Shown piece by piece: positions 1 through 64,000 of a stretch of 64,000 nucleotides of DNA (the first letter of the stretch is position 1; each line of letters begins with the position of its first letter). Under the pieces are notes generated by a model that had not been told where the DNA came from, did no database searches, and was given only the letters and a program-made list of their open reading frames with translations. The stretch spans positions 186,001 to 250,000 of the forward strand of contig CALUXD010000002.1 of NCBI GenBank assembly GCA_944324665.1. Reading direction: 5' to 3'. The position numbers and the translations under genes were made by a program. Origin of the DNA: Candidatus Proelusimicrobium volucris. Its GTDB lineage: Bacteria; Elusimicrobiota; Elusimicrobia; Elusimicrobiales; Elusimicrobiaceae.

Positions 1-1052
1 ATCGGGGAGAGTTTTTCGTGCGAGAAAATTTCCTCATCGCCCACCACCGAACATTCCGCTATCAGTATCTTGGTGTGTTCCGGCACTTTTACGCCAGCCA
101 TCTGCGCTATTTTGTAAGCGCTTTGCCCGACTATTGCTGCGTTTAATTTGTGGCCGTCGGGCATAATGAGGCTTCCCACGGCGGCTTTTTCTTTCTTCGT
201 TAAGAAGTAGCAGCCTCTTAAAACGAATTCCTCTTTTACCGCGTCATAAATGGGGGCTTCCACTATTACGGATTGCTCGCTGGCGCAGATTACGCCGTTG
301 TCAAAGGTTTTGCTCATAATTACCGAGCTTACCGCCATTTTGATGTCGGCTGTGGCGTCTATAACTACGGGAGTATTGCCCGCGCCTACGCCGATAGCAG
401 GTTTGCCGGAGCTGTAAGCCGCGTGCACCATGCCGGGGCCGCCGGTAGCCAAAATAAGGTTAATGCCGGGGTGGCGCATAAGTGCATCGGAAAGCTGCAT
501 GGTGGGTTCTTCTATCCAGCCGATGATATTTTTGGGCGCGCCCGCTTCCACCGCCGCGTTGAGTACTATTCTGGCGGCTTCTATCGTGCATTTCTTGGCG
601 CGCGGATGCGGCGAAAATACGATACCGTTTCTCGTCTTTAAGGCCAAAAGGGATTTAAAAATGGCCGTAGCCGTCGGGTTTGTGGTAGGAACTACGCCCG
701 CTATTATACCGATAGGTTCGGCTATTTGTTTGTATCCGAAAGAGTCATCGTCCGTTATCACGCCGCAGGTTTTAGTGTCTTTATAACTGTTATATATGTA
801 TTCCGAAGCGAAATGGTTCTTTATAACTTTATCTTCCATTATCCCCATTCCCGTTTCGGCAACCGCGAGCTTGGCAAGATATATGCGGTTTCTGGCCGCG
901 GCCATCGCCGCCGCCCTGAATATCTTGTCTACGGATTGCTGGTCAAAGTTGGCGTATTCTTTTTGCGCCGCTTTGACTTTTTCGACTACGGCATTAAGAT
1001 TTTTAAGTGCCGCGTCTTCATTCTGAGTCGTGTTTTTTTTGGTTTCTGCCAT
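1..1052 (-). CDS. adhE: Bifunctional aldehyde-alcohol dehydrogenase AdhE, N-terminal part (runs off left edge)
   Basis: Reading the minus strand from the ATG at 1052 gives an open frame to the window edge (about 350 codons). It aligns from memory almost end to end with the acetaldehyde dehydrogenase half of E. coli AdhE, with stretches such as VDKIFRAAAMAAARNR, MGIMEDKVIKNHFASEY, LILATGGPGM and the catalytic-cysteine segment DNGVICASEQSV. This half reduces acetyl-CoA to acetaldehyde with NADH. The iron-dependent alcohol dehydrogenase half should lie outside the window, so the bifunctional form is inferred from the strength of the match. The role is regeneration of NAD+ with ethanol as product, consistent with the hydrogenase genes nearby. 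The N-terminus has about ten extra polar residues before the conserved region. A standalone acetaldehyde dehydrogenase cannot be excluded until the 3' half is seen. Confidence 0.93.
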   Translation of the reverse strand, partial: MAETKKNTTQNEDAALKNLNAVVEKVKAAQKEYANFDQQSVDKIFRAAAMAAARNRIYLAKLAVAETGMGIMEDKVIKNHFASEYIYNSYKDTKTCGVITDDDSFGYKQIAEPIGIIAGVVPTTNPTATAIFKSLLALKTRNGIVFSPHPRAKKCTIEAARIVLNAAVEAGAPKNIIGWIEEPTMQLSDALMRHPGINLILATGGPGMVHAAYSSGKPAIGVGAGNTPVVIDATADIKMAVSSVIMSKTFDNGVICASEQSVIVEAPIYDAVKEEFVLRGCYFLTKKEKAAVGSLIMPDGHKLNAAIVGQSAYKIAQMAGVKVPEHTKILIAECSVVGDEEIFSHEKLSP

Positions 1053-1112
1053 TGTTTGGTTTCTCCGGTTTTACTGCTTTAAGTGTAAAGTAATTGGTAT
1101 ACTTATATATCC

Positions 1113-1141
1113 ATTATATCAATTAGCAATTGTCAATGCAA
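1113..1141 (-). promoter_or_regulatory. Predicted sigma70-type promoter of adhE
   Basis: On the minus strand a TATAAT box (1118-1113) lies 17 bases from TTGCAT (1141-1136). A TTGACA also occurs but only 12 bases from the TATAAT. The predicted start leaves a leader of about 55 bases before the adhE ATG. AATTGGTATA occurs here (near 1092) and again near 1194. No convincing Rex redox-sensor palindrome was seen. Confidence 0.5.
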
Positions 1142-1355
1142 TATCTAAATAAAACTTTAAATTATCGTTAGCAATAGCACTCATATTTAAAGCTAATTGG
1201 TATATCTTGATATCTAATATGCTGTTTCAGTCCTTAAATATACATCAAAAAGCCTGCTTAAAATCGAGAGAAGTTTTTTATTCCTTATATGAGGTCGCGT
1301 TCTTCGTTGGCAGGCGTATGGGAATTAAATAAATATATACTCTGTAAAACATTTT

Positions 1356-1402
1356 TGAAAAATCAAAAAACGCTTGACTGTTTTTTTTTTTTTGATAAAT
1401 TT
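1356..1402 (+). promoter_or_regulatory. Poly-T-spacer promoter, copy 1 (13 T)
   Basis: TTGACT at 1374-1379 and TAAATT at 1396-1401 are separated by 16 bases made of one G, 13 consecutive T (1381-1393) and GA. The same block of about 45 bp, including the preceding TCAAAAAACGC, recurs at 35403-35448 upstream of a type IV pilin gene, there with 14 T and a 17-base spacer. A homopolymer in a promoter spacer is a classic site of slipped-strand phase variation in other bacteria; that role here is inferred. Confidence 0.55.
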
Positions 1403-1494
1403 CTTCTGTATTCTGGCCTGTAAAATGTGAAATATCTCTGCTTTGGATTAGGTTGCTTTGAGCGGGCCGATTAACTATATAGGAGCGAAAAAAG

Positions 1495-2334
1495 ATGCCG
1501 AAAAACAAAATGGTTAGAAGGGAGTTTTTTAACAAAATCTTATTTTTGTCAGTTTTATTTACTGTTGTTTGTGCAAGCAATATATTTGCGGCGGTGGCAT
1601 CATGTTCTGGAATTACGGACGGCCAGACAAGATATGGCACAATAAACGGAAAATGCTGGGCATATTATTGCAGTGACGGTTCAATAAGGCAGCTGGGCAG
1701 TGTAGATTCATCTAAATGCGCCAGCTGCAACGGAGTGAAATATGCTCCTTTGGGCACTTGCGGAACCTGTAAATATGAATGTTGCAGCGATGGAAGCTGG
1801 AGCGGATGCAACCAAGCGTGCCCGGATCCTTCAGATTGTTCCGGCGATACCTGTTGGAACGGTTCAAGCTGTGTTTCTAAGCCGACCGGCAGCAAGTATT
1901 GGGGCAAATACAATGTTTTTTATAACGGCACTTGCTATTATACTTGCGATTCTTGGGTTTGCAATAAAGGTAGCGGATGGTCGTGTACCAGTAAGACTCC
2001 TGTAAGTACTCAAGGGGGAACTTGGAGTAATGTGAGCTATTTGCCTATTGATTCATATAACAGCATAAATACTTGTTCCACGAAGGTTAGTACTTCCGAA
2101 AATGCTGTGGTTTCTTGTTCTAGGCAAGGTGCAAGCGTCAGAGGTGTTCCTTATGAGATAATGGCTGAAAACGGTATTATTCATGAAAGCGACTGTGTTG
2201 TAGTCAGCAGCTGTTATTGCGCAAATAATCCGAGCAAAACTTTTACAAATCCAAGCCAATGGTACAGTTGCGGCACAAGGGCTTATTGTTCCGGCAAAAA
2301 GCTTACTTGTACCAAAAGTACGAAATCTTGTTAA
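1495..2334 (+). CDS. Secreted cysteine-rich protein, function unknown
   Basis: 279 aa. A basic N-terminus and a hydrophobic stretch (about residues 14-32, ending NIFAA) look like a Sec signal peptide. The mature part holds 27 cysteines, mostly in spaced pairs, along with many Ser, Gly and Trp. The pattern suggests a disulfide-rich extracellular protein; no catalytic motif is visible. Short motifs such as CSDGSWSGC resemble the Cys-rich regions of the pilin-like proteins at 42435-43406 and 58598-60070 and of the secreted protein at 43578-44480, so these appear to form one family of surface proteins. It is expressed from a poly-T-spacer promoter shared with the pilin gene at 35487 and is followed by a strong terminator. 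The start may also be Met6. Confidence 0.75.
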   Translation: MPKNKMVRREFFNKILFLSVLFTVVCASNIFAAVASCSGITDGQTRYGTINGKCWAYYCSDGSIRQLGSVDSSKCASCNGVKYAPLGTCGTCKYECCSDGSWSGCNQACPDPSDCSGDTCWNGSSCVSKPTGSKYWGKYNVFYNGTCYYTCDSWVCNKGSGWSCTSKTPVSTQGGTWSNVSYLPIDSYNSINTCSTKVSTSENAVVSCSRQGASVRGVPYEIMAENGIIHESDCVVVSSCYCANNPSKTFTNPSQWYSCGTRAYCSGKKLTCTKSTKSC

Positions 2335-2376
2335 ACTTGACGGCCTTAAGCCGTCAATGAACCTCAAAACTAACCG

Positions 2377-2404
2377 CCCCGCCGTTTTTACGGCGGGGTT
2401 TTAT
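2377..2404 (+). terminator. Rho-independent terminator
   Basis: CCCCGCCG / CGGCGGGG stem with a six-base loop followed by TTTTATTT, directly after the Cys-rich gene. The flanking CTAACC and the same stem recur at 44517-44550 after another secreted Cys-rich gene. Confidence 0.85.
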
Positions 2405-2422
2405 TTCTTCTATTAAACTTAT

Positions 2423-2920
2423 CTATTGAAATAGGTCCTTTTTACTCCCGCCGTCGTATGGATAGGCCAGCCCTGATTGGAGCAAATTCTCGGCTAAGTC
2501 TTTATTGTCTGCTTTTACGTCGCACAATAGACGGAAATATTTATCGCGTTCGCAGTTTTCAAGAACGATAGTTTTGTCTTTTAAAAAGTTTTCGGTAAAA
2601 TTCTTTGCTTTTTGCGCCAGTAGTTTTTCCCTTTCAGTTTTACCTTTTATCTCGGGGCAGTCTATTGCGCGCACTCTTACGGATATGTTTTTGCAAAGGA
2701 CTTCTTCTTGGCAGTTTAAATCTATTTTAAAAGTATCGCCGTCGTATACCGAAAGCAGATGCGGAGATAGCAATGTTTCCGTTTCAATCGGCGCGGCATT
2801 GCCTTTGGTGTGATGGATATTGTTTCCCGAATAATATTGCATAAAATACAATATCACGGTTATTATTACGGCCGCGATAAATTGGATTTGTTTCTTCTTG
2901 CTTAGACGTTTCCTTGCCAT
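2423..2920 (-). CDS. Membrane-anchored thermonuclease (SNase-like)
   Basis: 165 aa. A short basic N-terminus and one hydrophobic segment (about residues 11-27) precede a staphylococcal-nuclease (TNase) domain. Recognisable elements are VYDGDTFKID, RVRAIDCPEI (first catalytic Arg and the nearby acidic residues) and DKYFRLLCDV with a second Arg, matching the DKYGR region of micrococcal nuclease. This family makes Ca2+-dependent cuts in DNA and RNA; the anchor places it on the outer face of the inner membrane. The gene ends about 40 codons after the last conserved block. It follows the PLD-domain lipoprotein gene by two bases on the same strand, so the two nuclease/phospholipase-type proteins are probably co-expressed. 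Scavenging of environmental nucleic acid is an inference. Confidence 0.85.
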   Translation of the reverse strand: MARKRLSKKKQIQFIAAVIITVILYFMQYYSGNNIHHTKGNAAPIETETLLSPHLLSVYDGDTFKIDLNCQEEVLCKNISVRVRAIDCPEIKGKTEREKLLAQKAKNFTENFLKDKTIVLENCERDKYFRLLCDVKADNKDLAENLLQSGLAYPYDGGSKKDLFQ

Positions 2921-2922
2921 AA

Positions 2923-4956
2923 TTACAGTTGGTTTGTCAGCGCGCCGACTATCTTCCAGGCCCAGTTCATTTCTATTTCTTCCGTCATAAGTTCGGAATC
3001 TTGGAAGTCTTTTTCAAACAGGCGCGTTTCCAGTTGTTTTACGAAGGTAGGGTCGTCTATGCCGAGGCTCATCTCATTGTTTATAAACAGGCTCATTTTG
3101 TCGAAATTGGCCGATCCCACTATCGCCCAGCCGTCGTATAGAGCTGCTTTTACGTGGCTCATACCGTTATAAAAATATACTTTTATTCCGTTCCTGAAAA
3201 GTTTATTGGCCATGGCGATATTATTCTTTGCCATAATGCCTATATCGTTTTCGCTGGGGAGTATTACTCTTACATCTACGCCTCTCATTCTGGCGTCGAG
3301 AAGGTGCTTTACTATTCTGTCGTCGGAGAAATAGGCGTTCTGTATATATATTCTCTTTTTAGCCCTTTTTATTGCTTCTATCTGCGCTTTGAATATTTGC
3401 GCTTCCTGCGGCTGCGTATAGAGCAGTCTAATATTTATCATTCCCGGCTTTTCGGCGTTTTCCGGTCTGCTCTTTTTGCTGAAGATTTTCCTGTACGCCG
3501 CCGAAAAGTCCCCGCCTATTCCGTTAAAACTCCACGCTTCGTAAAAATTCTTTACCAACTTGCCGACTACCGGCCCCCGCAGCGCGATCATCATATCGTG
3601 CCATTGATAGCGGTATTCCTCGCCGAAGTTCATCCCGCCGGTATAGGCCAAATCCCTGTCTATTATTATTACTTTGCTATGGTCGAAGGTTGCCCAGGTG
3701 TTCAGGCGTTTTCTTACTTTAACTTTTGAACCTTTCTTTAAGTACGAAGCAATGCTTTTTGGCATTACATAATCTTTGGAGTAGTACGCTGGCGTTTTTT
3801 TGTTGTTTAACAGAGAGTTTAACTCGTCTACCATAACTCTTACGTCCGTACCCTCTTGCGATTTGCGTTTGAGCATATCGGCCAGCGATAAGGAATACAT
3901 ATCTGTGGTGAATATATACAGCCTTATGAATATTGAATGTTGAGCCTGATTGGCGTTGACGAGAAAATGGGGAAAAAACTCCTCTCCGTTTACAAGCAGT
4001 TCGGCGCTGCCTTTGTAGACTTCTTTTGATATCGTTTTATCCAAAAAATCGTTAAAGGCCGTCAAATCCATAGGTTGGGCATTTTCATTGATAGGGGGAA
4101 TTTGGCCTTCATTGTCGGGAGTAAGGGGGGCCATCGCGCTGTATAGGGAATTTTTACCCAAGGACAAAAGCCTGAATGTTGATGTAAAAGGAGCTTTTAC
4201 TATCCCGAATATATGGCTTTTTATAAGAAAAGAATATATAAAAGACAAGGAAAAGCCCAACTCTGTCATTTGTTTTTTAAATTCGAAATATTCCGGCAGA
4301 GTCAAGGTGAGCGCAAGATTATTTTCCAAATCCAAGTATATATATGGTTCCATGGGTTTGTTTTGGGTGGGGATTAAAAATCTTTTTTCGGTTATTTCCG
4401 CAATTTGCAAATCTTTTTTTATCGCGGCGAGGAATAATTCCGTAAAGCGGCTTTCATTTATTTTGCCTACTACTTCTATATTTTCAGGCAGTTCCGTAAG
4501 AAGTTTAAAATCGGCCTTGCCGTTTTCTGCTCGAAACAGTACTCCTTCAAAGCCTTGTATTATTACCACTACCCCTTTGCCGTTGCCTTGCGGAATAAGT
4601 GTTTTGAAAAAATCCGTTATTATGTTTTCAAACCCGCCGGATACGTATAATATTTCCTTTTTGCCCTCTGAAGTTTCATTTACCGCTTTTGCCGCGCTTA
4701 ATTGTGTGCGGGAATAATTGTCCAAAGGGTTAGATTTCTCTTTGGGAAGCTTGGCTTTTAGATAAACGTCATTATTTTCATAAAAGTATTTTATGTAAAT
4801 ATTGTCCCTTAAGAGAAAAACCTCTTTCGGAGCGGTTTTGTAGCTATCCACGGACGAGAGGAAGTTCCTTCTGTTCTTTGACGGCGTTGCGCAAGCGCAT
4901 AGAACGATAATGACCGCCAGGGAAAAAGATAATAATTTTTTTAGAATAGTCTTCAA
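2923..4956 (-). CDS. Lipoprotein with two phospholipase D (HKD) motifs, cardiolipin synthase-like
   Basis: About 677 aa from the TTG at 4956. A longer frame from a TTG at 4977 is possible, but the nearer start gives a compact lipoprotein signal ([21 protein letters not shown] with lipobox Cys) and overlaps the cysE stop. The N-terminal 300 residues are not recognised. The C-terminal half has two PLD repeats with HxKxxxxD motifs: [12 protein letters not shown] and [10 protein letters not shown], each followed by the usual G-x-NF / G-S-ANF segment. This is the architecture of cardiolipin synthases and phosphatidyl or nuclease PLD enzymes. The lipobox predicts attachment to the periplasmic side of a membrane. 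It sits between cysE and the thermonuclease in one minus-strand run. A role in phospholipid remodelling is likely but the substrate is not evident from sequence. Confidence 0.8.
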
Positions 4957-5789
4957 AGTATGTCTTCCGTTATCCAAGTATTTGCCGCGACTACCTTACC
5001 CGGCGCTATTTTTACCGGGCCTAGAATAGCCGCACCTGCATATATAGTTACATTATCGCCTACTGTCGGATGGCGCTTAAGGCCTTTTTTTGCAAAGCCG
5101 TTTTCATCTTTAGGGAAACTTTTTGCCCCCAAAGTTACGCCCTGATATATTTTCACATTGTCGCCTATTTCGGTGGTTTCGCCTATTACTACCCCTGTGC
5201 CGTGGTCAATGAAAAAACTTTTTCCTATTTTAGCGCCGGGGTGAATATCTATTCCGGTAAGGCTGTGGGCGTGCTCGGTTATTATTCTGGCGATAAGCTG
5301 CAAATTGTTTTCGTACAAGAAATGTGCCATTCTTTGCAAGGTTATTGCCAATAGGCCGGGATAGCAGAGCATAATTTCGTAGTAATTTTTTGCGGCCGGG
5401 TCGCCTGTGTATGCGGCTTGAATATCGCTTATAGCCAAATTCTGCAGGCGGGGAAGTTCCTCTTCAAAGCGTTTAACCAAATCGCGGGCTTTTTTGCCCG
5501 CCTGGTCGGCTTTTGTTTCCTGCCCGGAAAAACAGAGATGATGTTTTATTTCCCGTCTAAGTACGTTTAAATTTTTGTTCAGCCTTTTGTCAAAATCGTT
5601 AAGTTCGCCCTCTTTTGAACTCAGCTTGGGGCTGATGGTGTAAAGGAAAAGTGCGTCTTTAAAGAAAGTAAAGGCGCTGAGTATCGCTTGTTTGTCGGGA
5701 AAGAAATCCCTTCTGGAACAGGATACCGCCATAGAGGAGTTTTTGATATTATGCGTCAATAATCGCGCGGCCGCGGATATGTTTTTCAT
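4953..5789 (-). CDS. cysE: Serine O-acetyltransferase
   Basis: 278 aa. The C-terminal 110 residues are a left-handed beta-helix of hexapeptide repeats with the SAT signature: [34 protein letters not shown] and [16 protein letters not shown]. The catalytic His lies in IDHGTG. The N-terminal 150 residues are helical, as in CysE/EpsC, but longer and not strongly conserved. The enzyme makes O-acetylserine from serine and acetyl-CoA, the first step of cysteine synthesis. The protein stops soon after the last repeat, without the long C-terminal tail used in E. coli for complex formation with CysK. Its stop overlaps the next gene. Cysteine supply may matter for the Cys-rich surface proteins encoded in the window; that link is speculative. 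Confidence 0.93.
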
Positions 5790-5814
5790 AAAATAATTCT
5801 ACTAAATTTATTGC

Positions 5815-5840
5815 TATAATCTACTTGTAAGGGGGCGGCA
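5815..5840 (+). promoter_or_regulatory. -10 box and ribosome binding site of the 5842 gene
   Basis: TATAAT at 5815-5820 in the cysE-divergent gap is followed by AAGGGGGCGG (about 5829-5838) ahead of the ATG at 5842. No good -35 hexamer was found. Confidence 0.4.
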
Positions 5841-5841
5841 A

Positions 5842-6984
5842 ATGGCGTATGAAAACGTCTTGAAAGAAAATATGTCAACCAGAGGGATAATAATGAGATG
5901 GTTTAAACTTATCCCCTATGCGGCATTTGTCTCCTTAAAGCAAAGCGCTTTATTTGCGCTTTTTAACGCTTTTGCTGTATTTATGTCGTTTTCTCTTTAC
6001 GAAAAAAACGACGGATACAGCTGGTTCCTCAGTGTAGCGATGAGTTTATCTCTTTTCTGTTTAGGCGTAAATTTTATTTTAGGGTACAGTTCCGTCAAAC
6101 TGATGCAGGATGGCGTCAATGGGCAAAAGCAGGATGTCCTTGGTGCTGTAATTTTGACTATGAAGAAGAGCATAATAATTTTTGCATCTTCTCTCCTTTT
6201 GGCCGCTGTAATCTATTTTACGCTGTTGCCCGCGATGTATTTAAGCGGAGGATTAAAGAACTGGTATCTTTTCATATTGGTGCTGATATACACGTTTTTT
6301 TCGCCCTATATCATATTCTATCCCTGGATGATAATGTTGGAAGAGAAGAACGTCTTTGAATCTTTCCGCGCCAGTTACCATTTGGTCAGGAGCAGGTGGA
6401 TAAAATACGCATTATTGTTTTTCCTGTCGGCGCTGATAATGTTTTTTGCCGTTATGGGAATAATATTTGTTGCCGGGATGATAAGCGTCTGGATAAATTG
6501 GGATGTATCGTGGTCTTTATGGCGGCTTAATCAATTTTTGGGGGATACTATGCCTTTTAATATAAAGGCGGCGATATTGTTTACGGAGTTGACTTCTTTC
6601 GGTTTAAAGGCGACGCTTAGTCTTATGGCTTTTTTGTTGTTTTCTCTATACGTTGCGTTTTTGGGTTTGAATATGTTTGTTTTGATATTGGCGATAAGCT
6701 ATAAAACTCTTAATGATTATAATCTTATAGTCAGCAGCGAGGCGGAAGAAGAAAACAAACCCAAGGAAGACGACCTCTTTGAAATAACTTCTTTATTTAA
6801 AAACGTTAAGGAAATAACGATAGACACTAAAGAGCCGGAAACCTTCGACGACAGCGCTATCGGTCATCTTAATCGCAGAGAAACTTTGCGGCAATTTAAT
6901 AAAGAAGACGAGGATACCGCCAATTTCGGCCGGATTAAGCATTTGGTGCACGAATATCCCGACCCGGAGGAAGAAGAAAAATAG
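5842..6984 (+). CDS. Polytopic membrane protein with acidic cytoplasmic tail, unknown
   Basis: 380 aa. About six hydrophobic segments lie between residues 20 and 285, including FALFNAFAVFMSF, IIIFASSLLLAAVIYF and LMAFLLFSLYVAFLGLNMFV. They are followed by a 90-residue hydrophilic tail rich in Glu, Asp and Lys. The segment around PWMIMLEEKNVFESFRAS resembles the E-x(6)-S loop seen in DUF975/GPDPase-type membrane domains, but this is too weak for an assignment. The gene stands alone between cysE (divergent) and a terminator. No enzyme motif is visible. Confidence 0.7.
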   Translation: MAYENVLKENMSTRGIIMRWFKLIPYAAFVSLKQSALFALFNAFAVFMSFSLYEKNDGYSWFLSVAMSLSLFCLGVNFILGYSSVKLMQDGVNGQKQDVLGAVILTMKKSIIIFASSLLLAAVIYFTLLPAMYLSGGLKNWYLFILVLIYTFFSPYIIFYPWMIMLEEKNVFESFRASYHLVRSRWIKYALLFFLSALIMFFAVMGIIFVAGMISVWINWDVSWSLWRLNQFLGDTMPFNIKAAILFTELTSFGLKATLSLMAFLLFSLYVAFLGLNMFVLILAISYKTLNDYNLIVSSEAEEENKPKEDDLFEITSLFKNVKEITIDTKEPETFDDSAIGHLNRRETLRQFNKEDEDTANFGRIKHLVHEYPDPEEEEK

Positions 6985-7012
6985 CTTTACGTTCTGTTTC
7001 GTATTTATATAA

Positions 7013-7042
7013 AGCCCCTTGCTAAAGGGGCTGTTTCATTTT
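7013..7042 (+). terminator. Terminator after the membrane-protein gene
   Basis: AGCCCCTT-GCTA-AAGGGGCT stem-loop followed by GTTTCATTTT. Confidence 0.75.
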
Positions 7043-7085
7043 ATTGATGTAATTGTAAATTACGGATTAAGCGCATAAAATCGGA

Positions 7086-7121
7086 ACGCCCCGCCGATAG
7101 TAGTTAGGCGGGGCGTCTTTT
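7086..7121 (-). terminator. Terminator of pepT (possibly bidirectional)
   Basis: Ten-base perfect stem ACGCCCCGCC / GGCGGGGCGT with an 11-base loop. T-rich tracts flank it on both strands (CTTTT on plus; CCGATTTT on minus). It separates the convergent membrane-protein gene and pepT. Confidence 0.75.
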
Positions 7122-7148
7122 AAAACAAAGAGTCATAAGCCTAAGGCT

Positions 7149-8390
7149 TTATTTCTTTGCGTTGTTTTGCGCTATTTTGGCAAGTGCTTTAACAATTTTA
7201 TCCATCATATCAAGGCTAGTCCACTCAAATGGGCCGTGAGGGGTGCCGTAGCCCGCATCAATATTGGGTGTGGGCAGGCCCATGTAGGAAAGGGTTGCCC
7301 CGTCGGTGCCGCCGCGAATTGGCTGCCCTTCCGGGTTTAGTCCGCACTCCGCGAAAGCGTCTTTTGCGAGTTTTAAGATATTGGGGTGCTTATCGATAAT
7401 GGGTTTCATATTCCTATATGATTGTTTAACTTCCATTTCTATTTTACTGCCCGGATATTTAAGTTGTTTTTCCTTGACGATTTGTTCTAACAGCTTGATA
7501 TGTTCGTCTAGTTTGTTTTCGTCGAAATCCCTGACCATTGCGTTGAGTACGCCCTTTTCAAAATCGGCCGAGCAGTTTGTAAAACAGATAAATCCGTCGC
7601 GCCCGCAGGTCGTTTCTGGGAGTTTATTTTCAGGCCAGGAGGAGCAAATATCGGCGATTATTCTTACGGGATTTTGCATAATATCTTTGGCGTTGCCGGG
7701 GTGAGCCTGTACACCTTTGACTTTAATGGAAACGGAAGCGGCGTTAAAGTTTTCCGCTACGATGCCGTCCCCGCACTCTCCGTCCAGAGTATAGGCGAAA
7801 TCCGCGCCGAAGGCTTTTACGTCGAAGTGTTTGGTGCCGCGGGCGATTTCCTCGTCAGGTGTGAAAGCTATTCTAATGTCGCCGTGTTTGATTTGGGGAT
7901 TGGCGATTAGATACTCAAGCATTACCATAATTATGGTAATGCCGGCCTTGTCGTCCGCTCCAAGCAGCGTATCGCCCGAGGCTGTAACGATATCGTGCCC
8001 CAGGCATTTGTTCAGCGCGGGGGAAGTCTTTGGCGATATTACGACATTATGTTCTTTGCTTACGACAATATCTCCGCCCTGATAGTTTTTGTGCAGCACT
8101 GGTTTTACTTTCCTGCCGATGGTTCCGCCTGGATAAGTATCCATATGCGCCAAGAAGCCGATAGTCGGCACCTTATAGTCTATGTTTGAAGGCAGGGTTG
8201 CGGTAAGATAGGCGAACTCGGAGAGGTTAATATCTTTAAGCCCCAATTTTTGCAAATCGTCTTTAAGTACGCGCGCCAAATCCATCTGTGCGGCGGTGGA
8301 AGGATCGGAGGGGGAATTTTCGTCGCTGCCCGATTCTATTTGGACATATTTGGTAAAAACGTCCAGCAGTCTTTGTTTAAAGTCAGTCAT
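7149..8390 (-). CDS. pepT: Peptidase T (tripeptide aminopeptidase, M20)
   Basis: 413 aa from the ATG at 8390, which has AGAGG five bases upstream; an in-frame GTG at 8396 overlaps that site and is less likely. The M20 zinc-binding signature is present: AHMDTYPGGT, LGADDKAGI, FTPDEEIARGTKHFDV (general base and ligand Glu), the Asp in YTLDGECGDG, and a C-terminal GYGTPHGPFEW His. The RGGTDGATLSYMGLPTPN block is typical of PepT. The enzyme releases N-terminal residues from tripeptides in the cytoplasm and fits a peptide-fermenting lifestyle. It is divergent from the lipoprotein gene at 8490. Confidence 0.93.
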   Translation of the reverse strand: MTDFKQRLLDVFTKYVQIESGSDENSPSDPSTAAQMDLARVLKDDLQKLGLKDINLSEFAYLTATLPSNIDYKVPTIGFLAHMDTYPGGTIGRKVKPVLHKNYQGGDIVVSKEHNVVISPKTSPALNKCLGHDIVTASGDTLLGADDKAGITIIMVMLEYLIANPQIKHGDIRIAFTPDEEIARGTKHFDVKAFGADFAYTLDGECGDGIVAENFNAASVSIKVKGVQAHPGNAKDIMQNPVRIIADICSSWPENKLPETTCGRDGFICFTNCSADFEKGVLNAMVRDFDENKLDEHIKLLEQIVKEKQLKYPGSKIEMEVKQSYRNMKPIIDKHPNILKLAKDAFAECGLNPEGQPIRGGTDGATLSYMGLPTPNIDAGYGTPHGPFEWTSLDMMDKIVKALAKIAQNNAKK

Positions 8391-8489
8391 AAGCACCTCT
8401 ATAATATTTGCGTTTTTATATGTTTTATTATAATATGGATTTATAATCCGTTATAAATACATTATAGAAATATATCTGGGAGTTATCCA

Positions 8490-8948
8490 ATGAAAAAACT
8501 TTTAACGATATTCTGCGCGCTGCTCTTTGCAAGCGCGTGCTCCACTGTGCAGGAAATGAAACAGGCTGTAAATTGCCGATACGAAATCAGATCGGCGCAG
8601 GTGAGCGATTTTTCTTTAAGCGATATAAATTTAGACGTGAAAGTAGCGATAAGCAATATGGACAAACAGCAAACGGCCAAGCTTAATCGTTTTGACGGGA
8701 ATTTGTATATAAACGACAACGAAGTCAGCGCCATATCTTTTGGGGCTTACGAGATAGCGCCTTCGGACACGGAAATTGCCAAAGCCAGCTTGACGATACC
8801 GTTCGCCAAAGTTGGCAAGAATTTGATAGGCCTTGTAACGGCCAACAGCATATCCGTGGATTACAAGATAAAAGGAACGATGTATTTTGATACGGCTTTG
8901 GGAGAAATTCCGATGCCGGTAGTGATTACGCAGAAGAAGGATATGTAG
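8490..8948 (+). CDS. Small lipoprotein with LEA14/WHy-like domain
   Basis: 152 aa. The N-terminus MKKLLTIFCALLFASACS is a lipoprotein signal with the lipobox Cys at residue 17. The rest is a single beta-rich domain with the pattern SLSDINLDVKVAISN...DGNLYINDNEV...ASLTIPF, typical of LEA type-2 (LEA14/WHy) domains. These form an Ig-like fold and are common in bacterial lipoproteins of unknown function, sometimes linked to desiccation or membrane stress. GGGAG lies just before the ATG. It precedes hydCBA by 47 bases on the same strand and may be read through into it, but a functional link is not evident. Confidence 0.8.
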   Translation: MKKLLTIFCALLFASACSTVQEMKQAVNCRYEIRSAQVSDFSLSDINLDVKVAISNMDKQQTAKLNRFDGNLYINDNEVSAISFGAYEIAPSDTEIAKASLTIPFAKVGKNLIGLVTANSISVDYKIKGTMYFDTALGEIPMPVVITQKKDM

Positions 8949-8995
8949 TCTGGCAGTACGAGTTTTGAAAATTAAGAACTGAGGAGACTTACAAA

Positions 8996-9484
8996 ATGTC
9001 GCAAGAAACAACCGCCGCGGCTGAATTACGCGCGATAATAAATAAGTGGAAAGACGTTGAGGGCAGCCTTGTAATGATGCTGCATTCCGTTCAGGACAAG
9101 TTGGGTTATGTACCCAGGGAAACGGCGATGGTAATATCCAAGGAGACGGGGATACCTTTGGCCAAGATATACGAGGTTTTAACCTTTTATCATTTCTTCA
9201 AATTAAATCCTCCGGCCAAATGCCAAATAGCGGTATGTACCGGCACCGCGTGTTATTTGAAAGGCGCGCCGGAACTGCTTAAAGAGATAGAAAAATGCAC
9301 GGGCGTGAAGGAAGGGGAAAGCTCACCTGACGGCAAATATTCGGTAGCGGGGTTAAGATGCATCGGCTGCTGCGGCCTTTCGCCTGTAATATCGATAAAC
9401 GGGAAGATACACGGCCAGGTAAAGCCTTCGCAAATCAAAGCTATACTTGCCGAGGCGGAAAAAGCGGAGGTAAGCCATGAATAA
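8996..9484 (+). CDS. hydC: [FeFe] hydrogenase subunit, NuoE-like (HydC)
   Basis: 162 aa, the usual size for NuoE-type thioredoxin-like [2Fe-2S] proteins. The helical N-terminus with SVQDKLGYVPRETAMVISKETG is followed by the cluster ligands in CTGTACYLKGA (C-x4-C) and RCIGCCGLSP (C-x3-C). In trimeric hydrogenases such as the Thermotoga Hyd complex this subunit carries electrons between the flavin subunit and the catalytic subunit. GAGGAG precedes the ATG, and the stop overlaps the hydB start by eight bases. The gene order hydC-hydB-hydA is the same as in Thermotoga (TM1424-1426). Confidence 0.93.
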   Translation: MSQETTAAAELRAIINKWKDVEGSLVMMLHSVQDKLGYVPRETAMVISKETGIPLAKIYEVLTFYHFFKLNPPAKCQIAVCTGTACYLKGAPELLKEIEKCTGVKEGESSPDGKYSVAGLRCIGCCGLSPVISINGKIHGQVKPSQIKAILAEAEKAEVSHE

Positions 9485-11336
9485 CTTGGTAAATGAAATC
9501 AACGATAAATTTAAAAAACAATATTCCAAGGTAAACAACAGGATAGTAATCTGCGGCGGAACGGGCTGTATAGCGGGCGGTTCTATGCAGGTCTATAAAG
9601 CTTTTCAGGAGGAGTATAAGAAACGCGGCCTAGATTATTGTGTGGAGATAACCGACTCCTGCCGCGAAAAAAGCACCTATATATCCAAGAGCGGCTGCCA
9701 AGGCTTTTGCGCGCAAGGGCCTTTGGTAAGCGTAGGCGACATTTTCTACACGAAAGTAAAGCCCGAAGATGTTGAGGAAATAGTGGAACGCACCGTTCTT
9801 AAAGGCGAAGTGGTGGAACGTCTTTTGTATGTAAACCCCGTAGACGGCGAGCATTGCAAGACTTTAAACGATATTCCTTTCTATAAGAAGCAGCACCGCA
9901 TTTTGCTTGCGGACTGCGGCAAAATCAACCCCGAAGACATAAACGAATATATCGGCCACGGCGGGTATTTCGGTTTGAAGAAAGCCTTGGAAGTCGGCCC
10001 GGAAGCCGTAATAGCGGAGATGAAGCAAAGCGGCTTAAGAGGACGCGGCGGCGGCGGATTCCCGGTATGGCTTAAATGGGATTTGACTAGAAAACCGCAA
10101 AGCAAAGAGAAGTATATGATATGTAACGGCGACGAGGGCGACCCCGGCGCTTATATGGATAGGTCCTTATTGGAAGGCAATCCGCACTCGGTGGTTGAGG
10201 GCATGATAATAGCGGGCTTTGCGATAGGCGCGAGCAGGGGTTTATTCTATATCCGCGCGGAATATCCTTTGGCGATAGAGCGCGTGCAGAAAGCCATAGA
10301 CGCGTGTTACAAGACTGGCATTTTGGGCAAGAACATAATGGGATCGGGTTTTGATTATGATTTGGAGATCCGCTATGGCGCGGGCGCGTTTGTCTGCGGC
10401 GAGGAAACGGCTTTGATAGCCTCCATAGAAGGCAACCGCGGCACGCCCAGGCCCAAACCGCCATTCCCCGCCACTAAGGGTTTATGGGGCAAGCCTACGG
10501 CTATAAACAATGTGGAAACATTGGCGAATGTTCCTTATATAATGACGAAAGGCGGCAAATGGTATTCGGAGATGGGCTCCGGCAAGTCCACGGGTACGAA
10601 GGTTTTTGCCATGACAGGCAAAGCGAAGAATACCGGCTTGATAGAAGTGCCTATGGGCATTACGATAAGGGAAGTGGTATACGACATCGGCGGCGGTCCT
10701 TTGAAAGGCGACGAAGTCAAGGCGGTACAAACGGGCGGGCCTTCCGGCGGCGTGATAGACCCCAAACACTTTGATATGCCGATAACTTACGAATCTTTGC
10801 AGGAGATAGGCTCGATAATGGGCTCTGGCGGCTTAATCGTTATGGACGAGACGGACTGTATGGTGGATATAGCCAAGTTCTACCTGGAGTTCTGCGTAGA
10901 CGAGTCCTGCGGCAAATGCGCTCCGTGCAGGATAGGCGGCTATCAGCTTTTGAGCATTTTAAACAAGATAACCAACGGTACGGCCAAGGAAGGCGATTTG
11001 GACAAATTGGAGCAAATTTCCAAGGCTATGCAAAAAGCGTCCTTGTGCGCGTTGGGGCAGACGGCGCCGAATCCGGTATTGTCGACGATAAAATTCTTTA
11101 GGGACGAATATGAGGCGCACATAAAGGAAAAGCGCTGTCCTACCGGCAAATGTACTCAGCTTGTGTCGTACAGCATAGGCAGCGGCTGTATAGGCTGCGG
11201 CGCGTGCAAAAGGGCGTGCCCGGTCGGCGCGATCAGCGGCGAGCCGAGGAGCAAGCACAGCATTGACCCGAAGAAGTGCATCAAATGCGGGCAGTGTTTC
11301 AATGTATGCAAATTTAACGCGGTTAAGAAAGGATAA
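9477..11336 (+). CDS. hydB: [FeFe] hydrogenase flavoprotein subunit, NuoF-like (HydB)
   Basis: 619 aa. Four modules are visible in order. First is an N-terminal thioredoxin-like [2Fe-2S] region (CGGTGCIAGGS, and later Cys in GCQGFCAQGP). Second is the FMN/NADH domain with GRGGGGFPVWLKW and GDEGDPGAYMDRSLLEGNP. Third are SLBB and the NuoF cluster motif ESCGKCAPCRIGG. Last is a C-terminal pair of [4Fe-4S] ferredoxin motifs (CIGCGACKRACP and CIKCGQCFNVCK). This is the domain set of HydB in NADH- and ferredoxin-dependent, electron-bifurcating or confurcating hydrogenases. Bifurcation itself is inferred from the subunit composition. It overlaps hydC and ends five bases before hydA. Confidence 0.94.
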   Translation: MNNLVNEINDKFKKQYSKVNNRIVICGGTGCIAGGSMQVYKAFQEEYKKRGLDYCVEITDSCREKSTYISKSGCQGFCAQGPLVSVGDIFYTKVKPEDVEEIVERTVLKGEVVERLLYVNPVDGEHCKTLNDIPFYKKQHRILLADCGKINPEDINEYIGHGGYFGLKKALEVGPEAVIAEMKQSGLRGRGGGGFPVWLKWDLTRKPQSKEKYMICNGDEGDPGAYMDRSLLEGNPHSVVEGMIIAGFAIGASRGLFYIRAEYPLAIERVQKAIDACYKTGILGKNIMGSGFDYDLEIRYGAGAFVCGEETALIASIEGNRGTPRPKPPFPATKGLWGKPTAINNVETLANVPYIMTKGGKWYSEMGSGKSTGTKVFAMTGKAKNTGLIEVPMGITIREVVYDIGGGPLKGDEVKAVQTGGPSGGVIDPKHFDMPITYESLQEIGSIMGSGGLIVMDETDCMVDIAKFYLEFCVDESCGKCAPCRIGGYQLLSILNKITNGTAKEGDLDKLEQISKAMQKASLCALGQTAPNPVLSTIKFFRDEYEAHIKEKRCPTGKCTQLVSYSIGSGCIGCGACKRACPVGAISGEPRSKHSIDPKKCIKCGQCFNVCKFNAVKKG

Positions 11337-11341
11337 AGAAT

Positions 11342-13090
11342 ATGATTAAGTTAAAAATTAACGGCAAACCGGTAGAGGTTAAAGAAGGAACGACGATTTT
11401 GGAAGCGGCCAAACAGGCTAAAGTAAAGATACCGACTTTATGCAAACATGAGGATTTGGAAGCGAGCGGCGGCTGCGGCTTGTGTATAGTAAAGGTAAAA
11501 GGTATGCCCAAAATGCCGCGCGCCTGCACGACTGAAGTTACGGAAGGTATGGAAATAACCACGCACGACGCGGAATTGGTAAGTATCAGGCGCACGGTGC
11601 TGGAACTTATAATGTCCAACCACCCCAAAGACTGTCTGGTCTGCGCGCGCAACCAAGATTGCGAGCTGCAAAGATTATGCGCGGAGTTCGGTATAAGGGA
11701 AGACGCTTTCCCCAGCATAGTCAACCGCCAGCCGCACAAGAAAGACGATTCCACCGGTACAATAACAATAGACACCAGCAAATGCGTATTGTGCGGGCGC
11801 TGCGTACAGGTATGCCAGAAGGTGCAAAATGTTTGGGCGCTTGCGTTTTTGAAGAGAGGCATTAAGACGGAGCTTTCGCCCGCGGGCGAGATAAACCTGC
11901 AGGAATCGCCGTGCGTAAAATGCGGGCAGTGTTCGGCGCATTGCCCCGTAGGCGCGATAGTGGAGCACGACGACACCCAAAAGGTGTGGAACGCCCTGAT
12001 GGACGAGAAGAAATACTGCGTGGTGCAGATAGCGCCCGCGGTAAGAGTGGCGATAGGGGAGGCTTTCGGCTTTCCTTTGGGCGCCAATCTTACGGGCAAG
12101 CTTAACGCGGCCTTGTACGAACTGGGCTTTAAAGCTGTATTTGATACCAATACTTCCGCCGACGTGACGATAATGGAAGAGGCTTCCGAGTTTAAGCATC
12201 GCCTTACCAACGGCGGTACCCTTCCTTTGATAACCAGCTGCTGCCCTGCTTGGGTAGATTATATGGAAAAGTATCACGGCGATATAATCGATAATTTCTC
12301 CAGCGCAAAATCCCCGCAGGAGATGATGGGCGCACTGTCAAAAACTTACTATGCCCAAAAGCACAATATCGACCCCAAGGATATCTTTATGGTATCGATA
12401 ATGCCGTGTACGGCCAAGAAGTACGAGATAACCAGAAGCGATGATATGTTCTCTTCGGGCTATCAGGATATAGATGTTTCTATTACTACGCGCGAATTGG
12501 CGAGAATGTTAAAACAGTCGGGCGTGAACTTTAAGGAAATTGAGGAGCGCAAAGGCGACGACATTTTAGCCGATTACAGCGGTGCCGGCACTATATTTGG
12601 CGCGACGGGCGGCGTAATGGAAGCGGCATTAAGGACGGCGCATTACCTTATAACTGGCAAAGAAGCTGCGAGTTTGGACTTTAAGGAAGTCCGCGGCTTG
12701 AAAGGTATAAAGGAAGCGGAGATAGACGTCGCCGGTACCAAGGTAAAAGTGGCGATAGCGCACGGTTTGGCCAATGTCGGAGAGGTTCTCTCTAAGATAA
12801 AGAAGGCCAAGGCGGAAGGCAAGGAGCCGCCGTACCACTTTATAGAGGTAATGGCGTGCGAAGGCGGCTGTGTGGCGGGCGGCGGACAGCCCTACGGCGT
12901 AACCAATGAGCTTAGGAAACTTAGAGCCAAGGGCTTGTATGACGAGGACGCTTCAATGAAAGTCCGCTGTTCGCACGATAACCCCGCAGTTCAAAAGATA
13001 TACAAGGAGTTTTTGGGCGAGCCTCTCAGCGAGAAAGCGCATAAATTATTGCACAACCATTATAAAGCACGCGCTTCCTACAAGAAATAG
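11342..13090 (+). CDS. hydA: [FeFe] hydrogenase catalytic subunit (HydA)
   Basis: 582 aa. The N-terminus is a plant-type [2Fe-2S] ferredoxin fold (Cys34, 45, 48, 62). It is followed by the His-Cys cluster motif HPKDCLVCARNQDC and two [4Fe-4S] motifs (CVLCGRCVQVCQ, CVKCGQCSAHCP). The H-cluster domain has all three signatures: L1 TSCCPAW (Cys300), L2 MPCTAKKYE (Cys356) and L3 EVMACEGGCVAGGGQP (Cys506, Cys510). The C-terminus carries the small-subunit-like segment. This is an M3-type catalytic subunit that makes or uses H2. The maturases HydE, HydF and HydG are not in the window. A strong terminator follows, so hydCBA ends here. Confidence 0.96.
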   Translation: MIKLKINGKPVEVKEGTTILEAAKQAKVKIPTLCKHEDLEASGGCGLCIVKVKGMPKMPRACTTEVTEGMEITTHDAELVSIRRTVLELIMSNHPKDCLVCARNQDCELQRLCAEFGIREDAFPSIVNRQPHKKDDSTGTITIDTSKCVLCGRCVQVCQKVQNVWALAFLKRGIKTELSPAGEINLQESPCVKCGQCSAHCPVGAIVEHDDTQKVWNALMDEKKYCVVQIAPAVRVAIGEAFGFPLGANLTGKLNAALYELGFKAVFDTNTSADVTIMEEASEFKHRLTNGGTLPLITSCCPAWVDYMEKYHGDIIDNFSSAKSPQEMMGALSKTYYAQKHNIDPKDIFMVSIMPCTAKKYEITRSDDMFSSGYQDIDVSITTRELARMLKQSGVNFKEIEERKGDDILADYSGAGTIFGATGGVMEAALRTAHYLITGKEAASLDFKEVRGLKGIKEAEIDVAGTKVKVAIAHGLANVGEVLSKIKKAKAEGKEPPYHFIEVMACEGGCVAGGGQPYGVTNELRKLRAKGLYDEDASMKVRCSHDNPAVQKIYKEFLGEPLSEKAHKLLHNHYKARASYKK

Positions 13091-13112
13091 CCTTGCGATT
13101 ACTTGATGTTAA

Positions 13113-13147
13113 AATCCGCCGCCGATATACAGCGGCGGATTTTTTAT
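13113..13147 (+). terminator. Terminator of hydCBA
   Basis: ATCCGCCGC / GCGGCGGAT stem followed by six T. Confidence 0.9.
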
Positions 13148-13148
13148 G

Positions 13149-13214
13149 GGCCTAAAGGGCACCTTTTGTCTTCCCCAAAGGTACCTTGCCGTATTATGGC
13201 AAGAAAGATAAAAT
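13149..13214 (+). promoter_or_regulatory. Shared upstream element (copy 1) and promoter of paralogue A
   Basis: GGCCTAAA at 13149-13156 and CCCAAAGGT at 13174-13182 recur in front of the second paralogue and the 17898 gene. Two AAAGG(G)yACCTT units are spaced about 23 bases apart. TTGCCG (13186-13191) and TAAAAT (13209-13214) are 17 bases apart. The -10 box ends six bases before the ATG at 13221 and there is no ribosome binding site, so the mRNA may be leaderless. Confidence 0.5.
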
Positions 13215-13220
13215 ATCATT

Positions 13221-15437
13221 ATGAAAAATATTATTTTTAGTTTTATTATATTTATCTCTTTGTTTTTGCCCTCGGGCGTATACGGGCAGAAAAATATCGC
13301 CGCGTTAAATGCTGAAAATCCGTATATAACGCAAGAGGCGATTTTAAAATCTTTTTATGCGGGTAAAGTAAAGCGTGTATTAAGCGGGTTAAGGACGTAT
13401 TCGGACAGATATAACGCGGTATCATTTGCGGCGTATCCGCGCACTTTTATAGAAGACAGAATACCCAATCTTCCTCCTTACGACAAGAAGGGAGAACTTT
13501 TCAAAGACGTATTGGCGACATCGTATAAAGAACTGAAGAGGCAAAAAGCGGTAAACGTGAGGGCATTAGCCGATAAGACGGTAGCGGAGATAGTATTAAA
13601 TCCGCGCAGGGTGGATGTATCCAAGCGGATTCCGTTTCCGGATAAGGGAGATGTATGGTACGGGGCGTTTTATTTGAGTTCATATTATCAACAGCTAAAC
13701 GATTTTATAAGAGCCATAAACGAGGAGGAGAAGGTATACAAAGATTACGCGAAGTACTTGGCTAATGGCGACAGTTTTATGCTAAGCGGGTATGAGGGGT
13801 ATGATTTTGACTTGGTAAAAGGGAAGTATGACAAACGTGTATTTTTGAGAAGGAAGCAAGAGATAGAGAACTTTATAAGGGCGTACAGCGATAAGGCTGA
13901 CGGATTTATAAGGCGGGTATTGGTGCCGATGCAGAGCGATGCGATAGCTGGGGCAGATGTAAGGGGTTATATAGAGAGGTATTTAAGCGGTGTGGATTTG
14001 CCGAAGGGAGTAAGCGCGAAAGCTTTAAAAGAGGTATTGGCGGAAGGGATACCTGAAGCGGAGTATTTTTATAAAGAGGCGGAGAAGCTTGATCCGTCGT
14101 TTTTGACACAGATAACTTCGCTTGGCACATTGTTTTTTAACACTATGAATGCGAAGGGTGAAGACTTAAGCAATGCTCTTAGTCTGTTGGAATATCTCTC
14201 GCCCGGTACTTTGGCGGAAAGATTAAACAGATATGGGAAGATACCCTCTAGGGAGACGGTGATAGAGGATATAGCGACGAGTATGGCGGCGGGTGCGTTA
14301 AACAGGAGTCTGGCGCAGATAGCCAATGATTTATTTGAATTTGAGAAGCCGTTTTATTATGCGGATTATACATTTGGCAATGCGGAGATGGCGATAGTTT
14401 CAAACTGGAGAGATATAGCATTAAACCAGCATTTTGGCGGTAAGAAGATCGGGCAGATAGCGACGGACAATATAATACAATCAGGGAAGCGGGCAGGGCA
14501 GGATAGATTATTGTCGCAGCAATTAAACAAGAGGAGAATAGACAAGAACATAGAGTTTTATGAGGACGCTTTCCCGATAGCGATAGATTTTGCGTCAGGG
14601 GATTTGGTATATGCGATGGCCTCGCCGATATTAAAAGGCGGGCGTTACCTAATGGCGGCCAGAGTGAAGGATTTAACTGCCTCTATTAAAGGTTTAAAGT
14701 ATGCTCCGCAGGCGGCAACCAAGAATTTAGGGAAACTCTTTGGCGTTAAAACGGCAAAGAACATAAAATCAGCCGATGGACTGATTCGTCCCGTGTGGCA
14801 GTTGTCTGATGAAAGCGGCGAGGTTGTATATTACTTCAAATACGGCAGCAAGAGGGAATTATATCGGACGAAACAAATAGACAAGATAATTAAAGAGCAG
14901 AATTTGGCTTCTAAATACAATCTTATTGAAATAGAATATCCGCACGTAGTAAGCGAAGGGTTGGAGGGTTTGCCTCCGGAAATGGCGGAGAAGATATCTT
15001 ACGATATGAAAAATATAGCATCCAAGATGCGCGACTCCAAAAATCGTTTGGAAGTACAATTTGTCACAAACAAGGTGGACGCCAGCGGCTTTACTTTGGC
15101 GAATGCGTCACCGGAGAGCATAGCACTTCTTAATAATATTCCAATAACTAAAGAGGAATGGAAACAAATCGTGGCTTTTTACGGCGATTTGAATAAGTCT
15201 GGTTTTTATCATACGGATATCTGGAATAATTTACATATAAGGCGGCTTGAGAACGGCAAGTTAAAAATTACCTTATTGGATTTTGAGCATTTGGGCGTAT
15301 CGGATATGTTAGAACTTGAGGATTTAGAAAAGAAGTTAAGAGCCATGCATTTGAGGGAGAAGAAAGGCTCGGCCAATTATCTTAAGGAATTTGGCCCCGA
15401 GGCCGCCCGCTCCGATATGGGCAGATGGCCTTTATAA
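13221..15437 (+). CDS. Large secreted protein, paralogue A, with possible kinase-like C-terminal domain
   Basis: 738 aa. A Sec signal peptide (residues 1-22, ending SGVYG) is followed by about 460 mostly helical residues of no recognised family, rich in Lys, Arg and Glu. The C-terminal 200 residues differ strongly from paralogue B but align with it. They contain GEVVYYFKYG (possible beta-3 Lys), a helix with Glu (SKRELYRTKQ), then HTDIWNNLH and, 11 residues later, LLDFE. This recalls the HxDxxxxN...DFE signature of aminoglycoside/choline-kinase-type phosphotransferases, but the Asn is one residue closer than usual, so the assignment is tentative. The N-terminal region is nearly identical at DNA level to paralogue B. 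The start has no Shine-Dalgarno. The phosphoacceptor, if any, is unknown. Confidence 0.7.
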   Translation: MKNIIFSFIIFISLFLPSGVYGQKNIAALNAENPYITQEAILKSFYAGKVKRVLSGLRTYSDRYNAVSFAAYPRTFIEDRIPNLPPYDKKGELFKDVLATSYKELKRQKAVNVRALADKTVAEIVLNPRRVDVSKRIPFPDKGDVWYGAFYLSSYYQQLNDFIRAINEEEKVYKDYAKYLANGDSFMLSGYEGYDFDLVKGKYDKRVFLRRKQEIENFIRAYSDKADGFIRRVLVPMQSDAIAGADVRGYIERYLSGVDLPKGVSAKALKEVLAEGIPEAEYFYKEAEKLDPSFLTQITSLGTLFFNTMNAKGEDLSNALSLLEYLSPGTLAERLNRYGKIPSRETVIEDIATSMAAGALNRSLAQIANDLFEFEKPFYYADYTFGNAEMAIVSNWRDIALNQHFGGKKIGQIATDNIIQSGKRAGQDRLLSQQLNKRRIDKNIEFYEDAFPIAIDFASGDLVYAMASPILKGGRYLMAARVKDLTASIKGLKYAPQAATKNLGKLFGVKTAKNIKSADGLIRPVWQLSDESGEVVYYFKYGSKRELYRTKQIDKIIKEQNLASKYNLIEIEYPHVVSEGLEGLPPEMAEKISYDMKNIASKMRDSKNRLEVQFVTNKVDASGFTLANASPESIALLNNIPITKEEWKQIVAFYGDLNKSGFYHTDIWNNLHIRRLENGKLKITLLDFEHLGVSDMLELEDLEKKLRAMHLREKKGSANYLKEFGPEAARSDMGRWPL

Positions 15438-15458
15438 TATTTTTACTATTGCCAAATG

Positions 15459-15490
15459 CCCTCCGTTTTTGACGGAGGGTATTTTTTTTA
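15459..15490 (+). terminator. Terminator between the paralogues
   Basis: CCCTCCG / CGGAGGG stem followed by TA and eight or nine T. Each paralogue therefore appears to be its own transcription unit. Confidence 0.88.
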
Positions 15491-15492
15491 TG

Positions 15493-15558
15493 GGCCTAAA
15501 GGGTACTTTTTTGTTACCCAAAGGTACCTTGTTACGTTATCGCGAGTAAAGATAGAAT
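15493..15558 (+). promoter_or_regulatory. Shared upstream element (copy 2) and promoter of paralogue B
   Basis: GGCCTAAA at 15493-15500 and CCCAAAGGT at 15517-15525 repeat the arrangement seen before paralogue A. TTGTTA is followed after about 18 bases by TAGAAT at 15553-15558, six bases before the ATG at 15565. No ribosome binding site is present, so this start also looks leaderless. Confidence 0.5.
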
Positions 15559-15564
15559 ATTATT

Positions 15565-17739
15565 ATGAGGAATATTATTTTTAGTTTTATTATATTTATG
15601 TGTTTGCTTTTGCCCTCGGGCGTATACGGGCAGAAAAATATCGCCGCGTTAAATGCAGAAAATCCGTACATAACGCAAGAGGCAATTTTGAAATCTTTTT
15701 ATGCGGGTAAAGTAAAGCGTGTATTAAGCGGGTTAAGGACGTATTCGGACAGATATAACGCGGTATCATTTGCGGCGTATCCGCGCACTTTTATAGAAGA
15801 CAGAATACCCAATCTTCCTCCTTACGACAAGAAGGGAGAACTTTTCAAAGACGTATTGGCGACATCGTATAAAGAACTGAAGAGGCAAAAAGCGGTAAAC
15901 GTGAGGGCATTAGCCGATAAGACGGTAGCGGAGATAGTATTAAATCCGCGCAGGGTGGATGTATCCAAGCGGATTCCGTTTCCGGATAAGGGAGATGTAT
16001 GGTACGGGGCGTTTTATTTGAGTTCATATTATCAACAGCTAAACGATTTTATAAGAGCCATAAACGAGGAGGAGAAGGTATACAAAGATTACGCGAAGTA
16101 CTTGGCTAATGGCGACAGTTTTATGCTAAGCGGGTATGAGGGGTATGATTTTGACTTGGTAAAAGGGAAGTATGACAAACGTGTATTTTTGAGAAGGAAG
16201 CAAGAGATAGAGAACTTTATAAGGGCGTACAGCGATAAGGCTGACGGATTTATAAGGCGGGTATTGGTGCCGATGCAGAGCGATGCGATAACAGGCGCGG
16301 ACGTAAGAGCGTATATAGACAGGCATTTAAGCGGTGCGGATTTGCCGAAGGGAGTAAGCGCGAAAGCTTTAAAAGAGGTATTGGCGGAAGGGATACCCGA
16401 AGCGGAGTATTTTTATAAAGAGGCGGAGAAGCTTGATCCGTCGTTTTTTACGCAGGTAAGCTCATTGGGTCGTATATTTTTTAACAGTATGAATGCGAAG
16501 GGAGAGGATATAAGCAATGCCCTTAGCTTAATGGAGTATATATCGCCCGGTACTTTGGCGGAAAGATTAAACAGGTATGGGAAGATACCCTCTAGGGAGA
16601 AGGTGATAGAAGATATAGCGACGAGTATGGCGGCGGGTGCGTTAAACAGGAGTCTGGCGCAGATAGCCAATGATTTATTTGAATTTGAGAAGCCGTTTTA
16701 TTATGCGGATTATACATTTGGCAATGCGGAGATGGCGATAGTTTCAAACTGGAGAGATATAGCATTAAACCAGCATTTTGGCGGTAAGAAGATCGGGCAG
16801 ATAGCGACGGACAATATAATACAATCAGGGAAGCGGGCAGGGCAGGATAGATTATTGTCGCAGCAATTAAACAAGAGGAGAATAGACAAGAACATAGAGT
16901 TTTATGAGGACGCTTTCCCGATAGCGATAGATTTTGCGTCAGGGGATTTGGTATATGCGATGGCCTCGCCGATATTAAAAGGCGGGCGTTACCTTATAAC
17001 GGACAAAATAAAGGAGTTTGTAGCCTCTATTAAAGGTGTAAAGAAAGTTTCCTTTTCAATGCTGAAAAACAAGAACCATCTCTCATCTATCAATATGGCC
17101 AGGAACGTTAAGGATGAGGGATTTGGATCCCTGCGCCCGGTATGGGAACTTATGGATAATTCCGGCGATGTAAAATATTATTTAAAATTCGGCAAAATGA
17201 GTGAACTGGAAAGGACAAAACAACTTGATAAAATAATAAAGGATAATAATCTGCTTTCAAAATACAAGCATTTGGAGATAGAATATCCAAAAGTAATAAG
17301 CGAGGGAATGGACGCTTTGCCGCCCCACGTAGCACAGAAGATAGACGGTGAGATAAATTTTGTAAAAAGCAAGGTTCGCTGGGGTGGTAGTCGTTTTGAC
17401 GTACCGTTTATTCTCAGCAAGGTCGACGTGAGCGGATTTAATCTGTTTGGAATGAAGTACCCTGACGCTTTATCTCTTCTTAACAATATCCCAATAAAAA
17501 AGAGCGAGTGGGATGAGATAGTCGATTTTTATAGGGATTTAAATTCGGCGGGTTTTCATCATACGGATATTATAAACAACCTTCATATGCGGCGCACGCC
17601 AAAAGGAAAGCTTAAAATTACGCTTTTAGATTTTGAGGATTTTCAAGTTCCCGATGGCTTATCCCTGCAGGAAGTGGAACTGAACCTTATATCAAATAAA
17701 CTCGGCGATAAGAACATTGCCAACAAGTATTTAAGGTAA
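15565..17739 (+). CDS. Large secreted protein, paralogue B, with possible kinase-like C-terminal domain
   Basis: 724 aa. Residues 1-480 nearly equal paralogue A, including the signal peptide and the long helical region; differences cluster in two islands at about residues 240-260 and 290-330. From residue 480 on the sequence diverges but stays homologous, by eye roughly half identical. It contains VKYYLKFG, SELERTKQLDK, HTDIINNLH and LLDFE at positions matching the tentative kinase-like elements of paralogue A. Retention of these particular residues through heavy divergence is the best evidence that they matter. The protein ends without the 15-residue tail of paralogue A. Alternatives are an adhesin or effector with an unknown fold. 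Confidence 0.7.
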   Translation: MRNIIFSFIIFMCLLLPSGVYGQKNIAALNAENPYITQEAILKSFYAGKVKRVLSGLRTYSDRYNAVSFAAYPRTFIEDRIPNLPPYDKKGELFKDVLATSYKELKRQKAVNVRALADKTVAEIVLNPRRVDVSKRIPFPDKGDVWYGAFYLSSYYQQLNDFIRAINEEEKVYKDYAKYLANGDSFMLSGYEGYDFDLVKGKYDKRVFLRRKQEIENFIRAYSDKADGFIRRVLVPMQSDAITGADVRAYIDRHLSGADLPKGVSAKALKEVLAEGIPEAEYFYKEAEKLDPSFFTQVSSLGRIFFNSMNAKGEDISNALSLMEYISPGTLAERLNRYGKIPSREKVIEDIATSMAAGALNRSLAQIANDLFEFEKPFYYADYTFGNAEMAIVSNWRDIALNQHFGGKKIGQIATDNIIQSGKRAGQDRLLSQQLNKRRIDKNIEFYEDAFPIAIDFASGDLVYAMASPILKGGRYLITDKIKEFVASIKGVKKVSFSMLKNKNHLSSINMARNVKDEGFGSLRPVWELMDNSGDVKYYLKFGKMSELERTKQLDKIIKDNNLLSKYKHLEIEYPKVISEGMDALPPHVAQKIDGEINFVKSKVRWGGSRFDVPFILSKVDVSGFNLFGMKYPDALSLLNNIPIKKSEWDEIVDFYRDLNSAGFHHTDIINNLHMRRTPKGKLKITLLDFEDFQVPDGLSLQEVELNLISNKLGDKNIANKYLR

Positions 17740-17801
17740 ATTTATATATAAGACAAAAGCCTGGTGGCGGGCGTTTGGGCCAAAAGACCCAAAAAGGGAT
17801 A

Positions 17802-17833
17802 GGCCTAAAAAAGAGGTAAATATGCCCAAAGGT
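17802..17833 (+). promoter_or_regulatory. Shared upstream element (copy 3)
   Basis: GGCCTAAA at 17802-17809 and CCCAAAGGT at 17825-17833, 23 bases offset (25 and 24 in copies 1 and 2). It lies 65 bases before the ATG at 17898, which, unlike the paralogues, has a GGAG ribosome binding site. Confidence 0.45.
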
Positions 17834-17897
17834 CACTTACAGCCGGGATATAAAAATTAGATAATATAAGAAAGGAAAGTTTATAGGAGCGTTAAAT

Positions 17898-18566
17898 ATG
17901 AATATAAAGAAGATGACGATAATAGCCGCGGCTTTTGCCGTTTTGCCGACGTTTACAATGGCCCAATATTACGGGGAAAGAGTTCCCGGCAGAGAGGGCG
18001 CGATAATGGAAAGTGGTATCTTTCTGTTTAATATGATTAAAGATTTGAAAGAGGGGAATCAAGAGAACAATAAACTTGATCAAAAACTTGAAGATTTAAA
18101 AGACAAGACGGAAGCGGAATATCGCAGCGAAAGGCAGACTTCTTTGAGAGGCGAGGCCCTGCTGAAGCAGCTTAGGAAAGAGGAAAACGACAGGCGCTGG
18201 AAAGAATATCAAGAAAAGAGAGACAAAAAAATAAGCTATAAAAAGTTTATAGAAGAACAGGTCGCCAAAATACCGGCGGAGCAAAAAGCCCGTTATGACG
18301 CCATGGCGCAAGCCGAAGACTATTCCGGCCTTATTGAGGAACTGCAAAAATTTCGTTATAACGCCAACCCCAAGTTCGACTATGATGCGGACAGATATTA
18401 TATTTTGCAAGCTGTTGTAAAAGTAAACGGCAAAGGTTTGGTATCCTTTGGGACTTTAGATATCGCACAGACGATAAAGGCCACAACCGATAAAGTGAGA
18501 TCTTGGGCATATAAAGAAGCCGAAAAAGTTGAAAACAGCATATTAAATTCAGGCAGAGCTTTATAA
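17898..18566 (+). CDS. Secreted helical protein, unknown
   Basis: 222 aa. An N-terminal signal peptide ends at about TFTMA (residue 22), followed by a long charged helical region (residues 50-150, rich in Lys, Glu and Arg, probably coiled coil). A mixed C-terminal 80 residues follows, with RYYILQAVVKVNGKGLVSFG. No family is recognised. It lies directly after the two secreted paralogues, in the same direction, and shares their upstream element, so it may belong to the same regulon or act with them. It has its own strong terminator. Confidence 0.68.
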   Translation: MNIKKMTIIAAAFAVLPTFTMAQYYGERVPGREGAIMESGIFLFNMIKDLKEGNQENNKLDQKLEDLKDKTEAEYRSERQTSLRGEALLKQLRKEENDRRWKEYQEKRDKKISYKKFIEEQVAKIPAEQKARYDAMAQAEDYSGLIEELQKFRYNANPKFDYDADRYYILQAVVKVNGKGLVSFGTLDIAQTIKATTDKVRSWAYKEAEKVENSILNSGRAL

Positions 18567-18583
18567 AATATTTAAATCCTTTT

Positions 18584-18613
18584 AAACCCCGCCTTTTTAG
18601 GCGGGGTTTTATT
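18584..18613 (+). terminator. Terminator before the particle gene cluster
   Basis: AAACCCCGCC / GGCGGGGTTT stem with TTTTATTTT; it insulates the phage-like module from the secreted-protein genes. Confidence 0.9.
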
Positions 18614-18633
18614 TTGGCCGGGAAATATAATTG

Positions 18634-18669
18634 TTGACAATTTGATAATAATTTGATACATTTGTATCA
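18634..18669 (+). promoter_or_regulatory. Promoter with palindromic operator for the particle operon
   Basis: TTGACA at 18634-18639 and TACATT at 18657-18662 are spaced by 17 bases. A perfect dyad TGATACA-TT-TGTATCA (18654-18669) covers the -10 box and the likely start of transcription. This geometry is that of a repressor operator; the repressor is not encoded nearby. Confidence 0.65.
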
Positions 18670-18681
18670 GAATAGGGGAAG

Positions 18682-18718
18682 AGCCGTCAATCCGCGCAAG
18701 GGTTTGATGGCTATTTTT
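18682..18718 (+). promoter_or_regulatory. Leader hairpin resembling an attenuator
   Basis: A twelve-base-pair stem (one mismatch, one wobble) between 18682-18693 and 18701-18712 is followed by ATTTTTA. It lies between the promoter and the capsid gene, so it could end transcription early unless it is relieved. Confidence 0.5.
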
Positions 18719-18769
18719 ATTGGCGTAAATCAAGCCCGAACGGCGGAAAAGAGTTTAGAGGAGAAATAA

Positions 18770-19996
18770 ATGGACGATATAATGGGCTCCATAAAAGAAC
18801 TCAGGAAGACGCTTGACGGCAAGATAGAATCCTGCATCACCAAAGAAAAAGCTGAGAAGATGATAGAAGATATAATCAATCGTCTCCATCCCGCAGACAG
18901 CAAGGCCGTGATACCGAACTCGGAAAGCGAGATAATGGAAAAGTACGCCGCGTTTAAACGCAGAAGCGGCTTTCAGAAGGAAGAGAAATGGACAAGCGAA
19001 TACGGGCGCAAATTCGGGAATATGAAGAATTTTCTTTTGGCGGCCAAGAATCGCAACTCGGTGTTAAACGATTTCAAATCGGTTTTAAGCGAAGGCGCCT
19101 CCGGCGCGACGGGCGGCGGCTATTTGGTACCGACGGAATTTTCGGCGCAGGTTATCCGTATGATGAACGAATCCAGCCCGATAATGCAGATAGCCAATAT
19201 ATTGCCGATGTCTTCTTGGAAGAGGCAAATCCCCAAACAGCTTACCAATCTGCAGGTGGGCTGGGTAGCGGAGAACGGGGTAAAAGGTATAAGCAACCCC
19301 ACTTTCGGTCAGCTTGAGCAGACGGCTAAAGTTTTGGCTACGGTAATCAAATGCACCGACGAGTTAATTCGCGACAGTGCAATAAATCTTACGCAATTCC
19401 TTTCAGAACTGGTGGCCGAGGCTATGGCTTTGGAAATAGAAAGAGTCGCTTTGCTGGGCGACGGCAGCGCCGATCCGTTCACGGGCATATTGCACGCCAG
19501 CGGCGCCAATAAAGTAGCCATGGCGGGCAATGAAGTCAGCTTCGACGACATCGCCAATTTGATTTTCAGCTTGAGCGAAGCCAACTCCAAAGACGGCGTT
19601 ATAGTACTCTCCCGCGCGGGCCTTAACAAATTGATGAAACTTAAAGACAGCAACGGCAATTATATATGGGCCCCGCCTTCTTTGGGCAATCCCGCCACGA
19701 TATGGAATACGCCTTATGTGGTAAGTTCTCAGATCCCCAATACGGTAAGCGATGCGGGCGCTTTAACCGGCGGAAACGGCACGATAGCGTTCTTCGGCAG
19801 ATTTAACAAGAACCTGTTGATTTCCCCCAGGGAGGAGATGACGGTAAAAGTATCTCAGGATGCGGCTTCGTGGAACAGCGACGGCTCTACCCTGGACAGC
19901 GCTTTTATGATGGATCAAACCTGGCTGCGCTTTACGCAGGCCTTATCCATAGACGTAACTTTCGGCAGCGCGTTTAGCTACCTTATATTCAAATAA
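18770..19996 (+). CDS. HK97-family major capsid protein
   Basis: 408 aa. A short charged N-terminal region (about 115 residues, delta/scaffold-like) precedes the HK97-fold shell domain, which begins GGGYLVPTEFS. Typical features follow: an N-arm/E-loop region (SPIMQIANILPMSSW, WVAENGVKG), the spine helix LTQFLSELVAEAMALEIERV, LLGDGSADPFTGIL, and the P-domain/A-loop end with GRFNKNLLISPREEMTVKV. It forms the icosahedral head. Capsid proteins of this type are usually trimmed by a linked protease, which is missing here. The gene is preceded by AGGAG and followed by a terminator-like hairpin, so capsid mRNA may exceed downstream mRNA. Confidence 0.92.
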   Translation: MDDIMGSIKELRKTLDGKIESCITKEKAEKMIEDIINRLHPADSKAVIPNSESEIMEKYAAFKRRSGFQKEEKWTSEYGRKFGNMKNFLLAAKNRNSVLNDFKSVLSEGASGATGGGYLVPTEFSAQVIRMMNESSPIMQIANILPMSSWKRQIPKQLTNLQVGWVAENGVKGISNPTFGQLEQTAKVLATVIKCTDELIRDSAINLTQFLSELVAEAMALEIERVALLGDGSADPFTGILHASGANKVAMAGNEVSFDDIANLIFSLSEANSKDGVIVLSRAGLNKLMKLKDSNGNYIWAPPSLGNPATIWNTPYVVSSQIPNTVSDAGALTGGNGTIAFFGRFNKNLLISPREEMTVKVSQDAASWNSDGSTLDSAFMMDQTWLRFTQALSIDVTFGSAFSYLIFK

Positions 19997-20008
19997 CCTT
20001 AAGAGATA

Positions 20009-20038
20009 AAAAGGCGGCGTTTTTACGCGCCGCCTTTT
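20009..20038 (+). terminator. Intra-operon hairpin after the capsid gene
   Basis: GGCGGCG / CGCCGCC stem with AAAA upstream and TTTT downstream, 12 bases before the next start codon. It probably causes partial termination. Confidence 0.7.
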
Positions 20039-20050
20039 CAAGGAGCTTAC

Positions 20051-20614
20051 ATGAGTGAAATAATCCAGCCCGCCTGCACCCTGGGCGATTTAAAGATCTA
20101 TCTTAAAATAAGCGAAGAGGACGAGTCAAAAGATTCTCTTTTGAATCTTCTTTTGGAATCGTGCACAATAGCGGCCGAACGTTATATGGGGCGCTATATA
20201 ATTGCGCGGGAGATAACGGAAGAGCCGCACGATTTTGAAAACGGAAAAAGCAAATATCTCCAGTTGGAGCAATATCCCGTATTCGAAATAAGCAAAATAA
20301 TACAGAACGGGGAAGAGATAGAAGTTTCTTCTCTAAAGGCGGATAAATATAACGGACTTATCAAGAAAAGCACACCTTGGCGCGGCGCGGTATTGGCCAG
20401 TTATAAGGCGGGGATAGCGGCCTCGCAGGAAAGCGTACCTGCAAATATCCGCCTGGCGATATGCTGTTGGATAGCTTCTATGCTTAGCGAACAGGAAAGC
20501 GGCGGCGTCAAGAGCGAAACTTTAGGAGATTATTCCGTCAGCTATTACGACGAGCGGCAAGTCCCGCCTTCTTCGGCTGTGCTGCTGGAAAGTTACAGGA
20601 AGGTGAATTTATGA
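20051..20614 (+). CDS. Head-tail connector (gp6-like adaptor)
   Basis: 187 aa. The N-terminal CTLGDLKIYLKISEEDESKDSLLNLL and the helix LESCTIAAERYMGRYI are the hallmark of HK97 gp6/SPP1 gp15-like adaptors. They are followed by a beta region (YLQLEQYPVFEISKI) and a C-terminal helix pair. The protein forms a ring under the portal that prepares the head for tail attachment. It is directly after the capsid gene, the usual position, though the portal gene itself is absent. Its stop overlaps the next start (ATGA). Confidence 0.85.
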   Translation: MSEIIQPACTLGDLKIYLKISEEDESKDSLLNLLLESCTIAAERYMGRYIIAREITEEPHDFENGKSKYLQLEQYPVFEISKIIQNGEEIEVSSLKADKYNGLIKKSTPWRGAVLASYKAGIAASQESVPANIRLAICCWIASMLSEQESGGVKSETLGDYSVSYYDERQVPPSSAVLLESYRKVNL

Positions 20615-20946
20615 GCTTTAAGGCGCTTCTTAACCGCGTGTGCGACATAGAAAAACTTTCCTTGGGCTCCGCCGACGCTTACGGCTCGCGCTCGGAAACT
20701 TGGGAAACTCTAAAAAGCGAAGTCCCTTGCCGCATAAGAACGCGCAGCGCCGGCGAAAAACATTACAGCTCGCCAGAATATCAATACGCCACCCATTCGC
20801 TTTACTTGGAATTTCTTTCGCTCCCGCAAGGTCGGCTAAGAGCAAAGATCGGGGGCTTTTACTACGATATTACCGGCAGAATAGAGCTTGGCGGCGCGAA
20901 GAAATATCTTTGCCTATATTTGGAAAGGAAAACAGTATGCCCATAA
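20611..20946 (+). CDS. Head closure / stopper protein (SPP1 gp16-like)
   Basis: 111 aa. Phage head-tail adaptor family: the N-terminus FKALLNRVCDIEKL is followed by SETWETLKSEVPCRIRT, a beta barrel-like core (HSLYLEF...GGFYYDITGRIE) and a short C-terminus. These proteins plug the connector after packaging and join it to the tail. The start overlaps the upstream stop by ATGA, and the end overlaps the next gene by ten bases. Confidence 0.82.
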   Translation: MSFKALLNRVCDIEKLSLGSADAYGSRSETWETLKSEVPCRIRTRSAGEKHYSSPEYQYATHSLYLEFLSLPQGRLRAKIGGFYYDITGRIELGGAKKYLCLYLERKTVCP

Positions 20947-21353
20947 AGAACAACTCAGACGAATTTAAACGGGATATGGATAATTTCGGCTCGAAATTGC
21001 TGGGAGCTCTTTTAAATGCGGCGAGAGTATCGGCAAGCGAGGCGGAAACGGATCTGCAAGGGAGCCTTTCCAAAACGGGCGCTGTGTTGCAAGGGGAGCG
21101 GCAAAGCTCACCCGCGTACGGCGCGCCGTATAAAGTCAGCGGGCGTCTGCTTGAATCCAGCGGCGTGGTTTATGAAGAAGGCGACGCTGGGGCCTCAATA
21201 AAGATAGGAACGGACATCAGCGCCGCGCCGTACGCGGTCTACCTGGAATACGGCGGCGCGAGAATGAAAGCCAGGCCCTATCTTCTGCCGTGCGGGCGGA
21301 GATGTTTCCAGAGAATAAGCGAATATATGCGCGGCATAAAGGGGGAAGTATGA
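20937..21353 (+). CDS. HK97 gp10-like neck/tail protein
   Basis: 138 aa from the ATG at 20937, preceded by GGAAAGGA; the frame is open further upstream but that part lies inside the stopper gene. It shows the HK97 gp10 pattern: an amphipathic N-terminal helix, YGAPYKVSGRLLESSG, IGTDISAAPYAVYLEYG and an MKARPYLLPC end. This family sits at the head-tail joint. It is tightly packed with neighbours, with an ATGA overlap to the next gene. Confidence 0.85.
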   Translation: MPIKNNSDEFKRDMDNFGSKLLGALLNAARVSASEAETDLQGSLSKTGAVLQGERQSSPAYGAPYKVSGRLLESSGVVYEEGDAGASIKIGTDISAAPYAVYLEYGGARMKARPYLLPCGRRCFQRISEYMRGIKGEV

Positions 21354-21739
21354 TAGTTGAAGATATTTATTCGTATTTGGCTTCGGACTCCGCTTTACGG
21401 ACGGCATTAAGCGCGGACGAACGCGACTGCAAAATCTATCCCAATTACGCGGCTATAACTTCAAGAGTGCCGTATTTGGTGTACAGGTCTAGCAATCCGG
21501 GCGGGAGTTATGACGAAGTCTTAAGCGAAGAAGGCGTAACCTTCGTGATAACGGGCGAAGATTACGCCCAAACCGCGGCGATAAGCAAGGTGCTTAGCGC
21601 GCTGTTGGATTTAAACTGCGGGGGCATACCTTCCCAGGGGCACAATATATACTACGCAAAGAAAATCGGGGGCAGCGATTATATGGACGAGCTGGGGCGG
21701 CATTGTCGGGCGGTAAACTTCATTTTTAAATTTAAATAG
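21350..21739 (+). CDS. Tail terminator/completion protein (DUF3168-like)
   Basis: 129 aa from the ATG at 21350, overlapping the upstream stop. It matches the DUF3168 layout: IVEDIYSYLASDSALRTAL, IYPNYAAITSRVPYLVYR, VTFVITGEDYAQTAAISKVL and a C-terminal beta strand CRAVNFIFKF. These proteins cap the tail tube at the head end (lambda gpU / RcGTA g8 type). The position between gp10 and tube is canonical. Confidence 0.82.
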   Translation: MIVEDIYSYLASDSALRTALSADERDCKIYPNYAAITSRVPYLVYRSSNPGGSYDEVLSEEGVTFVITGEDYAQTAAISKVLSALLDLNCGGIPSQGHNIYYAKKIGGSDYMDELGRHCRAVNFIFKFK

Positions 21740-21748
21740 GAGATTTAT

Positions 21749-22261
21749 ATGTCATCATCAACAAATATAGTAGTAGGCGTAAGCGCCAGCGGCACTGTTA
21801 AGGCGGGCGACTACGGCGCGCAGGAAAGCGCGGCGACGGATTTGGGTTTTATAAAGGGTGGCGTTTCCATAGAACACGAGGAAACTTCTTACGATATTAA
21901 AGTGGATCAGGTGCTGGCGCCGATAGACAAGGTAACCACGGACGAAAGTTTAAAGATAAAGTTTTCGCTTTCGGAAGCTACCTTGGAGAATATAGCCCTT
22001 TCCTTGGGCATAGGCGCGCCCATCGGCGGCAAAATAGAATTCGGCGATAAAACCGACAATATGGTAAAAACGCTTTTTATAAACGTTAAGGGGGCGAATA
22101 ATTCTTCCCGCAAATATACCTTTTGGCGCTGCCGCCCCACGGGTAAAACGGGGCAGACCTACAAACGCGACGGCGAAACTTTAATAGAGGCAGAATTTGA
22201 CGTCTTGGCCGATATGAGCAAAGAGCGCGGCAAGCGTTTCGGTATGATAGAAGACCTTTAA
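21749..22261 (+). CDS. Major tail tube protein
   Basis: 170 aa. A beta-rich protein with VGVSASGTVKAGDY, a central VDQVLAPIDKVTTDESLKIKFSL segment and a C-terminal DGETLIEAEFDVLAD strand, consistent with siphovirus or GTA tail tube proteins. It is placed right after the tail terminator and before the chaperone. It polymerises around the tape measure. It is followed by a strong hairpin, which would favour excess tube mRNA over downstream mRNA. Assignment rests partly on gene order. Confidence 0.75.
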   Translation: MSSSTNIVVGVSASGTVKAGDYGAQESAATDLGFIKGGVSIEHEETSYDIKVDQVLAPIDKVTTDESLKIKFSLSEATLENIALSLGIGAPIGGKIEFGDKTDNMVKTLFINVKGANNSSRKYTFWRCRPTGKTGQTYKRDGETLIEAEFDVLADMSKERGKRFGMIEDL

Positions 22262-22295
22262 ACCCCGCGCCTTATCGGCGCACCCCGAAAAAAAG

Positions 22296-22323
22296 AGCCC
22301 GGCCTTTTCGGGCCGGGCTTTAT
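22296..22323 (+). terminator. Intra-operon hairpin after the tail tube gene
   Basis: AGCCCGGCC / GGCCGGGCT stem with a short T run (CTTTA), six bases before the next ribosome binding site. It is probably a partial terminator or mRNA stabiliser. Confidence 0.65.
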
Positions 22324-22335
22324 AAGGAGAATTTA

Positions 22336-22734
22336 ATGAACGAACTGGAAGCGATGTGTCCTAAATCAAGGACGGTGAAACTCTGCGGGCGCGAAGTGGA
22401 AATAAAACCGCTAAGCATAAAGCAGAGCATAGATATATGGCGGATAATAAACGACGTAAAATTGGAGGGCGAGGCTCTAAAAGACGCCCCCGACGCTTTG
22501 CGCGCCGCGCGGATATTGGAAATTTTGGGCAGCAGCAAGAGCCGCGATCTTATCAATATAATTACCTGCGGAGTTTTAAAGGACATAAGCAATCCGCAGG
22601 AGAAAATAAGCCTTTTGGAACTCAGCGAGCTTGTGCAGGCTTTGGGTGAAGTCAATGATTTCGGAAGGATATTCGTAAATTTTACGCAAGCCCTGAAAGC
22701 GGCCGCGGGGCGGAGGGACTTTCGGATGCGGTGA
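22336..22734 (+). CDS. Tail assembly chaperone, short form (gpG-like)
   Basis: 132 aa. The helical protein begins NELEAMCPKSRTVKLCGREVEIKPLSIKQS, a pattern seen in phage tail assembly chaperones, and lies between tube and tape measure as expected. The last 18 codons after Phe116 may be bypassed by a -1 frameshift at AAATTTT (22677-22683), which would fuse the protein to a 71-residue extension. In lambda the equivalent gpG/gpGT ratio is essential for tail assembly. GGAG precedes the ATG. Confidence 0.75.
   Translation: MNELEAMCPKSRTVKLCGREVEIKPLSIKQSIDIWRIINDVKLEGEALKDAPDALRAARILEILGSSKSRDLINIITCGVLKDISNPQEKISLLELSELVQALGEVNDFGRIFVNFTQALKAAAGRRDFRMR
22677..22683 (+). other. Candidate -1 ribosomal frameshift site AAATTTT
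   Basis: The heptamer fits X-XXY-YYZ in the correct phase (gtA AAT TTT acg). Slippage by -1 moves into a frame that is open from 22659 and ends at 22898, overlapping the tape measure start. Confidence 0.55.
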
Positions 22735-22898
22735 GTTTCTGTGCTTTCGCTTACGGCTATAAGACGGAATATATATTGGCGCACAGTCTGGAGTGGCTGT
22801 CGTGGGCCTGTGAACGGGCGGCCGCTTTCAGGGCGGGCAGAGTAAGGCGCTTCACAAGCGAGGAAGCGCAATTATCGAAAATAGGGATAAGCAAATGA
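22683..22898 (+). CDS. Tail assembly chaperone -1 frame extension (gpT-like)
   Basis: 71 codons read after the AAATTTT slip, giving a 187-aa fusion with residues 1-116 of the chaperone. The frame encodes a folded-looking segment (SFCAFAYGYKTEYILAHSLEW, RAAAFRAGRVRRF) and stops at 22898, overlapping the tape measure ATG (AATGA), which is how coding frames in this operon normally meet. Alternatively a 55-aa protein could start at the GTG near 22731 after GGAGGG. Both the overlap and the lambda-like position argue that this frame is translated. Confidence 0.6.
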   Translation, partial: YASPESGRGAEGLSDAVSFCAFAYGYKTEYILAHSLEWLSWACERAAAFRAGRVRRFTSEEAQLSKIGISK

Positions 22899-23611
22899 TA
22901 GAGAACATAGCAAAATTCTGCGTTGAGCTTGAGGCCGTTTTTGAAGACGGCGGCCTAAAGCAAATGTATAACGATTTTAGAAATGCGGGCGACGAAGTCG
23001 CCGAGATATACGACGCTTTAAAAAGAGAAGCGCAAGAAAGCGGCGGCGTGGTGGCAAACAGCGCGTATTCGGGGTTTTCCTCGTTAAAGAGCGGGCTGGA
23101 AGATTTTTTTAATTTTACATCCGAATCGTTCGGCAAGATAGACGATTTGATAAAAAGCGTCTGGGAGAATATGGTATCGGGTTTCGCGCAAGCCTTAAGC
23201 AAAATGGCGGCCAATAATTTGCTTTCGGCTATATTTGGCGGCGGGGGCGGATTGCTTGGCGGGCTTTTCGGCGGGCTGTTGGGCAGCAGGCGAAGCGGCG
23301 GACCGATAGAAGAAACGGGCCCCTATTATTTACACGCCGGCGAATTTGTTTTGCCGCCGGAAGTTGTAAGTTCAATACAAGGCGGGGGATATAACTCCGC
23401 GCCGGCCCAATTCGGCAGCGGTGGCGCGGGCAATATCAGCGTTACGGTAAATACGCCGGTAACTTTTAACGGCGCGCCCCAAAATTCGGACGTGCGCAAA
23501 ATATGCGAGGAAATATCAAACGCCGCCAGACGCGGAGTAAGCTGGGCGGTGGAGCAGGCCAAGATAAGCTATAAAATCGGACGGGATAGAAGCTCGGAGA
23601 GTTCATTATGA
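22895..23611 (+). CDS. Tail tape measure protein, unusually short
   Basis: 238 aa. Helical residues 1-110 lead into an FDDLIKSVWEN-like helix and then the signature of lambda gpH-type C-terminal regions: MAANNLLSAIFGGGG, a Gly/Leu-rich stretch and ETGPYYLHAGEFVLPPEVV. Tape measures set tail length at roughly 0.15 nm per residue (from known phages), so this one would specify a tail of only about 35-40 nm. That is far shorter than typical siphovirus tails but in the range of gene transfer agent particles. ATGA overlap with the next gene. Confidence 0.78.
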   Translation: MIENIAKFCVELEAVFEDGGLKQMYNDFRNAGDEVAEIYDALKREAQESGGVVANSAYSGFSSLKSGLEDFFNFTSESFGKIDDLIKSVWENMVSGFAQALSKMAANNLLSAIFGGGGGLLGGLFGGLLGSRRSGGPIEETGPYYLHAGEFVLPPEVVSSIQGGGYNSAPAQFGSGGAGNISVTVNTPVTFNGAPQNSDVRKICEEISNAARRGVSWAVEQAKISYKIGRDRSSESSL

Positions 23612-24309
23612 CTATAAAACCAATAGAAATACTTACGCCAAATATTCTTGAAGCCGCCTCTTTAAGCGACGCCCAGGGCGAGGTTTTTGCCATCAAACAC
23701 GGGAGCAAAAACACAATAAGCGGCGCGGTGACGGCCGCTTTTGCCGGAACGGTTTCGGCCGAGAAAATATTGATCAAAAATACCGACGCGCAAAGTATAA
23801 CGATAGAGTATAAAAGGGCGGCCTCGGACGAAAATTTTACGCTTTTTGAAGATTTCGCCCTGGTTAAAAGCGGGCGCGATATTTTGATAACTTTTGACGC
23901 CCCGCTTGAGGCAGCCTCTTTCAAATTTACCTTGCTCGGCGAAGTGGAAAGCGTGTATTTTTACGAATTTGCCCTTCTTTCGCGTCTGCTTTTTTTGGAT
24001 AAGGCTTTGACCTCTTTTACACCGAGCGGATATCGCAAAGGCGGATACCATTACACTGCCGACGGTACTCTGATAAGATGGCACGAGTTCAGCAAAAAGT
24101 CAGGGGCGCTCGTTTTGGAAAATCTTTCCGAGACTACAAAGCAAACCCTTGAATATATTTGCGACGAAAATATTTTCCTTACCTTCCTTTTCTACGGCGC
24201 TTATGATTTGAGCCAAAGCGGGCAGTATGCTCTTACGGCGGATTTTAAGGCGGAACTTAACCGCCTTAGCGGGCTGTGGAACGTTTATCTTGAAATAACG
24301 GAGAAATAA
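23608..24309 (+). CDS. Putative distal tail / tail tip protein
   Basis: 233 aa, mainly beta. It begins MTIKPIEILTPNILEAASLS, with a jelly-roll-like first half (YKRAASDENFTLFEDFALV, TFDAPLEAASFKFTLLG) and a second half ending LSGLWNVYLEITEK. No family was recalled with certainty. The position between tape measure and hub is that of distal tail or DUF2460-type proteins, which is the basis of the call. Confidence 0.55.
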   Translation: MTIKPIEILTPNILEAASLSDAQGEVFAIKHGSKNTISGAVTAAFAGTVSAEKILIKNTDAQSITIEYKRAASDENFTLFEDFALVKSGRDILITFDAPLEAASFKFTLLGEVESVYFYEFALLSRLLFLDKALTSFTPSGYRKGGYHYTADGTLIRWHEFSKKSGALVLENLSETTKQTLEYICDENIFLTFLFYGAYDLSQSGQYALTADFKAELNRLSGLWNVYLEITEK

Positions 24310-24310
24310 A

Positions 24311-26674
24311 ATGAAAATCTTATCCGATTCTATGCTCAAAGCCTTGAACTCGCAGTCGCCTTGTTATGCGCGGAAATTCATTTTGTACCGCAAGGTGTGG
24401 AACGATGAACAAAAAAAATACATTTTCGGCGATGGTTTTGACCTGACGCCCTTTGTCATTCAAAGCGGAGAAATAAAATGGAAGCTTGACAATGAAGGCT
24501 ACGGAATATGGAACAATGCGGGTATGGCCATTACGATAAGCGCGCGGGCCGGTATTTTTGAGGAAAAGCAAAACAATCTGCTTTACGGCGCCAGGATTGA
24601 CGTTTACGGCGGCATCGCCGATGAGGAATATACAAAAATATTCCGCGGTTTTATTATGCGCGAGCCAAGTTATAATCAAGAAGCGAGGGAATATATCGTC
24701 AATTTAAGCGGCGAGTTGGCCTGTCTTTCTTCTTACGGCGCTTTGGATTTATCTGTAGTGAAGAATAATGTGCTTATAGCCTCTCGCGAAGCCCAATCCG
24801 AAGCCGCCGAAGACGAAAATTATTTTTCCTTTGAACTTCCCGACAAAGCAGTAGGCGCGGTATTGGAAGCGCGGATAGGTTCAATTGACGGCGGTTTTGA
24901 GGCTGCTTCCGTTCTTAAAGAAGTAAACGAATATGAAGTATCTTCTCTAAATTCACCCAAATATCCCGCTAAGATAACTCTGTTAAACGCCTTGCCCGCG
25001 GGCTGCGGTTTATGGGTTTCTTACCGAGTATGGCATACCAACAAAACCATAGAATGGATACTGGAAAAAACGCTTGAGCTCTGCGGAGATCCGGAACGTG
25101 AAATAGAGGAGTTGAATTATGAAGGCACGATAGAAGCTTTTTTCAATCAGCCTTCGGACGCGGATTTTTTGCAGGGCACGCACGATTATGCTTTGGTCAA
25201 TTCATCTTCTGTTACTCTGCCTTCTACTTTTCTTAAAGACGCCAATTTTGATTGGATTATAGTTTCTTCCGGCAATTTGCCCTTTGAGCACCTTACCCCA
25301 AATAGCGTGGGCATAGGTGACGGGATATTGGATTATCCCGGCATAGTTGCCGCGCCGTGCGAGCAGGCTTACGGCACTTGGGAGGTGGAATGCTCCACCC
25401 TTAGAAACGAGGTCATAACCCAGTATTACTACTATCTATGGAAAGGGGCGGAGCCACTTATAGGGCAGGGATATTGTTTCCAGCATTCTAAGTATGACAG
25501 TTTCAGGTTATTTTTCGCTTTTTTCAAGGTGAGCAACAGCGGTACCGAACAGATGGGTATGGTCTGGATGGACAGGGACAATCAGACTTATAGGGTAAGG
25601 TACCGCATATGTCGTTATCCCGACGGCTCTATACGCTTTATGGTCAAGCCGCTTACCCCGGTGGAAGGGCCTTGGAAAGACTTCGGGATAGTTTGCAGCG
25701 ATAATGAATATCAGGTCTGCAATTATCAGGCGATAATCTTAAGCAATTACGGCAACAATCATTTCTATTCCATAAAACTGAGCCCGCAGGCGGCTACGGG
25801 TTCGGGCGACGTGGCGCCATACGCCAATTATTACAGCCCCATAATCGACGGCGGGCTAAGGCTTAAAAACTGGAAGAATTTTACGGCCTCGGACGAACTT
25901 AACGGCGGGAGTTCCTCTTATTACACCAGGAGCCGCAACGAGGAAACTTCCCCTTGGAGCGATTGGAAGAGCATTACCTCGGGTTCCGCCATAGAGGAAA
26001 GCGGCCGCTACCTTCAGCTCCGCTGGCTTGGGCAAAGCGACGCCGCCCAAACCACTGTGCCAAAACTTAAATATTGGCAGGCGGAGTGGGACGCGGACGG
26101 CGTCAGCATAGCGATGCTTAACACTTCTTCGTTGACTTGCTTGGATATAGTGCAGGAGCTCGCCAGGCTTAGCGGCTATCAGATAGGGTTTGATTCCGAG
26201 GGTAAATTCTTTTTTAAGAGCAGGCCCTCTTTAACAACCCCTTGCCTAAAGCTGGGCAAGAGCGAAATTATAAAAGTGGAAAGCGTCAGCGGCGGGTTGG
26301 ACAAATTGTATAATCGGGTAAGCGTAAACTTCGGCAATTACAGCTGCGTGGTGGACGATTTTACCCTAAACAAAGCGAGGCCCAATCTGATAGACAAATA
26401 CGGTCTTAAGGAGCTGGCGCTTTCTTCGGGTTCGCTGCTGCCCGCGCAGAACGCCAATTTGGCGCGAGCCTGCGCGCCGGGTATTTTTACGGAAGTGAGC
26501 AAAATAAAGAAAAGGGCCGCCGTTTTGTGCCGTTTCTTGCCCCAAATAGAATTGGGCGACGTGGTTGAGGTCGATTACGGCGATGTGCTTAAAGGCAATA
26601 TGATGGTCGAAGGGCTGGAGTTTAATTTGAGCGATTGGGCTTTAAGGCTGGATTTATGCTCTTGGGAGTCTTGA
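24311..26674 (+). CDS. Tail hub / host-interaction protein with large central insertion
   Basis: 787 aa. Residues 1-140 (PFVIQSGEIKW, FRGFIMREPSYN, YIVNLSGELACLSS) and 600-787 (CLDIVQELARLSGYQIGFD, LYNRVSVNFGNY, LPQIELGDVVEVDYG, VEGLEFNLSDWALRLDL) look like the beta-barrel hub domains at the tail tip of siphoviruses and GTAs. Between them lie about 400 residues of beta-rich, Trp/Tyr/Cys-rich sequence that may form one or two lectin-like or receptor-binding domains. This is the best candidate for target recognition by the particle. The start is ATG after a TAA with no overlap. Confidence 0.65.
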   Translation: MKILSDSMLKALNSQSPCYARKFILYRKVWNDEQKKYIFGDGFDLTPFVIQSGEIKWKLDNEGYGIWNNAGMAITISARAGIFEEKQNNLLYGARIDVYGGIADEEYTKIFRGFIMREPSYNQEAREYIVNLSGELACLSSYGALDLSVVKNNVLIASREAQSEAAEDENYFSFELPDKAVGAVLEARIGSIDGGFEAASVLKEVNEYEVSSLNSPKYPAKITLLNALPAGCGLWVSYRVWHTNKTIEWILEKTLELCGDPEREIEELNYEGTIEAFFNQPSDADFLQGTHDYALVNSSSVTLPSTFLKDANFDWIIVSSGNLPFEHLTPNSVGIGDGILDYPGIVAAPCEQAYGTWEVECSTLRNEVITQYYYYLWKGAEPLIGQGYCFQHSKYDSFRLFFAFFKVSNSGTEQMGMVWMDRDNQTYRVRYRICRYPDGSIRFMVKPLTPVEGPWKDFGIVCSDNEYQVCNYQAIILSNYGNNHFYSIKLSPQAATGSGDVAPYANYYSPIIDGGLRLKNWKNFTASDELNGGSSSYYTRSRNEETSPWSDWKSITSGSAIEESGRYLQLRWLGQSDAAQTTVPKLKYWQAEWDADGVSIAMLNTSSLTCLDIVQELARLSGYQIGFDSEGKFFFKSRPSLTTPCLKLGKSEIIKVESVSGGLDKLYNRVSVNFGNYSCVVDDFTLNKARPNLIDKYGLKELALSSGSLLPAQNANLARACAPGIFTEVSKIKKRAAVLCRFLPQIELGDVVEVDYGDVLKGNMMVEGLEFNLSDWALRLDLCSWES

Positions 26675-26676
26675 TT

Positions 26677-26937
26677 ATGGAAGAAAATCTATTATCCTGC
26701 GGCGCTTTTAGAAGCGGATTTGTATTTCTGAACGTAGTAAAGAACGTGATATATCTTATAGCGGTATTTTTGTCTTTTTCCTTATGGCTGGCCGCTACGG
26801 TTAATACGCCTAAGCGCTTGGCCGAACTTGAATATCGGGTGATTTCGCTTAATTCCGCACAGAGCAGAACGGAGGGGAAAGTGGAACAAGTTTTGGAAGA
26901 GCTGCATTTTATAAGGGATTATGTAAATCAGAGATAG
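26677..26937 (+). CDS. Small membrane protein with C-terminal coiled coil (XhlA-like)
   Basis: 86 aa from the ATG at 26677 (GGAG 11 bases upstream). One hydrophobic segment (VVKNVIYLIAVFLSFSLWLA) is followed by a charged helix (EYRVISLNSAQSRTEGKVEQVLEELHF). The layout resembles small phage lysis-associated proteins of the XhlA/haemolysin type that accompany holins. Its place after the hub and before the holin-like gene supports that. Confidence 0.5.
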   Translation: MEENLLSCGAFRSGFVFLNVVKNVIYLIAVFLSFSLWLAATVNTPKRLAELEYRVISLNSAQSRTEGKVEQVLEELHFIRDYVNQR

Positions 26938-26947
26938 GAGAAACACG

Positions 26948-27223
26948 ATGTTCGGCAAGATAATAAGTTTATTGTCAAAAGCGAAGGAATTCCTCAAAGG
27001 GAAGAAAATCTATATAGCCTCGGTTATATTGATATTGCAGGCGATATTGGGTTATTTGGGTCAGCTTATAGATTTGTCTTCTCTTGCGGATTTTATAAAT
27101 TGGTGCGGCGCCTTGGGCGCGAACGAATATACCGCCCGTTTGATAGAAGGTTTGGGCATATTCGGTTTGCGCTTCGCTTTTGGGGCCAGCTCCAAGAGCG
27201 GGCAGGAAGCCGCGGCCAAATAG
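26948..27223 (+). CDS. Holin-like small membrane protein
   Basis: 91 aa. A basic N-terminus (KAKEFLKGKK), one clear membrane helix (IYIASVILILQAILGYLGQL) and a weaker C-terminal hydrophobic region (LIEGLGIFGLRFAFG). Size, charge pattern and position suit a phage holin, but no endolysin gene follows. It is the last gene of the operon; a terminator lies 55 bases on. Confidence 0.5.
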   Translation: MFGKIISLLSKAKEFLKGKKIYIASVILILQAILGYLGQLIDLSSLADFINWCGALGANEYTARLIEGLGIFGLRFAFGASSKSGQEAAAK

Positions 27224-27277
27224 CGGCCTGAGCGTATGGCGTAAAATGTTATTATCCCGCGCATTAAGGCGCAAAAA

Positions 27278-27303
27278 ATCCCCGGTTAACGCCGGGGATT
27301 TTA
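27278..27303 (+). terminator. Terminator of the particle operon
   Basis: AATCCCCGG / CCGGGGATT stem followed by TTTA. It also faces the convergent feoAB gene. Confidence 0.85.
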
Positions 27304-27319
27304 TCTTTAAGAAACAATT

Positions 27320-29275
27320 TTAGAGTATAAAGTTTAATAGCCCGCCTATGGCTATGGATACGCACAAAGTAATGGCGATAATTTTAAGCCCGTCTTTAAG
27401 TCCGCCTTCCCTCAATAGCACGAAGAACGAGGCCGTACAAGGCATATACATCGCCATAAATATGCACGCTATCACCATCTGTTTGGCGCTAAGCGCGAAA
27501 GGCGTCAAAAGAGCTATGGAAATGTCTTTTCTTAAAAAGCCCAAAAGTATTACCGATGAAGATTCTTTAGGCAGACCCAAAACCGAACTGACCAAACCTT
27601 GCAATACATTGTCTATTACGTCTATCAGCCCCGTCATATCGGCCAGTGTTACTATGAACATACCGGCTATGATTAAGGGTATGGCCTCCACTATAAAATC
27701 TTTGGCGCGCCTGCCCAGCTGTTTTACGAACGGTACGAATTTGGGGATTTGCCAGCTTGGCACTTCCATAAAAATATCGGAGGTATCGCCCGGCAGTATT
27801 TTGTTTAAAGCCATGCCCGTCAGCAGGCCCGTAAAAAGCATTATCGCAAATACGGTTATAAGATATTTAACCCCGTACGGCGCCACTACCGAAAACATCA
27901 TCGCCGTCTGGGATATACACGGTACCATCATCAATATCAAGGCCAGCGCTATAATTTTTTGGCGTCTTGTTTCCAGCGAACGCACAGCCATAATCGCGGG
28001 CACTTTACAGCCAAAACCCAGCATTATCGGTATGGCACTGTATCCGTGCAGGCCGATTTTATGCAGTAAAGAATCAAGCAATATCGCCAGCCTGGGCAAA
28101 TAACCCAGCATTGAAAGGAAATCCAATACGGCGTAAAACACCACCACGTAAGGCAAGACGTCTACAAAGGCTATTTTTACGCCTTCGGAGAGTATGCCTA
28201 GCCCGCCCGTCGTTTCCGAAGCGCTGCCGAAAAGTATCGTATATACAAAAGTATCCTGCGTAAAAGCGAACAGATGCTGCATAAACGGCAGATAATAATT
28301 TTCGTACAGCGGCGTAAGGAGGTTTATCAATCCTTCGCCTAGAAAGCGTATTACAAAGAAGGATATTACCATTACTACAAAGGCTATCGGCAAACCGAGC
28401 CAGCTTGAGGAGGCGGCTTCTTCCAGCTTTTCTATGAAGGAAGGGTGTCTGTGCGTGATTTTCTGCGCCTGCGCGCTTATCTTGCCGATAAGTTTCCATT
28501 TTTCGTCCTGGTCCTGAGGAATTTGCGCGGAGGCATATTTCATTTTGCCGGTGGCCAGTTTGTCTATGGTGGAAGTCAATTCCTTAAAGCCCATTCCGCT
28601 AAGCCCGTTGCTGGCTATTACCGGCACGCCCAAGAACTGGGATAGTTTTTCGGTATCGACGTCTATACCCTTTTTCTTGGCTATATCGAATTTATTTAAA
28701 AGCAATACGGTCGGCTTTCCCAGCGCGATAATATCCAGGGCGAAATATAAATTGCGTTCCAAATGCTGAGCGTCAAGCACATATACGGCGATGTCATAAG
28801 GCGTGGTCCTTATCAAGCCGCAGGCTTCTTCGTCGGTTCGGCATTCTTCCTGAAGGCTGTAAATGCCGGGCATATCGTATACGGTGTAAAAATGTTTGTT
28901 TATTACGGTTTCTCCGTTCAAGAGCGATACCGTGGTGCCTGGGTAATTTGAAGCGTCGGTCTTGACGCCCGTCAGTCTTGAAAATACCGTACTTTTCCCT
29001 ACATTGGGGTTGCCCATCAGGAAGATTACTTTCTGAGAGGTCTCTATCAATATATGGTCCGCGAATTCGCGCCCCAGCGCTATTTCCACGCCGTCGGCGT
29101 CTATTACAATCGGGAAAGATGAGTTTTTTCTTTTTACTTCGCAGCCTTTGTGCAGGCCCATAGCATTTAAGCGGTTCTTAACTTTTTTGTCTTCGTGCAC
29201 TATGGCAGTTATTTTGCCGTAGCCGTCTTTTTTAAGTTCGCTTAATTTTTTTATCGTGGTAAATTTTTCCGCCAT
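27320..29275 (-). CDS. feoB: Ferrous iron transporter, FeoA-FeoB fusion
   Basis: 651 aa. Residues 1-80 are an SH3-like FeoA domain (KKLSELKKDGYGKITAIV, NRLNAMGLHKGCEVK). The FeoB G domain follows, with G1 GNPNVGKS (88-95), the NYPGTTVS switch, G3 DMPGIYSL and G4 LLNKFD. Then come a helical insertion and about eight to ten membrane segments with the duplicated gate motifs (GFGCKVPAIMAVRSLE). The protein takes up Fe2+ through the inner membrane. Fused FeoA-FeoB is known in some anaerobes. Iron demand fits the cluster-rich hydrogenase. It is monocistronic and convergent to the particle operon. Confidence 0.93.
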   Translation of the reverse strand: MAEKFTTIKKLSELKKDGYGKITAIVHEDKKVKNRLNAMGLHKGCEVKRKNSSFPIVIDADGVEIALGREFADHILIETSQKVIFLMGNPNVGKSTVFSRLTGVKTDASNYPGTTVSLLNGETVINKHFYTVYDMPGIYSLQEECRTDEEACGLIRTTPYDIAVYVLDAQHLERNLYFALDIIALGKPTVLLLNKFDIAKKKGIDVDTEKLSQFLGVPVIASNGLSGMGFKELTSTIDKLATGKMKYASAQIPQDQDEKWKLIGKISAQAQKITHRHPSFIEKLEEAASSSWLGLPIAFVVMVISFFVIRFLGEGLINLLTPLYENYYLPFMQHLFAFTQDTFVYTILFGSASETTGGLGILSEGVKIAFVDVLPYVVVFYAVLDFLSMLGYLPRLAILLDSLLHKIGLHGYSAIPIMLGFGCKVPAIMAVRSLETRRQKIIALALILMMVPCISQTAMMFSVVAPYGVKYLITVFAIMLFTGLLTGMALNKILPGDTSDIFMEVPSWQIPKFVPFVKQLGRRAKDFIVEAIPLIIAGMFIVTLADMTGLIDVIDNVLQGLVSSVLGLPKESSSVILLGFLRKDISIALLTPFALSAKQMVIACIFMAMYMPCTASFFVLLREGGLKDGLKIIAITLCVSIAIGGLLNFIL

Positions 29276-29337
29276 ATAAGAGCATATCCTCGTTAACTGA
29301 AATAAAACTTAGAAAAAAGTAAGTCTTAACTAACAAA

Positions 29338-29366
29338 ATTATATAATATCTTGACGCATAAAACAA
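29338..29366 (-). promoter_or_regulatory. Predicted feoAB promoter
   Basis: On the minus strand TTGTTT (29366-29361), a 17-base spacer and TATAAT (29343-29338). An imperfect dyad TAAGTCTTA lies just downstream at about 29320-29329 and could bind an iron regulator, but it does not match a Fur or DtxR consensus well. Confidence 0.45.
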
Positions 29367-29543
29367 ATTAAAGCCGAAAAAAGGTTGATTTGGACTATTT
29401 CAAAACAATCGGGAATCAACTTTTAGATAATGTTTATTGCGTTCGGCCTTTGGGAATGGATATTTGTTTTGCCCGTAGTATTATATGGAAATATTGATAT
29501 AAGCATATAAGACGGAGAAAAATAAATTTATGTGGACATAAAT

Positions 29544-29575
29544 AAACCCCGCTTGGCAATTAAGCGGGGTTTATG
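29544..29575 (-). terminator. Terminator of the ankyrin gene
   Basis: AAACCCCGCTT / AAGCGGGGTTT perfect eleven-base stem with A/T tracts on both sides. Confidence 0.8.
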
Positions 29576-29591
29576 TTTAGAGATATTCGTT

Positions 29592-31094
29592 TTATTTTTT
29601 GTCGGCTTGCGCTTCCCTTTCGGATTTAACTATTTTAGCTTTTTCGAGTTGATTTTCCAGGAAGGCGATATAATCATCAATATCTTCGATGCTGTCCCAG
29701 AACTTTTGTTCTTCAGCCTGTTTGCGCATTAACATTTGTTCTTTATAGGACTGTTGCAGGCGGCCTTCCTTTTCCGCGCGTTTTTCTTCCGTTTCGATAA
29801 TGGCGGCCAATTTTGTATTGTTATTGGCTCTGGCTATGCTTGAAAGTTTTGGGGTATCCTCGCTTTTAATATAAGGATTGGCGCCAAATCCCACAAGCAG
29901 AGTCGCGACTCTGGTATGGTTCCCTTTAACGGCATAGAATAGGGCTGTATTTTCTTCGGTGTCCTGCAGGTTGGGGTTTGCCCCTAAGTCCAGTAAATCG
30001 TAGGCCATTTTATAATCGCCTTTTTTAGCCGCGCCCATAAGGGGGGAAGTGTTTTCCGCGCTGTAAAGCAAATTGGGGTTTGCGCCGTCTGCGGCCATTA
30101 CGGTATTAAAGACGGGATAATCGCCGTTTTCCACCGCCCAAGATAGTGCGCTTCTGCCCAGTCTGTCCTGGGCGTTTACGTCGGCCCCGCGCTTAATCAA
30201 TTCTTTGACCATGGCATTATTGCTGTTTTTGGCCGATAAGATAAGCGGCGTTGTGGCTAAAGCATCTTGCGTTTGAGGGTTTGCTCCCTCATTTAACAGC
30301 AGCTTGGTTATGGAGTCGTCTTTATTTTGTATGGAATGCATAAGGGCGGTTCTGCCGGTATTGTCTTTAACTTCCAAATTGGGATTGAGGCCGAGCATCT
30401 CTCTCACGAATTTATAGTCGCCCGTATCTACCGCGGCGATAAGCGGCGTATAGCCGAGCTGGTTTTTGCCGTTGATGTCCGCGCCTCTGTCCAGCAATTT
30501 GTGGACTGTCATCATATCTTTTGCGGCTGCGGCCGAGGTTATCGATACCGACAGAGCCGTTTCCTTATCGTCGATTTTTATTATTTTTGTATCGATTAGT
30601 TTAAGCACTATATCGTGATTTTTATTTTCCGCGGCGTAGTTCAAAGCCGTTTTTCCTTTATTGTCTTCGGCGTTAGGGTTAGCGCCGTATTCCAGCAAGA
30701 GGGTTACGGCTTCAAGATTGCCGGCTCTGGCGGCGGCCATTAAAGGGGTTATGGAATCTTTGGAAGGCTCATTAACTTTTGCGTTGCGTTTCAAAAGCAT
30801 TTCGGTAATTTTCGGGTCGGAATTGGCCGCGGCGACCAGCGGTGCCGTACCTTCATCGTTTTTTTCGTTCGGGTCTACGCCGGCGTATAGCAGGATATTA
30901 ACTCTATCCACGTCATTATCGCTTATGGCTTTAATGAGCGATGTATTATAAAGGTAAGAATACTCGGGTTTTTCTTTGGCTTTTTCCGCATCGCCGCCGA
31001 GTATTTCGCTGTAAGCGCTTCTGCTCTGCGTTTGAGCGCATAGCGCCGCGGCGAAGGACGAAATAATAAAAAAGACAAATGTTTTCTTAAACAT
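29592..31094 (-). CDS. Exported ankyrin-repeat protein
   Basis: 500 aa. A signal peptide (residues 1-20, ending ALCAQ) is followed by a linker and about ten ankyrin repeats between residues 45 and 430. The helix-turn-helix pattern is clear, for example GTAPLVAAANSDPKITEMLL, SITPLMAAARAGNLEAVTLL and LGYTPLIAAVDTGDYKFV. The C-terminal 70 residues are a charged, probably coiled-coil helix. Ankyrin repeats bind proteins; the export signal places this one in the periplasm or outside. GGAG precedes the ATG and the gene is a single unit with its own terminator. The partner is unknown. Confidence 0.88.
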   Translation of the reverse strand: MFKKTFVFFIISSFAAALCAQTQSRSAYSEILGGDAEKAKEKPEYSYLYNTSLIKAISDNDVDRVNILLYAGVDPNEKNDEGTAPLVAAANSDPKITEMLLKRNAKVNEPSKDSITPLMAAARAGNLEAVTLLLEYGANPNAEDNKGKTALNYAAENKNHDIVLKLIDTKIIKIDDKETALSVSITSAAAAKDMMTVHKLLDRGADINGKNQLGYTPLIAAVDTGDYKFVREMLGLNPNLEVKDNTGRTALMHSIQNKDDSITKLLLNEGANPQTQDALATTPLILSAKNSNNAMVKELIKRGADVNAQDRLGRSALSWAVENGDYPVFNTVMAADGANPNLLYSAENTSPLMGAAKKGDYKMAYDLLDLGANPNLQDTEENTALFYAVKGNHTRVATLLVGFGANPYIKSEDTPKLSSIARANNNTKLAAIIETEEKRAEKEGRLQQSYKEQMLMRKQAEEQKFWDSIEDIDDYIAFLENQLEKAKIVKSEREAQADKK

Positions 31095-31284
31095 ATATAT
31101 CTCCTATATAAAATACTAACTAACATATTATTAAAAAGAAGTGAGTATTACAAGGGTTTTATTTTTGCCATTTAAAGGTGGCAAAGTTGCGATTTGGGGG
31201 GATTTTACGTCTAAGCAAACAAGTTAATAATATGCTACAATGGCCGTAGGCCGAGTGCGATTTTCAGACGTTGGAGGCATAAGT

Positions 31285-32319
31285 ATGGATTTTAGTTTGT
31301 TCTCTAAATTGGCGCAAATACCTTCGGCGCCGGGCAGGGAGGAGCTTCTTGCCGAGGAAATTATTTCCGAAATCAAACCCTATTGCGACGATGTTCGCAT
31401 AGACAGAATAGGCAATATAATAGCTTTCAAAAAAGGTACTGTCGGCAACAGAATAATGGTTGCCGCGCATATGGACGAAGTGTCCCTAAAAGTACGCTAT
31501 ATAGACGATAAAGGATTTATATATTTTACGCTTACCGGCGGCATAGACGCCAGGACTTTGCTTTCCCAGCGGGTAACGATAGTTACGGAAGAGCATGGCC
31601 TTATCCCCGGCGTAATCGGGGCTAAGGCGGCGCATTATCTTACCGCGGCGGAAAAGACGCAGGGCGTGGACGCGGCCTCTTTGAGTATCGATACGGGTTA
31701 CGGCGCGCAGGAAGTGCGTGATATGGTAAGCATAGGCGATCCCGTTGTCTTGGACAGAGTCCCGCGGGAATTGGGGGGCGATTTATTCACTTCCAAAGCG
31801 ATAGACGACCGCGCGGGTGTGTATATTTTGCTTGAAGTTATAAAGAATATGCCCAAGAGTCACAGGAATGATATATACTTCGTCTTCAGCGTGCAGGAGG
31901 AATACGGCCTTATCGGCGCGGAAGCGGCCACCGCCGATATCAAACCGGAAGTGGCTTTGGCGGTGGATACTACGGGTGCATTGGATACGCCCGGTATGCG
32001 TCCGCAGGATTATGTAGTTAGTTTGGGCAAGGGCATAGGAATAACTTTGGCCGACAGCACCACGATAGCGGACAGGGTTTTAAGCAAGCATTTGATAAAG
32101 ATTTGCAAAGAAAAGAATATAGCCTATCAGCTTAGGGTTGCGGCGCGCGGCTCCAACGACGCTAAGGTAATGCAGCGTGCGGGCGGCGCGGCGCGCGCGG
32201 CGGCTTTGAGCGTACCAGTGCGCTATATCCATTCCAACGTGGAAACCGCGAGCAAGAAGGATATTGACGCGGCGTATAATTTGGTATTAAATTTCCTTTC
32301 GGGCGATTTCGAAGGCTAA
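31285..32319 (+). CDS. M42 family metallo-aminopeptidase
   Basis: 344 aa from the ATG at 31285, which has GGAGG nine bases upstream; the frame is open 15 codons further but without a ribosome site. It carries M42 features: VAAHMDEVSL (zinc His and Asp), the bridging Asp in SKAIDDRAGVYILLE, SVQEEYGLIGAEAA (catalytic Glu pair), VDTTGALD and the C-terminal ligand in YIHSNVETA. M42 enzymes (FrvX/TET type) form large self-compartmentalised particles that trim peptides. It is first in a run with the transketolase and PCC-domain genes. Confidence 0.92.
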   Translation: MDFSLFSKLAQIPSAPGREELLAEEIISEIKPYCDDVRIDRIGNIIAFKKGTVGNRIMVAAHMDEVSLKVRYIDDKGFIYFTLTGGIDARTLLSQRVTIVTEEHGLIPGVIGAKAAHYLTAAEKTQGVDAASLSIDTGYGAQEVRDMVSIGDPVVLDRVPRELGGDLFTSKAIDDRAGVYILLEVIKNMPKSHRNDIYFVFSVQEEYGLIGAEAATADIKPEVALAVDTTGALDTPGMRPQDYVVSLGKGIGITLADSTTIADRVLSKHLIKICKEKNIAYQLRVAARGSNDAKVMQRAGGAARAAALSVPVRYIHSNVETASKKDIDAAYNLVLNFLSGDFEG

Positions 32320-32331
32320 GGAGCGATTTAT

Positions 32332-34683
32332 ATGATAAATTCGTCGGAGTTTAAACTGAGCGAGAAAACCAACCTTTATTATAAGGCGGAGGATATTTTA
32401 AAAGACGGCTCTTACAAATTGAAAGAAGAGGAGAAAACCCTCCTGGAGAAAACCGATATAGTATACCGGGCGCTTTGCGCAATACTGTATAACTTTGCGC
32501 CGCTTTCGGGGCACCCGGGCGGGAGCATATCCTCTGGCAGGATAGCGGCGTCTTTGGCCTATAAAGTAATGGATTACGATTTTAAAAATCCCGACTTAAA
32601 AGATGCCGACACTCTTTCTTATGCGGCTGGCCATAAGGCTTTGGGGCTATACGCTATGTCGGCTTTAAGAAACGAGATTGTAAAAACTTATCTTCCGGAT
32701 TTATTGGCGGCGGAGAACCGCCAGCTTCGTTTGGAAGATTTACTCGGTTTCAGGAAGTCTCCCGCGGCGGGCACATCGCTTTTTAAGAAGTTCAATTCCA
32801 AAGCTTTGGACGGACACCCGGTACCGATAACGCCATTCGTCAAGCTGTCGACGGGCGCTTCGGGCATAGGGGTAGGCTCCAGCATAGGGTTGGGCTTGGC
32901 GGCTGCGTGTTCTTATAAGGAAAATACGCCAAGGGTAAACATAATAGAAGGCGAAGGCGGCCTTACGGCAGGCAGGAGCGCGGAGGCTTTGGCGATAGCT
33001 TCGGCTGCGGGTTTGGACAATGTGGTTTTGCATTTGGATTGGAACCAAGCGTCGATAGACTCGGAAAAGGTTACCGCCGATAAGAGCAGCCGCGGCGATT
33101 ATACCGCTTGGACTCCCGCCGAACTATTCTACATTAACGGTTTTAACGTGATAGAGGTAAGCGACGGATTTGATTTTACGCAGATATACGCGGCGCAGAA
33201 ATTCGCTTATAATTTAAATAACGGCTGTCCTACGGCGATAGTATATAAGACGATAAAGGGCTGGCGCTACGGTATAGAGGGCAAAGCGAGCCACGGCAGC
33301 GGGCACAAATTCGCCTCCGATGGTTTTTACAAAGCGATGGCGGAATTTGAAGAGGCGTTCGGCGTAAAAATGCCGCGTTTTGAAGGCGAGATGACGCCCG
33401 ACAATATAGAAAAATATTTTTGGGATTTCTTGCTGAAAGTCAGGGAAGTTATCGGCAACAGGGCCGAGGTCTTTAAGCCTATGGCGGAAATGATAAAAGC
33501 CTCCAAAGAGCGGCTTGCCGCTTTAGGCAGGAAGTTTGGCGGCCCCGATATAGAGGGCGTATATAATATAAAGGAATGGCAAACCCCGTCCGAGTTTAAA
33601 TTTGAAGCGGGCACGGCCCACGCTTTAAGGACGGTAATGGGCTCGGCTTTGGGATATATATCCGAGCATACGGGCGGCAGTTTGCTGGTAAGTTCGGCGG
33701 ACTTGTCGGGTTCTACCGGTGCGGGCGCGATAGCCAAGGCTTTTGCCAAAGGATTTTACAACAAGTATAAAAACCCCGACTGCAAATATGTAGCTGGCGG
33801 CGGGATATGCGAGGACGGCATCTCTTCGGTGATGAGCGGCGTATCGGCCTACGGCACGCATATAGGCGTGGCGGCGTCGTACGCGGCGTTTACCTCGGCG
33901 ATGATGCATACTCAGGCGCGCTTGCACGCGATAGGCCAACAATGCTGGAAAGAGGCTACGGGCGAACCCGAAAGGACCTTTGTGATTTTTACGGGGCACG
34001 CGGGCTTGCAGACGGGCGAAGACGGCCCGACGCACGCCGATCCGCAGGCTTTGCAGCTGATAATGGAAGATTTCCCCAAAGGCGCGGCGATAACTTTGAC
34101 GCCTTTGGACGGCAATGACGTTTGGCCTTTGCTTAGCGCGGCCTTGGCCAAGCGGCCCGCGGTGCTTTATCCCGTGGTATCAAGGCCGAACGTAAAAGTG
34201 CTTGACCGTGCGGCTTTAGGCGCGGACTCACCCGAAGCGGCGGCTAAGGGCGTATATAGGATATGCCGCAGCGCGAAAGCCGATCCCGACGGCGTAATAG
34301 TGTTGCAGGGCCCCGGCGTGGGGGAGATATTCTGCTCCTCGGTATTGCCCGAACTTAAGAAGAAGGGCTTGGAGCTGAATGTATATTATGTAGCCTCCAG
34401 GGAGCTTTTTATGTCGCTTGACGAGCGCGAGCGGGAGGAAATCTTCCCGTATAAAGATATGCGCAAAGCGATTGCCGTTACGGATTTTACTTTGCCGACG
34501 ATGTATTGCTGGCTTAAATCCAAGGACGGCGCGCGGTTTTCGCTCTATCCGTTTATGCAGGGCAAATATATGACCAGCGGCAAAGCGGAAGATGTATATA
34601 AGGAAGCGCATTTGGACGCTAAAGGCCAGCTGGAAAAGATAGAAGCCTATATCGAAGCGCTGAAAGCGGGCAAATGGGAATAA
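32332..34683 (+). CDS. Transketolase-family protein, long form
   Basis: 783 aa, about 120 more than common transketolases. Landmarks from known enzymes are present: SGHPGGSIS, the thiamine diphosphate motif (EGEGGL followed about 30 residues on by LDWNQASID), SSADLSGSTGAG (central domain), FTGHAGLQTGEDGPTHADP and a C-terminal transketolase-C domain. The usual GDG of the cofactor motif reads GEG, which would put Glu at a metal-ligand position. It would transfer two-carbon units in the pentose phosphate pathway. It follows the M42 gene by 12 bases. The divergent motif and extra length leave open a different 2-keto substrate. Confidence 0.85.
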   Translation: MINSSEFKLSEKTNLYYKAEDILKDGSYKLKEEEKTLLEKTDIVYRALCAILYNFAPLSGHPGGSISSGRIAASLAYKVMDYDFKNPDLKDADTLSYAAGHKALGLYAMSALRNEIVKTYLPDLLAAENRQLRLEDLLGFRKSPAAGTSLFKKFNSKALDGHPVPITPFVKLSTGASGIGVGSSIGLGLAAACSYKENTPRVNIIEGEGGLTAGRSAEALAIASAAGLDNVVLHLDWNQASIDSEKVTADKSSRGDYTAWTPAELFYINGFNVIEVSDGFDFTQIYAAQKFAYNLNNGCPTAIVYKTIKGWRYGIEGKASHGSGHKFASDGFYKAMAEFEEAFGVKMPRFEGEMTPDNIEKYFWDFLLKVREVIGNRAEVFKPMAEMIKASKERLAALGRKFGGPDIEGVYNIKEWQTPSEFKFEAGTAHALRTVMGSALGYISEHTGGSLLVSSADLSGSTGAGAIAKAFAKGFYNKYKNPDCKYVAGGGICEDGISSVMSGVSAYGTHIGVAASYAAFTSAMMHTQARLHAIGQQCWKEATGEPERTFVIFTGHAGLQTGEDGPTHADPQALQLIMEDFPKGAAITLTPLDGNDVWPLLSAALAKRPAVLYPVVSRPNVKVLDRAALGADSPEAAAKGVYRICRSAKADPDGVIVLQGPGVGEIFCSSVLPELKKKGLELNVYYVASRELFMSLDEREREEIFPYKDMRKAIAVTDFTLPTMYCWLKSKDGARFSLYPFMQGKYMTSGKAEDVYKEAHLDAKGQLEKIEAYIEALKAGKWE

Positions 34684-34710
34684 ATTTAAATCATTAAGGA
34701 GAGTGTGAAC

Positions 34711-35139
34711 ATGGCGGAACAGAAACCTTATCTTACCGGAAGAACGTATATTTTCAGAATAGCGAAAGGCAAAGACCTTATGGAAGCCTTAACCGATTTC
34801 TGCCACGACAATCAAATAAAGTGCGGAATAATAAACGGTATAGGCGCCTTGGAGAACGCTACTATAACCACCTTCAGCCAATCCAAGAAGAAATACGATA
34901 AACGCGTTATAAGCAAGCCGACGGAAATGGTGAGCCTTATGGGCAATGTCAGCATAATGGACAACAGGGCCAATGTGCGTGCCGATATAGTCTTGGTAGA
35001 CGAGGAAGGCAAAACCGACGGCGGACAGCTTACGGTAGGCAACAAGGTGTTTGTGGCGGAAGTATACATACAGGAACTTGTCGGAGAGCCGAAAGTAAGA
35101 AAGCAAGACAAAGTTACCAAGCAGAACATTTGGATATAA
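34711..35139 (+). CDS. PCC/DUF296-domain protein
   Basis: 142 aa from the ATG at 34711 (AAGGAG upstream; a GTG at 34705 is closer to that site and less likely). The whole protein is one PPC/DUF296 domain: YIFRIAKGKDLMEALTDFC, IKCGIINGIGALENATI, NVSIMDNRANVRADIVL and a C-terminal VAEVYIQELVG. Bacterial members form trimers of unknown role, and in plants the domain is joined to AT-hooks. Last gene of the M42-transketolase run; terminator follows. Confidence 0.85.
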   Translation: MAEQKPYLTGRTYIFRIAKGKDLMEALTDFCHDNQIKCGIINGIGALENATITTFSQSKKKYDKRVISKPTEMVSLMGNVSIMDNRANVRADIVLVDEEGKTDGGQLTVGNKVFVAEVYIQELVGEPKVRKQDKVTKQNIWI

Positions 35140-35154
35140 GAAAAAGAGAAAGGC

Positions 35155-35184
35155 AAAGGCCGCCCGAACGGGCGGCCTTTTTGT
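35155..35184 (+). terminator. Terminator of the M42-transketolase-PCC operon
   Basis: AAAGGCCGCCCG / CGGGCGGCCTTT perfect twelve-base stem followed by TTGTTTT. Confidence 0.92.
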
Positions 35185-35486
35185 TTTGCGGAGAAAGGGA
35201 AAATGCCTCGCGAAGTATTCTGTTTGCCGTTGAGCTTGCGGCAGGGAAATTTGGCGGCAAATATAGTCTGCGTTTTCTTTGGCGAAAATATAAACGGTTT
35301 TACCAATCAGTTGGGAAATAAAATAACTGGTTTTAAAGCCCGTTTATTTTTTTGATTGCAAAAAAGAGGGGGAAATAAGCCTGCCGTACGTCGAGGTTTA
35401 CCGAAAAGTCAAAAAACGCTTGACTGTTTTTTTTTTTTTTGATAAATTTTCTCTGTGCCCAGCAAGGGCAAAAAAGGAGGAAGTTT
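35185..35486 (+). other. Region upstream of the pilin gene
   Basis: About 300 bp without a gene; the first 200 bp show nothing recognisable, then comes the poly-T promoter. Confidence 0.5.
35403..35448 (+). promoter_or_regulatory. Poly-T-spacer promoter, copy 2 (14 T)
   Basis: TTGACT (35420-35425), G, 14 T (35427-35440), GA, TAAATT (35443-35448): a 17-base spacer. Otherwise nearly identical to 1356-1402, with one more T. AGTCAA and TTGACT form an inverted repeat around the -35 box. Confidence 0.58.
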
Positions 35487-35996
35487 ATGAAAAACTTAAA
35501 CAGGAAGGGTTTTACCCTTATAGAATTGCTTGTGGTGGTCTTGATAATCGGTATTTTGGCCGCCGTGGCATTGCCGCAATATTTTAAAGCGGTGGAAAAA
35601 TCCAGATCGTCCGAAGCGCTCTCTGTTATGGGCTCTATCGCGGCGGCTATGGAAAGAGGCAGATTGGTTGACAGCCAAAATAAATATCCCGCTGGATGGG
35701 ACGAATTGGATATAGAATTCGCCAATGTAAATGGAGTTACAATGACGGGAACATCGGCTCTTACCACAAATAACTTTAAAATAGAAGTTACTTGGGGCGG
35801 AACCCCCAGCGGCGGAGCGGATGATAAGAATGTCGTAACGGCTACCAGAGACGGTTCCTCGGGATATACGCTCACAAGGAATTTCTATACCGGCAAAGTT
35901 ACTTGCTCCGAGGGGAAGGGCACTGCCGGTGCAAGCGTGAGCGGTATTTGCAAATCGCTCGGTTTGCCGACGAGTACTACTCCAGGTGGCAATTAG
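35487..35996 (+). CDS. Type IV pilin (PilE/PilA-like)
   Basis: 169 aa from the ATG at 35487 (GGAGG eight bases upstream). The leader MKNLNRKG is followed by [20 protein letters not shown], the class III prepilin site with Gly at -1, Phe at +1 and Glu at +5. The rest is a compact globular domain with two cysteines near the end (VTCSEG...GICKSL) that probably form the D-region disulfide. It should be cut and methylated by a prepilin peptidase and assembled into a pilus or pseudopilus; no assembly gene is in the window. It is driven by the poly-T promoter also found before the Cys-rich gene at 1495. Confidence 0.92.
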
Positions 35997-36021
35997 GGTT
36001 AATCTCAACAAAAACAGCTTT

Positions 36022-36078
36022 GGTACTATAATCATATAGTACCCTCCTAAGGGGGGAGGCGTAAGCCTCCTCTCTTTT
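36022..36078 (+). terminator. Tandem hairpins ending the pilin transcript
   Basis: A perfect eight-base dyad GGTACTAT / ATAGTACC (36022-36043) is followed by GGAGGC-GTAA-GCCTCC and TCTCTTTTTT (36055-36078). The second hairpin is a standard terminator; the first may protect the mRNA end. Confidence 0.75.
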
Positions 36079-36308
36079 TTCTGCTAATTTGTATATTTAT
36101 TCTAAGAGCTCTGGCGTTATAAGAGGACTTTGCCGGTGAAGAATAAAGAAGTTGTAAGGTGTCTTTTGTGCTTGAGTGCGTCGCTTTTAGATGCTTTAAT
36201 TTTTAGGGGTTTAGAGTAATTTAATTGTCTGAGTAAAAACAGGATTTCCTTTTCTCTAAAGAACCCCTCGTCTTTTTTGACGAGGGGTTCTTATGTGGAA
36301 ATCTCGGA
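36079..36308. other. Convergent intergenic region, pilin / mltG
   Basis: No gene seen. It contains one further strong hairpin near its right end (36259-36292). Confidence 0.5.
36259..36292 (-). terminator. Terminator of tyrS-mltG
   Basis: A 14-base perfect stem AAGAACCCCTCGTC / GACGAGGGGTTCTT with a six-base loop just beyond the mltG stop. The T run on the minus strand is short. Confidence 0.7.
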
Positions 36309-37289
36309 TTATTTTTTGTTTCGCACCGCTCTTATGCTTTGCAGATGCTGATGATAATTCTTGCTGAATATATGCCCGCCCGTTTCATTATCGGCTACAA
36401 AGTACAAAGCGTCAAAATTTGGTTCGGGATTGATTACCGCTTTGACCGAATTTACGCTCGGGCTGGAAATAGGCCCCGGCGGCAAGCCGTTGTAGCGGTA
36501 GGTGTTATAAGGGGAATCTATCCTTAAATCTTTAAGGGTGATGCCCTTTTTCCAATGGCGGCCCTCCTTGGCGTTATAGCCCAAGGCGTATTGTACTGTC
36601 GGGTCGGCCTCGAGTTTCTTGCCGATTTTTACGCGATTTAAATATACCGCGGCTATTTTAGGCCTTTCAGAATCCAAAATCGCCTCGCGTTCCACTATGG
36701 AAGCTATAGTCAATATCTCTTTTTCCGTCAATTTTCCTTTGTATTGCTTGATGAGTGGTTTGATGTTTTTGTCGTATTCGGCAAGCATAACGGCTATGAC
36801 TTCCTGCGGCTGCATATCTTTGGGAAACATATATGTGGAAGGGAACAAATATCCTTCGGCATCGGCCTCTTTAGCCGCTTTTATAAAGGCGTATTTGTCT
36901 TTGATGATTTCGGCATTTTCCAAAGCTTCGGCAATTTCCTCTATTCGCCAGCCTTCAAGTATCTTTACTTTAAAATCTTTGGTGCCGGAATCGTTTATCA
37001 AACGCCAAATTACTTTGCTTGCCGGCATATTCTTGTTTAGAGTAAAAACTCCGCTCCTGAGCATAGGCGCCGCTCCGCTGAATTTAAGGCATATCTTAAA
37101 CCACAGCGTACTTTTGATGATTTCATTATCTTTAAGTATTTGCGCTATTTGCCCCGCGTTTACGCCTGGCGGAATGGTTATTTCCGTCTCGGGTCCATAG
37201 GCGTTAAAATATTTGTACGCCCCTACGCCTAACGCAATAAAGGCGATAAGCAGCAGACAAGTTACGGCTAATAGTATTTTCTTCTTCAT
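36309..37289 (-). CDS. mltG: Endolytic murein transglycosylase MltG
   Basis: 326 aa. An N-terminal membrane anchor (residues 4-26) and a LysM-like region (EITIPPGVNAGQIAQILKDN) precede the YceG/MltG catalytic domain with EGYLFPSTYMFP, LTIASIVEREA (catalytic Glu), IAAVYLNRVKIG, LEADPTVQYALG and SPYNTYRYNGLPPGPISSP. The enzyme cuts nascent glycan strands and sets their length, at the inner membrane. It follows tyrS by six bases on the same strand. The ribosome site is weak, which suggests coupling to tyrS. Confidence 0.94.
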   Translation of the reverse strand: MKKKILLAVTCLLLIAFIALGVGAYKYFNAYGPETEITIPPGVNAGQIAQILKDNEIIKSTLWFKICLKFSGAAPMLRSGVFTLNKNMPASKVIWRLINDSGTKDFKVKILEGWRIEEIAEALENAEIIKDKYAFIKAAKEADAEGYLFPSTYMFPKDMQPQEVIAVMLAEYDKNIKPLIKQYKGKLTEKEILTIASIVEREAILDSERPKIAAVYLNRVKIGKKLEADPTVQYALGYNAKEGRHWKKGITLKDLRIDSPYNTYRYNGLPPGPISSPSVNSVKAVINPEPNFDALYFVADNETGGHIFSKNYHQHLQSIRAVRNKK

Positions 37290-37295
37290 TGATAC

Positions 37296-38456
37296 CTATT
37301 TTATCAGTTTGACGAAATGCCTTTTCCCCGCTTGCAGAACAGCGTCTTGCGTAAGGTTTAAAGGTTCGTCGCGGTTTATTTTCTCGCCATCGAGTTTTAC
37401 CGCGTTTTGGTCTATCAGGCGTCTGGCCTCGTTTTTGCTTTTGGCTATTCCCGCCTCTATAAGTATGGCGGAAATCAATTTGCCTTGCGCGTTTTTAAGC
37501 TCGGGCATATCGTCGGGGTTTTCCTTTTTGGAAAATACTTTCTCGAAATGTGCCAACCCCGCTTTTGCGCCGTCTTCCCCATGGAAACGTTTTACCAATA
37601 TGGCCGCCAAATCTTTTTTAGCCTGCATTGGGTGCTTTTTCTTTACTTCTTCCAAGTCTTCCACGGTAAGAAGTTCGTAATATTGCAGCATCAATTCGTC
37701 GGATATGGACATTATTTTGCCAAACATATCTTCCGGCGAATCGTTAAGGCCGATATAGTTCCCGTAGGATTTTGACATCTTCTTTACCCCGTCCGTTCCC
37801 ACAAGAAGCGGCATAGTCATTACCACTTGCGGTTCCTGTCCGTTATTTTTCTGAAGCTGCCTGCCTACCAGTAAATTGAAGATTTGGTCCGTTCCGCCAA
37901 GCTCCACGTCCGCTTTAAGCGCGACGGAATCCTGCCCCTGGAACAAGCTGTACATCACTTCCAGCACGCTTATGGGGTTGCCGGCTTTCATTCTCTTTTT
38001 AAAATCGTCTCTTTCCAATACCTGCGCCATGGTTACCTTGGACAATGTGCCCAATATTTCCTTGGAGGTAATAAAAGGGTCCAGCCATTCGCTGTTGAAG
38101 CGCACTATCGTTTTTGCGGGGTCAAGTACTTTAAAGGCTTGGTCGGTATAGGTTTTGGCGTTTTTTAAGATATCTTCCCTTTTAAGGATAGGGCGGGTGG
38201 TATCTCTGCCGGAAGGATCGCCTATCGCGGCGGTAAAATCACCTATTACCAAGGTTACCATATGTCCCAAATCCTGGAATGTCCTTAACTTGTTAAGTAC
38301 TACGCTGTGCCCGAAATGCAGATCCGAACTTGTGGGATCGCAGCCCAATTTAATCATAAGTTGTTTGCCGCTGGAGAGTTTTTTCTCCAATTCGGCTTCG
38401 CTCACCAAGTCGACAGTTCCTCTTTTTAAGAGTTTTAAAACCTCTTTTACTTCCAT
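37296..38456 (-). CDS. tyrS: Tyrosyl-tRNA synthetase
   Basis: 386 aa. Class I synthetase with the HIGH-like DLHFGHSVVLNKL, a Tyr/Asp pocket region (QGQDSVALKADVELGGTDQIFN), the KMSKS loop (VKKMSKSYGN) and a C-terminal S4 RNA-binding domain (AGIAKSKNEARRLIDQNAV). The arrangement fits the TyrZ subtype. GGGAG precedes the ATG. First gene of a two-gene unit with mltG. Confidence 0.95.
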   Translation of the reverse strand: MEVKEVLKLLKRGTVDLVSEAELEKKLSSGKQLMIKLGCDPTSSDLHFGHSVVLNKLRTFQDLGHMVTLVIGDFTAAIGDPSGRDTTRPILKREDILKNAKTYTDQAFKVLDPAKTIVRFNSEWLDPFITSKEILGTLSKVTMAQVLERDDFKKRMKAGNPISVLEVMYSLFQGQDSVALKADVELGGTDQIFNLLVGRQLQKNNGQEPQVVMTMPLLVGTDGVKKMSKSYGNYIGLNDSPEDMFGKIMSISDELMLQYYELLTVEDLEEVKKKHPMQAKKDLAAILVKRFHGEDGAKAGLAHFEKVFSKKENPDDMPELKNAQGKLISAILIEAGIAKSKNEARRLIDQNAVKLDGEKINRDEPLNLTQDAVLQAGKRHFVKLIK

Positions 38457-38518
38457 AACTATACTCCCGCTAAAATATTTTGTCCATACCGAAAAATATA
38501 ATATATTTTATCATTTTA

Positions 38519-40495
38519 CTAAATGAAATTATAAGGCTCCGCCAATATTTTAACTTGCAGTTTCTTTGGCGCTTTGGTATTTGCCAGGGTTCTCAAAAAG
38601 CCTTTGAGCATTTCTCCGTCGGTGCTTTTTATCAGGTAATATTGCTGGTAAAGTTCATTTGAATGGATTCCGCATTTTACCGGCCCCTCTATGCTCATAA
38701 ACGCGCCGTAGGATTCGCGCACTGCTTTTGCGGCCATTTCGCCGAAGGTGTTTAAGTCCTTTTCACTTTTTGAGGTAAAAAGCAATTTTACCAGTTTGGT
38801 GTAGGGGGGAAAGTGAAAATCTTTTCTGAACATAGCCTCGTTGGAGGCAAATTCCAGATATTTGTTTTCTTTAAGAATATTATAATCAAATAAATCGTCT
38901 TTTGAGGTTTGGACTATCAGTTTCGCGTTTCTGTATCTGTTAAGCCGCCCTTTAAGATTGAACAGGGTTTGGGCAAAGCGTTCGGCCGCGCGAAAATCGG
39001 CCGAATTTAATTCCAGATCGGCGTCGAGCAGTGCGGCTAAATTTATTTTGCCGCCGCAAAGGCCGGCGTTTAGGGCCAAATTGGTGCCTATTATAATATC
39101 GGCCTGATTGTCCTTTAGGGCTTCTTCGACGAAGTGTCCCTCGTCTTTTTTTGTTTTAAGGGTTTGGGAATCCAATCTATAAACGCGCGCCTGGGGGAAT
39201 ATTTTGTAAATTTCTTCCGTTGCGGCTTGTGTGCCCCCGCCGAGAGATCTGAATATTTCGTTCTTGCACAGCGGGCAGATTTGCTTTATGCTTTCTTTAG
39301 CGCCACATTTGCGGCATATTAAGTAATCTTCTTTATGGTTTTTTATTCTGCTTAGCACCGCTCCGCATTTTTTGCATTTGGCGTAAGCGCGGCAATTAAG
39401 GCAGGCGTAGACACCGCTGTATCCAAGTCTGTTCAAAATCAGCAGGCTTTGTCCGCCGTGCAGCATATTATCGTGCAGGAGTTTTATAAGTTCGTCGGAT
39501 ATTAACTTTGATTTTTTACCCGTCTTCGGCACTGTTATGATTTGGGTTTCATTATTAAACTGCGGCAGAGGATGGGGGAAAAAGCTGGCTTTTAATTTAT
39601 TTTCTTCCTTTAATTTAAGAGCTTCGAGCGAAGGTGTTGCGCTTATAAGTATCACTTTGCCGCCCGTGAGGTTTGCTCTTTCTATGGCCACTTCCCTGGT
39701 ATGGTAGTAGGGCTTTGAATCTTCCTGTTTAAAATCTTTGCTTTCCTCGTGGAAGATTAAAGTAAGGCACAGATTTTTAAACGGCAGCAGGCAGGCAGAT
39801 CTTGTGCCGACGACAATGCAGGGTTTTCCCAAAATAATTTCTGCCGCGGCCGTTTTCCTTTTGCTTAAAGATACTTTACTGTGCCACATTAAAATATGAT
39901 GCGCGCCGAATTTTTTGTTTATTACCTCAATTAAATTGGCGGAAGTGATAATATCGGGTACTAATACCAACACTTGCCCGCCTTGGTTTAACACGTTGTA
40001 GGCCAGGCTTAGAGCGGCCTCGGTTTTACCTGAAAGATTTGCGCCGTAAAATAAATTTATTTGGTTTTGTCTTGCGTTTTTTATGGCTTCTTTTTGTTCT
40101 TGGCTGTATGTGCCCGCGGGGTAGAAAAGGGGTAGCTCTTTTGCGGGAGAAGGTTTATAGGAATCCAAAAGTTTTTGATTGAATATTGCGGGCAGCAATA
40201 CGTTCAGCGTTTCACCCAAAGTATTGGCGTAATTTTGCTCTATAAAATGGGCAAGCGGGAAAAGTTCTTTGCCAAATAGAACTCTTTCATCTTCTATCGA
40301 TAATACGGATTTTAACTCTACTCCGCTTGGCAGTTCTGGTTTAGTATCCAAAGCGGTAATGTATCCCGTTTGTACGGCCCTGCCGAAGGGTACTTTTACT
40401 CTCAAACCCAAAGCGGCTTTATTTTCCAGTTCTTTTGGCAGCGCATAATCAAAACTTTTATTAAGCGCTATCGGCAGGGAGACGGATATATTCAT
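38519..40495 (-). CDS. priA: Primosomal protein PriA with degenerate helicase motifs
   Basis: 658 aa. The N-terminal DNA-binding part (KVPFGRAVQTGYI), Walker A (GANLSGKTE) and the eight-cysteine zinc region (CLNCRAYAKCKKCG ... CRKCGAKESIKQICPLCKN) identify PriA. The other helicase motifs are eroded: the expected DEEH reads HEES, motif V reads GTNLALNAGLCGG and the QxxGRxGR motif reads NLKGRLNR. It probably still marks stalled forks and loads the primosome, but ATP-driven unwinding is doubtful. Last gene of a gmk-rpoZ-udg-priA run, five bases after udg. Confidence 0.88.
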   Translation of the reverse strand: MNISVSLPIALNKSFDYALPKELENKAALGLRVKVPFGRAVQTGYITALDTKPELPSGVELKSVLSIEDERVLFGKELFPLAHFIEQNYANTLGETLNVLLPAIFNQKLLDSYKPSPAKELPLFYPAGTYSQEQKEAIKNARQNQINLFYGANLSGKTEAALSLAYNVLNQGGQVLVLVPDIITSANLIEVINKKFGAHHILMWHSKVSLSKRKTAAAEIILGKPCIVVGTRSACLLPFKNLCLTLIFHEESKDFKQEDSKPYYHTREVAIERANLTGGKVILISATPSLEALKLKEENKLKASFFPHPLPQFNNETQIITVPKTGKKSKLISDELIKLLHDNMLHGGQSLLILNRLGYSGVYACLNCRAYAKCKKCGAVLSRIKNHKEDYLICRKCGAKESIKQICPLCKNEIFRSLGGGTQAATEEIYKIFPQARVYRLDSQTLKTKKDEGHFVEEALKDNQADIIIGTNLALNAGLCGGKINLAALLDADLELNSADFRAAERFAQTLFNLKGRLNRYRNAKLIVQTSKDDLFDYNILKENKYLEFASNEAMFRKDFHFPPYTKLVKLLFTSKSEKDLNTFGEMAAKAVRESYGAFMSIEGPVKCGIHSNELYQQYYLIKSTDGEMLKGFLRTLANTKAPKKLQVKILAEPYNFI

Positions 40496-40500
40496 AGCGT

Positions 40501-41352
40501 TTATTTGGCTTTAGGCATTTTGCCCATATCGGCCAAGAGTACTTTTAGGTTTTCCCAAGCCTCTTTCTTCCAGCCGGGATTTCTGAGAAGAGCGGCGGGG
40601 TGGAAGGTTGCAAGTATTTTAACGGGTTTATCCAGTTCCACGCAAGTAAGATTAAGATCGAATATTTTGCCCCGTACCGCGCCAAAGGTTTGGTTTTGGC
40701 TTATAAGCGTTTTTGCGGCTACTCCGCCCAAAGCTACCACATAATCGGGAGATATGGTCTTTATTTGCTGTTCTAAATATCTTCTGCATACGGCGATTTC
40801 GTCCGGGTAAGGCGCTCTGTCGTTGGAGCGTTTATCGGGGTTGGAAGGGTCCACCATAGGGTGGCATTTTACGATATTTGCGATGAACACTTCCTCGCGG
40901 GTAAAGCCCATGGCCGCTATTATTTTGTCAAGCAGCTGCCCCGCTCGCCCCACGAACGGGCGGCCTTGACGATCTTCTTCGTAGCCGGGGCCTTCTCCGA
41001 CGAACATTATTTTTGCGTTTACGTTGCCTTCGCCCGGCACGGCCTTTATGCGTGTTTTGCCCAGTTCGCATTTTTGGCAGCCGTTTATCATTTGGGCTAT
41101 ATAAGCAATTTCTTTGGTTTTAGAGTCGGAGGTCTTCCCGTCGAGCGGGGAATTCTCTTTTGGTAGGGGGTGTATATCTCTGTTCTGCATTTTTAAAGGA
41201 GAATGGTTCTCTGTTATCCCGCTATTTTTTACGTCGGAAGTAAAAGCAGCCTTATCTTGTGCTAAGGCTGCTTTTAAAATCAGGTCTTCTTCCTGTGCGT
41301 TTTGCAGGAAAGCTTTAAGACCGGCCGCTATTTCCTTAATTTCTTTGCTCAT
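40501..41352 (-). CDS. Uracil-DNA glycosylase, family 4 (Fe-S)
   Basis: 283 aa. A poorly conserved, Lys-rich first 75 residues precede a family 4 UDG domain. It has CQKCELGKTR (two cluster cysteines), the active-site GEGPGYEEDRQGRPFVGRAG, further cysteines in IVKCHP and AVCRRYLEQQ, and the C-terminal ATFHPAALLRNP. The enzyme removes uracil from deaminated DNA. It is placed between rpoZ and priA in one operon. Confidence 0.93.
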   Translation of the reverse strand: MSKEIKEIAAGLKAFLQNAQEEDLILKAALAQDKAAFTSDVKNSGITENHSPLKMQNRDIHPLPKENSPLDGKTSDSKTKEIAYIAQMINGCQKCELGKTRIKAVPGEGNVNAKIMFVGEGPGYEEDRQGRPFVGRAGQLLDKIIAAMGFTREEVFIANIVKCHPMVDPSNPDKRSNDRAPYPDEIAVCRRYLEQQIKTISPDYVVALGGVAAKTLISQNQTFGAVRGKIFDLNLTCVELDKPVKILATFHPAALLRNPGWKKEAWENLKVLLADMGKMPKAK

Positions 41353-41364
41353 TTCGTGCGAAAA

Positions 41365-41658
41365 TTATAATTTAAGAGGCTCTTTCGCCTTTCTTTCGGC
41401 TTCTTTTCTGGCTTCTTCCTCTTCACGTTTCTGTTGGGCCAAAGCGTCGGTTGAACCCTGCAGGACCATTTCTTTGGTCACTTTGCCGGTTAAAATATCG
41501 TCTAAGGCTACCTTGATTACGGTGGCGTCAGGCTGATTTTTATATTCGGCCTTTTTCTTTAATACTTTTGCCCACATTGAGGCCAACACTACCATACTGT
41601 ATTTATCGCCGTCAAAATCAACCAGCTTATTTTCGATATCATTATCCTGTATTGCCAT
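41365..41658 (-). CDS. rpoZ: RNA polymerase omega subunit
   Basis: 97 aa. The core DGDKYSMVVLASMWAKVLKKK and VIKVALDDILTGKV match the omega fold, and the charged, Glu/Lys-rich tail is typical. The position directly after gmk is the same as in many bacteria, which supports the call. It helps assemble the polymerase and, in some species, contributes a ppGpp site. Short proteins of this family are weakly conserved. Confidence 0.8.
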   Translation of the reverse strand: MAIQDNDIENKLVDFDGDKYSMVVLASMWAKVLKKKAEYKNQPDATVIKVALDDILTGKVTKEMVLQGSTDALAQQKREEEEARKEAERKAKEPLKL

Positions 41659-41678
41659 TTTCTTCTCCTGCGCTTTTA

Positions 41679-42266
41679 TTATTTAAATTTTTTCGTCGAT
41701 CTTTTTACTTTTAGCCGTTCGGCTCGTATTATCGCTTTGCAGTCGGCTACAGCCTGTTCGAAATCGTCGTTTATTACCAGATAGTCATAATTCTTTATGC
41801 ATTTAAGTTCTTTTTTCGCGCTGGCTAGGCGAACTTTTATATCTGTTGTTCCGTCATTGCGGGATGCGATTCGTCTTTTAAGTTCGTCAAAGCTGGAAGG
41901 CGTAATGAAAATAGATACCGCCTGCTTATAGACTTTTTTGACTGTTCTCGCGCCCTGTACATCTATTACCAATACGGGCGTTTTGCCCGCTTTTATAAGT
42001 TTATCCAAAGAACTTTTTGGTATTCCGTAATAATTGACGTGCACTTTGGCCCATTCCGCCATAGCGCCTTTTTTTATTGCGTTTTCGAACCGTTTAACCG
42101 ACCAAAAATGATAATCTTTCCCGTCGATTTCGCCCTTCCGAGGCGCCCTGGTGGTAGCAGTTATCACGCGCGAGAGCCCGTCGTCTTCAAGAAGACGCGC
42201 GACTATTGAGGTTTTACCTCCGCCTGACGGCGCTGAAATAATCAAGGGAAAGCACTCCATATACAT
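41679..42266 (-). CDS. gmk: Guanylate kinase
   Basis: 195 aa. It has the P-loop APSGGGKTS, the GMP-binding TTRAPRKGEIDGKDYHFW and YGIPKSSLD segments, the VLVIDVQGARTVKK strand and the lid IASRNDGTTDIKVRL. It converts GMP to GDP with ATP. Two start codons, 42266 and 42260, are possible; neither has a clear ribosome site. First gene of the gmk-rpoZ-udg-priA run, with a TATAAT box just upstream. Confidence 0.95.
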   Translation of the reverse strand: MYMECFPLIISAPSGGGKTSIVARLLEDDGLSRVITATTRAPRKGEIDGKDYHFWSVKRFENAIKKGAMAEWAKVHVNYYGIPKSSLDKLIKAGKTPVLVIDVQGARTVKKVYKQAVSIFITPSSFDELKRRIASRNDGTTDIKVRLASAKKELKCIKNYDYLVINDDFEQAVADCKAIIRAERLKVKRSTKKFK

Positions 42267-42434
42267 TAAACATTTTATTAAATTATATTCAGTTAGACAA
42301 GAGGAAGAACGGAATATAAACGGCAGAATCCTCTTGCAAAGATAAATTCTTTTTTTCTATACTGATAGGGAAATATTGTAAAGGAGAAACATCTCAGGTA
42401 TACTTATAGAAAGACCCGGGTGGAGGAAAAGCAT

Positions 42435-43406
42435 ATGCTTAGAAACAAAAAAGCTTTGAAAGGAAGAAAAGGCTTTACTTTGATGGAAGTATTGGTTACG
42501 GTTATAATCGTCGGCGTACTAGCGGCGATAGCGTATCCCGTATTCAGCAAATCGATAGCCAAGGCGCGTGCGACCGAGGCGGTCAATTTGCTTGAGATAG
42601 TCAAGAATAAACAAATACAGAATTTTGCCACTACTGGCGAATATGTGACTAGCGTCTCTGATTTTAAGAAATTGACTACCGGCAAAGAGAATTTGGCCAG
42701 CGGCGTAGTAAACGAGAATTATTATGTCAGTTTAAACCAGGAAAAGGCCTGCGCCTCTGTATCATACAAAAAAGGCGAGAATGAAATTTTCAGTTTTTCC
42801 ACCGGTTATGAGACTCCCGGCCTTGGCTGCACGGGTAATGTTTGCAGCAGCTTTGGCGATATTATAGGCAGTGCGGAATCCGTTTGCGACGTGGCATTGC
42901 CGGAGCCTGAACCGGAAGTCCCCGCGTGCACCGGTTGCCCTGGCACGCAGCCTACATGCCCTGTCGGTCAAACGGGTAGCTATACTTGCAATATGACCAC
43001 CTGCCAGTGGGAAGGATCTTGTTCCCCGATAGATGGGTGGTGCGACGGGCAGACAAGGACCTGTACCAGCAATGAGGGGACAGATTGTCATCAAACCTGT
43101 TCCGGAACTACATGGGGCAGCTGCGTATGCAATAATGTTTATACCTGTACGCCTGGTTCGTCCGGTTCGTTCCAAAGCTGTAAAGGTACCTGCAAGTCTG
43201 ACGGAAGCGGATATGAATGCACCGGAGATACGGATAGCCATTACTGCTCGGACAAAAATACATGTTTGGCCTTTGACAAAACTTGCGCCGATGGAACCGT
43301 TCAGAAACAAACTTGCGATGACGGCGTAACGGTACTTTCCAGAACATTCCACATTAAAGGTGGCTGGAGCTGTGAGTTTAATACTGCCGCCTGCAAATGT
43401 GAATAG
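42435..43406 (+). CDS. Pilin-like protein with cysteine-rich C-terminal region
   Basis: 323 aa from the ATG at 42435 (GGAGG upstream). The N-terminus MLRNKKALKGRKG|FTLMEVLVTVIIVGVLAAIA is a class III prepilin leader and helix with Glu at +5. A pilin-like domain to about residue 155 is followed by a Pro/Glu linker and about 160 residues with most of the 27 cysteines (CTGCPGTQPTC, CQWEGSC, CHQTCSGTTWGSCVC). This is a pilin anchor carrying a disulfide-rich passenger. Function is unknown; adhesion or binding of a surface ligand is a guess. The neighbouring gene at 43578 encodes a secreted Cys-rich protein. Confidence 0.85.
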   Translation: MLRNKKALKGRKGFTLMEVLVTVIIVGVLAAIAYPVFSKSIAKARATEAVNLLEIVKNKQIQNFATTGEYVTSVSDFKKLTTGKENLASGVVNENYYVSLNQEKACASVSYKKGENEIFSFSTGYETPGLGCTGNVCSSFGDIIGSAESVCDVALPEPEPEVPACTGCPGTQPTCPVGQTGSYTCNMTTCQWEGSCSPIDGWCDGQTRTCTSNEGTDCHQTCSGTTWGSCVCNNVYTCTPGSSGSFQSCKGTCKSDGSGYECTGDTDSHYCSDKNTCLAFDKTCADGTVQKQTCDDGVTVLSRTFHIKGGWSCEFNTAACKCE

Positions 43407-43424
43407 GTTTTGATTTTATAAATA

Positions 43425-43466
43425 AAAAAGGCCCCGTACTTTTGATAAGGTTTGGGTCCTTTTTGT
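43425..43466 (+). terminator. Probable terminator of the Cys-rich pilin gene
   Basis: AAAAAGG-CCC / GGG-CCTTTTT with one internal mismatch and a large loop, followed by GTTAT. Weaker than most terminators here. Confidence 0.5.
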
Positions 43467-43504
43467 TATAAAATAAATCCTGGTAAAGTAATAGAAAATT
43501 ATAA

Positions 43505-43530
43505 AAGGGAAACAATAATAAATTTCCCTT
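43505..43530 (+). promoter_or_regulatory. Inverted repeat upstream of the 43578 gene
   Basis: AAGGGAAA, ten bases, TTTCCCTT: a perfect eight-base dyad in an AT-rich promoter region. Could be an operator; no clear -35/-10 pair was found. Confidence 0.35.
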
Positions 43531-43577
43531 GCAGGTTTATTATAGGGTATAAAGAGTTTAGTTAGGGAGGAAAGGTT

Positions 43578-44480
43578 ATGTTTAGGATAAAAGCTATGCT
43601 TGTTTTTATGTGCTTGTTTTTGTTTGCTTTAGCAGAAACATATTCCCAAACGGTAATGCCGATAATAAAGAATTGCACTACGTTAGGTCAAGAGCAGTTC
43701 CTTTCTTGTGAGAGGACATTGCCTAACGGTGAAGTTCAAAGAGCGCGCGGAGCTTGTGTATGCCGTAATTTGGGAGGAATGTGGGATTGGCAAGGGGGGT
43801 GTACCTTGCCGTCAGCTACATATACGGAAAGCAATGCCTTGGGGCAAACCAGAACATGTACTATGCCTAGTGAAGTAAGGGGATGCGGTACTTTCTCCCC
43901 GGTAGTAGATATAAATCCGGAGTGTGGGGAATGGACAGGCGGTCTTATTACTCCCGTATTGACGCAGTGTAAAGTGGGCGATATTGAGTATTTGCCTTCC
44001 GGCGAGTGTGATACCATATCCAGAATTTGCTGTGCCGGAGACCGCGCTTTGCCTACATGGAGTGAATGGGGAAAGGGCTGTCCGACGACGTGCAGTACCT
44101 CAAACAAACCATCAACAAGAACGACTTGTAATGGCGGCTATAAGTACAGAACGGTAACTTGCAATACTTCTACGGGAGAATGGCAAACCGGCGCTTGGGG
44201 GGATTGTGATTGCAGCGATCCCGCATATGAGAAAGTTACTTTGCGTGGCGGCGGTACCTGTTGCCAGCGAAAAGACGGCACAGGCTTCAGGTGTGCCACC
44301 GATCAAGAAATAATAGGTAACAGATGGGAAAGTTGGGGGCGGGACCCAAGTTATTTCTGTTACAATATGGGCGGTCCAAACGGGACTATTTTGGGTTGTA
44401 GCAACGTGGTAGCTGGTGCAGAGTGCAGTCCTCAGGGATCTAGATGTTGTCGTAATTTCGAAGTTTTTTATTGTAGATAG
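43578..44480 (+). CDS. Secreted cysteine-rich protein with TSP1-like segment
   Basis: 300 aa. A signal peptide (to about residue 23, ETYSQ) is followed by a mature protein with 27 cysteines. A central part, TWSEWGKGCPTTC then KYRTVTCNTSTGEWQTGAWGDC, resembles a thrombospondin type-1 repeat. Nearly the same wording (REVTCNTYTGEWQSGEWSIC) occurs in the pilin-like protein at 58598-60070. No catalytic motif is visible. The gene is preceded by GGAGG and ends in a terminator shared in sequence with that of the 1495 gene. Likely an extracellular binding or structural protein. Confidence 0.75.
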   Translation: MFRIKAMLVFMCLFLFALAETYSQTVMPIIKNCTTLGQEQFLSCERTLPNGEVQRARGACVCRNLGGMWDWQGGCTLPSATYTESNALGQTRTCTMPSEVRGCGTFSPVVDINPECGEWTGGLITPVLTQCKVGDIEYLPSGECDTISRICCAGDRALPTWSEWGKGCPTTCSTSNKPSTRTTCNGGYKYRTVTCNTSTGEWQTGAWGDCDCSDPAYEKVTLRGGGTCCQRKDGTGFRCATDQEIIGNRWESWGRDPSYFCYNMGGPNGTILGCSNVVAGAECSPQGSRCCRNFEVFYCR

Positions 44481-44523
44481 AAAGTTTTACCGAAGAAGAA
44501 ATTCTTCGGCTCTCAACTAACCG

Positions 44524-44550
44524 CCCCGCCGTTAAAACGGCGGGGTTTTT
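44524..44550 (+). terminator. Terminator of the 43578 gene
   Basis: CCCCGCCGTT / AACGGCGGGG stem and TTTTT. A second perfect hairpin, CCGAAGAA / TTCTTCGG, lies just before it (44490-44509). Confidence 0.88.
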
Positions 44551-44580
44551 CCTTCCGCAAATTATTAATGGACAAAGAAA

Positions 44581-44602
44581 ATCCCCCGCTTTGGCGGGGG
44601 AT
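44581..44602 (-). terminator. Terminator of rimP-nusA-infB
   Basis: ATCCCCCGC / GCGGGGGAT stem with TTTTCTTT on the minus-strand side, 22 bases past the infB stop. Confidence 0.85.
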
Positions 44603-44624
44603 TTGTGTTAAGAGATTTTGTAAG

Positions 44625-46967
44625 CTATATTTTGCTTATTCTTCTCGTTATTGTTTTCTTTTGTATACATTCGATGGTATCACCGGGTTTTATTTGGCGG
44701 CATCCGTCTATCGATATGCCGCATTCATAGCCCTTTTCCACCTCTTTGACGTCGTCCTTGAAGCGCTTTAAGCCCGATATTTTGCCTTTAAATAGCTGTT
44801 CCGAGCCGCGCATTACTCGCGCCTCATAACCGCGGACAACCTTGCCTTCTTCTATATAAGAACCCGCTACAAAGCCGGAACTTAAATCAAAGGTTTGGCG
44901 TACCGTCGCCAGGCCGACTCGTTCTTCCACTATTTCAGGCTCAAGCAAGCCTTCCATAGCGGCGCGCAAGTCTTCAAGAAGTTCGAATATGATATTGTAC
45001 TTCCTGATTTCTATGCCTTCTTTTTCTGCCTCTTCGGCGGCTTTGGTGTCGCTGTCGACGTTAAAGGCGATAATTACCGCATTACTTGCTTTGGCAAGCA
45101 AGATGTCCGATTCGTTTACATTGCCAGCGCCTGAGTGGATAATCTTCACCTGGACTTCTTCGGTCGGCGTTCTTAGTATGGCGTCTTTGATCGCTTCTAT
45201 CGAGCCGTGTACGTCGGCCTTCAATATTATGGCGAGTTCCTTTACCTTTTTGCCGTCTATATCGCTCTTTAAACTCGTCAGAGAAACATGCTTTTGATGT
45301 GCCAATTTCTCCTCCTTATGGGCGAGTTTCCTTTTTTCGGCGATATGTTTGGCCTCTTTTTCGCTTTCGGTTACGAATAGAGTGTCGCCGACGGCGGGCG
45401 GCTCGCCGTTGATGCCTAGTACTTCCGCCGGTACCGAGGGGCCAGCGCAGGGCAGCCTCTTGCCGTGTTCGTCTATAAGCGCCCTTATTTTACCGTAGTT
45501 TGTGCCTACTATAAAAGGATCGCCCACCCTCATGGTGCCTTTTTGTACCAATACGGTAGCGACGACGCCGCGTTTATTGTCGCGTTTACTTTCAAGTATT
45601 ACGCCTACGCCGCGTCTGTCGGGATTGGCTTTAAGTTCCATCATTTCCGCCTGGAGGCTTATCATCTCCAAGAGTTTATCGATGTTAATTCTCTTTTTGG
45701 CGGAAATTTCCACGTAAATGGTATTGCCCTGCCATTCTTCCGGGATAAGCCCGCGGTTTGCCAATTCTTGTTTGACCTTATCCGGATTGGCGCCGGGCAA
45801 ATCTATTTTGTTTATCGCCACTATGATAGGCGCACCCGCCGATTGTGCGTGGTTGATGGCCTCAATGGTTTGGGGCATTATGCCGTCGGTGGCGGATACC
45901 ACCAATACGACAATATCCGTCGCTTGCGCTCCTCTGGCCCTCATGGCGGTAAAAGCCTCGTGGCCGGGGGTATCAAGGAAGGATATGTATCCGCGCGGGG
46001 TTTTTACCCTATACGCGCCGATATGCTGCGTTATGGCGCCGAATTCGCCCGCCACTACGTTTGAATGTCTGATCGCGTCGAGCAGGCTGGTCTTGCCGTG
46101 GTCGACGTGCCCCATAATGGTTACTACCGGAGCTCTGGGTTTTAAGTGCGCGGGATCTTCCTGTTCGCTGTCTTCCGCGGCGATTTTATCTTCCGCGAAT
46201 TCATGAATTATTTCCGCCTTAAAACCGCATTCGGCCACCACAAGCTCTATCATATCCTGCTCAAGCCTTTGGTTTATGGTAGCGAATATCCCCATACCCA
46301 TCAGCTTTTTGATAAAGTCGTTTATCTTGATATCCATCTTTTCGGCCAATTCCTTTATTGTCGGCTGGCCCAAGATTTTTATTATTTTCTCGTCAGTCTT
46401 TTGGGGCTGGGCGGGTTTATCCTCGTGCCTTTTATGGTCATGGCGGTTGGAATGATCGCCATGCGGCCGATTATCCGCCTGCGGAGCAGGTTTGTTTTCC
46501 TGCTTAAACTCTTGTTTCGGAGTCTGCTCGGCAGGTCTTGGAGTCTCCTGCGTTTTTGGCGCGGGCTGGCTAAAAGAAGTTTCGCTTTGCGCCTCTACGG
46601 GTTGTTTTGGCGTTTCTGGGACTTTTGGTTCCTCAGGCTTCTTTTGCTCTTGTTGGATTTCCTGCTCTTTAAGTTCCGGCTGAGGCGCAGCGATTTGTGC
46701 TTGCGCCTGAAGCTGAACAGTTTCTTCCGCAGTTGCGGCTTTAGTATCTTGAACTTCTTTTTTAACAGATTTTTTTGAACCCGTCGTCTTTTTTGCCGCA
46801 GGCTTTTTTGGGGCGGCGGTTTTCTTTGCGCCCGTCGTTTTCTTGGCCGCGGGTTTCTTTTCCGCGGAGGTTTTTTTAGCGGCCGTTTTTTTGGCGGCGG
46901 TTTTCTTTACTGTTTTCTTTTTATCCTGTTCCTCGTCGGTATTAGTGGGTTTCTTCGTTGGTGTCAT
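44625..46967 (-). CDS. infB: Translation initiation factor IF-2
   Basis: 780 aa. The first 60 residues are a Lys/Ala repeat (units like KKTAAKKT and AAKKTTG) resembling histone-like tails, followed by a Pro/Glu/Gln-rich linker to about residue 190. Then come the IF2-N domain, the GTPase with GHVDHGKTSLLDA, DTPGHEAF and NKIDLP, and the two C-terminal barrels. IF-2 places initiator tRNA on the 30S subunit. The ATG lies inside the end of nusA (26-base overlap) with GGAGG, so it is translationally coupled. Confidence 0.96.
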   Translation of the reverse strand: MTPTKKPTNTDEEQDKKKTVKKTAAKKTAAKKTSAEKKPAAKKTTGAKKTAAPKKPAAKKTTGSKKSVKKEVQDTKAATAEETVQLQAQAQIAAPQPELKEQEIQQEQKKPEEPKVPETPKQPVEAQSETSFSQPAPKTQETPRPAEQTPKQEFKQENKPAPQADNRPHGDHSNRHDHKRHEDKPAQPQKTDEKIIKILGQPTIKELAEKMDIKINDFIKKLMGMGIFATINQRLEQDMIELVVAECGFKAEIIHEFAEDKIAAEDSEQEDPAHLKPRAPVVTIMGHVDHGKTSLLDAIRHSNVVAGEFGAITQHIGAYRVKTPRGYISFLDTPGHEAFTAMRARGAQATDIVVLVVSATDGIMPQTIEAINHAQSAGAPIIVAINKIDLPGANPDKVKQELANRGLIPEEWQGNTIYVEISAKKRINIDKLLEMISLQAEMMELKANPDRRGVGVILESKRDNKRGVVATVLVQKGTMRVGDPFIVGTNYGKIRALIDEHGKRLPCAGPSVPAEVLGINGEPPAVGDTLFVTESEKEAKHIAEKRKLAHKEEKLAHQKHVSLTSLKSDIDGKKVKELAIILKADVHGSIEAIKDAILRTPTEEVQVKIIHSGAGNVNESDILLAKASNAVIIAFNVDSDTKAAEEAEKEGIEIRKYNIIFELLEDLRAAMEGLLEPEIVEERVGLATVRQTFDLSSGFVAGSYIEEGKVVRGYEARVMRGSEQLFKGKISGLKRFKDDVKEVEKGYECGISIDGCRQIKPGDTIECIQKKTITRRISKI

Positions 46968-48309
46968 CTTCCGCCTCCTCGTGTTCGGCCAAATATTTTT
47001 TGGCGCCTTCTATAATCTTTTCGGCCGTTTTCTCGCCTACGCCTTGCAGCGTGGCCAAATGCTCCGGGGTTAAGGAGGCTATTTTCTCTACCGAGTTAAA
47101 GCCAGCCTTTACCAATACTTCCGCTATTTTCGGCCCTATGCCTTCTACGTCTGCCAAAGTTTCCTGCAGCATTTGGGCGGCTTCCAAGCCTTCCTGGTTT
47201 TTCTGGGATTCGCTCTTTACTTCAAGTTCCCACCCGCATACTTTGGAAGCCAGTTTTATATTCTGCCAGTCTTTGCCTATCGCTATGGCCAGCTGATCGT
47301 CGGGTACGATTACCAAAGCCTGTTTCTTCTCCATGCTGTTTATTCTTACGGAGAGGACTTTCGCGGGTGAAAGCGAATTGACGATATTGGTTACGGAATC
47401 GTCGCTGTAATTGATAAGGTCTATTTTTTCGCCGGAAAGTTCATTGGTTACGGCTCTTATTCTTATGCCTCTCATACCGACGCAGGTGCCGATGGGGTCT
47501 ATTTTGTTGTCATTGCTTTTTACAACTACTTTGGCCCTGAAGCCCGGATCCCTCACTATGGATTTGGTTTCAATTATGCCGTCGGAAAGTTCCGGTATTT
47601 CCACTTTCATCAATTCCTTTAAAAATTCGGGCGAAGTTCTGGAAAGTATAATGTATGGCCCTCTCTGTCCTTTATCCATTTTGTAGGCCGCGGATTTGTA
47701 TCTGCTTAATACAGGGTCGTCTTTGACGTCGGCGAAATCTGTCTGGTTGAGCACTCTTGTTATTATGGCTTTGACTCTGCCGCCGTGTACGAAGCGCTCT
47801 TTCCTGATTTGTTCGCAATAAGGCAAAATGGCTTCCGCTTTGCCTAAGTCTACTATAATATCGCGGTCGGAAAATCTCCTTACCAAACCCGTTACGACTT
47901 CGCCTTCCCTGGGTTTAAATTCTTTGTAGAGATTATCTCTCTCAATACCTCTTACTTTTTGGATAAGCACCTGCTTGGCTATCTGTGCGGCTATGCGGGA
48001 GAAATCCTCAACGTTAAGAGTATTTACAATCTCTTCCCCGATTTGGGCCGAGGGTTTTATCGCTTTGGCGTCCTGGAGGGATATTTCCGTCTCCGGGTTG
48101 GTTACCTCTTCGGATACGATTAAAGTCTGATAGGCGGTTATGGTGCCTTCTTCGGTATCTATCTTGGCGGATAAAACGGCGGTTTTACCCAAATGTTTCC
48201 TTAAAGCGGAGATAAGGGCGTCTTCTATGGTTTTTAAGGTGTCTTCCCTTTTGATGTTCTTTTCTCTCTCCAAACTCTCCAAGGCTAAAAGTAAATCTTT
48301 GCTCTGCAT
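46942..48309 (-). CDS. nusA: Transcription elongation/termination factor NusA
   Basis: 455 aa. The N-terminal polymerase-binding domain, the S1 domain (REGEVVTGLVRRFSDRDIIVDLG), two KH domains (GTCVGMRGIRIRAVTNELSGEKID; PDDQLAIAIGKDWQNIKLA) and a C-terminal helix-hairpin-helix region (LADVEGIGPKIAEVLVKAG) are all visible. The tail is acidic. NusA stimulates termination at hairpins, which is relevant to the leader hairpin ahead of rimP. Confidence 0.96.
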   Translation of the reverse strand: MQSKDLLLALESLEREKNIKREDTLKTIEDALISALRKHLGKTAVLSAKIDTEEGTITAYQTLIVSEEVTNPETEISLQDAKAIKPSAQIGEEIVNTLNVEDFSRIAAQIAKQVLIQKVRGIERDNLYKEFKPREGEVVTGLVRRFSDRDIIVDLGKAEAILPYCEQIRKERFVHGGRVKAIITRVLNQTDFADVKDDPVLSRYKSAAYKMDKGQRGPYIILSRTSPEFLKELMKVEIPELSDGIIETKSIVRDPGFRAKVVVKSNDNKIDPIGTCVGMRGIRIRAVTNELSGEKIDLINYSDDSVTNIVNSLSPAKVLSVRINSMEKKQALVIVPDDQLAIAIGKDWQNIKLASKVCGWELEVKSESQKNQEGLEAAQMLQETLADVEGIGPKIAEVLVKAGFNSVEKIASLTPEHLATLQGVGEKTAEKIIEGAKKYLAEHEEAEDDTNEETH

Positions 48310-48333
48310 TTTTTTGTTTCTCCTGTTGATAAG

Positions 48334-48792
48334 TTAAAATTCCGTTACCGGGTCAAGATTGGCTTTTTTCAAAGCGTCGTATTTGAAGGTGAACTTGGTA
48401 GTTCCGTCGTCCAATACGAACTGTTCGTCGTCGGCCGAGTCTATCAAGCCGGTAAAGCAGGCCCTTTTTTCTATGGGCTCTTTGGTGTATATTTTGGCTC
48501 TCTCGCCGATAAATCTTTTAAAATGTGCGGGCTTTTTAAGCACTCTTTTTATGCCTGGGGAGGAAACCTCCAATATATAGGCGCCCTCGATAAGGTTTTC
48601 CATAGTCAGAACGGCGTCGATTTTGTTTGACAAAATTTCGCAATCGTTAAGGTTCACGCCGCCTTCTTTATCGACGAAGAACTGTAAAAGTTTCTTGCTG
48701 CCGTGCGCTTGGATTATAAGGTCTATAAGTTCATAGCCTTGGGTTTCCAGCGCTTTGGCGACGGATTCTTCAATATAGTTTTTATTTTTCAT
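48334..48792 (-). CDS. rimP: Ribosome maturation factor RimP
   Basis: 152 aa. The RimP pattern is present: YELIDLIIQAHGSKKLLQFFVDKEGGVNLNDCEILS, YILEVSSPGIKRVLKKPAHFKRFIG and a C-terminal SH3-like part. It helps assemble the 30S subunit. AGAGGAAG precedes the ATG. It is the first gene of the rimP-nusA-infB operon, with 24 bases to nusA. Confidence 0.94.
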   Translation of the reverse strand: MKNKNYIEESVAKALETQGYELIDLIIQAHGSKKLLQFFVDKEGGVNLNDCEILSNKIDAVLTMENLIEGAYILEVSSPGIKRVLKKPAHFKRFIGERAKIYTKEPIEKRACFTGLIDSADDEQFVLDDGTTKFTFKYDALKKANLDPVTEF

Positions 48793-48813
48793 AAAGTGCT
48801 TCCTCTAAAACAA

Positions 48814-48839
48814 AAGCGACTTGCTAAGACAAGTCGCTT
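48814..48839 (-). promoter_or_regulatory. Leader attenuator hairpin of rimP-nusA-infB
   Basis: A perfect ten-base stem (AAGCGACTTG / CAAGTCGCTT, six-base loop). On the minus strand it is followed by TTTGTTTTA and then the rimP ribosome site. It lies between the predicted promoter and rimP, and no upstream minus-strand gene needs terminating. Confidence 0.65.
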
Positions 48840-48860
48840 AAGTAATCTTTAAGATAATTT

Positions 48861-48889
48861 ATTATAACATAAATAGGCGTTGGGGTAAA
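48861..48889 (-). promoter_or_regulatory. Predicted promoter of rimP-nusA-infB
   Basis: Minus strand TTTACC (48889-48884), 17 bases, TATAAT (48866-48861). Confidence 0.55.
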
Positions 48890-48905
48890 GAGCTTTGCCT
48901 TTTGA

Positions 48906-48911
48906 TATAAT
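48906..48911 (+). promoter_or_regulatory. -10 box of the gtrA-like gene (leaderless start)
   Basis: TATAAT ends seven bases before the GTG at 48918, where transcription would begin. No ribosome binding site is present. Confidence 0.45.
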
Positions 48912-48917
48912 TTAAAC

Positions 48918-49331
48918 GTGAACGCAAAAGATTTTATTAAAAACCGCGCCGCGCGCCTGGGCTTTGATTTATTGTTCGTAAAATTTGTGTTTGTCGGTAT
49001 TTTTAATACGATATTTGGCTATTCGGCATACGCTTTTTTTGTTTTTATCGGCTGCGGCGATTTTACCGCCCCGCTATTTGCTACCGTATGCGGAGTGCTT
49101 TTTAACTTTAAGACGATAGGGGAGTTGGTTTTCGGCAATTCGTCAAACAGGCTGATATTTAAGTTTTTTGGGGTCTATTTGTTTACGTACGCGCTTGCGG
49201 TAGCCTTGCTTAAAATATTCGCGTTCGCGGGCTTGGAAAACAGATATGTTTCCGGCGCTTTGATACTCGCGCCGATGGCTTTGATAAGTTTCTTTTTGAA
49301 CAAGAATTTCGTTTTTAAAACGGAGAAATGA
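48918..49331 (+). CDS. GtrA-family membrane protein
   Basis: 137 aa from a GTG. Four membrane helices in the GtrA pattern: FVKFVFVGIFNTIFGYSAYAFF, TAPLFATVCGVLFNFKTIGELVF, FGVYLFTYALAVALL and ALILAPMALISFFLNKNFVF. GtrA proteins are thought to flip undecaprenyl-linked sugars or related lipids. It is followed after one base by a GT2 glycosyltransferase, the usual GtrA-GtrB pairing. The mRNA is probably leaderless. Confidence 0.88.
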   Translation: MNAKDFIKNRAARLGFDLLFVKFVFVGIFNTIFGYSAYAFFVFIGCGDFTAPLFATVCGVLFNFKTIGELVFGNSSNRLIFKFFGVYLFTYALAVALLKIFAFAGLENRYVSGALILAPMALISFFLNKNFVFKTEK

Positions 49332-49332
49332 T

Positions 49333-50283
49333 ATGAAACCTCTCATTTTCGTAGTGTCCAGCGCTTTTAACGAACAGGAAAACGTCAAACCGCTTTATTA
49401 TAGGGTTAAAGAACAGTTTGATCGATTGAGCGATAAATACGATTTCCAATATTTGATACTTGATAATGCCTCCACTGACAATACTTTGGCGGAACTTAAA
49501 AAGCTGGCCGCGGAAGAAAAACAGCTCGGCGTTGTTGCCAATATGAGGAACTTTGGACATATTCGCTCGCCTTATTATGGAATAATGCTTTCCTTGCAGA
49601 CGCGTGCGGCGGCGGTTATTTATTTGGCTTCAGACTTGCAGGACCCGCCGGAACTTATTCCCGAATTTATAAAAAAATGGGAAGAGGGGTATAAAGTCGT
49701 ATTCGGGCAAAAGACTTCAAGCCGCGAAAATAAATTTATTTATTTTTTGAGGGGCCTGTATTATAAACTGTTAAGAAAATTCAACGACAGCGGCGCCAAT
49801 TTGCTTGAGCAGTGCACGGGTTTTGGGCTTTTCGACAGGGAAGTGATAGAAAGACTTGCCAAGATAGATGATCCTTATCCTTACCTGCGCGGGATAGTGG
49901 GGGAACTTGGCTATCCTGCCGCGCTGATACCTTTCAAGCAGCCGCGCCGTTTTGGCGGAATTACGAAAAATAATTGGTATACTCTTTACGATAATGCGAT
50001 GCTCGGTTTTACCAATCACAGCCGTTTGCCTCTTAGAATAGCGGCGATAGGGGGATTTATATTGTCTATACTGTCTATTCTGACGGCTTTTGTCTACTTT
50101 GTGCTTAAATTGTTGTTTTGGAATAGCTTCCCTATGGGGCAAGCGCCTTTGCTTATAGCGGTGTTTTTCTTCTTTTCTGTACAGCTTTTCTTTATGGGTA
50201 TTATAGGCGAATATTTGGGCGCGGTTTTGACACAACTTTTAAAACGTCCCATGGTAATCGAGAAAGAAAGAATAAACTTTTAA
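49333..50283 (+). CDS. GT2 glycosyltransferase, GtrB/ArnC/DPM1-like
   Basis: 316 aa. The GT2 domain (VVSSAFNEQENV, LDNASTDNTLAEL, LASDLQDPPELI with DxD-like DLQDPPE) has the polyprenyl-phosphate-sugar type end (PRRFGGITKNNWYTLYDNAMLG) and two C-terminal membrane helices. Such enzymes load a sugar onto undecaprenyl phosphate. Together with the GtrA protein and the GT-C protein encoded convergently at 50296-51645 it could modify surface glycans. Confidence 0.9.
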   Translation: MKPLIFVVSSAFNEQENVKPLYYRVKEQFDRLSDKYDFQYLILDNASTDNTLAELKKLAAEEKQLGVVANMRNFGHIRSPYYGIMLSLQTRAAAVIYLASDLQDPPELIPEFIKKWEEGYKVVFGQKTSSRENKFIYFLRGLYYKLLRKFNDSGANLLEQCTGFGLFDREVIERLAKIDDPYPYLRGIVGELGYPAALIPFKQPRRFGGITKNNWYTLYDNAMLGFTNHSRLPLRIAAIGGFILSILSILTAFVYFVLKLLFWNSFPMGQAPLLIAVFFFFSVQLFFMGIIGEYLGAVLTQLLKRPMVIEKERINF

Positions 50284-50295
50284 TCTTTAGGCAAA

Positions 50296-51645
50296 CTACA
50301 TACGTTCTTCGTTTTTGCCCGGCTCTCTGCCGCTGGCGAATTTGCGCTTATAATATTGTTCGATATAATAATGGCGGCGTCCCATTTCGTCCATAAAGTC
50401 TATGGTAAGGTTTGTTGTCGGGCCTTTGGGGATATCGTATACGGGCGCGTATATGCAGGTATTGTCGGGCGTTGTAAGCATTTTCTCTATAACGGCTTTT
50501 CTTTGCAGACTTTGCCTGTAAAGCGAGAAATATGGCTTGCTGAAAGGCACTATTATGAAGGCTACATAAAGCGTCAGCGCGGCGGCAAAATAAGGCGTCA
50601 AATTGAATTTATATTCGTCTTTTATGTAATTGGCGAAGAATAGTATCGCCGCAATCGTAAATAAAGAAGCGCTGTAACAAGCCCTGTGCGGGCGTATCGG
50701 CAGAAGGAAAAACACCATAGCCAATACGAAGCTGACGAAACAGCTTAAAACCAGCATTAGGAAGGCTTCGTTTTTTATCGCCCGTTTAAATTTGTCTATG
50801 GCGCATAAAACCGCGGCCAAGCATAAAACGGGCAAAGCGTAAAGAGAACTTGCCATAAACAAATCCATATTAGCCAAATGGTGCATAGCTCTATCAAAGA
50901 GCGGCCTCTGATTTAGCGCTTTTGTGATAAAATTCAAATTGTTTCTGTAATGATAGGCGGGCGAACTGAACATCAGCGCCAAACCCGCGGCGACGCCCGC
51001 AAAAAGGTGGGGGAACCAATTGGGGATTTTCTTCTTGAGGATAAACGCCGCCAAAGTATATAAACCGCAGAGGCAAAATATCATAGGGGCGGAGTTTTCG
51101 TTATTCATACCGAGTATTATCCCCGCGAAAAAAGCCGCTATCCTCGTAAAGGAATTGGACGGTATAAAATCGGGTTCGTGCCAAGTTTTTCTGAGTACGG
51201 CGCAAAAAGCCATAAACATAACGCCCAGCATCAGATAATTGACGGAACCCGCAAACCAAAAAATAGTTTGGTCGGGCTGGGTTACCAGAAATACGCTCGC
51301 CAAAGCTATAAAGAGAAAGGCGGGCAAATCTTCAAGTTTCTTGAAGTTGGGCATTCTTAGGTATACCAGGTAAAATATGGAGTATACCAAAGCCAGCTGC
51401 GCCAAAGGATTAAGAATTAGGAACAGCCATTTATAGCCTTGTATCAGTATAATGTTTATCAGGCCGCCTATTCTGGCACAAACGGTGATAAAAGCCCAAA
51501 AATAGCATTCTAAATTATGGACGGGGCATAACATTTCGTCTTCGCTTATCGGATACAGGTAAGTAAAGAACCAAATAAAAGCCAAATACAGCCCCGTCAA
51601 CAATCCCCAAAACAGATAACTGGCCAAGGTCTTCTTGGATAGCAT
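50296..51645 (-). CDS. Polytopic membrane protein, DUF6056/GT-C-like
   Basis: 449 aa with about 11-12 membrane helices. The first loop contains PISEDEML, acidic residues in the place where GT-C glycosyltransferases keep their catalytic or metal-binding residues. The last 50 residues are soluble. The pattern recalls DUF6056 and GtrC-type transferases that take the sugar from polyprenyl phosphate. It starts two bases after the proS stop, so it is transcribed with proS, but it is convergent with gtrA/GT2. Confidence 0.65.
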   Translation of the reverse strand: MLSKKTLASYLFWGLLTGLYLAFIWFFTYLYPISEDEMLCPVHNLECYFWAFITVCARIGGLINIILIQGYKWLFLILNPLAQLALVYSIFYLVYLRMPNFKKLEDLPAFLFIALASVFLVTQPDQTIFWFAGSVNYLMLGVMFMAFCAVLRKTWHEPDFIPSNSFTRIAAFFAGIILGMNNENSAPMIFCLCGLYTLAAFILKKKIPNWFPHLFAGVAAGLALMFSSPAYHYRNNLNFITKALNQRPLFDRAMHHLANMDLFMASSLYALPVLCLAAVLCAIDKFKRAIKNEAFLMLVLSCFVSFVLAMVFFLLPIRPHRACYSASLFTIAAILFFANYIKDEYKFNLTPYFAAALTLYVAFIIVPFSKPYFSLYRQSLQRKAVIEKMLTTPDNTCIYAPVYDIPKGPTTNLTIDFMDEMGRRHYYIEQYYKRKFASGREPGKNEERM

Positions 51646-51647
51646 TT

Positions 51648-53366
51648 CTATTTGCCGATCAGCGTTTTTATTCTGGCTTCTATGCCTTCTATCGGCCAGA
51701 ATTCCGCCTTCTGCGCCGTTCTGGCTTTATATTCCAGTTTTCCCTCGGGCAGAAGTTTTTTGCCTATCACTATTCTGTGCGGTATGCCGATAAGGTCCGC
51801 GTCTTTGAATTTTACGCCCGGCCTTTCATCGCGTTCGTCGTAGAGTACGGTTATGCCTTCGGCGCGAAGGGCATTGTAAATCTCGTCGGCTTTCTGTTTG
51901 ACTTCGCCCTGCGTATCCAAAGCGATAAGTTCCACGTCAAACGGGGAAAGCGGCGCGGGCCATATTATGCCGTTTTCGTCGTGCGATTGCTCGATGGCGG
52001 CTGCTATTACGCGGCTTACGCCTATGCCGTAGCAACCCATAATCATAGGCTTGGACTGCTGATTTTCGTCTAAGAAGTTCGCGCCCATCGATAAGGAATA
52101 TTTGGTGCCTAGTTTAAAAGTATGGCCGACTTCTATACCGCGCATAAATTCAAATTCGGCCGAGCATCTGGGGCAGCGGTCGCCTTTTGAGGCGAGTTTT
52201 AAATCCGCAAAGACGTCGGGCTGGAAATCCCTGCCCAAATTTACATTCTTTAAATGGGTATCTTGTTTATTTGCGCCCGCTATGCCGTTAACTATTGTTT
52301 TTATGTGGTTGTCGGCATAGATCTTTATATCGGCGTTCTTTTGTTTTAGGCCGCAAGGTCCGGCGAACCCCAAGGGTGAGCCGGTCGTCTGTTCGTAAAA
52401 GTCGGGTTCGGCTTTTTCAAGTTCGGACGCGTTAAGGAGTTTTTTAAGTTTAATTTCGTTAAGTTCGTCGTTCCCGCGCATTAAAACAACTACGGCTTTG
52501 CCGTCGGCTTTATAGACCAACATTTTTATGAATTTTTCCGCCGGCTGTTTTAAGAAAGCGGCCACCTCGTCAATGGTTCTGGCTTCCGGAGTGGAAACTT
52601 CCTCCGAGGCAAGCAAGTCTTCGGGCTTTGGGTTTGCGGGTGCGGGCGCTTCAATTTCCGTCTTTTCCGTATTGGCGGTATATCCGCATTTGGGGCAGAC
52701 CGAAATTTCGTTCTCGCCCGTTTGGGCAAGCACCATAAACTCGTGGGAGAAATTTCCGCCGATATTGCCCGTATCTGCTTCCACTGGTTTGAATTTAAAA
52801 CCGAATCTGGTAAAAATACGCATATAAGCGTCATAAAGGCGCTGATACCACTCTGCGGCGGATTTCTCGTCGGCGCAGAAGGAATAGGCGTCTTTCATAT
52901 AAAACTCTCTTGCGCGCATTACGCCAAAGCGCGGGCGGATCTCGTCGCGGAACTTCGTACCGAACTGATATAGGCACAAAGGCAGCTGCTTATAGGAATT
53001 TACGTCTTTCATCACCAAATTGGTCATTACTTCTTCGGCGGTAGGGGCCAAGCAGAAACCGGCGCCTTTGCGGTCCTTAAAGCGGAGCAGCTCTTTGCCG
53101 TAATAGGTCCAGCGGGTTGATTTTTCCCAAAGTTCTTGGGGCTGGACTATCGGCAGCCATACTTCGCAGCAGCCCGCCGCGTCAAGCTCTTCTCTAATGA
53201 TATTTTCTACCTTTTTTAAAATTCTTATGCCAAGCGGCAGCCATTCGTAAATGCCGCTGGCCGTCTTGCGGATAAGGCCTGCCCTTAACATCAATTTGGC
53301 CGAGATTATATCGGCGTCTTTGGGAGCTTCTTTTAAAGTGGGGATATAGTATTGCGATAATTTCAT
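51648..53366 (-). CDS. proS: Prolyl-tRNA synthetase (bacterial type)
   Basis: 572 aa. Class II synthetase with TASGIYEWLPLGIRILKKVE, FRDEIRPRFGVMRAREFYMKD, an inserted YbaK-like editing domain (about residues 230-390; IKMLVYKADGKAVVVLMRG, GFAGPCGLKQKN) and motif 3 in MIMGCYGIGVSRVIAA. The anticodon-binding domain follows. A CPKCGY / CPRCSAEF cysteine set brackets the insert. It overlaps ispG by four bases (ATGA). Confidence 0.96.
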   Translation of the reverse strand: MKLSQYYIPTLKEAPKDADIISAKLMLRAGLIRKTASGIYEWLPLGIRILKKVENIIREELDAAGCCEVWLPIVQPQELWEKSTRWTYYGKELLRFKDRKGAGFCLAPTAEEVMTNLVMKDVNSYKQLPLCLYQFGTKFRDEIRPRFGVMRAREFYMKDAYSFCADEKSAAEWYQRLYDAYMRIFTRFGFKFKPVEADTGNIGGNFSHEFMVLAQTGENEISVCPKCGYTANTEKTEIEAPAPANPKPEDLLASEEVSTPEARTIDEVAAFLKQPAEKFIKMLVYKADGKAVVVLMRGNDELNEIKLKKLLNASELEKAEPDFYEQTTGSPLGFAGPCGLKQKNADIKIYADNHIKTIVNGIAGANKQDTHLKNVNLGRDFQPDVFADLKLASKGDRCPRCSAEFEFMRGIEVGHTFKLGTKYSLSMGANFLDENQQSKPMIMGCYGIGVSRVIAAAIEQSHDENGIIWPAPLSPFDVELIALDTQGEVKQKADEIYNALRAEGITVLYDERDERPGVKFKDADLIGIPHRIVIGKKLLPEGKLEYKARTAQKAEFWPIEGIEARIKTLIGK

Positions 53367-54436
53367 TTCTTTATTTCCTCTAATATTCTTTTAATCCAAA
53401 TCTTCTGCGGGAGTTTGTATTTTATTTCGCCCTTCTCAAACCAGAGCCCTTCTCCGCGTCCGCCAGCTATGCCGAAATCGGCGTCGCGCGCTTCGCCCGG
53501 TCCGTTTACCGCACAGCCCATAACGGCTATCTTCTTGCCCGTAGAAAGGCGGATAAGCTCTTTGTCGGAGTAAATCTTCTCCTCCAACGCTTTTACCGTA
53601 CCCGCTATATCCACCTGCGTGCGCCCGCAGGTAGGGCAGGATATTATATTGGGGCCGTATTCCCTAAGGCCAAGGGCTTTTAAAATCTCGTATGCCGCGC
53701 GGACTTGCATCTTGGGATCTTCCGTCAAGGATATCCTTATCGTCGCGCCTATGCCTTGGCTTAAAAGGCGGCTCATAGCAATAGAACTCTTTACCGTACC
53801 CGCCAGGAAACTGCCCGCTTCCGTCAGGCCGATATGCTGGGGGATATTGGTCTGCTGCGCCAAAAGTTCGCAGGCCGCTATCGTGCGGGATATATTGTCT
53901 GATTTTAAAGATACCAAATATTGTTTGAAATTCAGTTTCTCCAGCAGGTTGGCTTGTTCCAAAGCCTCGCCCACCATTACTTGCGCCCATTTCTTGTCGT
54001 TCCATTTCGGCTGGCCGGAAAACTTCTTTAGCTCTTTTATGGAGCCCGCATTAACGCCTATTCTTATCGCCACGCCTTTGTCTTTGCAGGCCAAGACGAC
54101 TTCTTTTACCTTTGCCATATCGCCGATATTGCCAGGGTTTATCCTTACCTTGTCCACGCCCTGTTTTATCGCCTCAAGCGCGAGTTTGTAATCAAAGTGT
54201 ATATCTGCTACCAGCGGTGTTGTCATCGCTTTCTTGATTTTGCCCAAAGCCTTGGCCGCGTCCATATCAGGCACAGCCACGCGGTTAATCTCGCAGCCGG
54301 CGTTTTCCAATGCTTTTATTTGCTTTACCGTCGCTTTTACGTCCCTGGTGTCGGTATTGCACATCGCCTGCACCCTTACGGGGTTTTTGCCGCCGAGTAC
54401 AAAAGAACCTACTTTTACTTCGCGGGTTTTCTTCAT
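53363..54436 (-). CDS. ispG: HMB-PP synthase IspG (GcpE)
   Basis: 357 aa. TIM-barrel part with VQAMCNTDTRDVKATV, PLVADIHFDYKLAL, VRINPGNIGD and GVNAGSIKEL, then the [4Fe-4S] part with ISCPTCGRTQVDI and VMGCAVNGPGEA. It performs the penultimate step of the MEP isoprenoid pathway. It is linked by ATGA overlaps to rseP before it and proS after it; dxr and uppS of the same pathway lie just upstream. Confidence 0.96.
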   Translation of the reverse strand: MKKTREVKVGSFVLGGKNPVRVQAMCNTDTRDVKATVKQIKALENAGCEINRVAVPDMDAAKALGKIKKAMTTPLVADIHFDYKLALEAIKQGVDKVRINPGNIGDMAKVKEVVLACKDKGVAIRIGVNAGSIKELKKFSGQPKWNDKKWAQVMVGEALEQANLLEKLNFKQYLVSLKSDNISRTIAACELLAQQTNIPQHIGLTEAGSFLAGTVKSSIAMSRLLSQGIGATIRISLTEDPKMQVRAAYEILKALGLREYGPNIISCPTCGRTQVDIAGTVKALEEKIYSDKELIRLSTGKKIAVMGCAVNGPGEARDADFGIAGGRGEGLWFEKGEIKYKLPQKIWIKRILEEIKK

Positions 54437-55635
54437 TTAGCGGCCTCCTGTGCAGGTTTTTGAGCTTGTTCTTCTACTGTCGGTATCGCCGTTTGCTCTG
54501 AGGGCTGGGCTTTTAGCGTCTGCTCTACCGCCGCAGGTTTGGCGCTGCGGGTTCTTAAGCGTTTAATGTCGCTGTAAGTGGCATAAAGCACCAAGGCAAG
54601 CAAAAATATCGCGCCCGCGGAACTGGCGTTGTAGAGGGTTTTTTCCTTAACTCTTTTGCCTCTTATCGCCTCTATGATGAAAAACAGAATATGTCCGCCG
54701 TCGAGTATCGGTATCGGGAACAGGTTGAACATACCTATCGCCACCGATATCAGACCTATCAAAAAGAAGTAATCTTCCGCCCCGCTGTGTACGCCTTTGC
54801 CCACGATTTCAAAAATTCCTATCGGGCCGGCCACGTCGGGTGCCTGTTTGTGCCAAAGTCTATCGGCTATCGTGGTAATGGAAAGGGCTGTCCAATAATA
54901 GCATTGATGGCCCGCTATTCTTAAGGCTTCGAATATACCCGCTTTTTGGTAGACTGGTTCCAAAGCTATTCCGACTTTCTTATCCTCATTTAAAGGGAGT
55001 GTGACGCTGGAAGTTTCCTCCCCGCGTTGGTATGTCAAAGTTACGTTTTCCTGCGCCGCGGCGATATTTTTTACCATTTCCTCCCAGTTTTGTATGGGGG
55101 TATTATCCACCTTGGTAATCAAATCTCCTTTTTGTAGGCCTGAGTCATATGCGGGGTAGCTTTCCAATATCTCGCCTACTACGGGGGGAATTTGTTTTGG
55201 GTTGTTTACGGGCAGTCCGACGGATAATACAACAAAAAAGAATATTACGAAAGCCAAAACATAGTTCATTCCCGCGCCGGCAAACACCATAAAAGCCCTT
55301 GAATACCAGGGTTTAGCGGCGAAGTCGCGCTCATCGGTTATTTCCGCCTCTCTGGCGTAAAATTCGCCCGCCGGTTTGACGTATCCGCCCAGCGGTATTG
55401 CGCGAAGGGAGTATTGCGTTTCGCCTTTGCCCCATTTCTTCAAAAGTTTTCCGAATCCTATTGAAAATTCTTCTACCCGGATATTTAAAAGTTTGCAAGC
55501 CAAAAAGTGGCCCAGTTCGTGTATAAAAATAACGAGCGCCAAGGCGAAGGCTATGCCTAAAGCGGAAAGTAAAGTGTCGGGGCTGATCAGCCAAAGTATC
55601 TTTGCCCACAGCGCATTGAGGAAATTCATTATCAT
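54433..55635 (-). CDS. rseP: Site-2 intramembrane protease RseP
   Basis: 400 aa. It has an M50 zinc site FIHELGHFLACK (His39, Glu40, His43), the FSIGFGKLLKKW and RAIPLGGYVKPAGE beta-hairpin segments, one PDZ domain (YDSGLQKGDLITKVDNTPI) and the C-terminal NLFPIPILDGGH. It cuts anti-sigma factors within the membrane. A Gln/Ala/Pro-rich tail of about 45 residues follows the last helix, which is unusual. AGGAG precedes the ATG. Confidence 0.95.
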   Translation of the reverse strand: MIMNFLNALWAKILWLISPDTLLSALGIAFALALVIFIHELGHFLACKLLNIRVEEFSIGFGKLLKKWGKGETQYSLRAIPLGGYVKPAGEFYAREAEITDERDFAAKPWYSRAFMVFAGAGMNYVLAFVIFFFVVLSVGLPVNNPKQIPPVVGEILESYPAYDSGLQKGDLITKVDNTPIQNWEEMVKNIAAAQENVTLTYQRGEETSSVTLPLNEDKKVGIALEPVYQKAGIFEALRIAGHQCYYWTALSITTIADRLWHKQAPDVAGPIGIFEIVGKGVHSGAEDYFFLIGLISVAIGMFNLFPIPILDGGHILFFIIEAIRGKRVKEKTLYNASSAGAIFLLALVLYATYSDIKRLRTRSAKPAAVEQTLKAQPSEQTAIPTVEEQAQKPAQEAAK

Positions 55636-55662
55636 TTACGGCTCCTAATGTAAGATAATAAT

Positions 55663-55691
55663 ATTATATCACTTTAGAGGAGCCATTTAAA
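55663..55691 (-). promoter_or_regulatory. Predicted promoter of rseP-ispG-proS
   Basis: Minus strand TTTAAA (55691-55686), 17 bases, TATAAT (55668-55663), just past the terminator that separates dxr from rseP. Confidence 0.5.
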
Positions 55692-55729
55692 ACCGCTTTC
55701 ACTTCGTTCCCGCGCGGCATTGGCAAAAT

Positions 55730-55758
55730 AAAAAACGGCTTTTTAAAAGCCGTTTTTT
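55730..55758 (-). terminator. Terminator between dxr and rseP
   Basis: AAAAAACGGCTTTT / AAAAGCCGTTTTTT, bidirectional, 19 bases beyond the dxr stop. Confidence 0.8.
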
Positions 55759-55776
55759 AAGAGCTGTTTTTAGAAG

Positions 55777-56973
55777 CTATATCTTAACTTTTTTGTACTT
55801 TTTGCTGTTTAACAAGTCGACAGCTTCTTCCCTTGCCCATTCGTCTACCAAAGCTGCGGCGCTCAATGTAAGCGGCTTATGCTGGCTGGTATGTTTGGCC
55901 AGTACGCCCGCGACTATTTTTGGTATGTCTGTAAACAATATTTTCCCTTCCAAAAACGCCGATACCGCCACTTCGTCGGCCGCATTTAATACGGCGGGGA
56001 AACTCCCGCCTTTTTTGGCGGCGTCCAAAGCCAGACACAGACACGGAAATTTATTTAAGTCCGGCTCGGAAAATTCCAGCTTGGACATTTCCATTATCGA
56101 AAGCCTCTTTGCCGGGTTGGGCATACGCTTGGGATAAGTAATTGCGTATTGTATCGGCAGGCGCATATCGGGGTTGGATAACTCCGCTATTATGCTGCCG
56201 TCGACGTATTCCACCGCGGAGTGTACTATCGACTGCGGGTGGATTACTATTTTTACTTTCTCCAGCGGGAGGGCGAAAAGGTGCATTATCTCGATAGTTT
56301 CAAAGCCTTTATTCATTAAAGTCGCGGAATCTATCGTTATCTTCTTGCCCATTTTCCATCTGGGATGCGCCAAAGCCTGCTCCGCCGTTACTTTGCTTAA
56401 ATCGCCGTCGTACTTAAAGAACGGCCCGCCAGAAGCGGTTAGCAATATGCTCGCGATTTGAGGCTCGGCTTTGTAGTAGGAGTGGGAGTCGACATTCTCC
56501 AAAGACTGAAAAACAGCCGAAGGTTCCGAATCTACCGGTATTATCGTGGCGTTCCAGCGTCTGCATTCGTCCATAATCGCGCGCCCCGCCATTACTATCG
56601 GTTCTTTATTGGCCAAAGCTATCGTTTTGCCTGCCTTTATCGCCGCTATCAGCGGTATAAAGCCGACTGCGCCCACTAAACCGTTTATTATCAAATCGGC
56701 CTCGGGCGTAATCGAGAGATATACCAAAGATTCTATGCCCGGCGCCAATAATTTGGTGTGTGCGGGCACTTGGTCTTTTATTTTGTTGTAGGATTCCTCG
56801 CTGTACAAAGCGGCGTATTTGGGCTTAAATTCGTGTATCTGTTTTAAAAACAGTTCCGTATTGTTGTTGCCAGTTATCGCCAAGACGCGGTAATCCTCGC
56901 CCAAAGCCGATATTACGCTTAGCGAAGACACCCCGATAGAGCCGGTAGATCCTAAAATTACTATCTTTTTCAT
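55777..56973 (-). CDS. dxr: 1-deoxy-D-xylulose 5-phosphate reductoisomerase
   Basis: 398 aa. It has an NADPH fold at ILGSTGSIGVSSL, the ALANKEPIVMAG segment, IPVDSEPSAVFQ (metal ligands Asp and Glu), LTASGGPFF, HPRWKMGKKITIDSATLMNKGFE and the Asn/Lys/Glu active-site region. It commits carbon to the MEP isoprenoid pathway. It overlaps cdsA by four bases and ends at a terminator. Confidence 0.96.
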   Translation of the reverse strand: MKKIVILGSTGSIGVSSLSVISALGEDYRVLAITGNNNTELFLKQIHEFKPKYAALYSEESYNKIKDQVPAHTKLLAPGIESLVYLSITPEADLIINGLVGAVGFIPLIAAIKAGKTIALANKEPIVMAGRAIMDECRRWNATIIPVDSEPSAVFQSLENVDSHSYYKAEPQIASILLTASGGPFFKYDGDLSKVTAEQALAHPRWKMGKKITIDSATLMNKGFETIEIMHLFALPLEKVKIVIHPQSIVHSAVEYVDGSIIAELSNPDMRLPIQYAITYPKRMPNPAKRLSIMEMSKLEFSEPDLNKFPCLCLALDAAKKGGSFPAVLNAADEVAVSAFLEGKILFTDIPKIVAGVLAKHTSQHKPLTLSAAALVDEWAREEAVDLLNSKKYKKVKI

Positions 56974-57785
56974 AACATATAAAGCAGTACGTAGTACAAT
57001 ACGGGGGCGCTGAGCAGGAAGGCGTCAAACCTGTCGAAGAAGCCGCCGTGGCCCGGCAACAGACCGGAAGAATCTTTTACGCCTGCGCTTCTTTTCAGCA
57101 CAGATTGCGCCAAATCCGATACCTGCCCCAAAACCGATACTAAAAGGCCGATTAAAGCCGCCTGAGCCGCGGTTATGTACCACGGGAAGAATAAATCCCA
57201 GCAGAACAATGCCGCCGCCACGCCCAGAATCGTGCCGCCGATAGCGCCTTCCCACGTCTTTTTCGGGCTGACTTCTTTGTTAAGTTTGTGTTTGCCCAAA
57301 AATCTGCCAGTAAAATAAGCGCCCGTGTCCGTCGCCCAAATGGTGATGAAGAGTATATAAACGAAATATTCGCCGTAAGGCTCCATAAGGCGGATATTTA
57401 TCAGGTGCGCCAGAGACCAAGGTATCAATATTATGCCCAGTAAGGTATTGGCCGCGCGTTCAAGCGAGCGCGCCGGGGAAATTATCTCCACGAAGAATAC
57501 GCCCGCCAAGGAAATCGCCATAAAAAACGAGGCTATATTGCTCGGCGTGCCGATTTGATTCTCGCCCCGCCCCGCTATCGCGCCTATTATCATAAGTATG
57601 CCGAAGATTATCAGCGATACGCGGTTGACGGGTTTCTTTGCGGTAAGCAAAATCAAACCATACTCATATAAACAGAGCAATATTATGGCCGCTACGAAAG
57701 CCATATAGAATATACCGCCAAAATAGATGGCGGCAAGCACGAGGGGTATACCCACGAGCGCGGTTAAAATTCTAGGTAATAGCAT
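56970..57785 (-). CDS. cdsA: Phosphatidate cytidylyltransferase
   Basis: 271 aa, about eight membrane helices. It has the CdsA signature near the C-terminus, SPKKTWEGAIGGTILG, preceded by ATDTGAYFTGRFLGKHKL and followed by DLAQSVLKRSAGVKDSSGLLPGHGGFFDR. It makes CDP-diacylglycerol for phospholipid synthesis. Its place between uppS and dxr is conserved in many bacteria. Confidence 0.95.
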   Translation of the reverse strand: MLLPRILTALVGIPLVLAAIYFGGIFYMAFVAAIILLCLYEYGLILLTAKKPVNRVSLIIFGILMIIGAIAGRGENQIGTPSNIASFFMAISLAGVFFVEIISPARSLERAANTLLGIILIPWSLAHLINIRLMEPYGEYFVYILFITIWATDTGAYFTGRFLGKHKLNKEVSPKKTWEGAIGGTILGVAAALFCWDLFFPWYITAAQAALIGLLVSVLGQVSDLAQSVLKRSAGVKDSSGLLPGHGGFFDRFDAFLLSAPVLYYVLLYML

Positions 57786-57836
57786 AGCAACATTTTAGCA
57801 AATTAAATGCTTAAGATTAAATACGGCGGGTAATAT

Positions 57837-58523
57837 TCAGCGACCGCCGAATCTGCGTTGGCGGCGGCCGTATTCCTCTACGGCTTGTATGAAATGTTCT
57901 TCCTTAAAGTCGGGCCATAAAACGGGGGTAAAATAGAACTCGCTGTATGCGGCCTGCCACAAAAGAAAATTGGAAAGGCGCTGTTCGCCCGAAGTTCTTA
58001 CTATAAGATCGGGCTCCGGCAGATTGTTGTATAAAGCGTCGGAAATTTCTTGCTGCGTGATCTCTTTTTTGCCGGAGTCGATAAGTTTATTTACGGCGTC
58101 GGTTATCTCTTGCCGGGCGCCGTAATTTATTGCAAGATTGAGCACCAAAGCTGGATTATCCTTCTTTATTTGCGCCGCTTTATCCATTTTTGCAAGAATG
58201 TCTTGCGGCAGAGGTTCGCGCCTGCCGCTGAAAATGATTTTTACTTTCGGGTCGTCTTCTTTAATAAACTTGTCCAGCGTTTTTGACAGCAACTTCATCA
58301 AGGCGGATATTTCCGTTTTGGAACGTTTCCAGTTCTCCGTAGAAAAGGCGTAAAGCGTTATGTATTTTACGCCCGTTTTTAAGGCGGCGTTTACCACGGT
58401 TTGTACGGAGCGAGCACCTTCTTCGTGCCCTTTGGCTTTGGGCAGGTTCTTGTTTTGTGCCCAGCGGCCGTTGCCGTCCATTATGAATGCGATGTGCGTG
58501 GGTATATTTTTCTTTTCCGCCAT
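57837..58523 (-). CDS. uppS: Undecaprenyl diphosphate synthase
   Basis: 228 aa. The cis-prenyltransferase motifs are present: HIAFIMDGNGRWAQ, KGHEEGARSV, YITLYAFSTENWKR, LNLAINYGARQEI and PDLIVRTSGEQRLSNFLLWQAAYSE. It builds the C55 lipid carrier for peptidoglycan and surface glycans. It lies 51 bases before cdsA. Upstream a pilin-like gene separates it from frr. Confidence 0.95.
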   Translation of the reverse strand: MAEKKNIPTHIAFIMDGNGRWAQNKNLPKAKGHEEGARSVQTVVNAALKTGVKYITLYAFSTENWKRSKTEISALMKLLSKTLDKFIKEDDPKVKIIFSGRREPLPQDILAKMDKAAQIKKDNPALVLNLAINYGARQEITDAVNKLIDSGKKEITQQEISDALYNNLPEPDLIVRTSGEQRLSNFLLWQAAYSEFYFTPVLWPDFKEEHFIQAVEEYGRRQRRFGGR

Positions 58524-58556
58524 AATTATATTTTACCTTATTTGATAATAGGCGAT

Positions 58557-58583
58557 AAAAACCCCCGGCTTTCGGCCGGGGGT
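58557..58583 (-). terminator. Terminator of the large Cys-rich pilin gene
   Basis: CCCCCGGC / GCCGGGGG stem with TTTTT on the minus strand. It isolates the pilin-like gene from uppS. Confidence 0.88.
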
Positions 58584-58597
58584 AAATATCTTTTTAT

Positions 58598-60070
58598 TTA
58601 GTTTTTTCTCTTGCACCTCAGCATTACGCCTGAGCCTGAAGAGTTATCGCAATGCCTGCCGTTGCTGCAGCTGTAAACGCCGCATGTAGTAGGAACATTC
58701 TCGCTCCTCATACATTTAAAACTGCAAGTCGAGGCGGAACAATTTTGGGTGCAAAGTTCGGCGTCTGTCTTTGAAGAATTGCACGTGCTTATGTAATCGC
58801 CTTGGTACTGGCCGCCTTCCCACCACATTCCGCCGTTATAATATGCGTGGTGCTCTGTGCAGCCTCCTCCTTTGGCTACATATGGCAGTTTGCCGCCTAT
58901 AAAATACTTTTTGCCGTTTCTTCTGCAGGTATTTTTATCTATAAACCTGTAAGTGTTATGGCAGTCTGCCAATATGCCGACGTTAACCCTTTCGGGGACA
59001 TATTCATAAACGCATTTTTTGCCGTCCAGAGAAACTTGGCCGGTGGGACAGCAAATGCCGTTGGTTTCGTATTTGCCGCTGGGGCATACGCATTGCCCTT
59101 TTACTGGGTCCCATTTGGACTTGGGGTTGCCAGCGCAGCAAGTGGAATCACTGGGGTTACACTCGCATGCGTTTTGTCGTGCATACTCGGGATCTTCGCA
59201 TTTATCAGCAATTTGACAGGAAGAATCATCCCAAGATCCCCATTGGCAAGAGTTGTTGCAAGTTCTGGTCATGGTCCCTTTTTTGCCATCTGAGCACGAG
59301 GAAGAGTCGGTATTTCCAGGCGTACATACTCCCTCATTTGAGCATATGCTCCATTCTCCGCTTTGCCATTCTCCCGTATATGTATTACACGTTACTTCGC
59401 GGGTACGAACGCCGCAATTTCCGCATGACTCACTGCCGGCCGGCTTGGAACCTAAACAAGAGTATTGTGGGGGGCAAGATACGCCGCTATAATCGCAAAC
59501 ACCGGTAAGGCTATTGCAAGTGCCGGTTATAGTACTGCCGTCCCAACACGTTTTAGTACAGCTGCCGCAGTCTTTGTCTTCTTTCTGCGTGATACCGGAA
59601 TCGCCGTCCCCGCCGGGAGCGACATATTCACAGCCGACACTGTCGGTAGATACCAAATCCGAGAACATTGAGCATATTGTGCTGTTCTCGCCATTGATGC
59701 AGCCCGTGGCTTGTGTTTCCACATTCTTTACCAATGTGTAATTCTCCCCGCTTCTGTTATTTACCGCAGAAATACAGGCATCGCTTAAAGTATAGTCAAA
59801 GCTGCCGACGGTAGCGGTATTGCCTTCAGTGGTGGTAAGACCGGCTATCGGCACATTTAAATCTTTGAACGTTGTGGCGTATGTTTCGTTATTGAGCATA
59901 TAATCCTGTTGCTTTAACGAAACGATATTCAAATTATTCAAAGCATCGGAAACCCTGCTCTTTTTGACGGATTTCGTATAGGAAGGCAAAGCTATTGCCG
60001 CCAATACTCCTATTACCAAAACTACAACCAAAAGTTCAGTTAAAGTAAACCCCTTTTTGGATTTTTTCAT
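58598..60070 (-). CDS. Large pilin-like protein with very cysteine-rich C-terminal region
   Basis: 490 aa. MKKSKKG|FTLTELLVVVLVIGVLAAIA is a class III prepilin leader and helix with Glu at +5. A pilin-like domain runs to about residue 150, then about 340 residues carry most of 42 cysteines. Recurring units include CWDGSTITGTCNSLTGVC, REVTCNTYTGEWQSGEWSIC (TSP1-like), CQWGSWDDSSC and CCPTGQVSLDGKKC (EGF-like spacing). The last 130 residues form another Cys/Gly/Tyr-rich domain. It resembles the shorter pilin-like gene at 42435. It sits with its own terminator inside the frr-uppS neighbourhood, apparently an insertion into a conserved operon. Function unknown. Confidence 0.85.
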   Translation of the reverse strand: MKKSKKGFTLTELLVVVLVIGVLAAIALPSYTKSVKKSRVSDALNNLNIVSLKQQDYMLNNETYATTFKDLNVPIAGLTTTEGNTATVGSFDYTLSDACISAVNNRSGENYTLVKNVETQATGCINGENSTICSMFSDLVSTDSVGCEYVAPGGDGDSGITQKEDKDCGSCTKTCWDGSTITGTCNSLTGVCDYSGVSCPPQYSCLGSKPAGSESCGNCGVRTREVTCNTYTGEWQSGEWSICSNEGVCTPGNTDSSSCSDGKKGTMTRTCNNSCQWGSWDDSSCQIADKCEDPEYARQNACECNPSDSTCCAGNPKSKWDPVKGQCVCPSGKYETNGICCPTGQVSLDGKKCVYEYVPERVNVGILADCHNTYRFIDKNTCRRNGKKYFIGGKLPYVAKGGGCTEHHAYYNGGMWWEGGQYQGDYISTCNSSKTDAELCTQNCSASTCSFKCMRSENVPTTCGVYSCSNGRHCDNSSGSGVMLRCKRKN

Positions 60071-60485
60071 ATATTTACTCCAAATCGTAAAGTAAGAAGA
60101 AAAATAAGCGGAATAAGCAAGCTATATCACCTAGACTTTACAATACTCTTTTTAGTTTTATCAATATTCGGAAATATATGTATACACAAAGACATATATA
60201 ACAGAATACTCTTGGCCAGATGACAAACATCAGACCGGATTTTCTTTGATATCCTTTGTCTATATTGAAATACTACTTCAAAATTTTTTGGAAGTCAATA
60301 TGCCGTTGATGGAGATATGGTTAATAAAAAATCTAGATTGTCCTTGAAGAAATAGCTTTATGTTAGGAAACGTCAGTTCGGGATTTTATTGTTTTTGTTT
60401 TTATCACATATAAAATGTCGCGTATACAATTATTCTATATAAAAAAGCCCTCGCATAAAGCGAGGGCTTTGGTAATGCTATTGCT
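60071..60485. other. Intergenic region frr / Cys-rich pilin
   Basis: 415 bp, AT-rich, no gene recognised. It contains the frr terminator (60444-60470) and presumably the promoter of the pilin-like gene, for which no confident -35/-10 pair was found. Confidence 0.5.
60444..60470 (-). terminator. Terminator of pyrH-frr run
   Basis: AAAGCCCTCGC / GCGAGGGCTTT stem followed on the minus strand by TTTTTT. Confidence 0.88.
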
Positions 60486-61049
60486 TTAGATTGTCATTAT
60501 CTCTTTTTCTTTTTCCGCCGTAATCTTTTCTATCAAAGCGATGGAGGCGTCGGTCGCTTTCTGTATGTCGGCTTCGTATCTTTTAAGATCGTCTTCCGTA
60601 ACCTCGCCCGCTTTCTGCGCTTTCTTTACTTTTTCTATCGCGTCGCGGCGTTCGTTGCGTACGCTGACTTTATAGTCCTCGCTCATTTTGGATATGGTTT
60701 TGCTTAACATCTTGCGGCGGTCTTCCGTCATGGGGGGGAAGGTTATCCTGATAAGTTTGCCGTCGTTCATCGGCGTTACGCCCAAATCAGCCTGCTGAAG
60801 TGCTTTCTCTATCTCTTTTATCGCGCTTACGTCCCAAGGCTGTATCTCCAAAGTTCTGGCGTCGGAAACGTTTAACATCGCCATTTGTTTAAGCGGAGTC
60901 GGAACGCCGTAATATTCCACGCGTACGTTTTCTATCATCTGCGGGTTGGCACGGCCCGTCCTTAAAGTTCCCAAATCCTGTTTGAATTTCTCGGCTACCG
61001 CCGTCATATTGTTTTTGGTTTTCGTTAAAAGTTCGCTGATACCTTCCAT
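60486..61049 (-). CDS. frr: Ribosome recycling factor
   Basis: 187 aa. The typical RRF sequence is present: LRTGRANPQMIENVRVEYYGVPTPL, ARTLEIQPWDVSAIKEIEKAL, IRITFPPMTEDRRKML and the C-terminal three-helix part. It splits post-termination ribosomes with EF-G. It is separated from pyrH by an unknown membrane protein gene. Confidence 0.96.
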   Translation of the reverse strand: MEGISELLTKTKNNMTAVAEKFKQDLGTLRTGRANPQMIENVRVEYYGVPTPLKQMAMLNVSDARTLEIQPWDVSAIKEIEKALQQADLGVTPMNDGKLIRITFPPMTEDRRKMLSKTISKMSEDYKVSVRNERRDAIEKVKKAQKAGEVTEDDLKRYEADIQKATDASIALIEKITAEKEKEIMTI

Positions 61050-61073
61050 AAATTCTACCTCATGAGTTTATTT

Positions 61074-62147
61074 TTATCTATTATATCTTTTTTGGGGTAA
61101 TATTGCCCTTTCGTGTATTACTATTTTAAAGCCGCTTTGTTCATAGCGCAGCATTTCTATCTGCTTTTGCATATTGCGCATTTCAACGCGCTGACGCATT
61201 ATTATACTGCCCAGCAGCTTAACGCGGGCGCCCAAAAATATCGCAAATCCGGCCAATATCAGCAGAGCAATGATAATGGCGGTCCTGTCGCTCATAAAAT
61301 CGTTCCAGAAGTTCTTGCGCGGCGATTTTTCAAAAGATGTTCCGCGCTCTTTAAAACCTGCCGCCGCGACAGGTATTTCTTCTATTGCTTTGGATTGACG
61401 TTCCTCTTGCGGAGTGGTTGGCGTGTTTTCTTGCGGCTTTTGTGAAACCTCGGCGATGACTGCTGGTTCTTCCGGTTTAGGCGAGGGGGTATCCTGCTTT
61501 TCGGACGGGGTTTCTTGTACGGATTCGGTTTTGACTTCGGGTTTTGTTTCTTCTTTTACTTCTTCCTGGGCGGATATCTGCTCTCTGTTTTTATCTTCCT
61601 TCGGTTCCTCTTGTTTGGGTAAGGATGATGGCCCCTCTTTTTGCGGGGGCAGCAGGGAGGGAATATTTTCCGCCCGCTCAGCCATGACTTTTACCGTAGA
61701 GTCTTCGACTTTCGAAGCCTTTGAAGGTGAATCTTCCGTACCGGCAAATTCGGCGAACCATTTGCCGAAAGCGTGTTTTATATGTCTAAAATGCCAGCGG
61801 AAATTGGTTTCAAACCTCCTTAGGAAAGTGTTTTTCTTCTTTGCTGGTTTTTCCGAAGGCTTCGGCGTTGGGCAAGTGGGGAGTTTAGCTAAGTCTTTTT
61901 GCTCTTCGGCGGCTATTATGGCTTCTATTTTCTCGGGGGTGAGCGGCCCTTGCACTTTATCGGTGTTTACGTTTGATATTATGCTCGCGGGAAGAATGTA
62001 ACGATTTGTATCGGGGAAAAACATCTTCCTGAAAAAAGAGGCTATTTCCCTTCTTAGGAAATAACAGGTGGCCGCTATTATGAACAGAGCAAAGCAGCCC
62101 AGCGGTATTATCCAAATGAAATGATGGGGGGAAAATAATTCTTGCAT
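61074..62147 (-). CDS. Membrane protein with two anchors and Pro/Glu/Lys-rich linker, unknown
   Basis: 357 aa. A first hydrophobic segment (residues 10-32, WIIPLGCFALFIIAATCYF) is followed by a basic region, then a long low-complexity linker rich in Pro, Glu, Lys and Ser (about residues 85-275). A second hydrophobic segment (IIIALLILAGFAIFLGA) and a C-terminal helix likely to form a coiled coil (QRVEMRNMQKQIEMLRYEQ) end the protein. GGAG precedes the ATG. It lies between pyrH and frr, where most bacteria have no gene. No family recognised. Confidence 0.7.
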   Translation of the reverse strand: MQELFSPHHFIWIIPLGCFALFIIAATCYFLRREIASFFRKMFFPDTNRYILPASIISNVNTDKVQGPLTPEKIEAIIAAEEQKDLAKLPTCPTPKPSEKPAKKKNTFLRRFETNFRWHFRHIKHAFGKWFAEFAGTEDSPSKASKVEDSTVKVMAERAENIPSLLPPQKEGPSSLPKQEEPKEDKNREQISAQEEVKEETKPEVKTESVQETPSEKQDTPSPKPEEPAVIAEVSQKPQENTPTTPQEERQSKAIEEIPVAAAGFKERGTSFEKSPRKNFWNDFMSDRTAIIIALLILAGFAIFLGARVKLLGSIIMRQRVEMRNMQKQIEMLRYEQSGFKIVIHERAILPQKRYNR

Positions 62148-62170
62148 ATAAACTCCTTCCGGAAATTTAA

Positions 62171-62872
62171 TTAGTAAATCGTCGTTCCTATTTTCTTGCC
62201 CGATACCGCCAGCTTGATATTGCCTTTCTTATGGAGATTAAATACGCAAAGCGGGAATTTGTTTTCTAAACAAAGCGCCAAAGCTGCCGTATCCATAAAT
62301 TTTAGGCCTTTCTTTATGGCGTCTTCGTAGGTTATTTCTTTAATCAGCTTGGCTTTGGGGTTCTTTTTGGGGTCGCTGTCGTAAACGCCGTCAACTTGCG
62401 TCGCTTTAAGCACCAAATCCGCCTTAATTTCCGAAGCTCTCAGAGCGGCGGCAGAATCCGTGGTAAAGAACGGATTGCCCGTCCCGCCGGCAAAAATAAC
62501 AACTCTGCCCTTTTCCAAATGTCTTATGGCTTTGCGCCTTATGAAAGGCTCGGCCAACTGATAGACGTTTATAGAGGTCAGCACGCGCGTGGGAACGCCG
62601 GCGTCCTCAAGAGCAGATTGCAGCGCCAAAGAGTTTATTATAGTAGCCATCATGCCCATATTGTCGGAATTTACTCTGTTTATTATCCCGCCGCCGTCGC
62701 GCACTCCGCGCCAAATATTGCCGCCGCCTATTACTATGGCGAGCTGGCATTTTGTCTTTAAAGCGGATTTGATTTCCTGCGCGATGTCTTTCAGCGCTTT
62801 GGGGTCGATGCCGCGTTCGCCTTGCTGCGCGAGCGCCTCCCCAGATAGTTTGAGCAATATCCTTTTGGGCAT
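62171..62872 (-). CDS. pyrH: UMP kinase
   Basis: 233 aa. Amino-acid-kinase fold with KRILLKLSGEAL, AIVIGGGNIWRGV, DNMGMMATIINSLALQSAL, AGGTGNPFFTTDSAAALRA and DGVYDSDPKKNPKAKL. It converts UMP to UDP. GGAGAGG precedes the ATG. First gene in the pyrH-frr-uppS-cdsA-dxr-rseP-ispG-proS neighbourhood. Confidence 0.96.
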   Translation of the reverse strand: MPKRILLKLSGEALAQQGERGIDPKALKDIAQEIKSALKTKCQLAIVIGGGNIWRGVRDGGGIINRVNSDNMGMMATIINSLALQSALEDAGVPTRVLTSINVYQLAEPFIRRKAIRHLEKGRVVIFAGGTGNPFFTTDSAAALRASEIKADLVLKATQVDGVYDSDPKKNPKAKLIKEITYEDAIKKGLKFMDTAALALCLENKFPLCVFNLHKKGNIKLAVSGKKIGTTIY

Positions 62873-62974
62873 AAGCTTACCTCTCCGAACATTATTGAAT
62901 AGTTTTTTCTATAATACAAAATTTTATTGGGGCGGACATAATAATATCGCCGATATTTTGGGGGAAACGGATTG

Positions 62975-64000
62975 TTATCGTCCGCCGCCGCCACCTCCGC
63001 CAAAGCCGCCGCCGGAAAATCCTCCGCCGAAGCTTCCTCCTCCGCCTGATGATTTTGATGACGGTTTTATCGACGTGCGCGCCAATCCCCTAGACAAAAT
63101 CGAGCCTGTTATAACCGGGCGGCCGCCGTAATGCATAAGTTTCTCTTCCACAATATCTTTAGAGAGCATTTTGGTGAAACTTTTTATCCACTCGCCCTGT
63201 ACCCCGAAAGCGTAGGCATAAGGCAAATAATCGGCGAATACTTTTAGTTTGTCTTCCGGGTTGGAAAGTTCCGCACGGTGTGTTTCTGCAGTTTCCATAT
63301 ATTTTTTAAAGCCAAGCAAGTCTAAATATAAGTCCCGCCCCGCTTTTGTGGTATTGTCTATTGTGGACATATATACCAAAAAGCCAGCGATAGAGGATAA
63401 AAAGATAAGCTCTTTGCTGTTGAAGAGAATATTCATAGTCGGCAGGAAGAAAATCAGTATTATCAATGTCGGCCAATTGCTGTGAAGCGTATTTTTAACG
63501 CCTATTGAAAACGCGGTCATTGTCAAGATGACATTGATTAAAATTATCTGCGGTTCAAAAGCCGTCTGCATGGCAAGCATTATCAAAATGGGGAAAATGC
63601 CGAATTTATTGTTTTTGTTTATAAAGTGCCGTCCGTCGCTTTTCAATATATTGCGGAAGGTGTTTACGGATTTGGCTATCTCCGGCTGATATGATTTGCC
63701 GATATAGACGACGTCGCTTGAAAAGAAAGTGTCTAAAATAAAAAGTTCATCTTTAGGCAGATTGGGGCCGTATTTGTCTTGGCGTTTGAGTTCGATTAGT
63801 TTGCCGCTTCCGGTTATTTTTATCTTTTCTTTGCCGCATAGGCTTACCAAGGCGGCGGCAAAAAATGACAGCTTAAATTTCCGTTCCAGCAAATAACCCG
63901 CAAAGGCTGGAGAAATGCCCTCTGGCGGCGCGTAAAGGACTCTGCCGTCGTATTTCGGATCGCGTCCGTATTTGTACCAAGTAAACAAAAAATAAATAAG
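62975..64000 (-). CDS. DUF2207-type membrane protein, C-terminal part (runs off right edge)
   Basis: At least 341 codons; the frame is open to the window end, so the apparent start at 63988 (a TTG) is probably internal. WYKYGRDPKYDGRVLYAPPEGISPAFAGYLLERKF is the hallmark of the DUF2207 C-terminal region. Two or three membrane segments follow (about residues 130-205), and the end is a glycine-rich tail (GGGGSFGGGFSGGGFGGG). DUF2207 proteins are widespread membrane proteins of unknown role, normally with a signal peptide and a beta domain that would lie outside the window. Confidence 0.85.
   Translation of the reverse strand, partial: LIYFLFTWYKYGRDPKYDGRVLYAPPEGISPAFAGYLLERKFKLSFFAAALVSLCGKEKIKITGSGKLIELKRQDKYGPNLPKDELFILDTFFSSDVVYIGKSYQPEIAKSVNTFRNILKSDGRHFINKNNKFGIFPILIMLAMQTAFEPQIILINVILTMTAFSIGVKNTLHSNWPTLIILIFFLPTMNILFNSKELIFLSSIAGFLVYMSTIDNTTKAGRDLYLDLLGFKKYMETAETHRAELSNPEDKLKVFADYLPYAYAFGVQGEWIKSFTKMLSKDIVEEKLMHYGGRPVITGSILSRGLARTSIKPSSKSSGGGGSFGGGFSGGGFGGGGGGGR

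Follow-up and report, generated by a model that had tools for sequence, protein, structure and literature searches.

A family of sigma70-type promoters in Candidatus Proelusimicrobium volucris (genome G000), in which most of the spacer between the −35 and −10 elements is a run of a single base, probably represents promoter-spacer phase variation of surface genes, similar to that of porA. The promoters stand before genes of type IV pilins and of cysteine-rich proteins, and the tracts differ in length between nearly identical copies.

Two copies of the promoter in the window

The window, i.e., the whole stretch of 64,000 nucleotides that was analyzed, is G000:C2:186001-250000 and belongs to a genome of 1,496,100 bases (4 contigs, 99.71% complete). 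Direct reading places TTGACTG-T(14)-GATAAATT at positions 35420–35448 of the forward strand. This element reads as a sigma70-type promoter made of a −35 element, a T-tract spacer, and an extended −10 element (TGA-TAAATT). The −35 element TTGACT lies at 35420–35425, the T(14) tract that makes up most of the spacer at 35427–35440, preceded by a single G, and the −10 element TAAATT, with TGA before it, at 35443–35448. An independent consensus scan returned the same TTGACT-17-TAAATT arrangement, of sigma70 type and with TG ahead of the −10 element, and the −35 hexamer recurs in an ordinary pilin promoter of G000 with a 17-base spacer. The position of the homopolymer between the −35 and −10 elements was confirmed here by reading and scan, and also in the 95 distinct elements described below. 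GATAAA was considered as the −10 element and set aside for TAAATT, because the variants GATAAATT, GATACAGT, GATAAAGT, and GATAGATT among the element copies compared all keep a TANANT core and because the control promoters then have 17-base spacers.

The gene behind this promoter (35487–35996, forward strand) starts with an ATG at 35487, 38 bases from the end of the element, and encodes a type IV pilin of 169 aa (PF07963, E 3.4e-9); a poly-T promoter with 14 T before such a gene is what the preliminary description had reported. On the same strand, a GTACGT sequence at 35386–35391 (box A), 34 bases before the −35 element, is a candidate activator site, and the leader of the pilin mRNA contains a small, weak stem-loop at 35456–35470 (TGCCCAGCAAGGGCA; fold of 35449–35486, −11.8 kcal/mol, z −1.64). 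When one pilin mRNA leader was folded for each of four species, stem-loops were seen in G014 (z −4.6) and G011 (z −3.7), a weak one in the window (z −1.6), and none in G009 (z −0.3).

The first copy, also on the forward strand, consists of a −35 element at 1374–1379, a T(13) tract at 1381–1393, and a −10 element TAAATT at 1396–1401, with a spacer of 16; all were read directly, and the tract and the −10 element were also found by the genome scan. It precedes the gene of a cysteine-rich protein (1495–2334, forward strand; 279 aa, 10% Cys) with a signal-peptide-like N terminus, which belongs to no Pfam family and matches the A1 cysteine domain. The two copies are nearly identical although the genes differ, as had been claimed, sharing TCAAAAAACGCTTGACTG-T(n)-GATAAATTT over about 40 bases. 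The pilin copy indeed has one T more than the first and a 17-base spacer (T(14) and 17 at 35420 vs. T(13) and 16 at 1374).

The A1 cysteine domain, defined as G000:C2:187717-187821, was found 15 times in G000, 23 times in G007, 4 times in G011, 34 times in G017, and 2 times in G004, and was absent from the other 13 of the 18 genus genomes searched. A Pfam search with 5 + 7 cysteine-rich proteins gave no match above the cut-off and one sub-threshold match to cEGF (E 0.27). The element precedes 7 of the 15 A1 genes of G000, and it also precedes one more cysteine-rich gene (L009), which has no A1 match; within 420 bases of the other 8 A1 genes no such promoter was found. Further along the window, a cysteine-rich gene with an A1 domain lies at 43578–44480 (G000:C2:229968); up to 420 bases from that domain, no promoter with a T-tract was seen. 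At 42420–43406, a pilin-type N terminus is fused to a cysteine-rich tail; this gene resembles L042 of G007, which has a poly-T promoter, but in place of an intact element, the sequence upstream of it has just GATAAATTC and then T7.

Copies across the genome and the genus

Could the element be a general promoter, or does it belong to particular genes? With two or fewer mismatches, its 15-base core has 3 matches in the window, compared with a shuffle mean of 0.68, and none of 100 shuffles reached 3. Over the whole 1,496,100 bases of G000, 11 copies match exactly or nearly so, with 14 T in two, 13 T in four, 12 T in four, and 10 T in one; one of the 12-T copies has a T-to-G change at the 5′ edge of the tract. 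The preliminary description, which had placed the same element at two surface-protein genes, thus understated its spread. All 11 copies precede genes with signal-like N termini, 3 of pilins (L005, L007, and L010) and 8 of cysteine-rich proteins, the latter including a 269-aa gene behind L011 that is cysteine-rich on direct reading and that the classifying script had filed as a contig end (edge of L006). We infer that these pilins and cysteine-rich proteins lie at the cell surface. None of the 11 copies stands before a housekeeping gene, which rules out a general housekeeping promoter, the refuting case named in the preliminary description. A pilin-only promoter is ruled out by the 8 cysteine-rich genes, and a promoter of all pilins by the fact that 3 of the 18 PF07963 genes of G000 have the element. 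Furthermore, every tract of at least 12 T in the genome (10 of 10) lies inside these promoters. Most copies are alike in the promoter core only and differ in their further flanks. Elsewhere in G000, a pilin-type N terminus was met within a 2290-aa open frame (L225, G000:C2:262519).

The strict G000 form occurs in 2 of 60 genomes, G000 and G007. Looser forms occur in 4 of the 18 genus genomes, with 11 copies in G000, 24 in G007, 26 in G011, and 35 in G017, and these numbers strongly support the earlier notion of a reusable element. Tracts of at least 12 T lie inside the element in 22 of 22 cases in G007, 16 of 16 in G017, and 22 of 27 in G011, where the other five are imperfect copies or lie near contig ends. 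A pattern that allowed any spacer of 8–18 bases had 30, 45, 43, and 58 matches in the four genomes vs. 5–7 in a backward control; mixed-spacer matches exist and, among the matches listed, some resemble genuine promoters built in the same way. In a wide contig scan, 38 stretches were found, and those outside CASEVY (the series of G007) were single matches in other organisms, which we take as chance. A scan of viral contigs for tract-length variants found none.

We assembled 95 distinct elements from one genome per species, with L046 merged with L026 and one contig-end copy of G017 left out. By script, 26 of them stand before pilins, 58 before cysteine-rich genes, 6 at contig ends, and 5 before other genes. 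Among the last five, L036 and L182 (met at the edge of L032) proved cysteine-rich on reading, L252 and L256 precede broken-looking pilin genes of G011, and L260 of G017 is unclassified. In the four genomes, the tract stays pure although the bases before it have changed, and interrupted or short tracts were few among those read (L195, L330 (G011), and L329 (G017)).

Homopolymers also stand in pilin promoters of other make. G014 has 108 pilin-type genes and 55 tracts of at least 12 T; in a sample of 28 of these, 25 precede pilins, 2 lie at contig ends, and 1 precedes another gene. The flanks differ there (cTTGACAACG-T15-CTACAAT and relatives), and the apparent spacers, counted by eye, are mostly 19–20. 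Similarly, poly-T tracts precede pilins in G003 (9, plus 3 contig ends, of 12), G001 (3 of 3), G002 (3, plus 1 end), G010 (2 of 2), and G005 (1 of 2); since five G003 loci and some of G001, G010, and G005 were picked for a nearby pilin, these are counts and not rates. In G009, seven pilin promoters with nearly identical flanks read GCTTGAC(TT, TTA or AAT)-G(9, 10, 10, 11, 12, 15, 16)-TATTAT. A neighboring pilin was already known when L303, L306, L307, and L308 were chosen, and the others were taken by the tract alone; other G tracts of this genome lie elsewhere (4) or at a contig end (2). Because G009 has poly-G in the same place, its promoters argue that the homopolymer nature of the tract, rather than T itself, is what is kept. 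Among the genus species looked at, the base is T in ten and G in one. In G009:C38 (L312/L345), a gene that does not encode a pilin is preceded by a promoter-like TTGACT-17-TATAAT whose spacer contains a G8 tract.

The tract is not a genus-wide rule. Pilins without it were sampled in G008 (8), G012 (5), G013 (2), G015 (5), and G006 (1), and the single G004 tract looked at does not precede a pilin. Many pilins of the tract-free species (L266–L283 of G008, G012, and G015; L285 and L305) have a hairpin GGCTGTTATATTTTGGG...CTCAAATATAACGGCCGTTTTT some 60 bases upstream of the start codon, which looks like a leader terminator or attenuator. The number of pilin-type genes ranges from 12 (G006) to 112 (G008) within the genus, in genomes of 1.0–1.7 Mb. 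In G000 itself, one pilin without the tract, which has a counterpart in G007, has the promoter TTGACT-17 mixed bases-TAAACT, and a second has TTGACA-17-TATATT. These ordinary promoters serve as controls and indicate that the genus can write this promoter without a homopolymer. Another promoter of similar appearance, TTGACA-17-TACATT, precedes the gene of a phage-type major head protein (L326; phrog_10, E 6e-59) in three species (L326, L327, and L328), possibly part of a domesticated prophage or gene transfer agent.

Spacer length and the possible roles of the tract

Which feature of the spacer is conserved? In the 95 elements, the distance from TTGACN to TANANT is 16 in 48, 15 in 24, and 17 in 12 (15–17 in 84 of 95), and more rarely 14 (5 elements), 18 (2), or 11–13 (4); the two spacers of 11 are L184 of G007 and L164 of G017. 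The leader before the tract is TTGACTG in G000 and G007 and TTGACTTG in G017 and G011. The mean T count is 12.6 with TTGACTG (n = 30) and 11.7 with TTGACTTG (n = 53; P = 1.6e-5), whereas the total length is equal (27.6 vs. 27.7, P = 0.53); this comparison excludes the 12 elements that have neither leader, and the P values are only a guide because related copies are not independent. Since T counts differ but total lengths are equal, the −35/−10 distance is conserved and not the T count.

Lengths differ between nearly identical copies or relatives. The three pilin promoters of G000 (L005, L007, and L010) have 1–2 differences in 75 flanking bases and tracts of 14, 10, and 12 T, and the tracts of G009 range from 9 to 16 G. 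Between syntenic promoters of G000 and G007, the total length is equal in 7 of 11 pairs and different in 4 (shuffle mean 4.0 equal, P 0.05), and the equal count would be 8 of 11 if L003 were matched to L182 rather than L032. The 7 equal pairs indicate that lengths change but do not drift freely.

These observations can be explained by phase variation through the spacer. Replication slippage would add or remove tract bases and so shift the −35 element relative to the −10 element, and transcription of the single surface gene downstream would rise or fall. In such a case, tract lengths would vary within a strain, each of the 11 G000 genes would switch independently, and a population would contain cells with many different sets of pilins and secreted cysteine-rich proteins switched on, presumably to the benefit of the cell. 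A porA-like model would predict strong activity for the 35420 copy (17), weaker activity at 16 and 15, and almost none for L007 (13). The term phase-variable switch, used in the preliminary description, is well motivated by the length differences between paralogues and by the exchange of T for G; the switching part of the term is drawn from comparative anatomy. Several findings count against switching: the narrow spacing, the 7 equal syntenic lengths, the two spacers of 11, the G014 spacers of 19–20, the presence of the element at only 3 of 18 pilin-type and 7 of 15 A1 genes of G000, and the tract-free pilins of congeners. The extended −10 element may also make the promoter tolerant of spacing. 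The usual optimum spacer is shorter than 19–20 bases, and assemblies can miscount homopolymers.

The narrow spacing (84 of 95 at 15–17) and the equal lengths of 7 of the 11 syntenic pairs would also suit a shared regulated promoter whose T-tract is structural, i.e., a stiff spacer with a narrow groove that is recognized by RNA polymerase or a nucleoid protein or responds to supercoiling. The GTACGT box would serve as an activator site, and the length would be fixed by function and would not switch. This account is favored further by the upstream sequences: of the 91 promoters whose upstream sequence was long enough, 40 have a GTACGT-like box (about 4 in shuffles), mostly 33–35 bases before TTGAC, and 10 of 32 G017 promoters have a different upstream module. 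However, it is hard to reconcile with poly-G in the same place in the G009 pilin promoters, with nearly identical promoters of different lengths, or with the two G000 pilin genes that are served by ordinary mixed 17-base spacers, and we consider it unlikely. The box and the G017 module suggest a regulator that would act in addition to the tract.

Some loci differ between G000 and G007 in what the promoter serves. At two syntenic positions (L004/L028 and L005/L048, the latter with a cysteine-rich gene before the pilin) the genes are different, and at L006 and L051 the N-terminal parts are shared and the C-terminal parts differ, which suggests gene exchange at these loci. The promoter could then be mainly a recombination anchor, spread by duplication and gene conversion, that allows gene exchange between copies, with the tract as a passenger. 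Nevertheless, the similarity between most copies ends at the promoter core, a mixed sequence would serve equally well, and it would go unexplained why the tract is pure and confined to these promoters, so that we regard such a role as improbable. Least credible of all is that the promoters form an ordinary family of constant length and that the apparent differences come from homopolymers wrongly assembled or sequenced. All genomes are assembled, at least some from metagenomes, near-identical copies are prone to mis-assembly, and some copies lie at contig ends (L026, L046, and L179). However, the existence, purity, and placement of the element do not depend on exact length, tract lengths in G009 are up to 7 G apart, and the sequence further out differs between copies.

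Known systems and meaning for the genus

To our knowledge, phase variation through the promoter spacer has been described for a handful of genes in a handful of pathogens. In PMC2791445, porA, fetA, and opc of Neisseria meningitidis are described with a homopolymer between −10 and −35; porA and fetA share with the present promoters a homopolymeric spacer and a surface gene downstream. The poly-G pilin promoters of G009 are especially similar. The present system differs in having poly-T in most species and 11 to 35 copies per genome before two gene families, shows no sign of kinship with Neisseria, and is described here by sequence comparison. According to PMC7864442, tp0126 of Treponema pallidum, an ompW homologue, has its tract between −35 and −10 and works best at a distance of 17 bases, which is also the optimum for porA; the same paper puts the opc tract across the −35. 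The tp0126 tract is poly-G, serves one gene, and has been measured, whereas switching here would follow from comparison. According to PMC4081817, the adhesin gene sabA of Helicobacter pylori has a poly-T tract beside an extended −10 promoter, with lengths of T5–T22 in strains; that tract adjoins the −35 and shifts UP-like elements. A rheostat of the sabA type, with the tract upstream of −35, does not fit the window copy, whose tract at 35427–35440 lies between −35 and −10. Among the papers listed for Elusimicrobiota phase variation and for poly-T spacer promoters, none appeared to describe this element.

In several species of the genus, the homopolymer spacer appears to be the standard promoter design for whole gene families, those of pilins and of cysteine-rich proteins, and through slipping tracts single cells would probably turn surface genes up or down at random. 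We tentatively extend this to a combinatorial surface code, somewhat short of an even chance in our judgment, in which dozens of pilin and cysteine-rich genes would each carry an autonomous homopolymer switch, a random subset would be expressed per cell, and the base of the switch would be exchanged while its place is kept. If true, such a code would be the largest set of promoter-spacer contingency loci known to us. The homopolymer design, if it does act as a switch, would allow a natural comparison of transcription at different spacer lengths and would suggest cell-by-cell diversification of pili in a genus with up to 112 pilin-type genes per genome.
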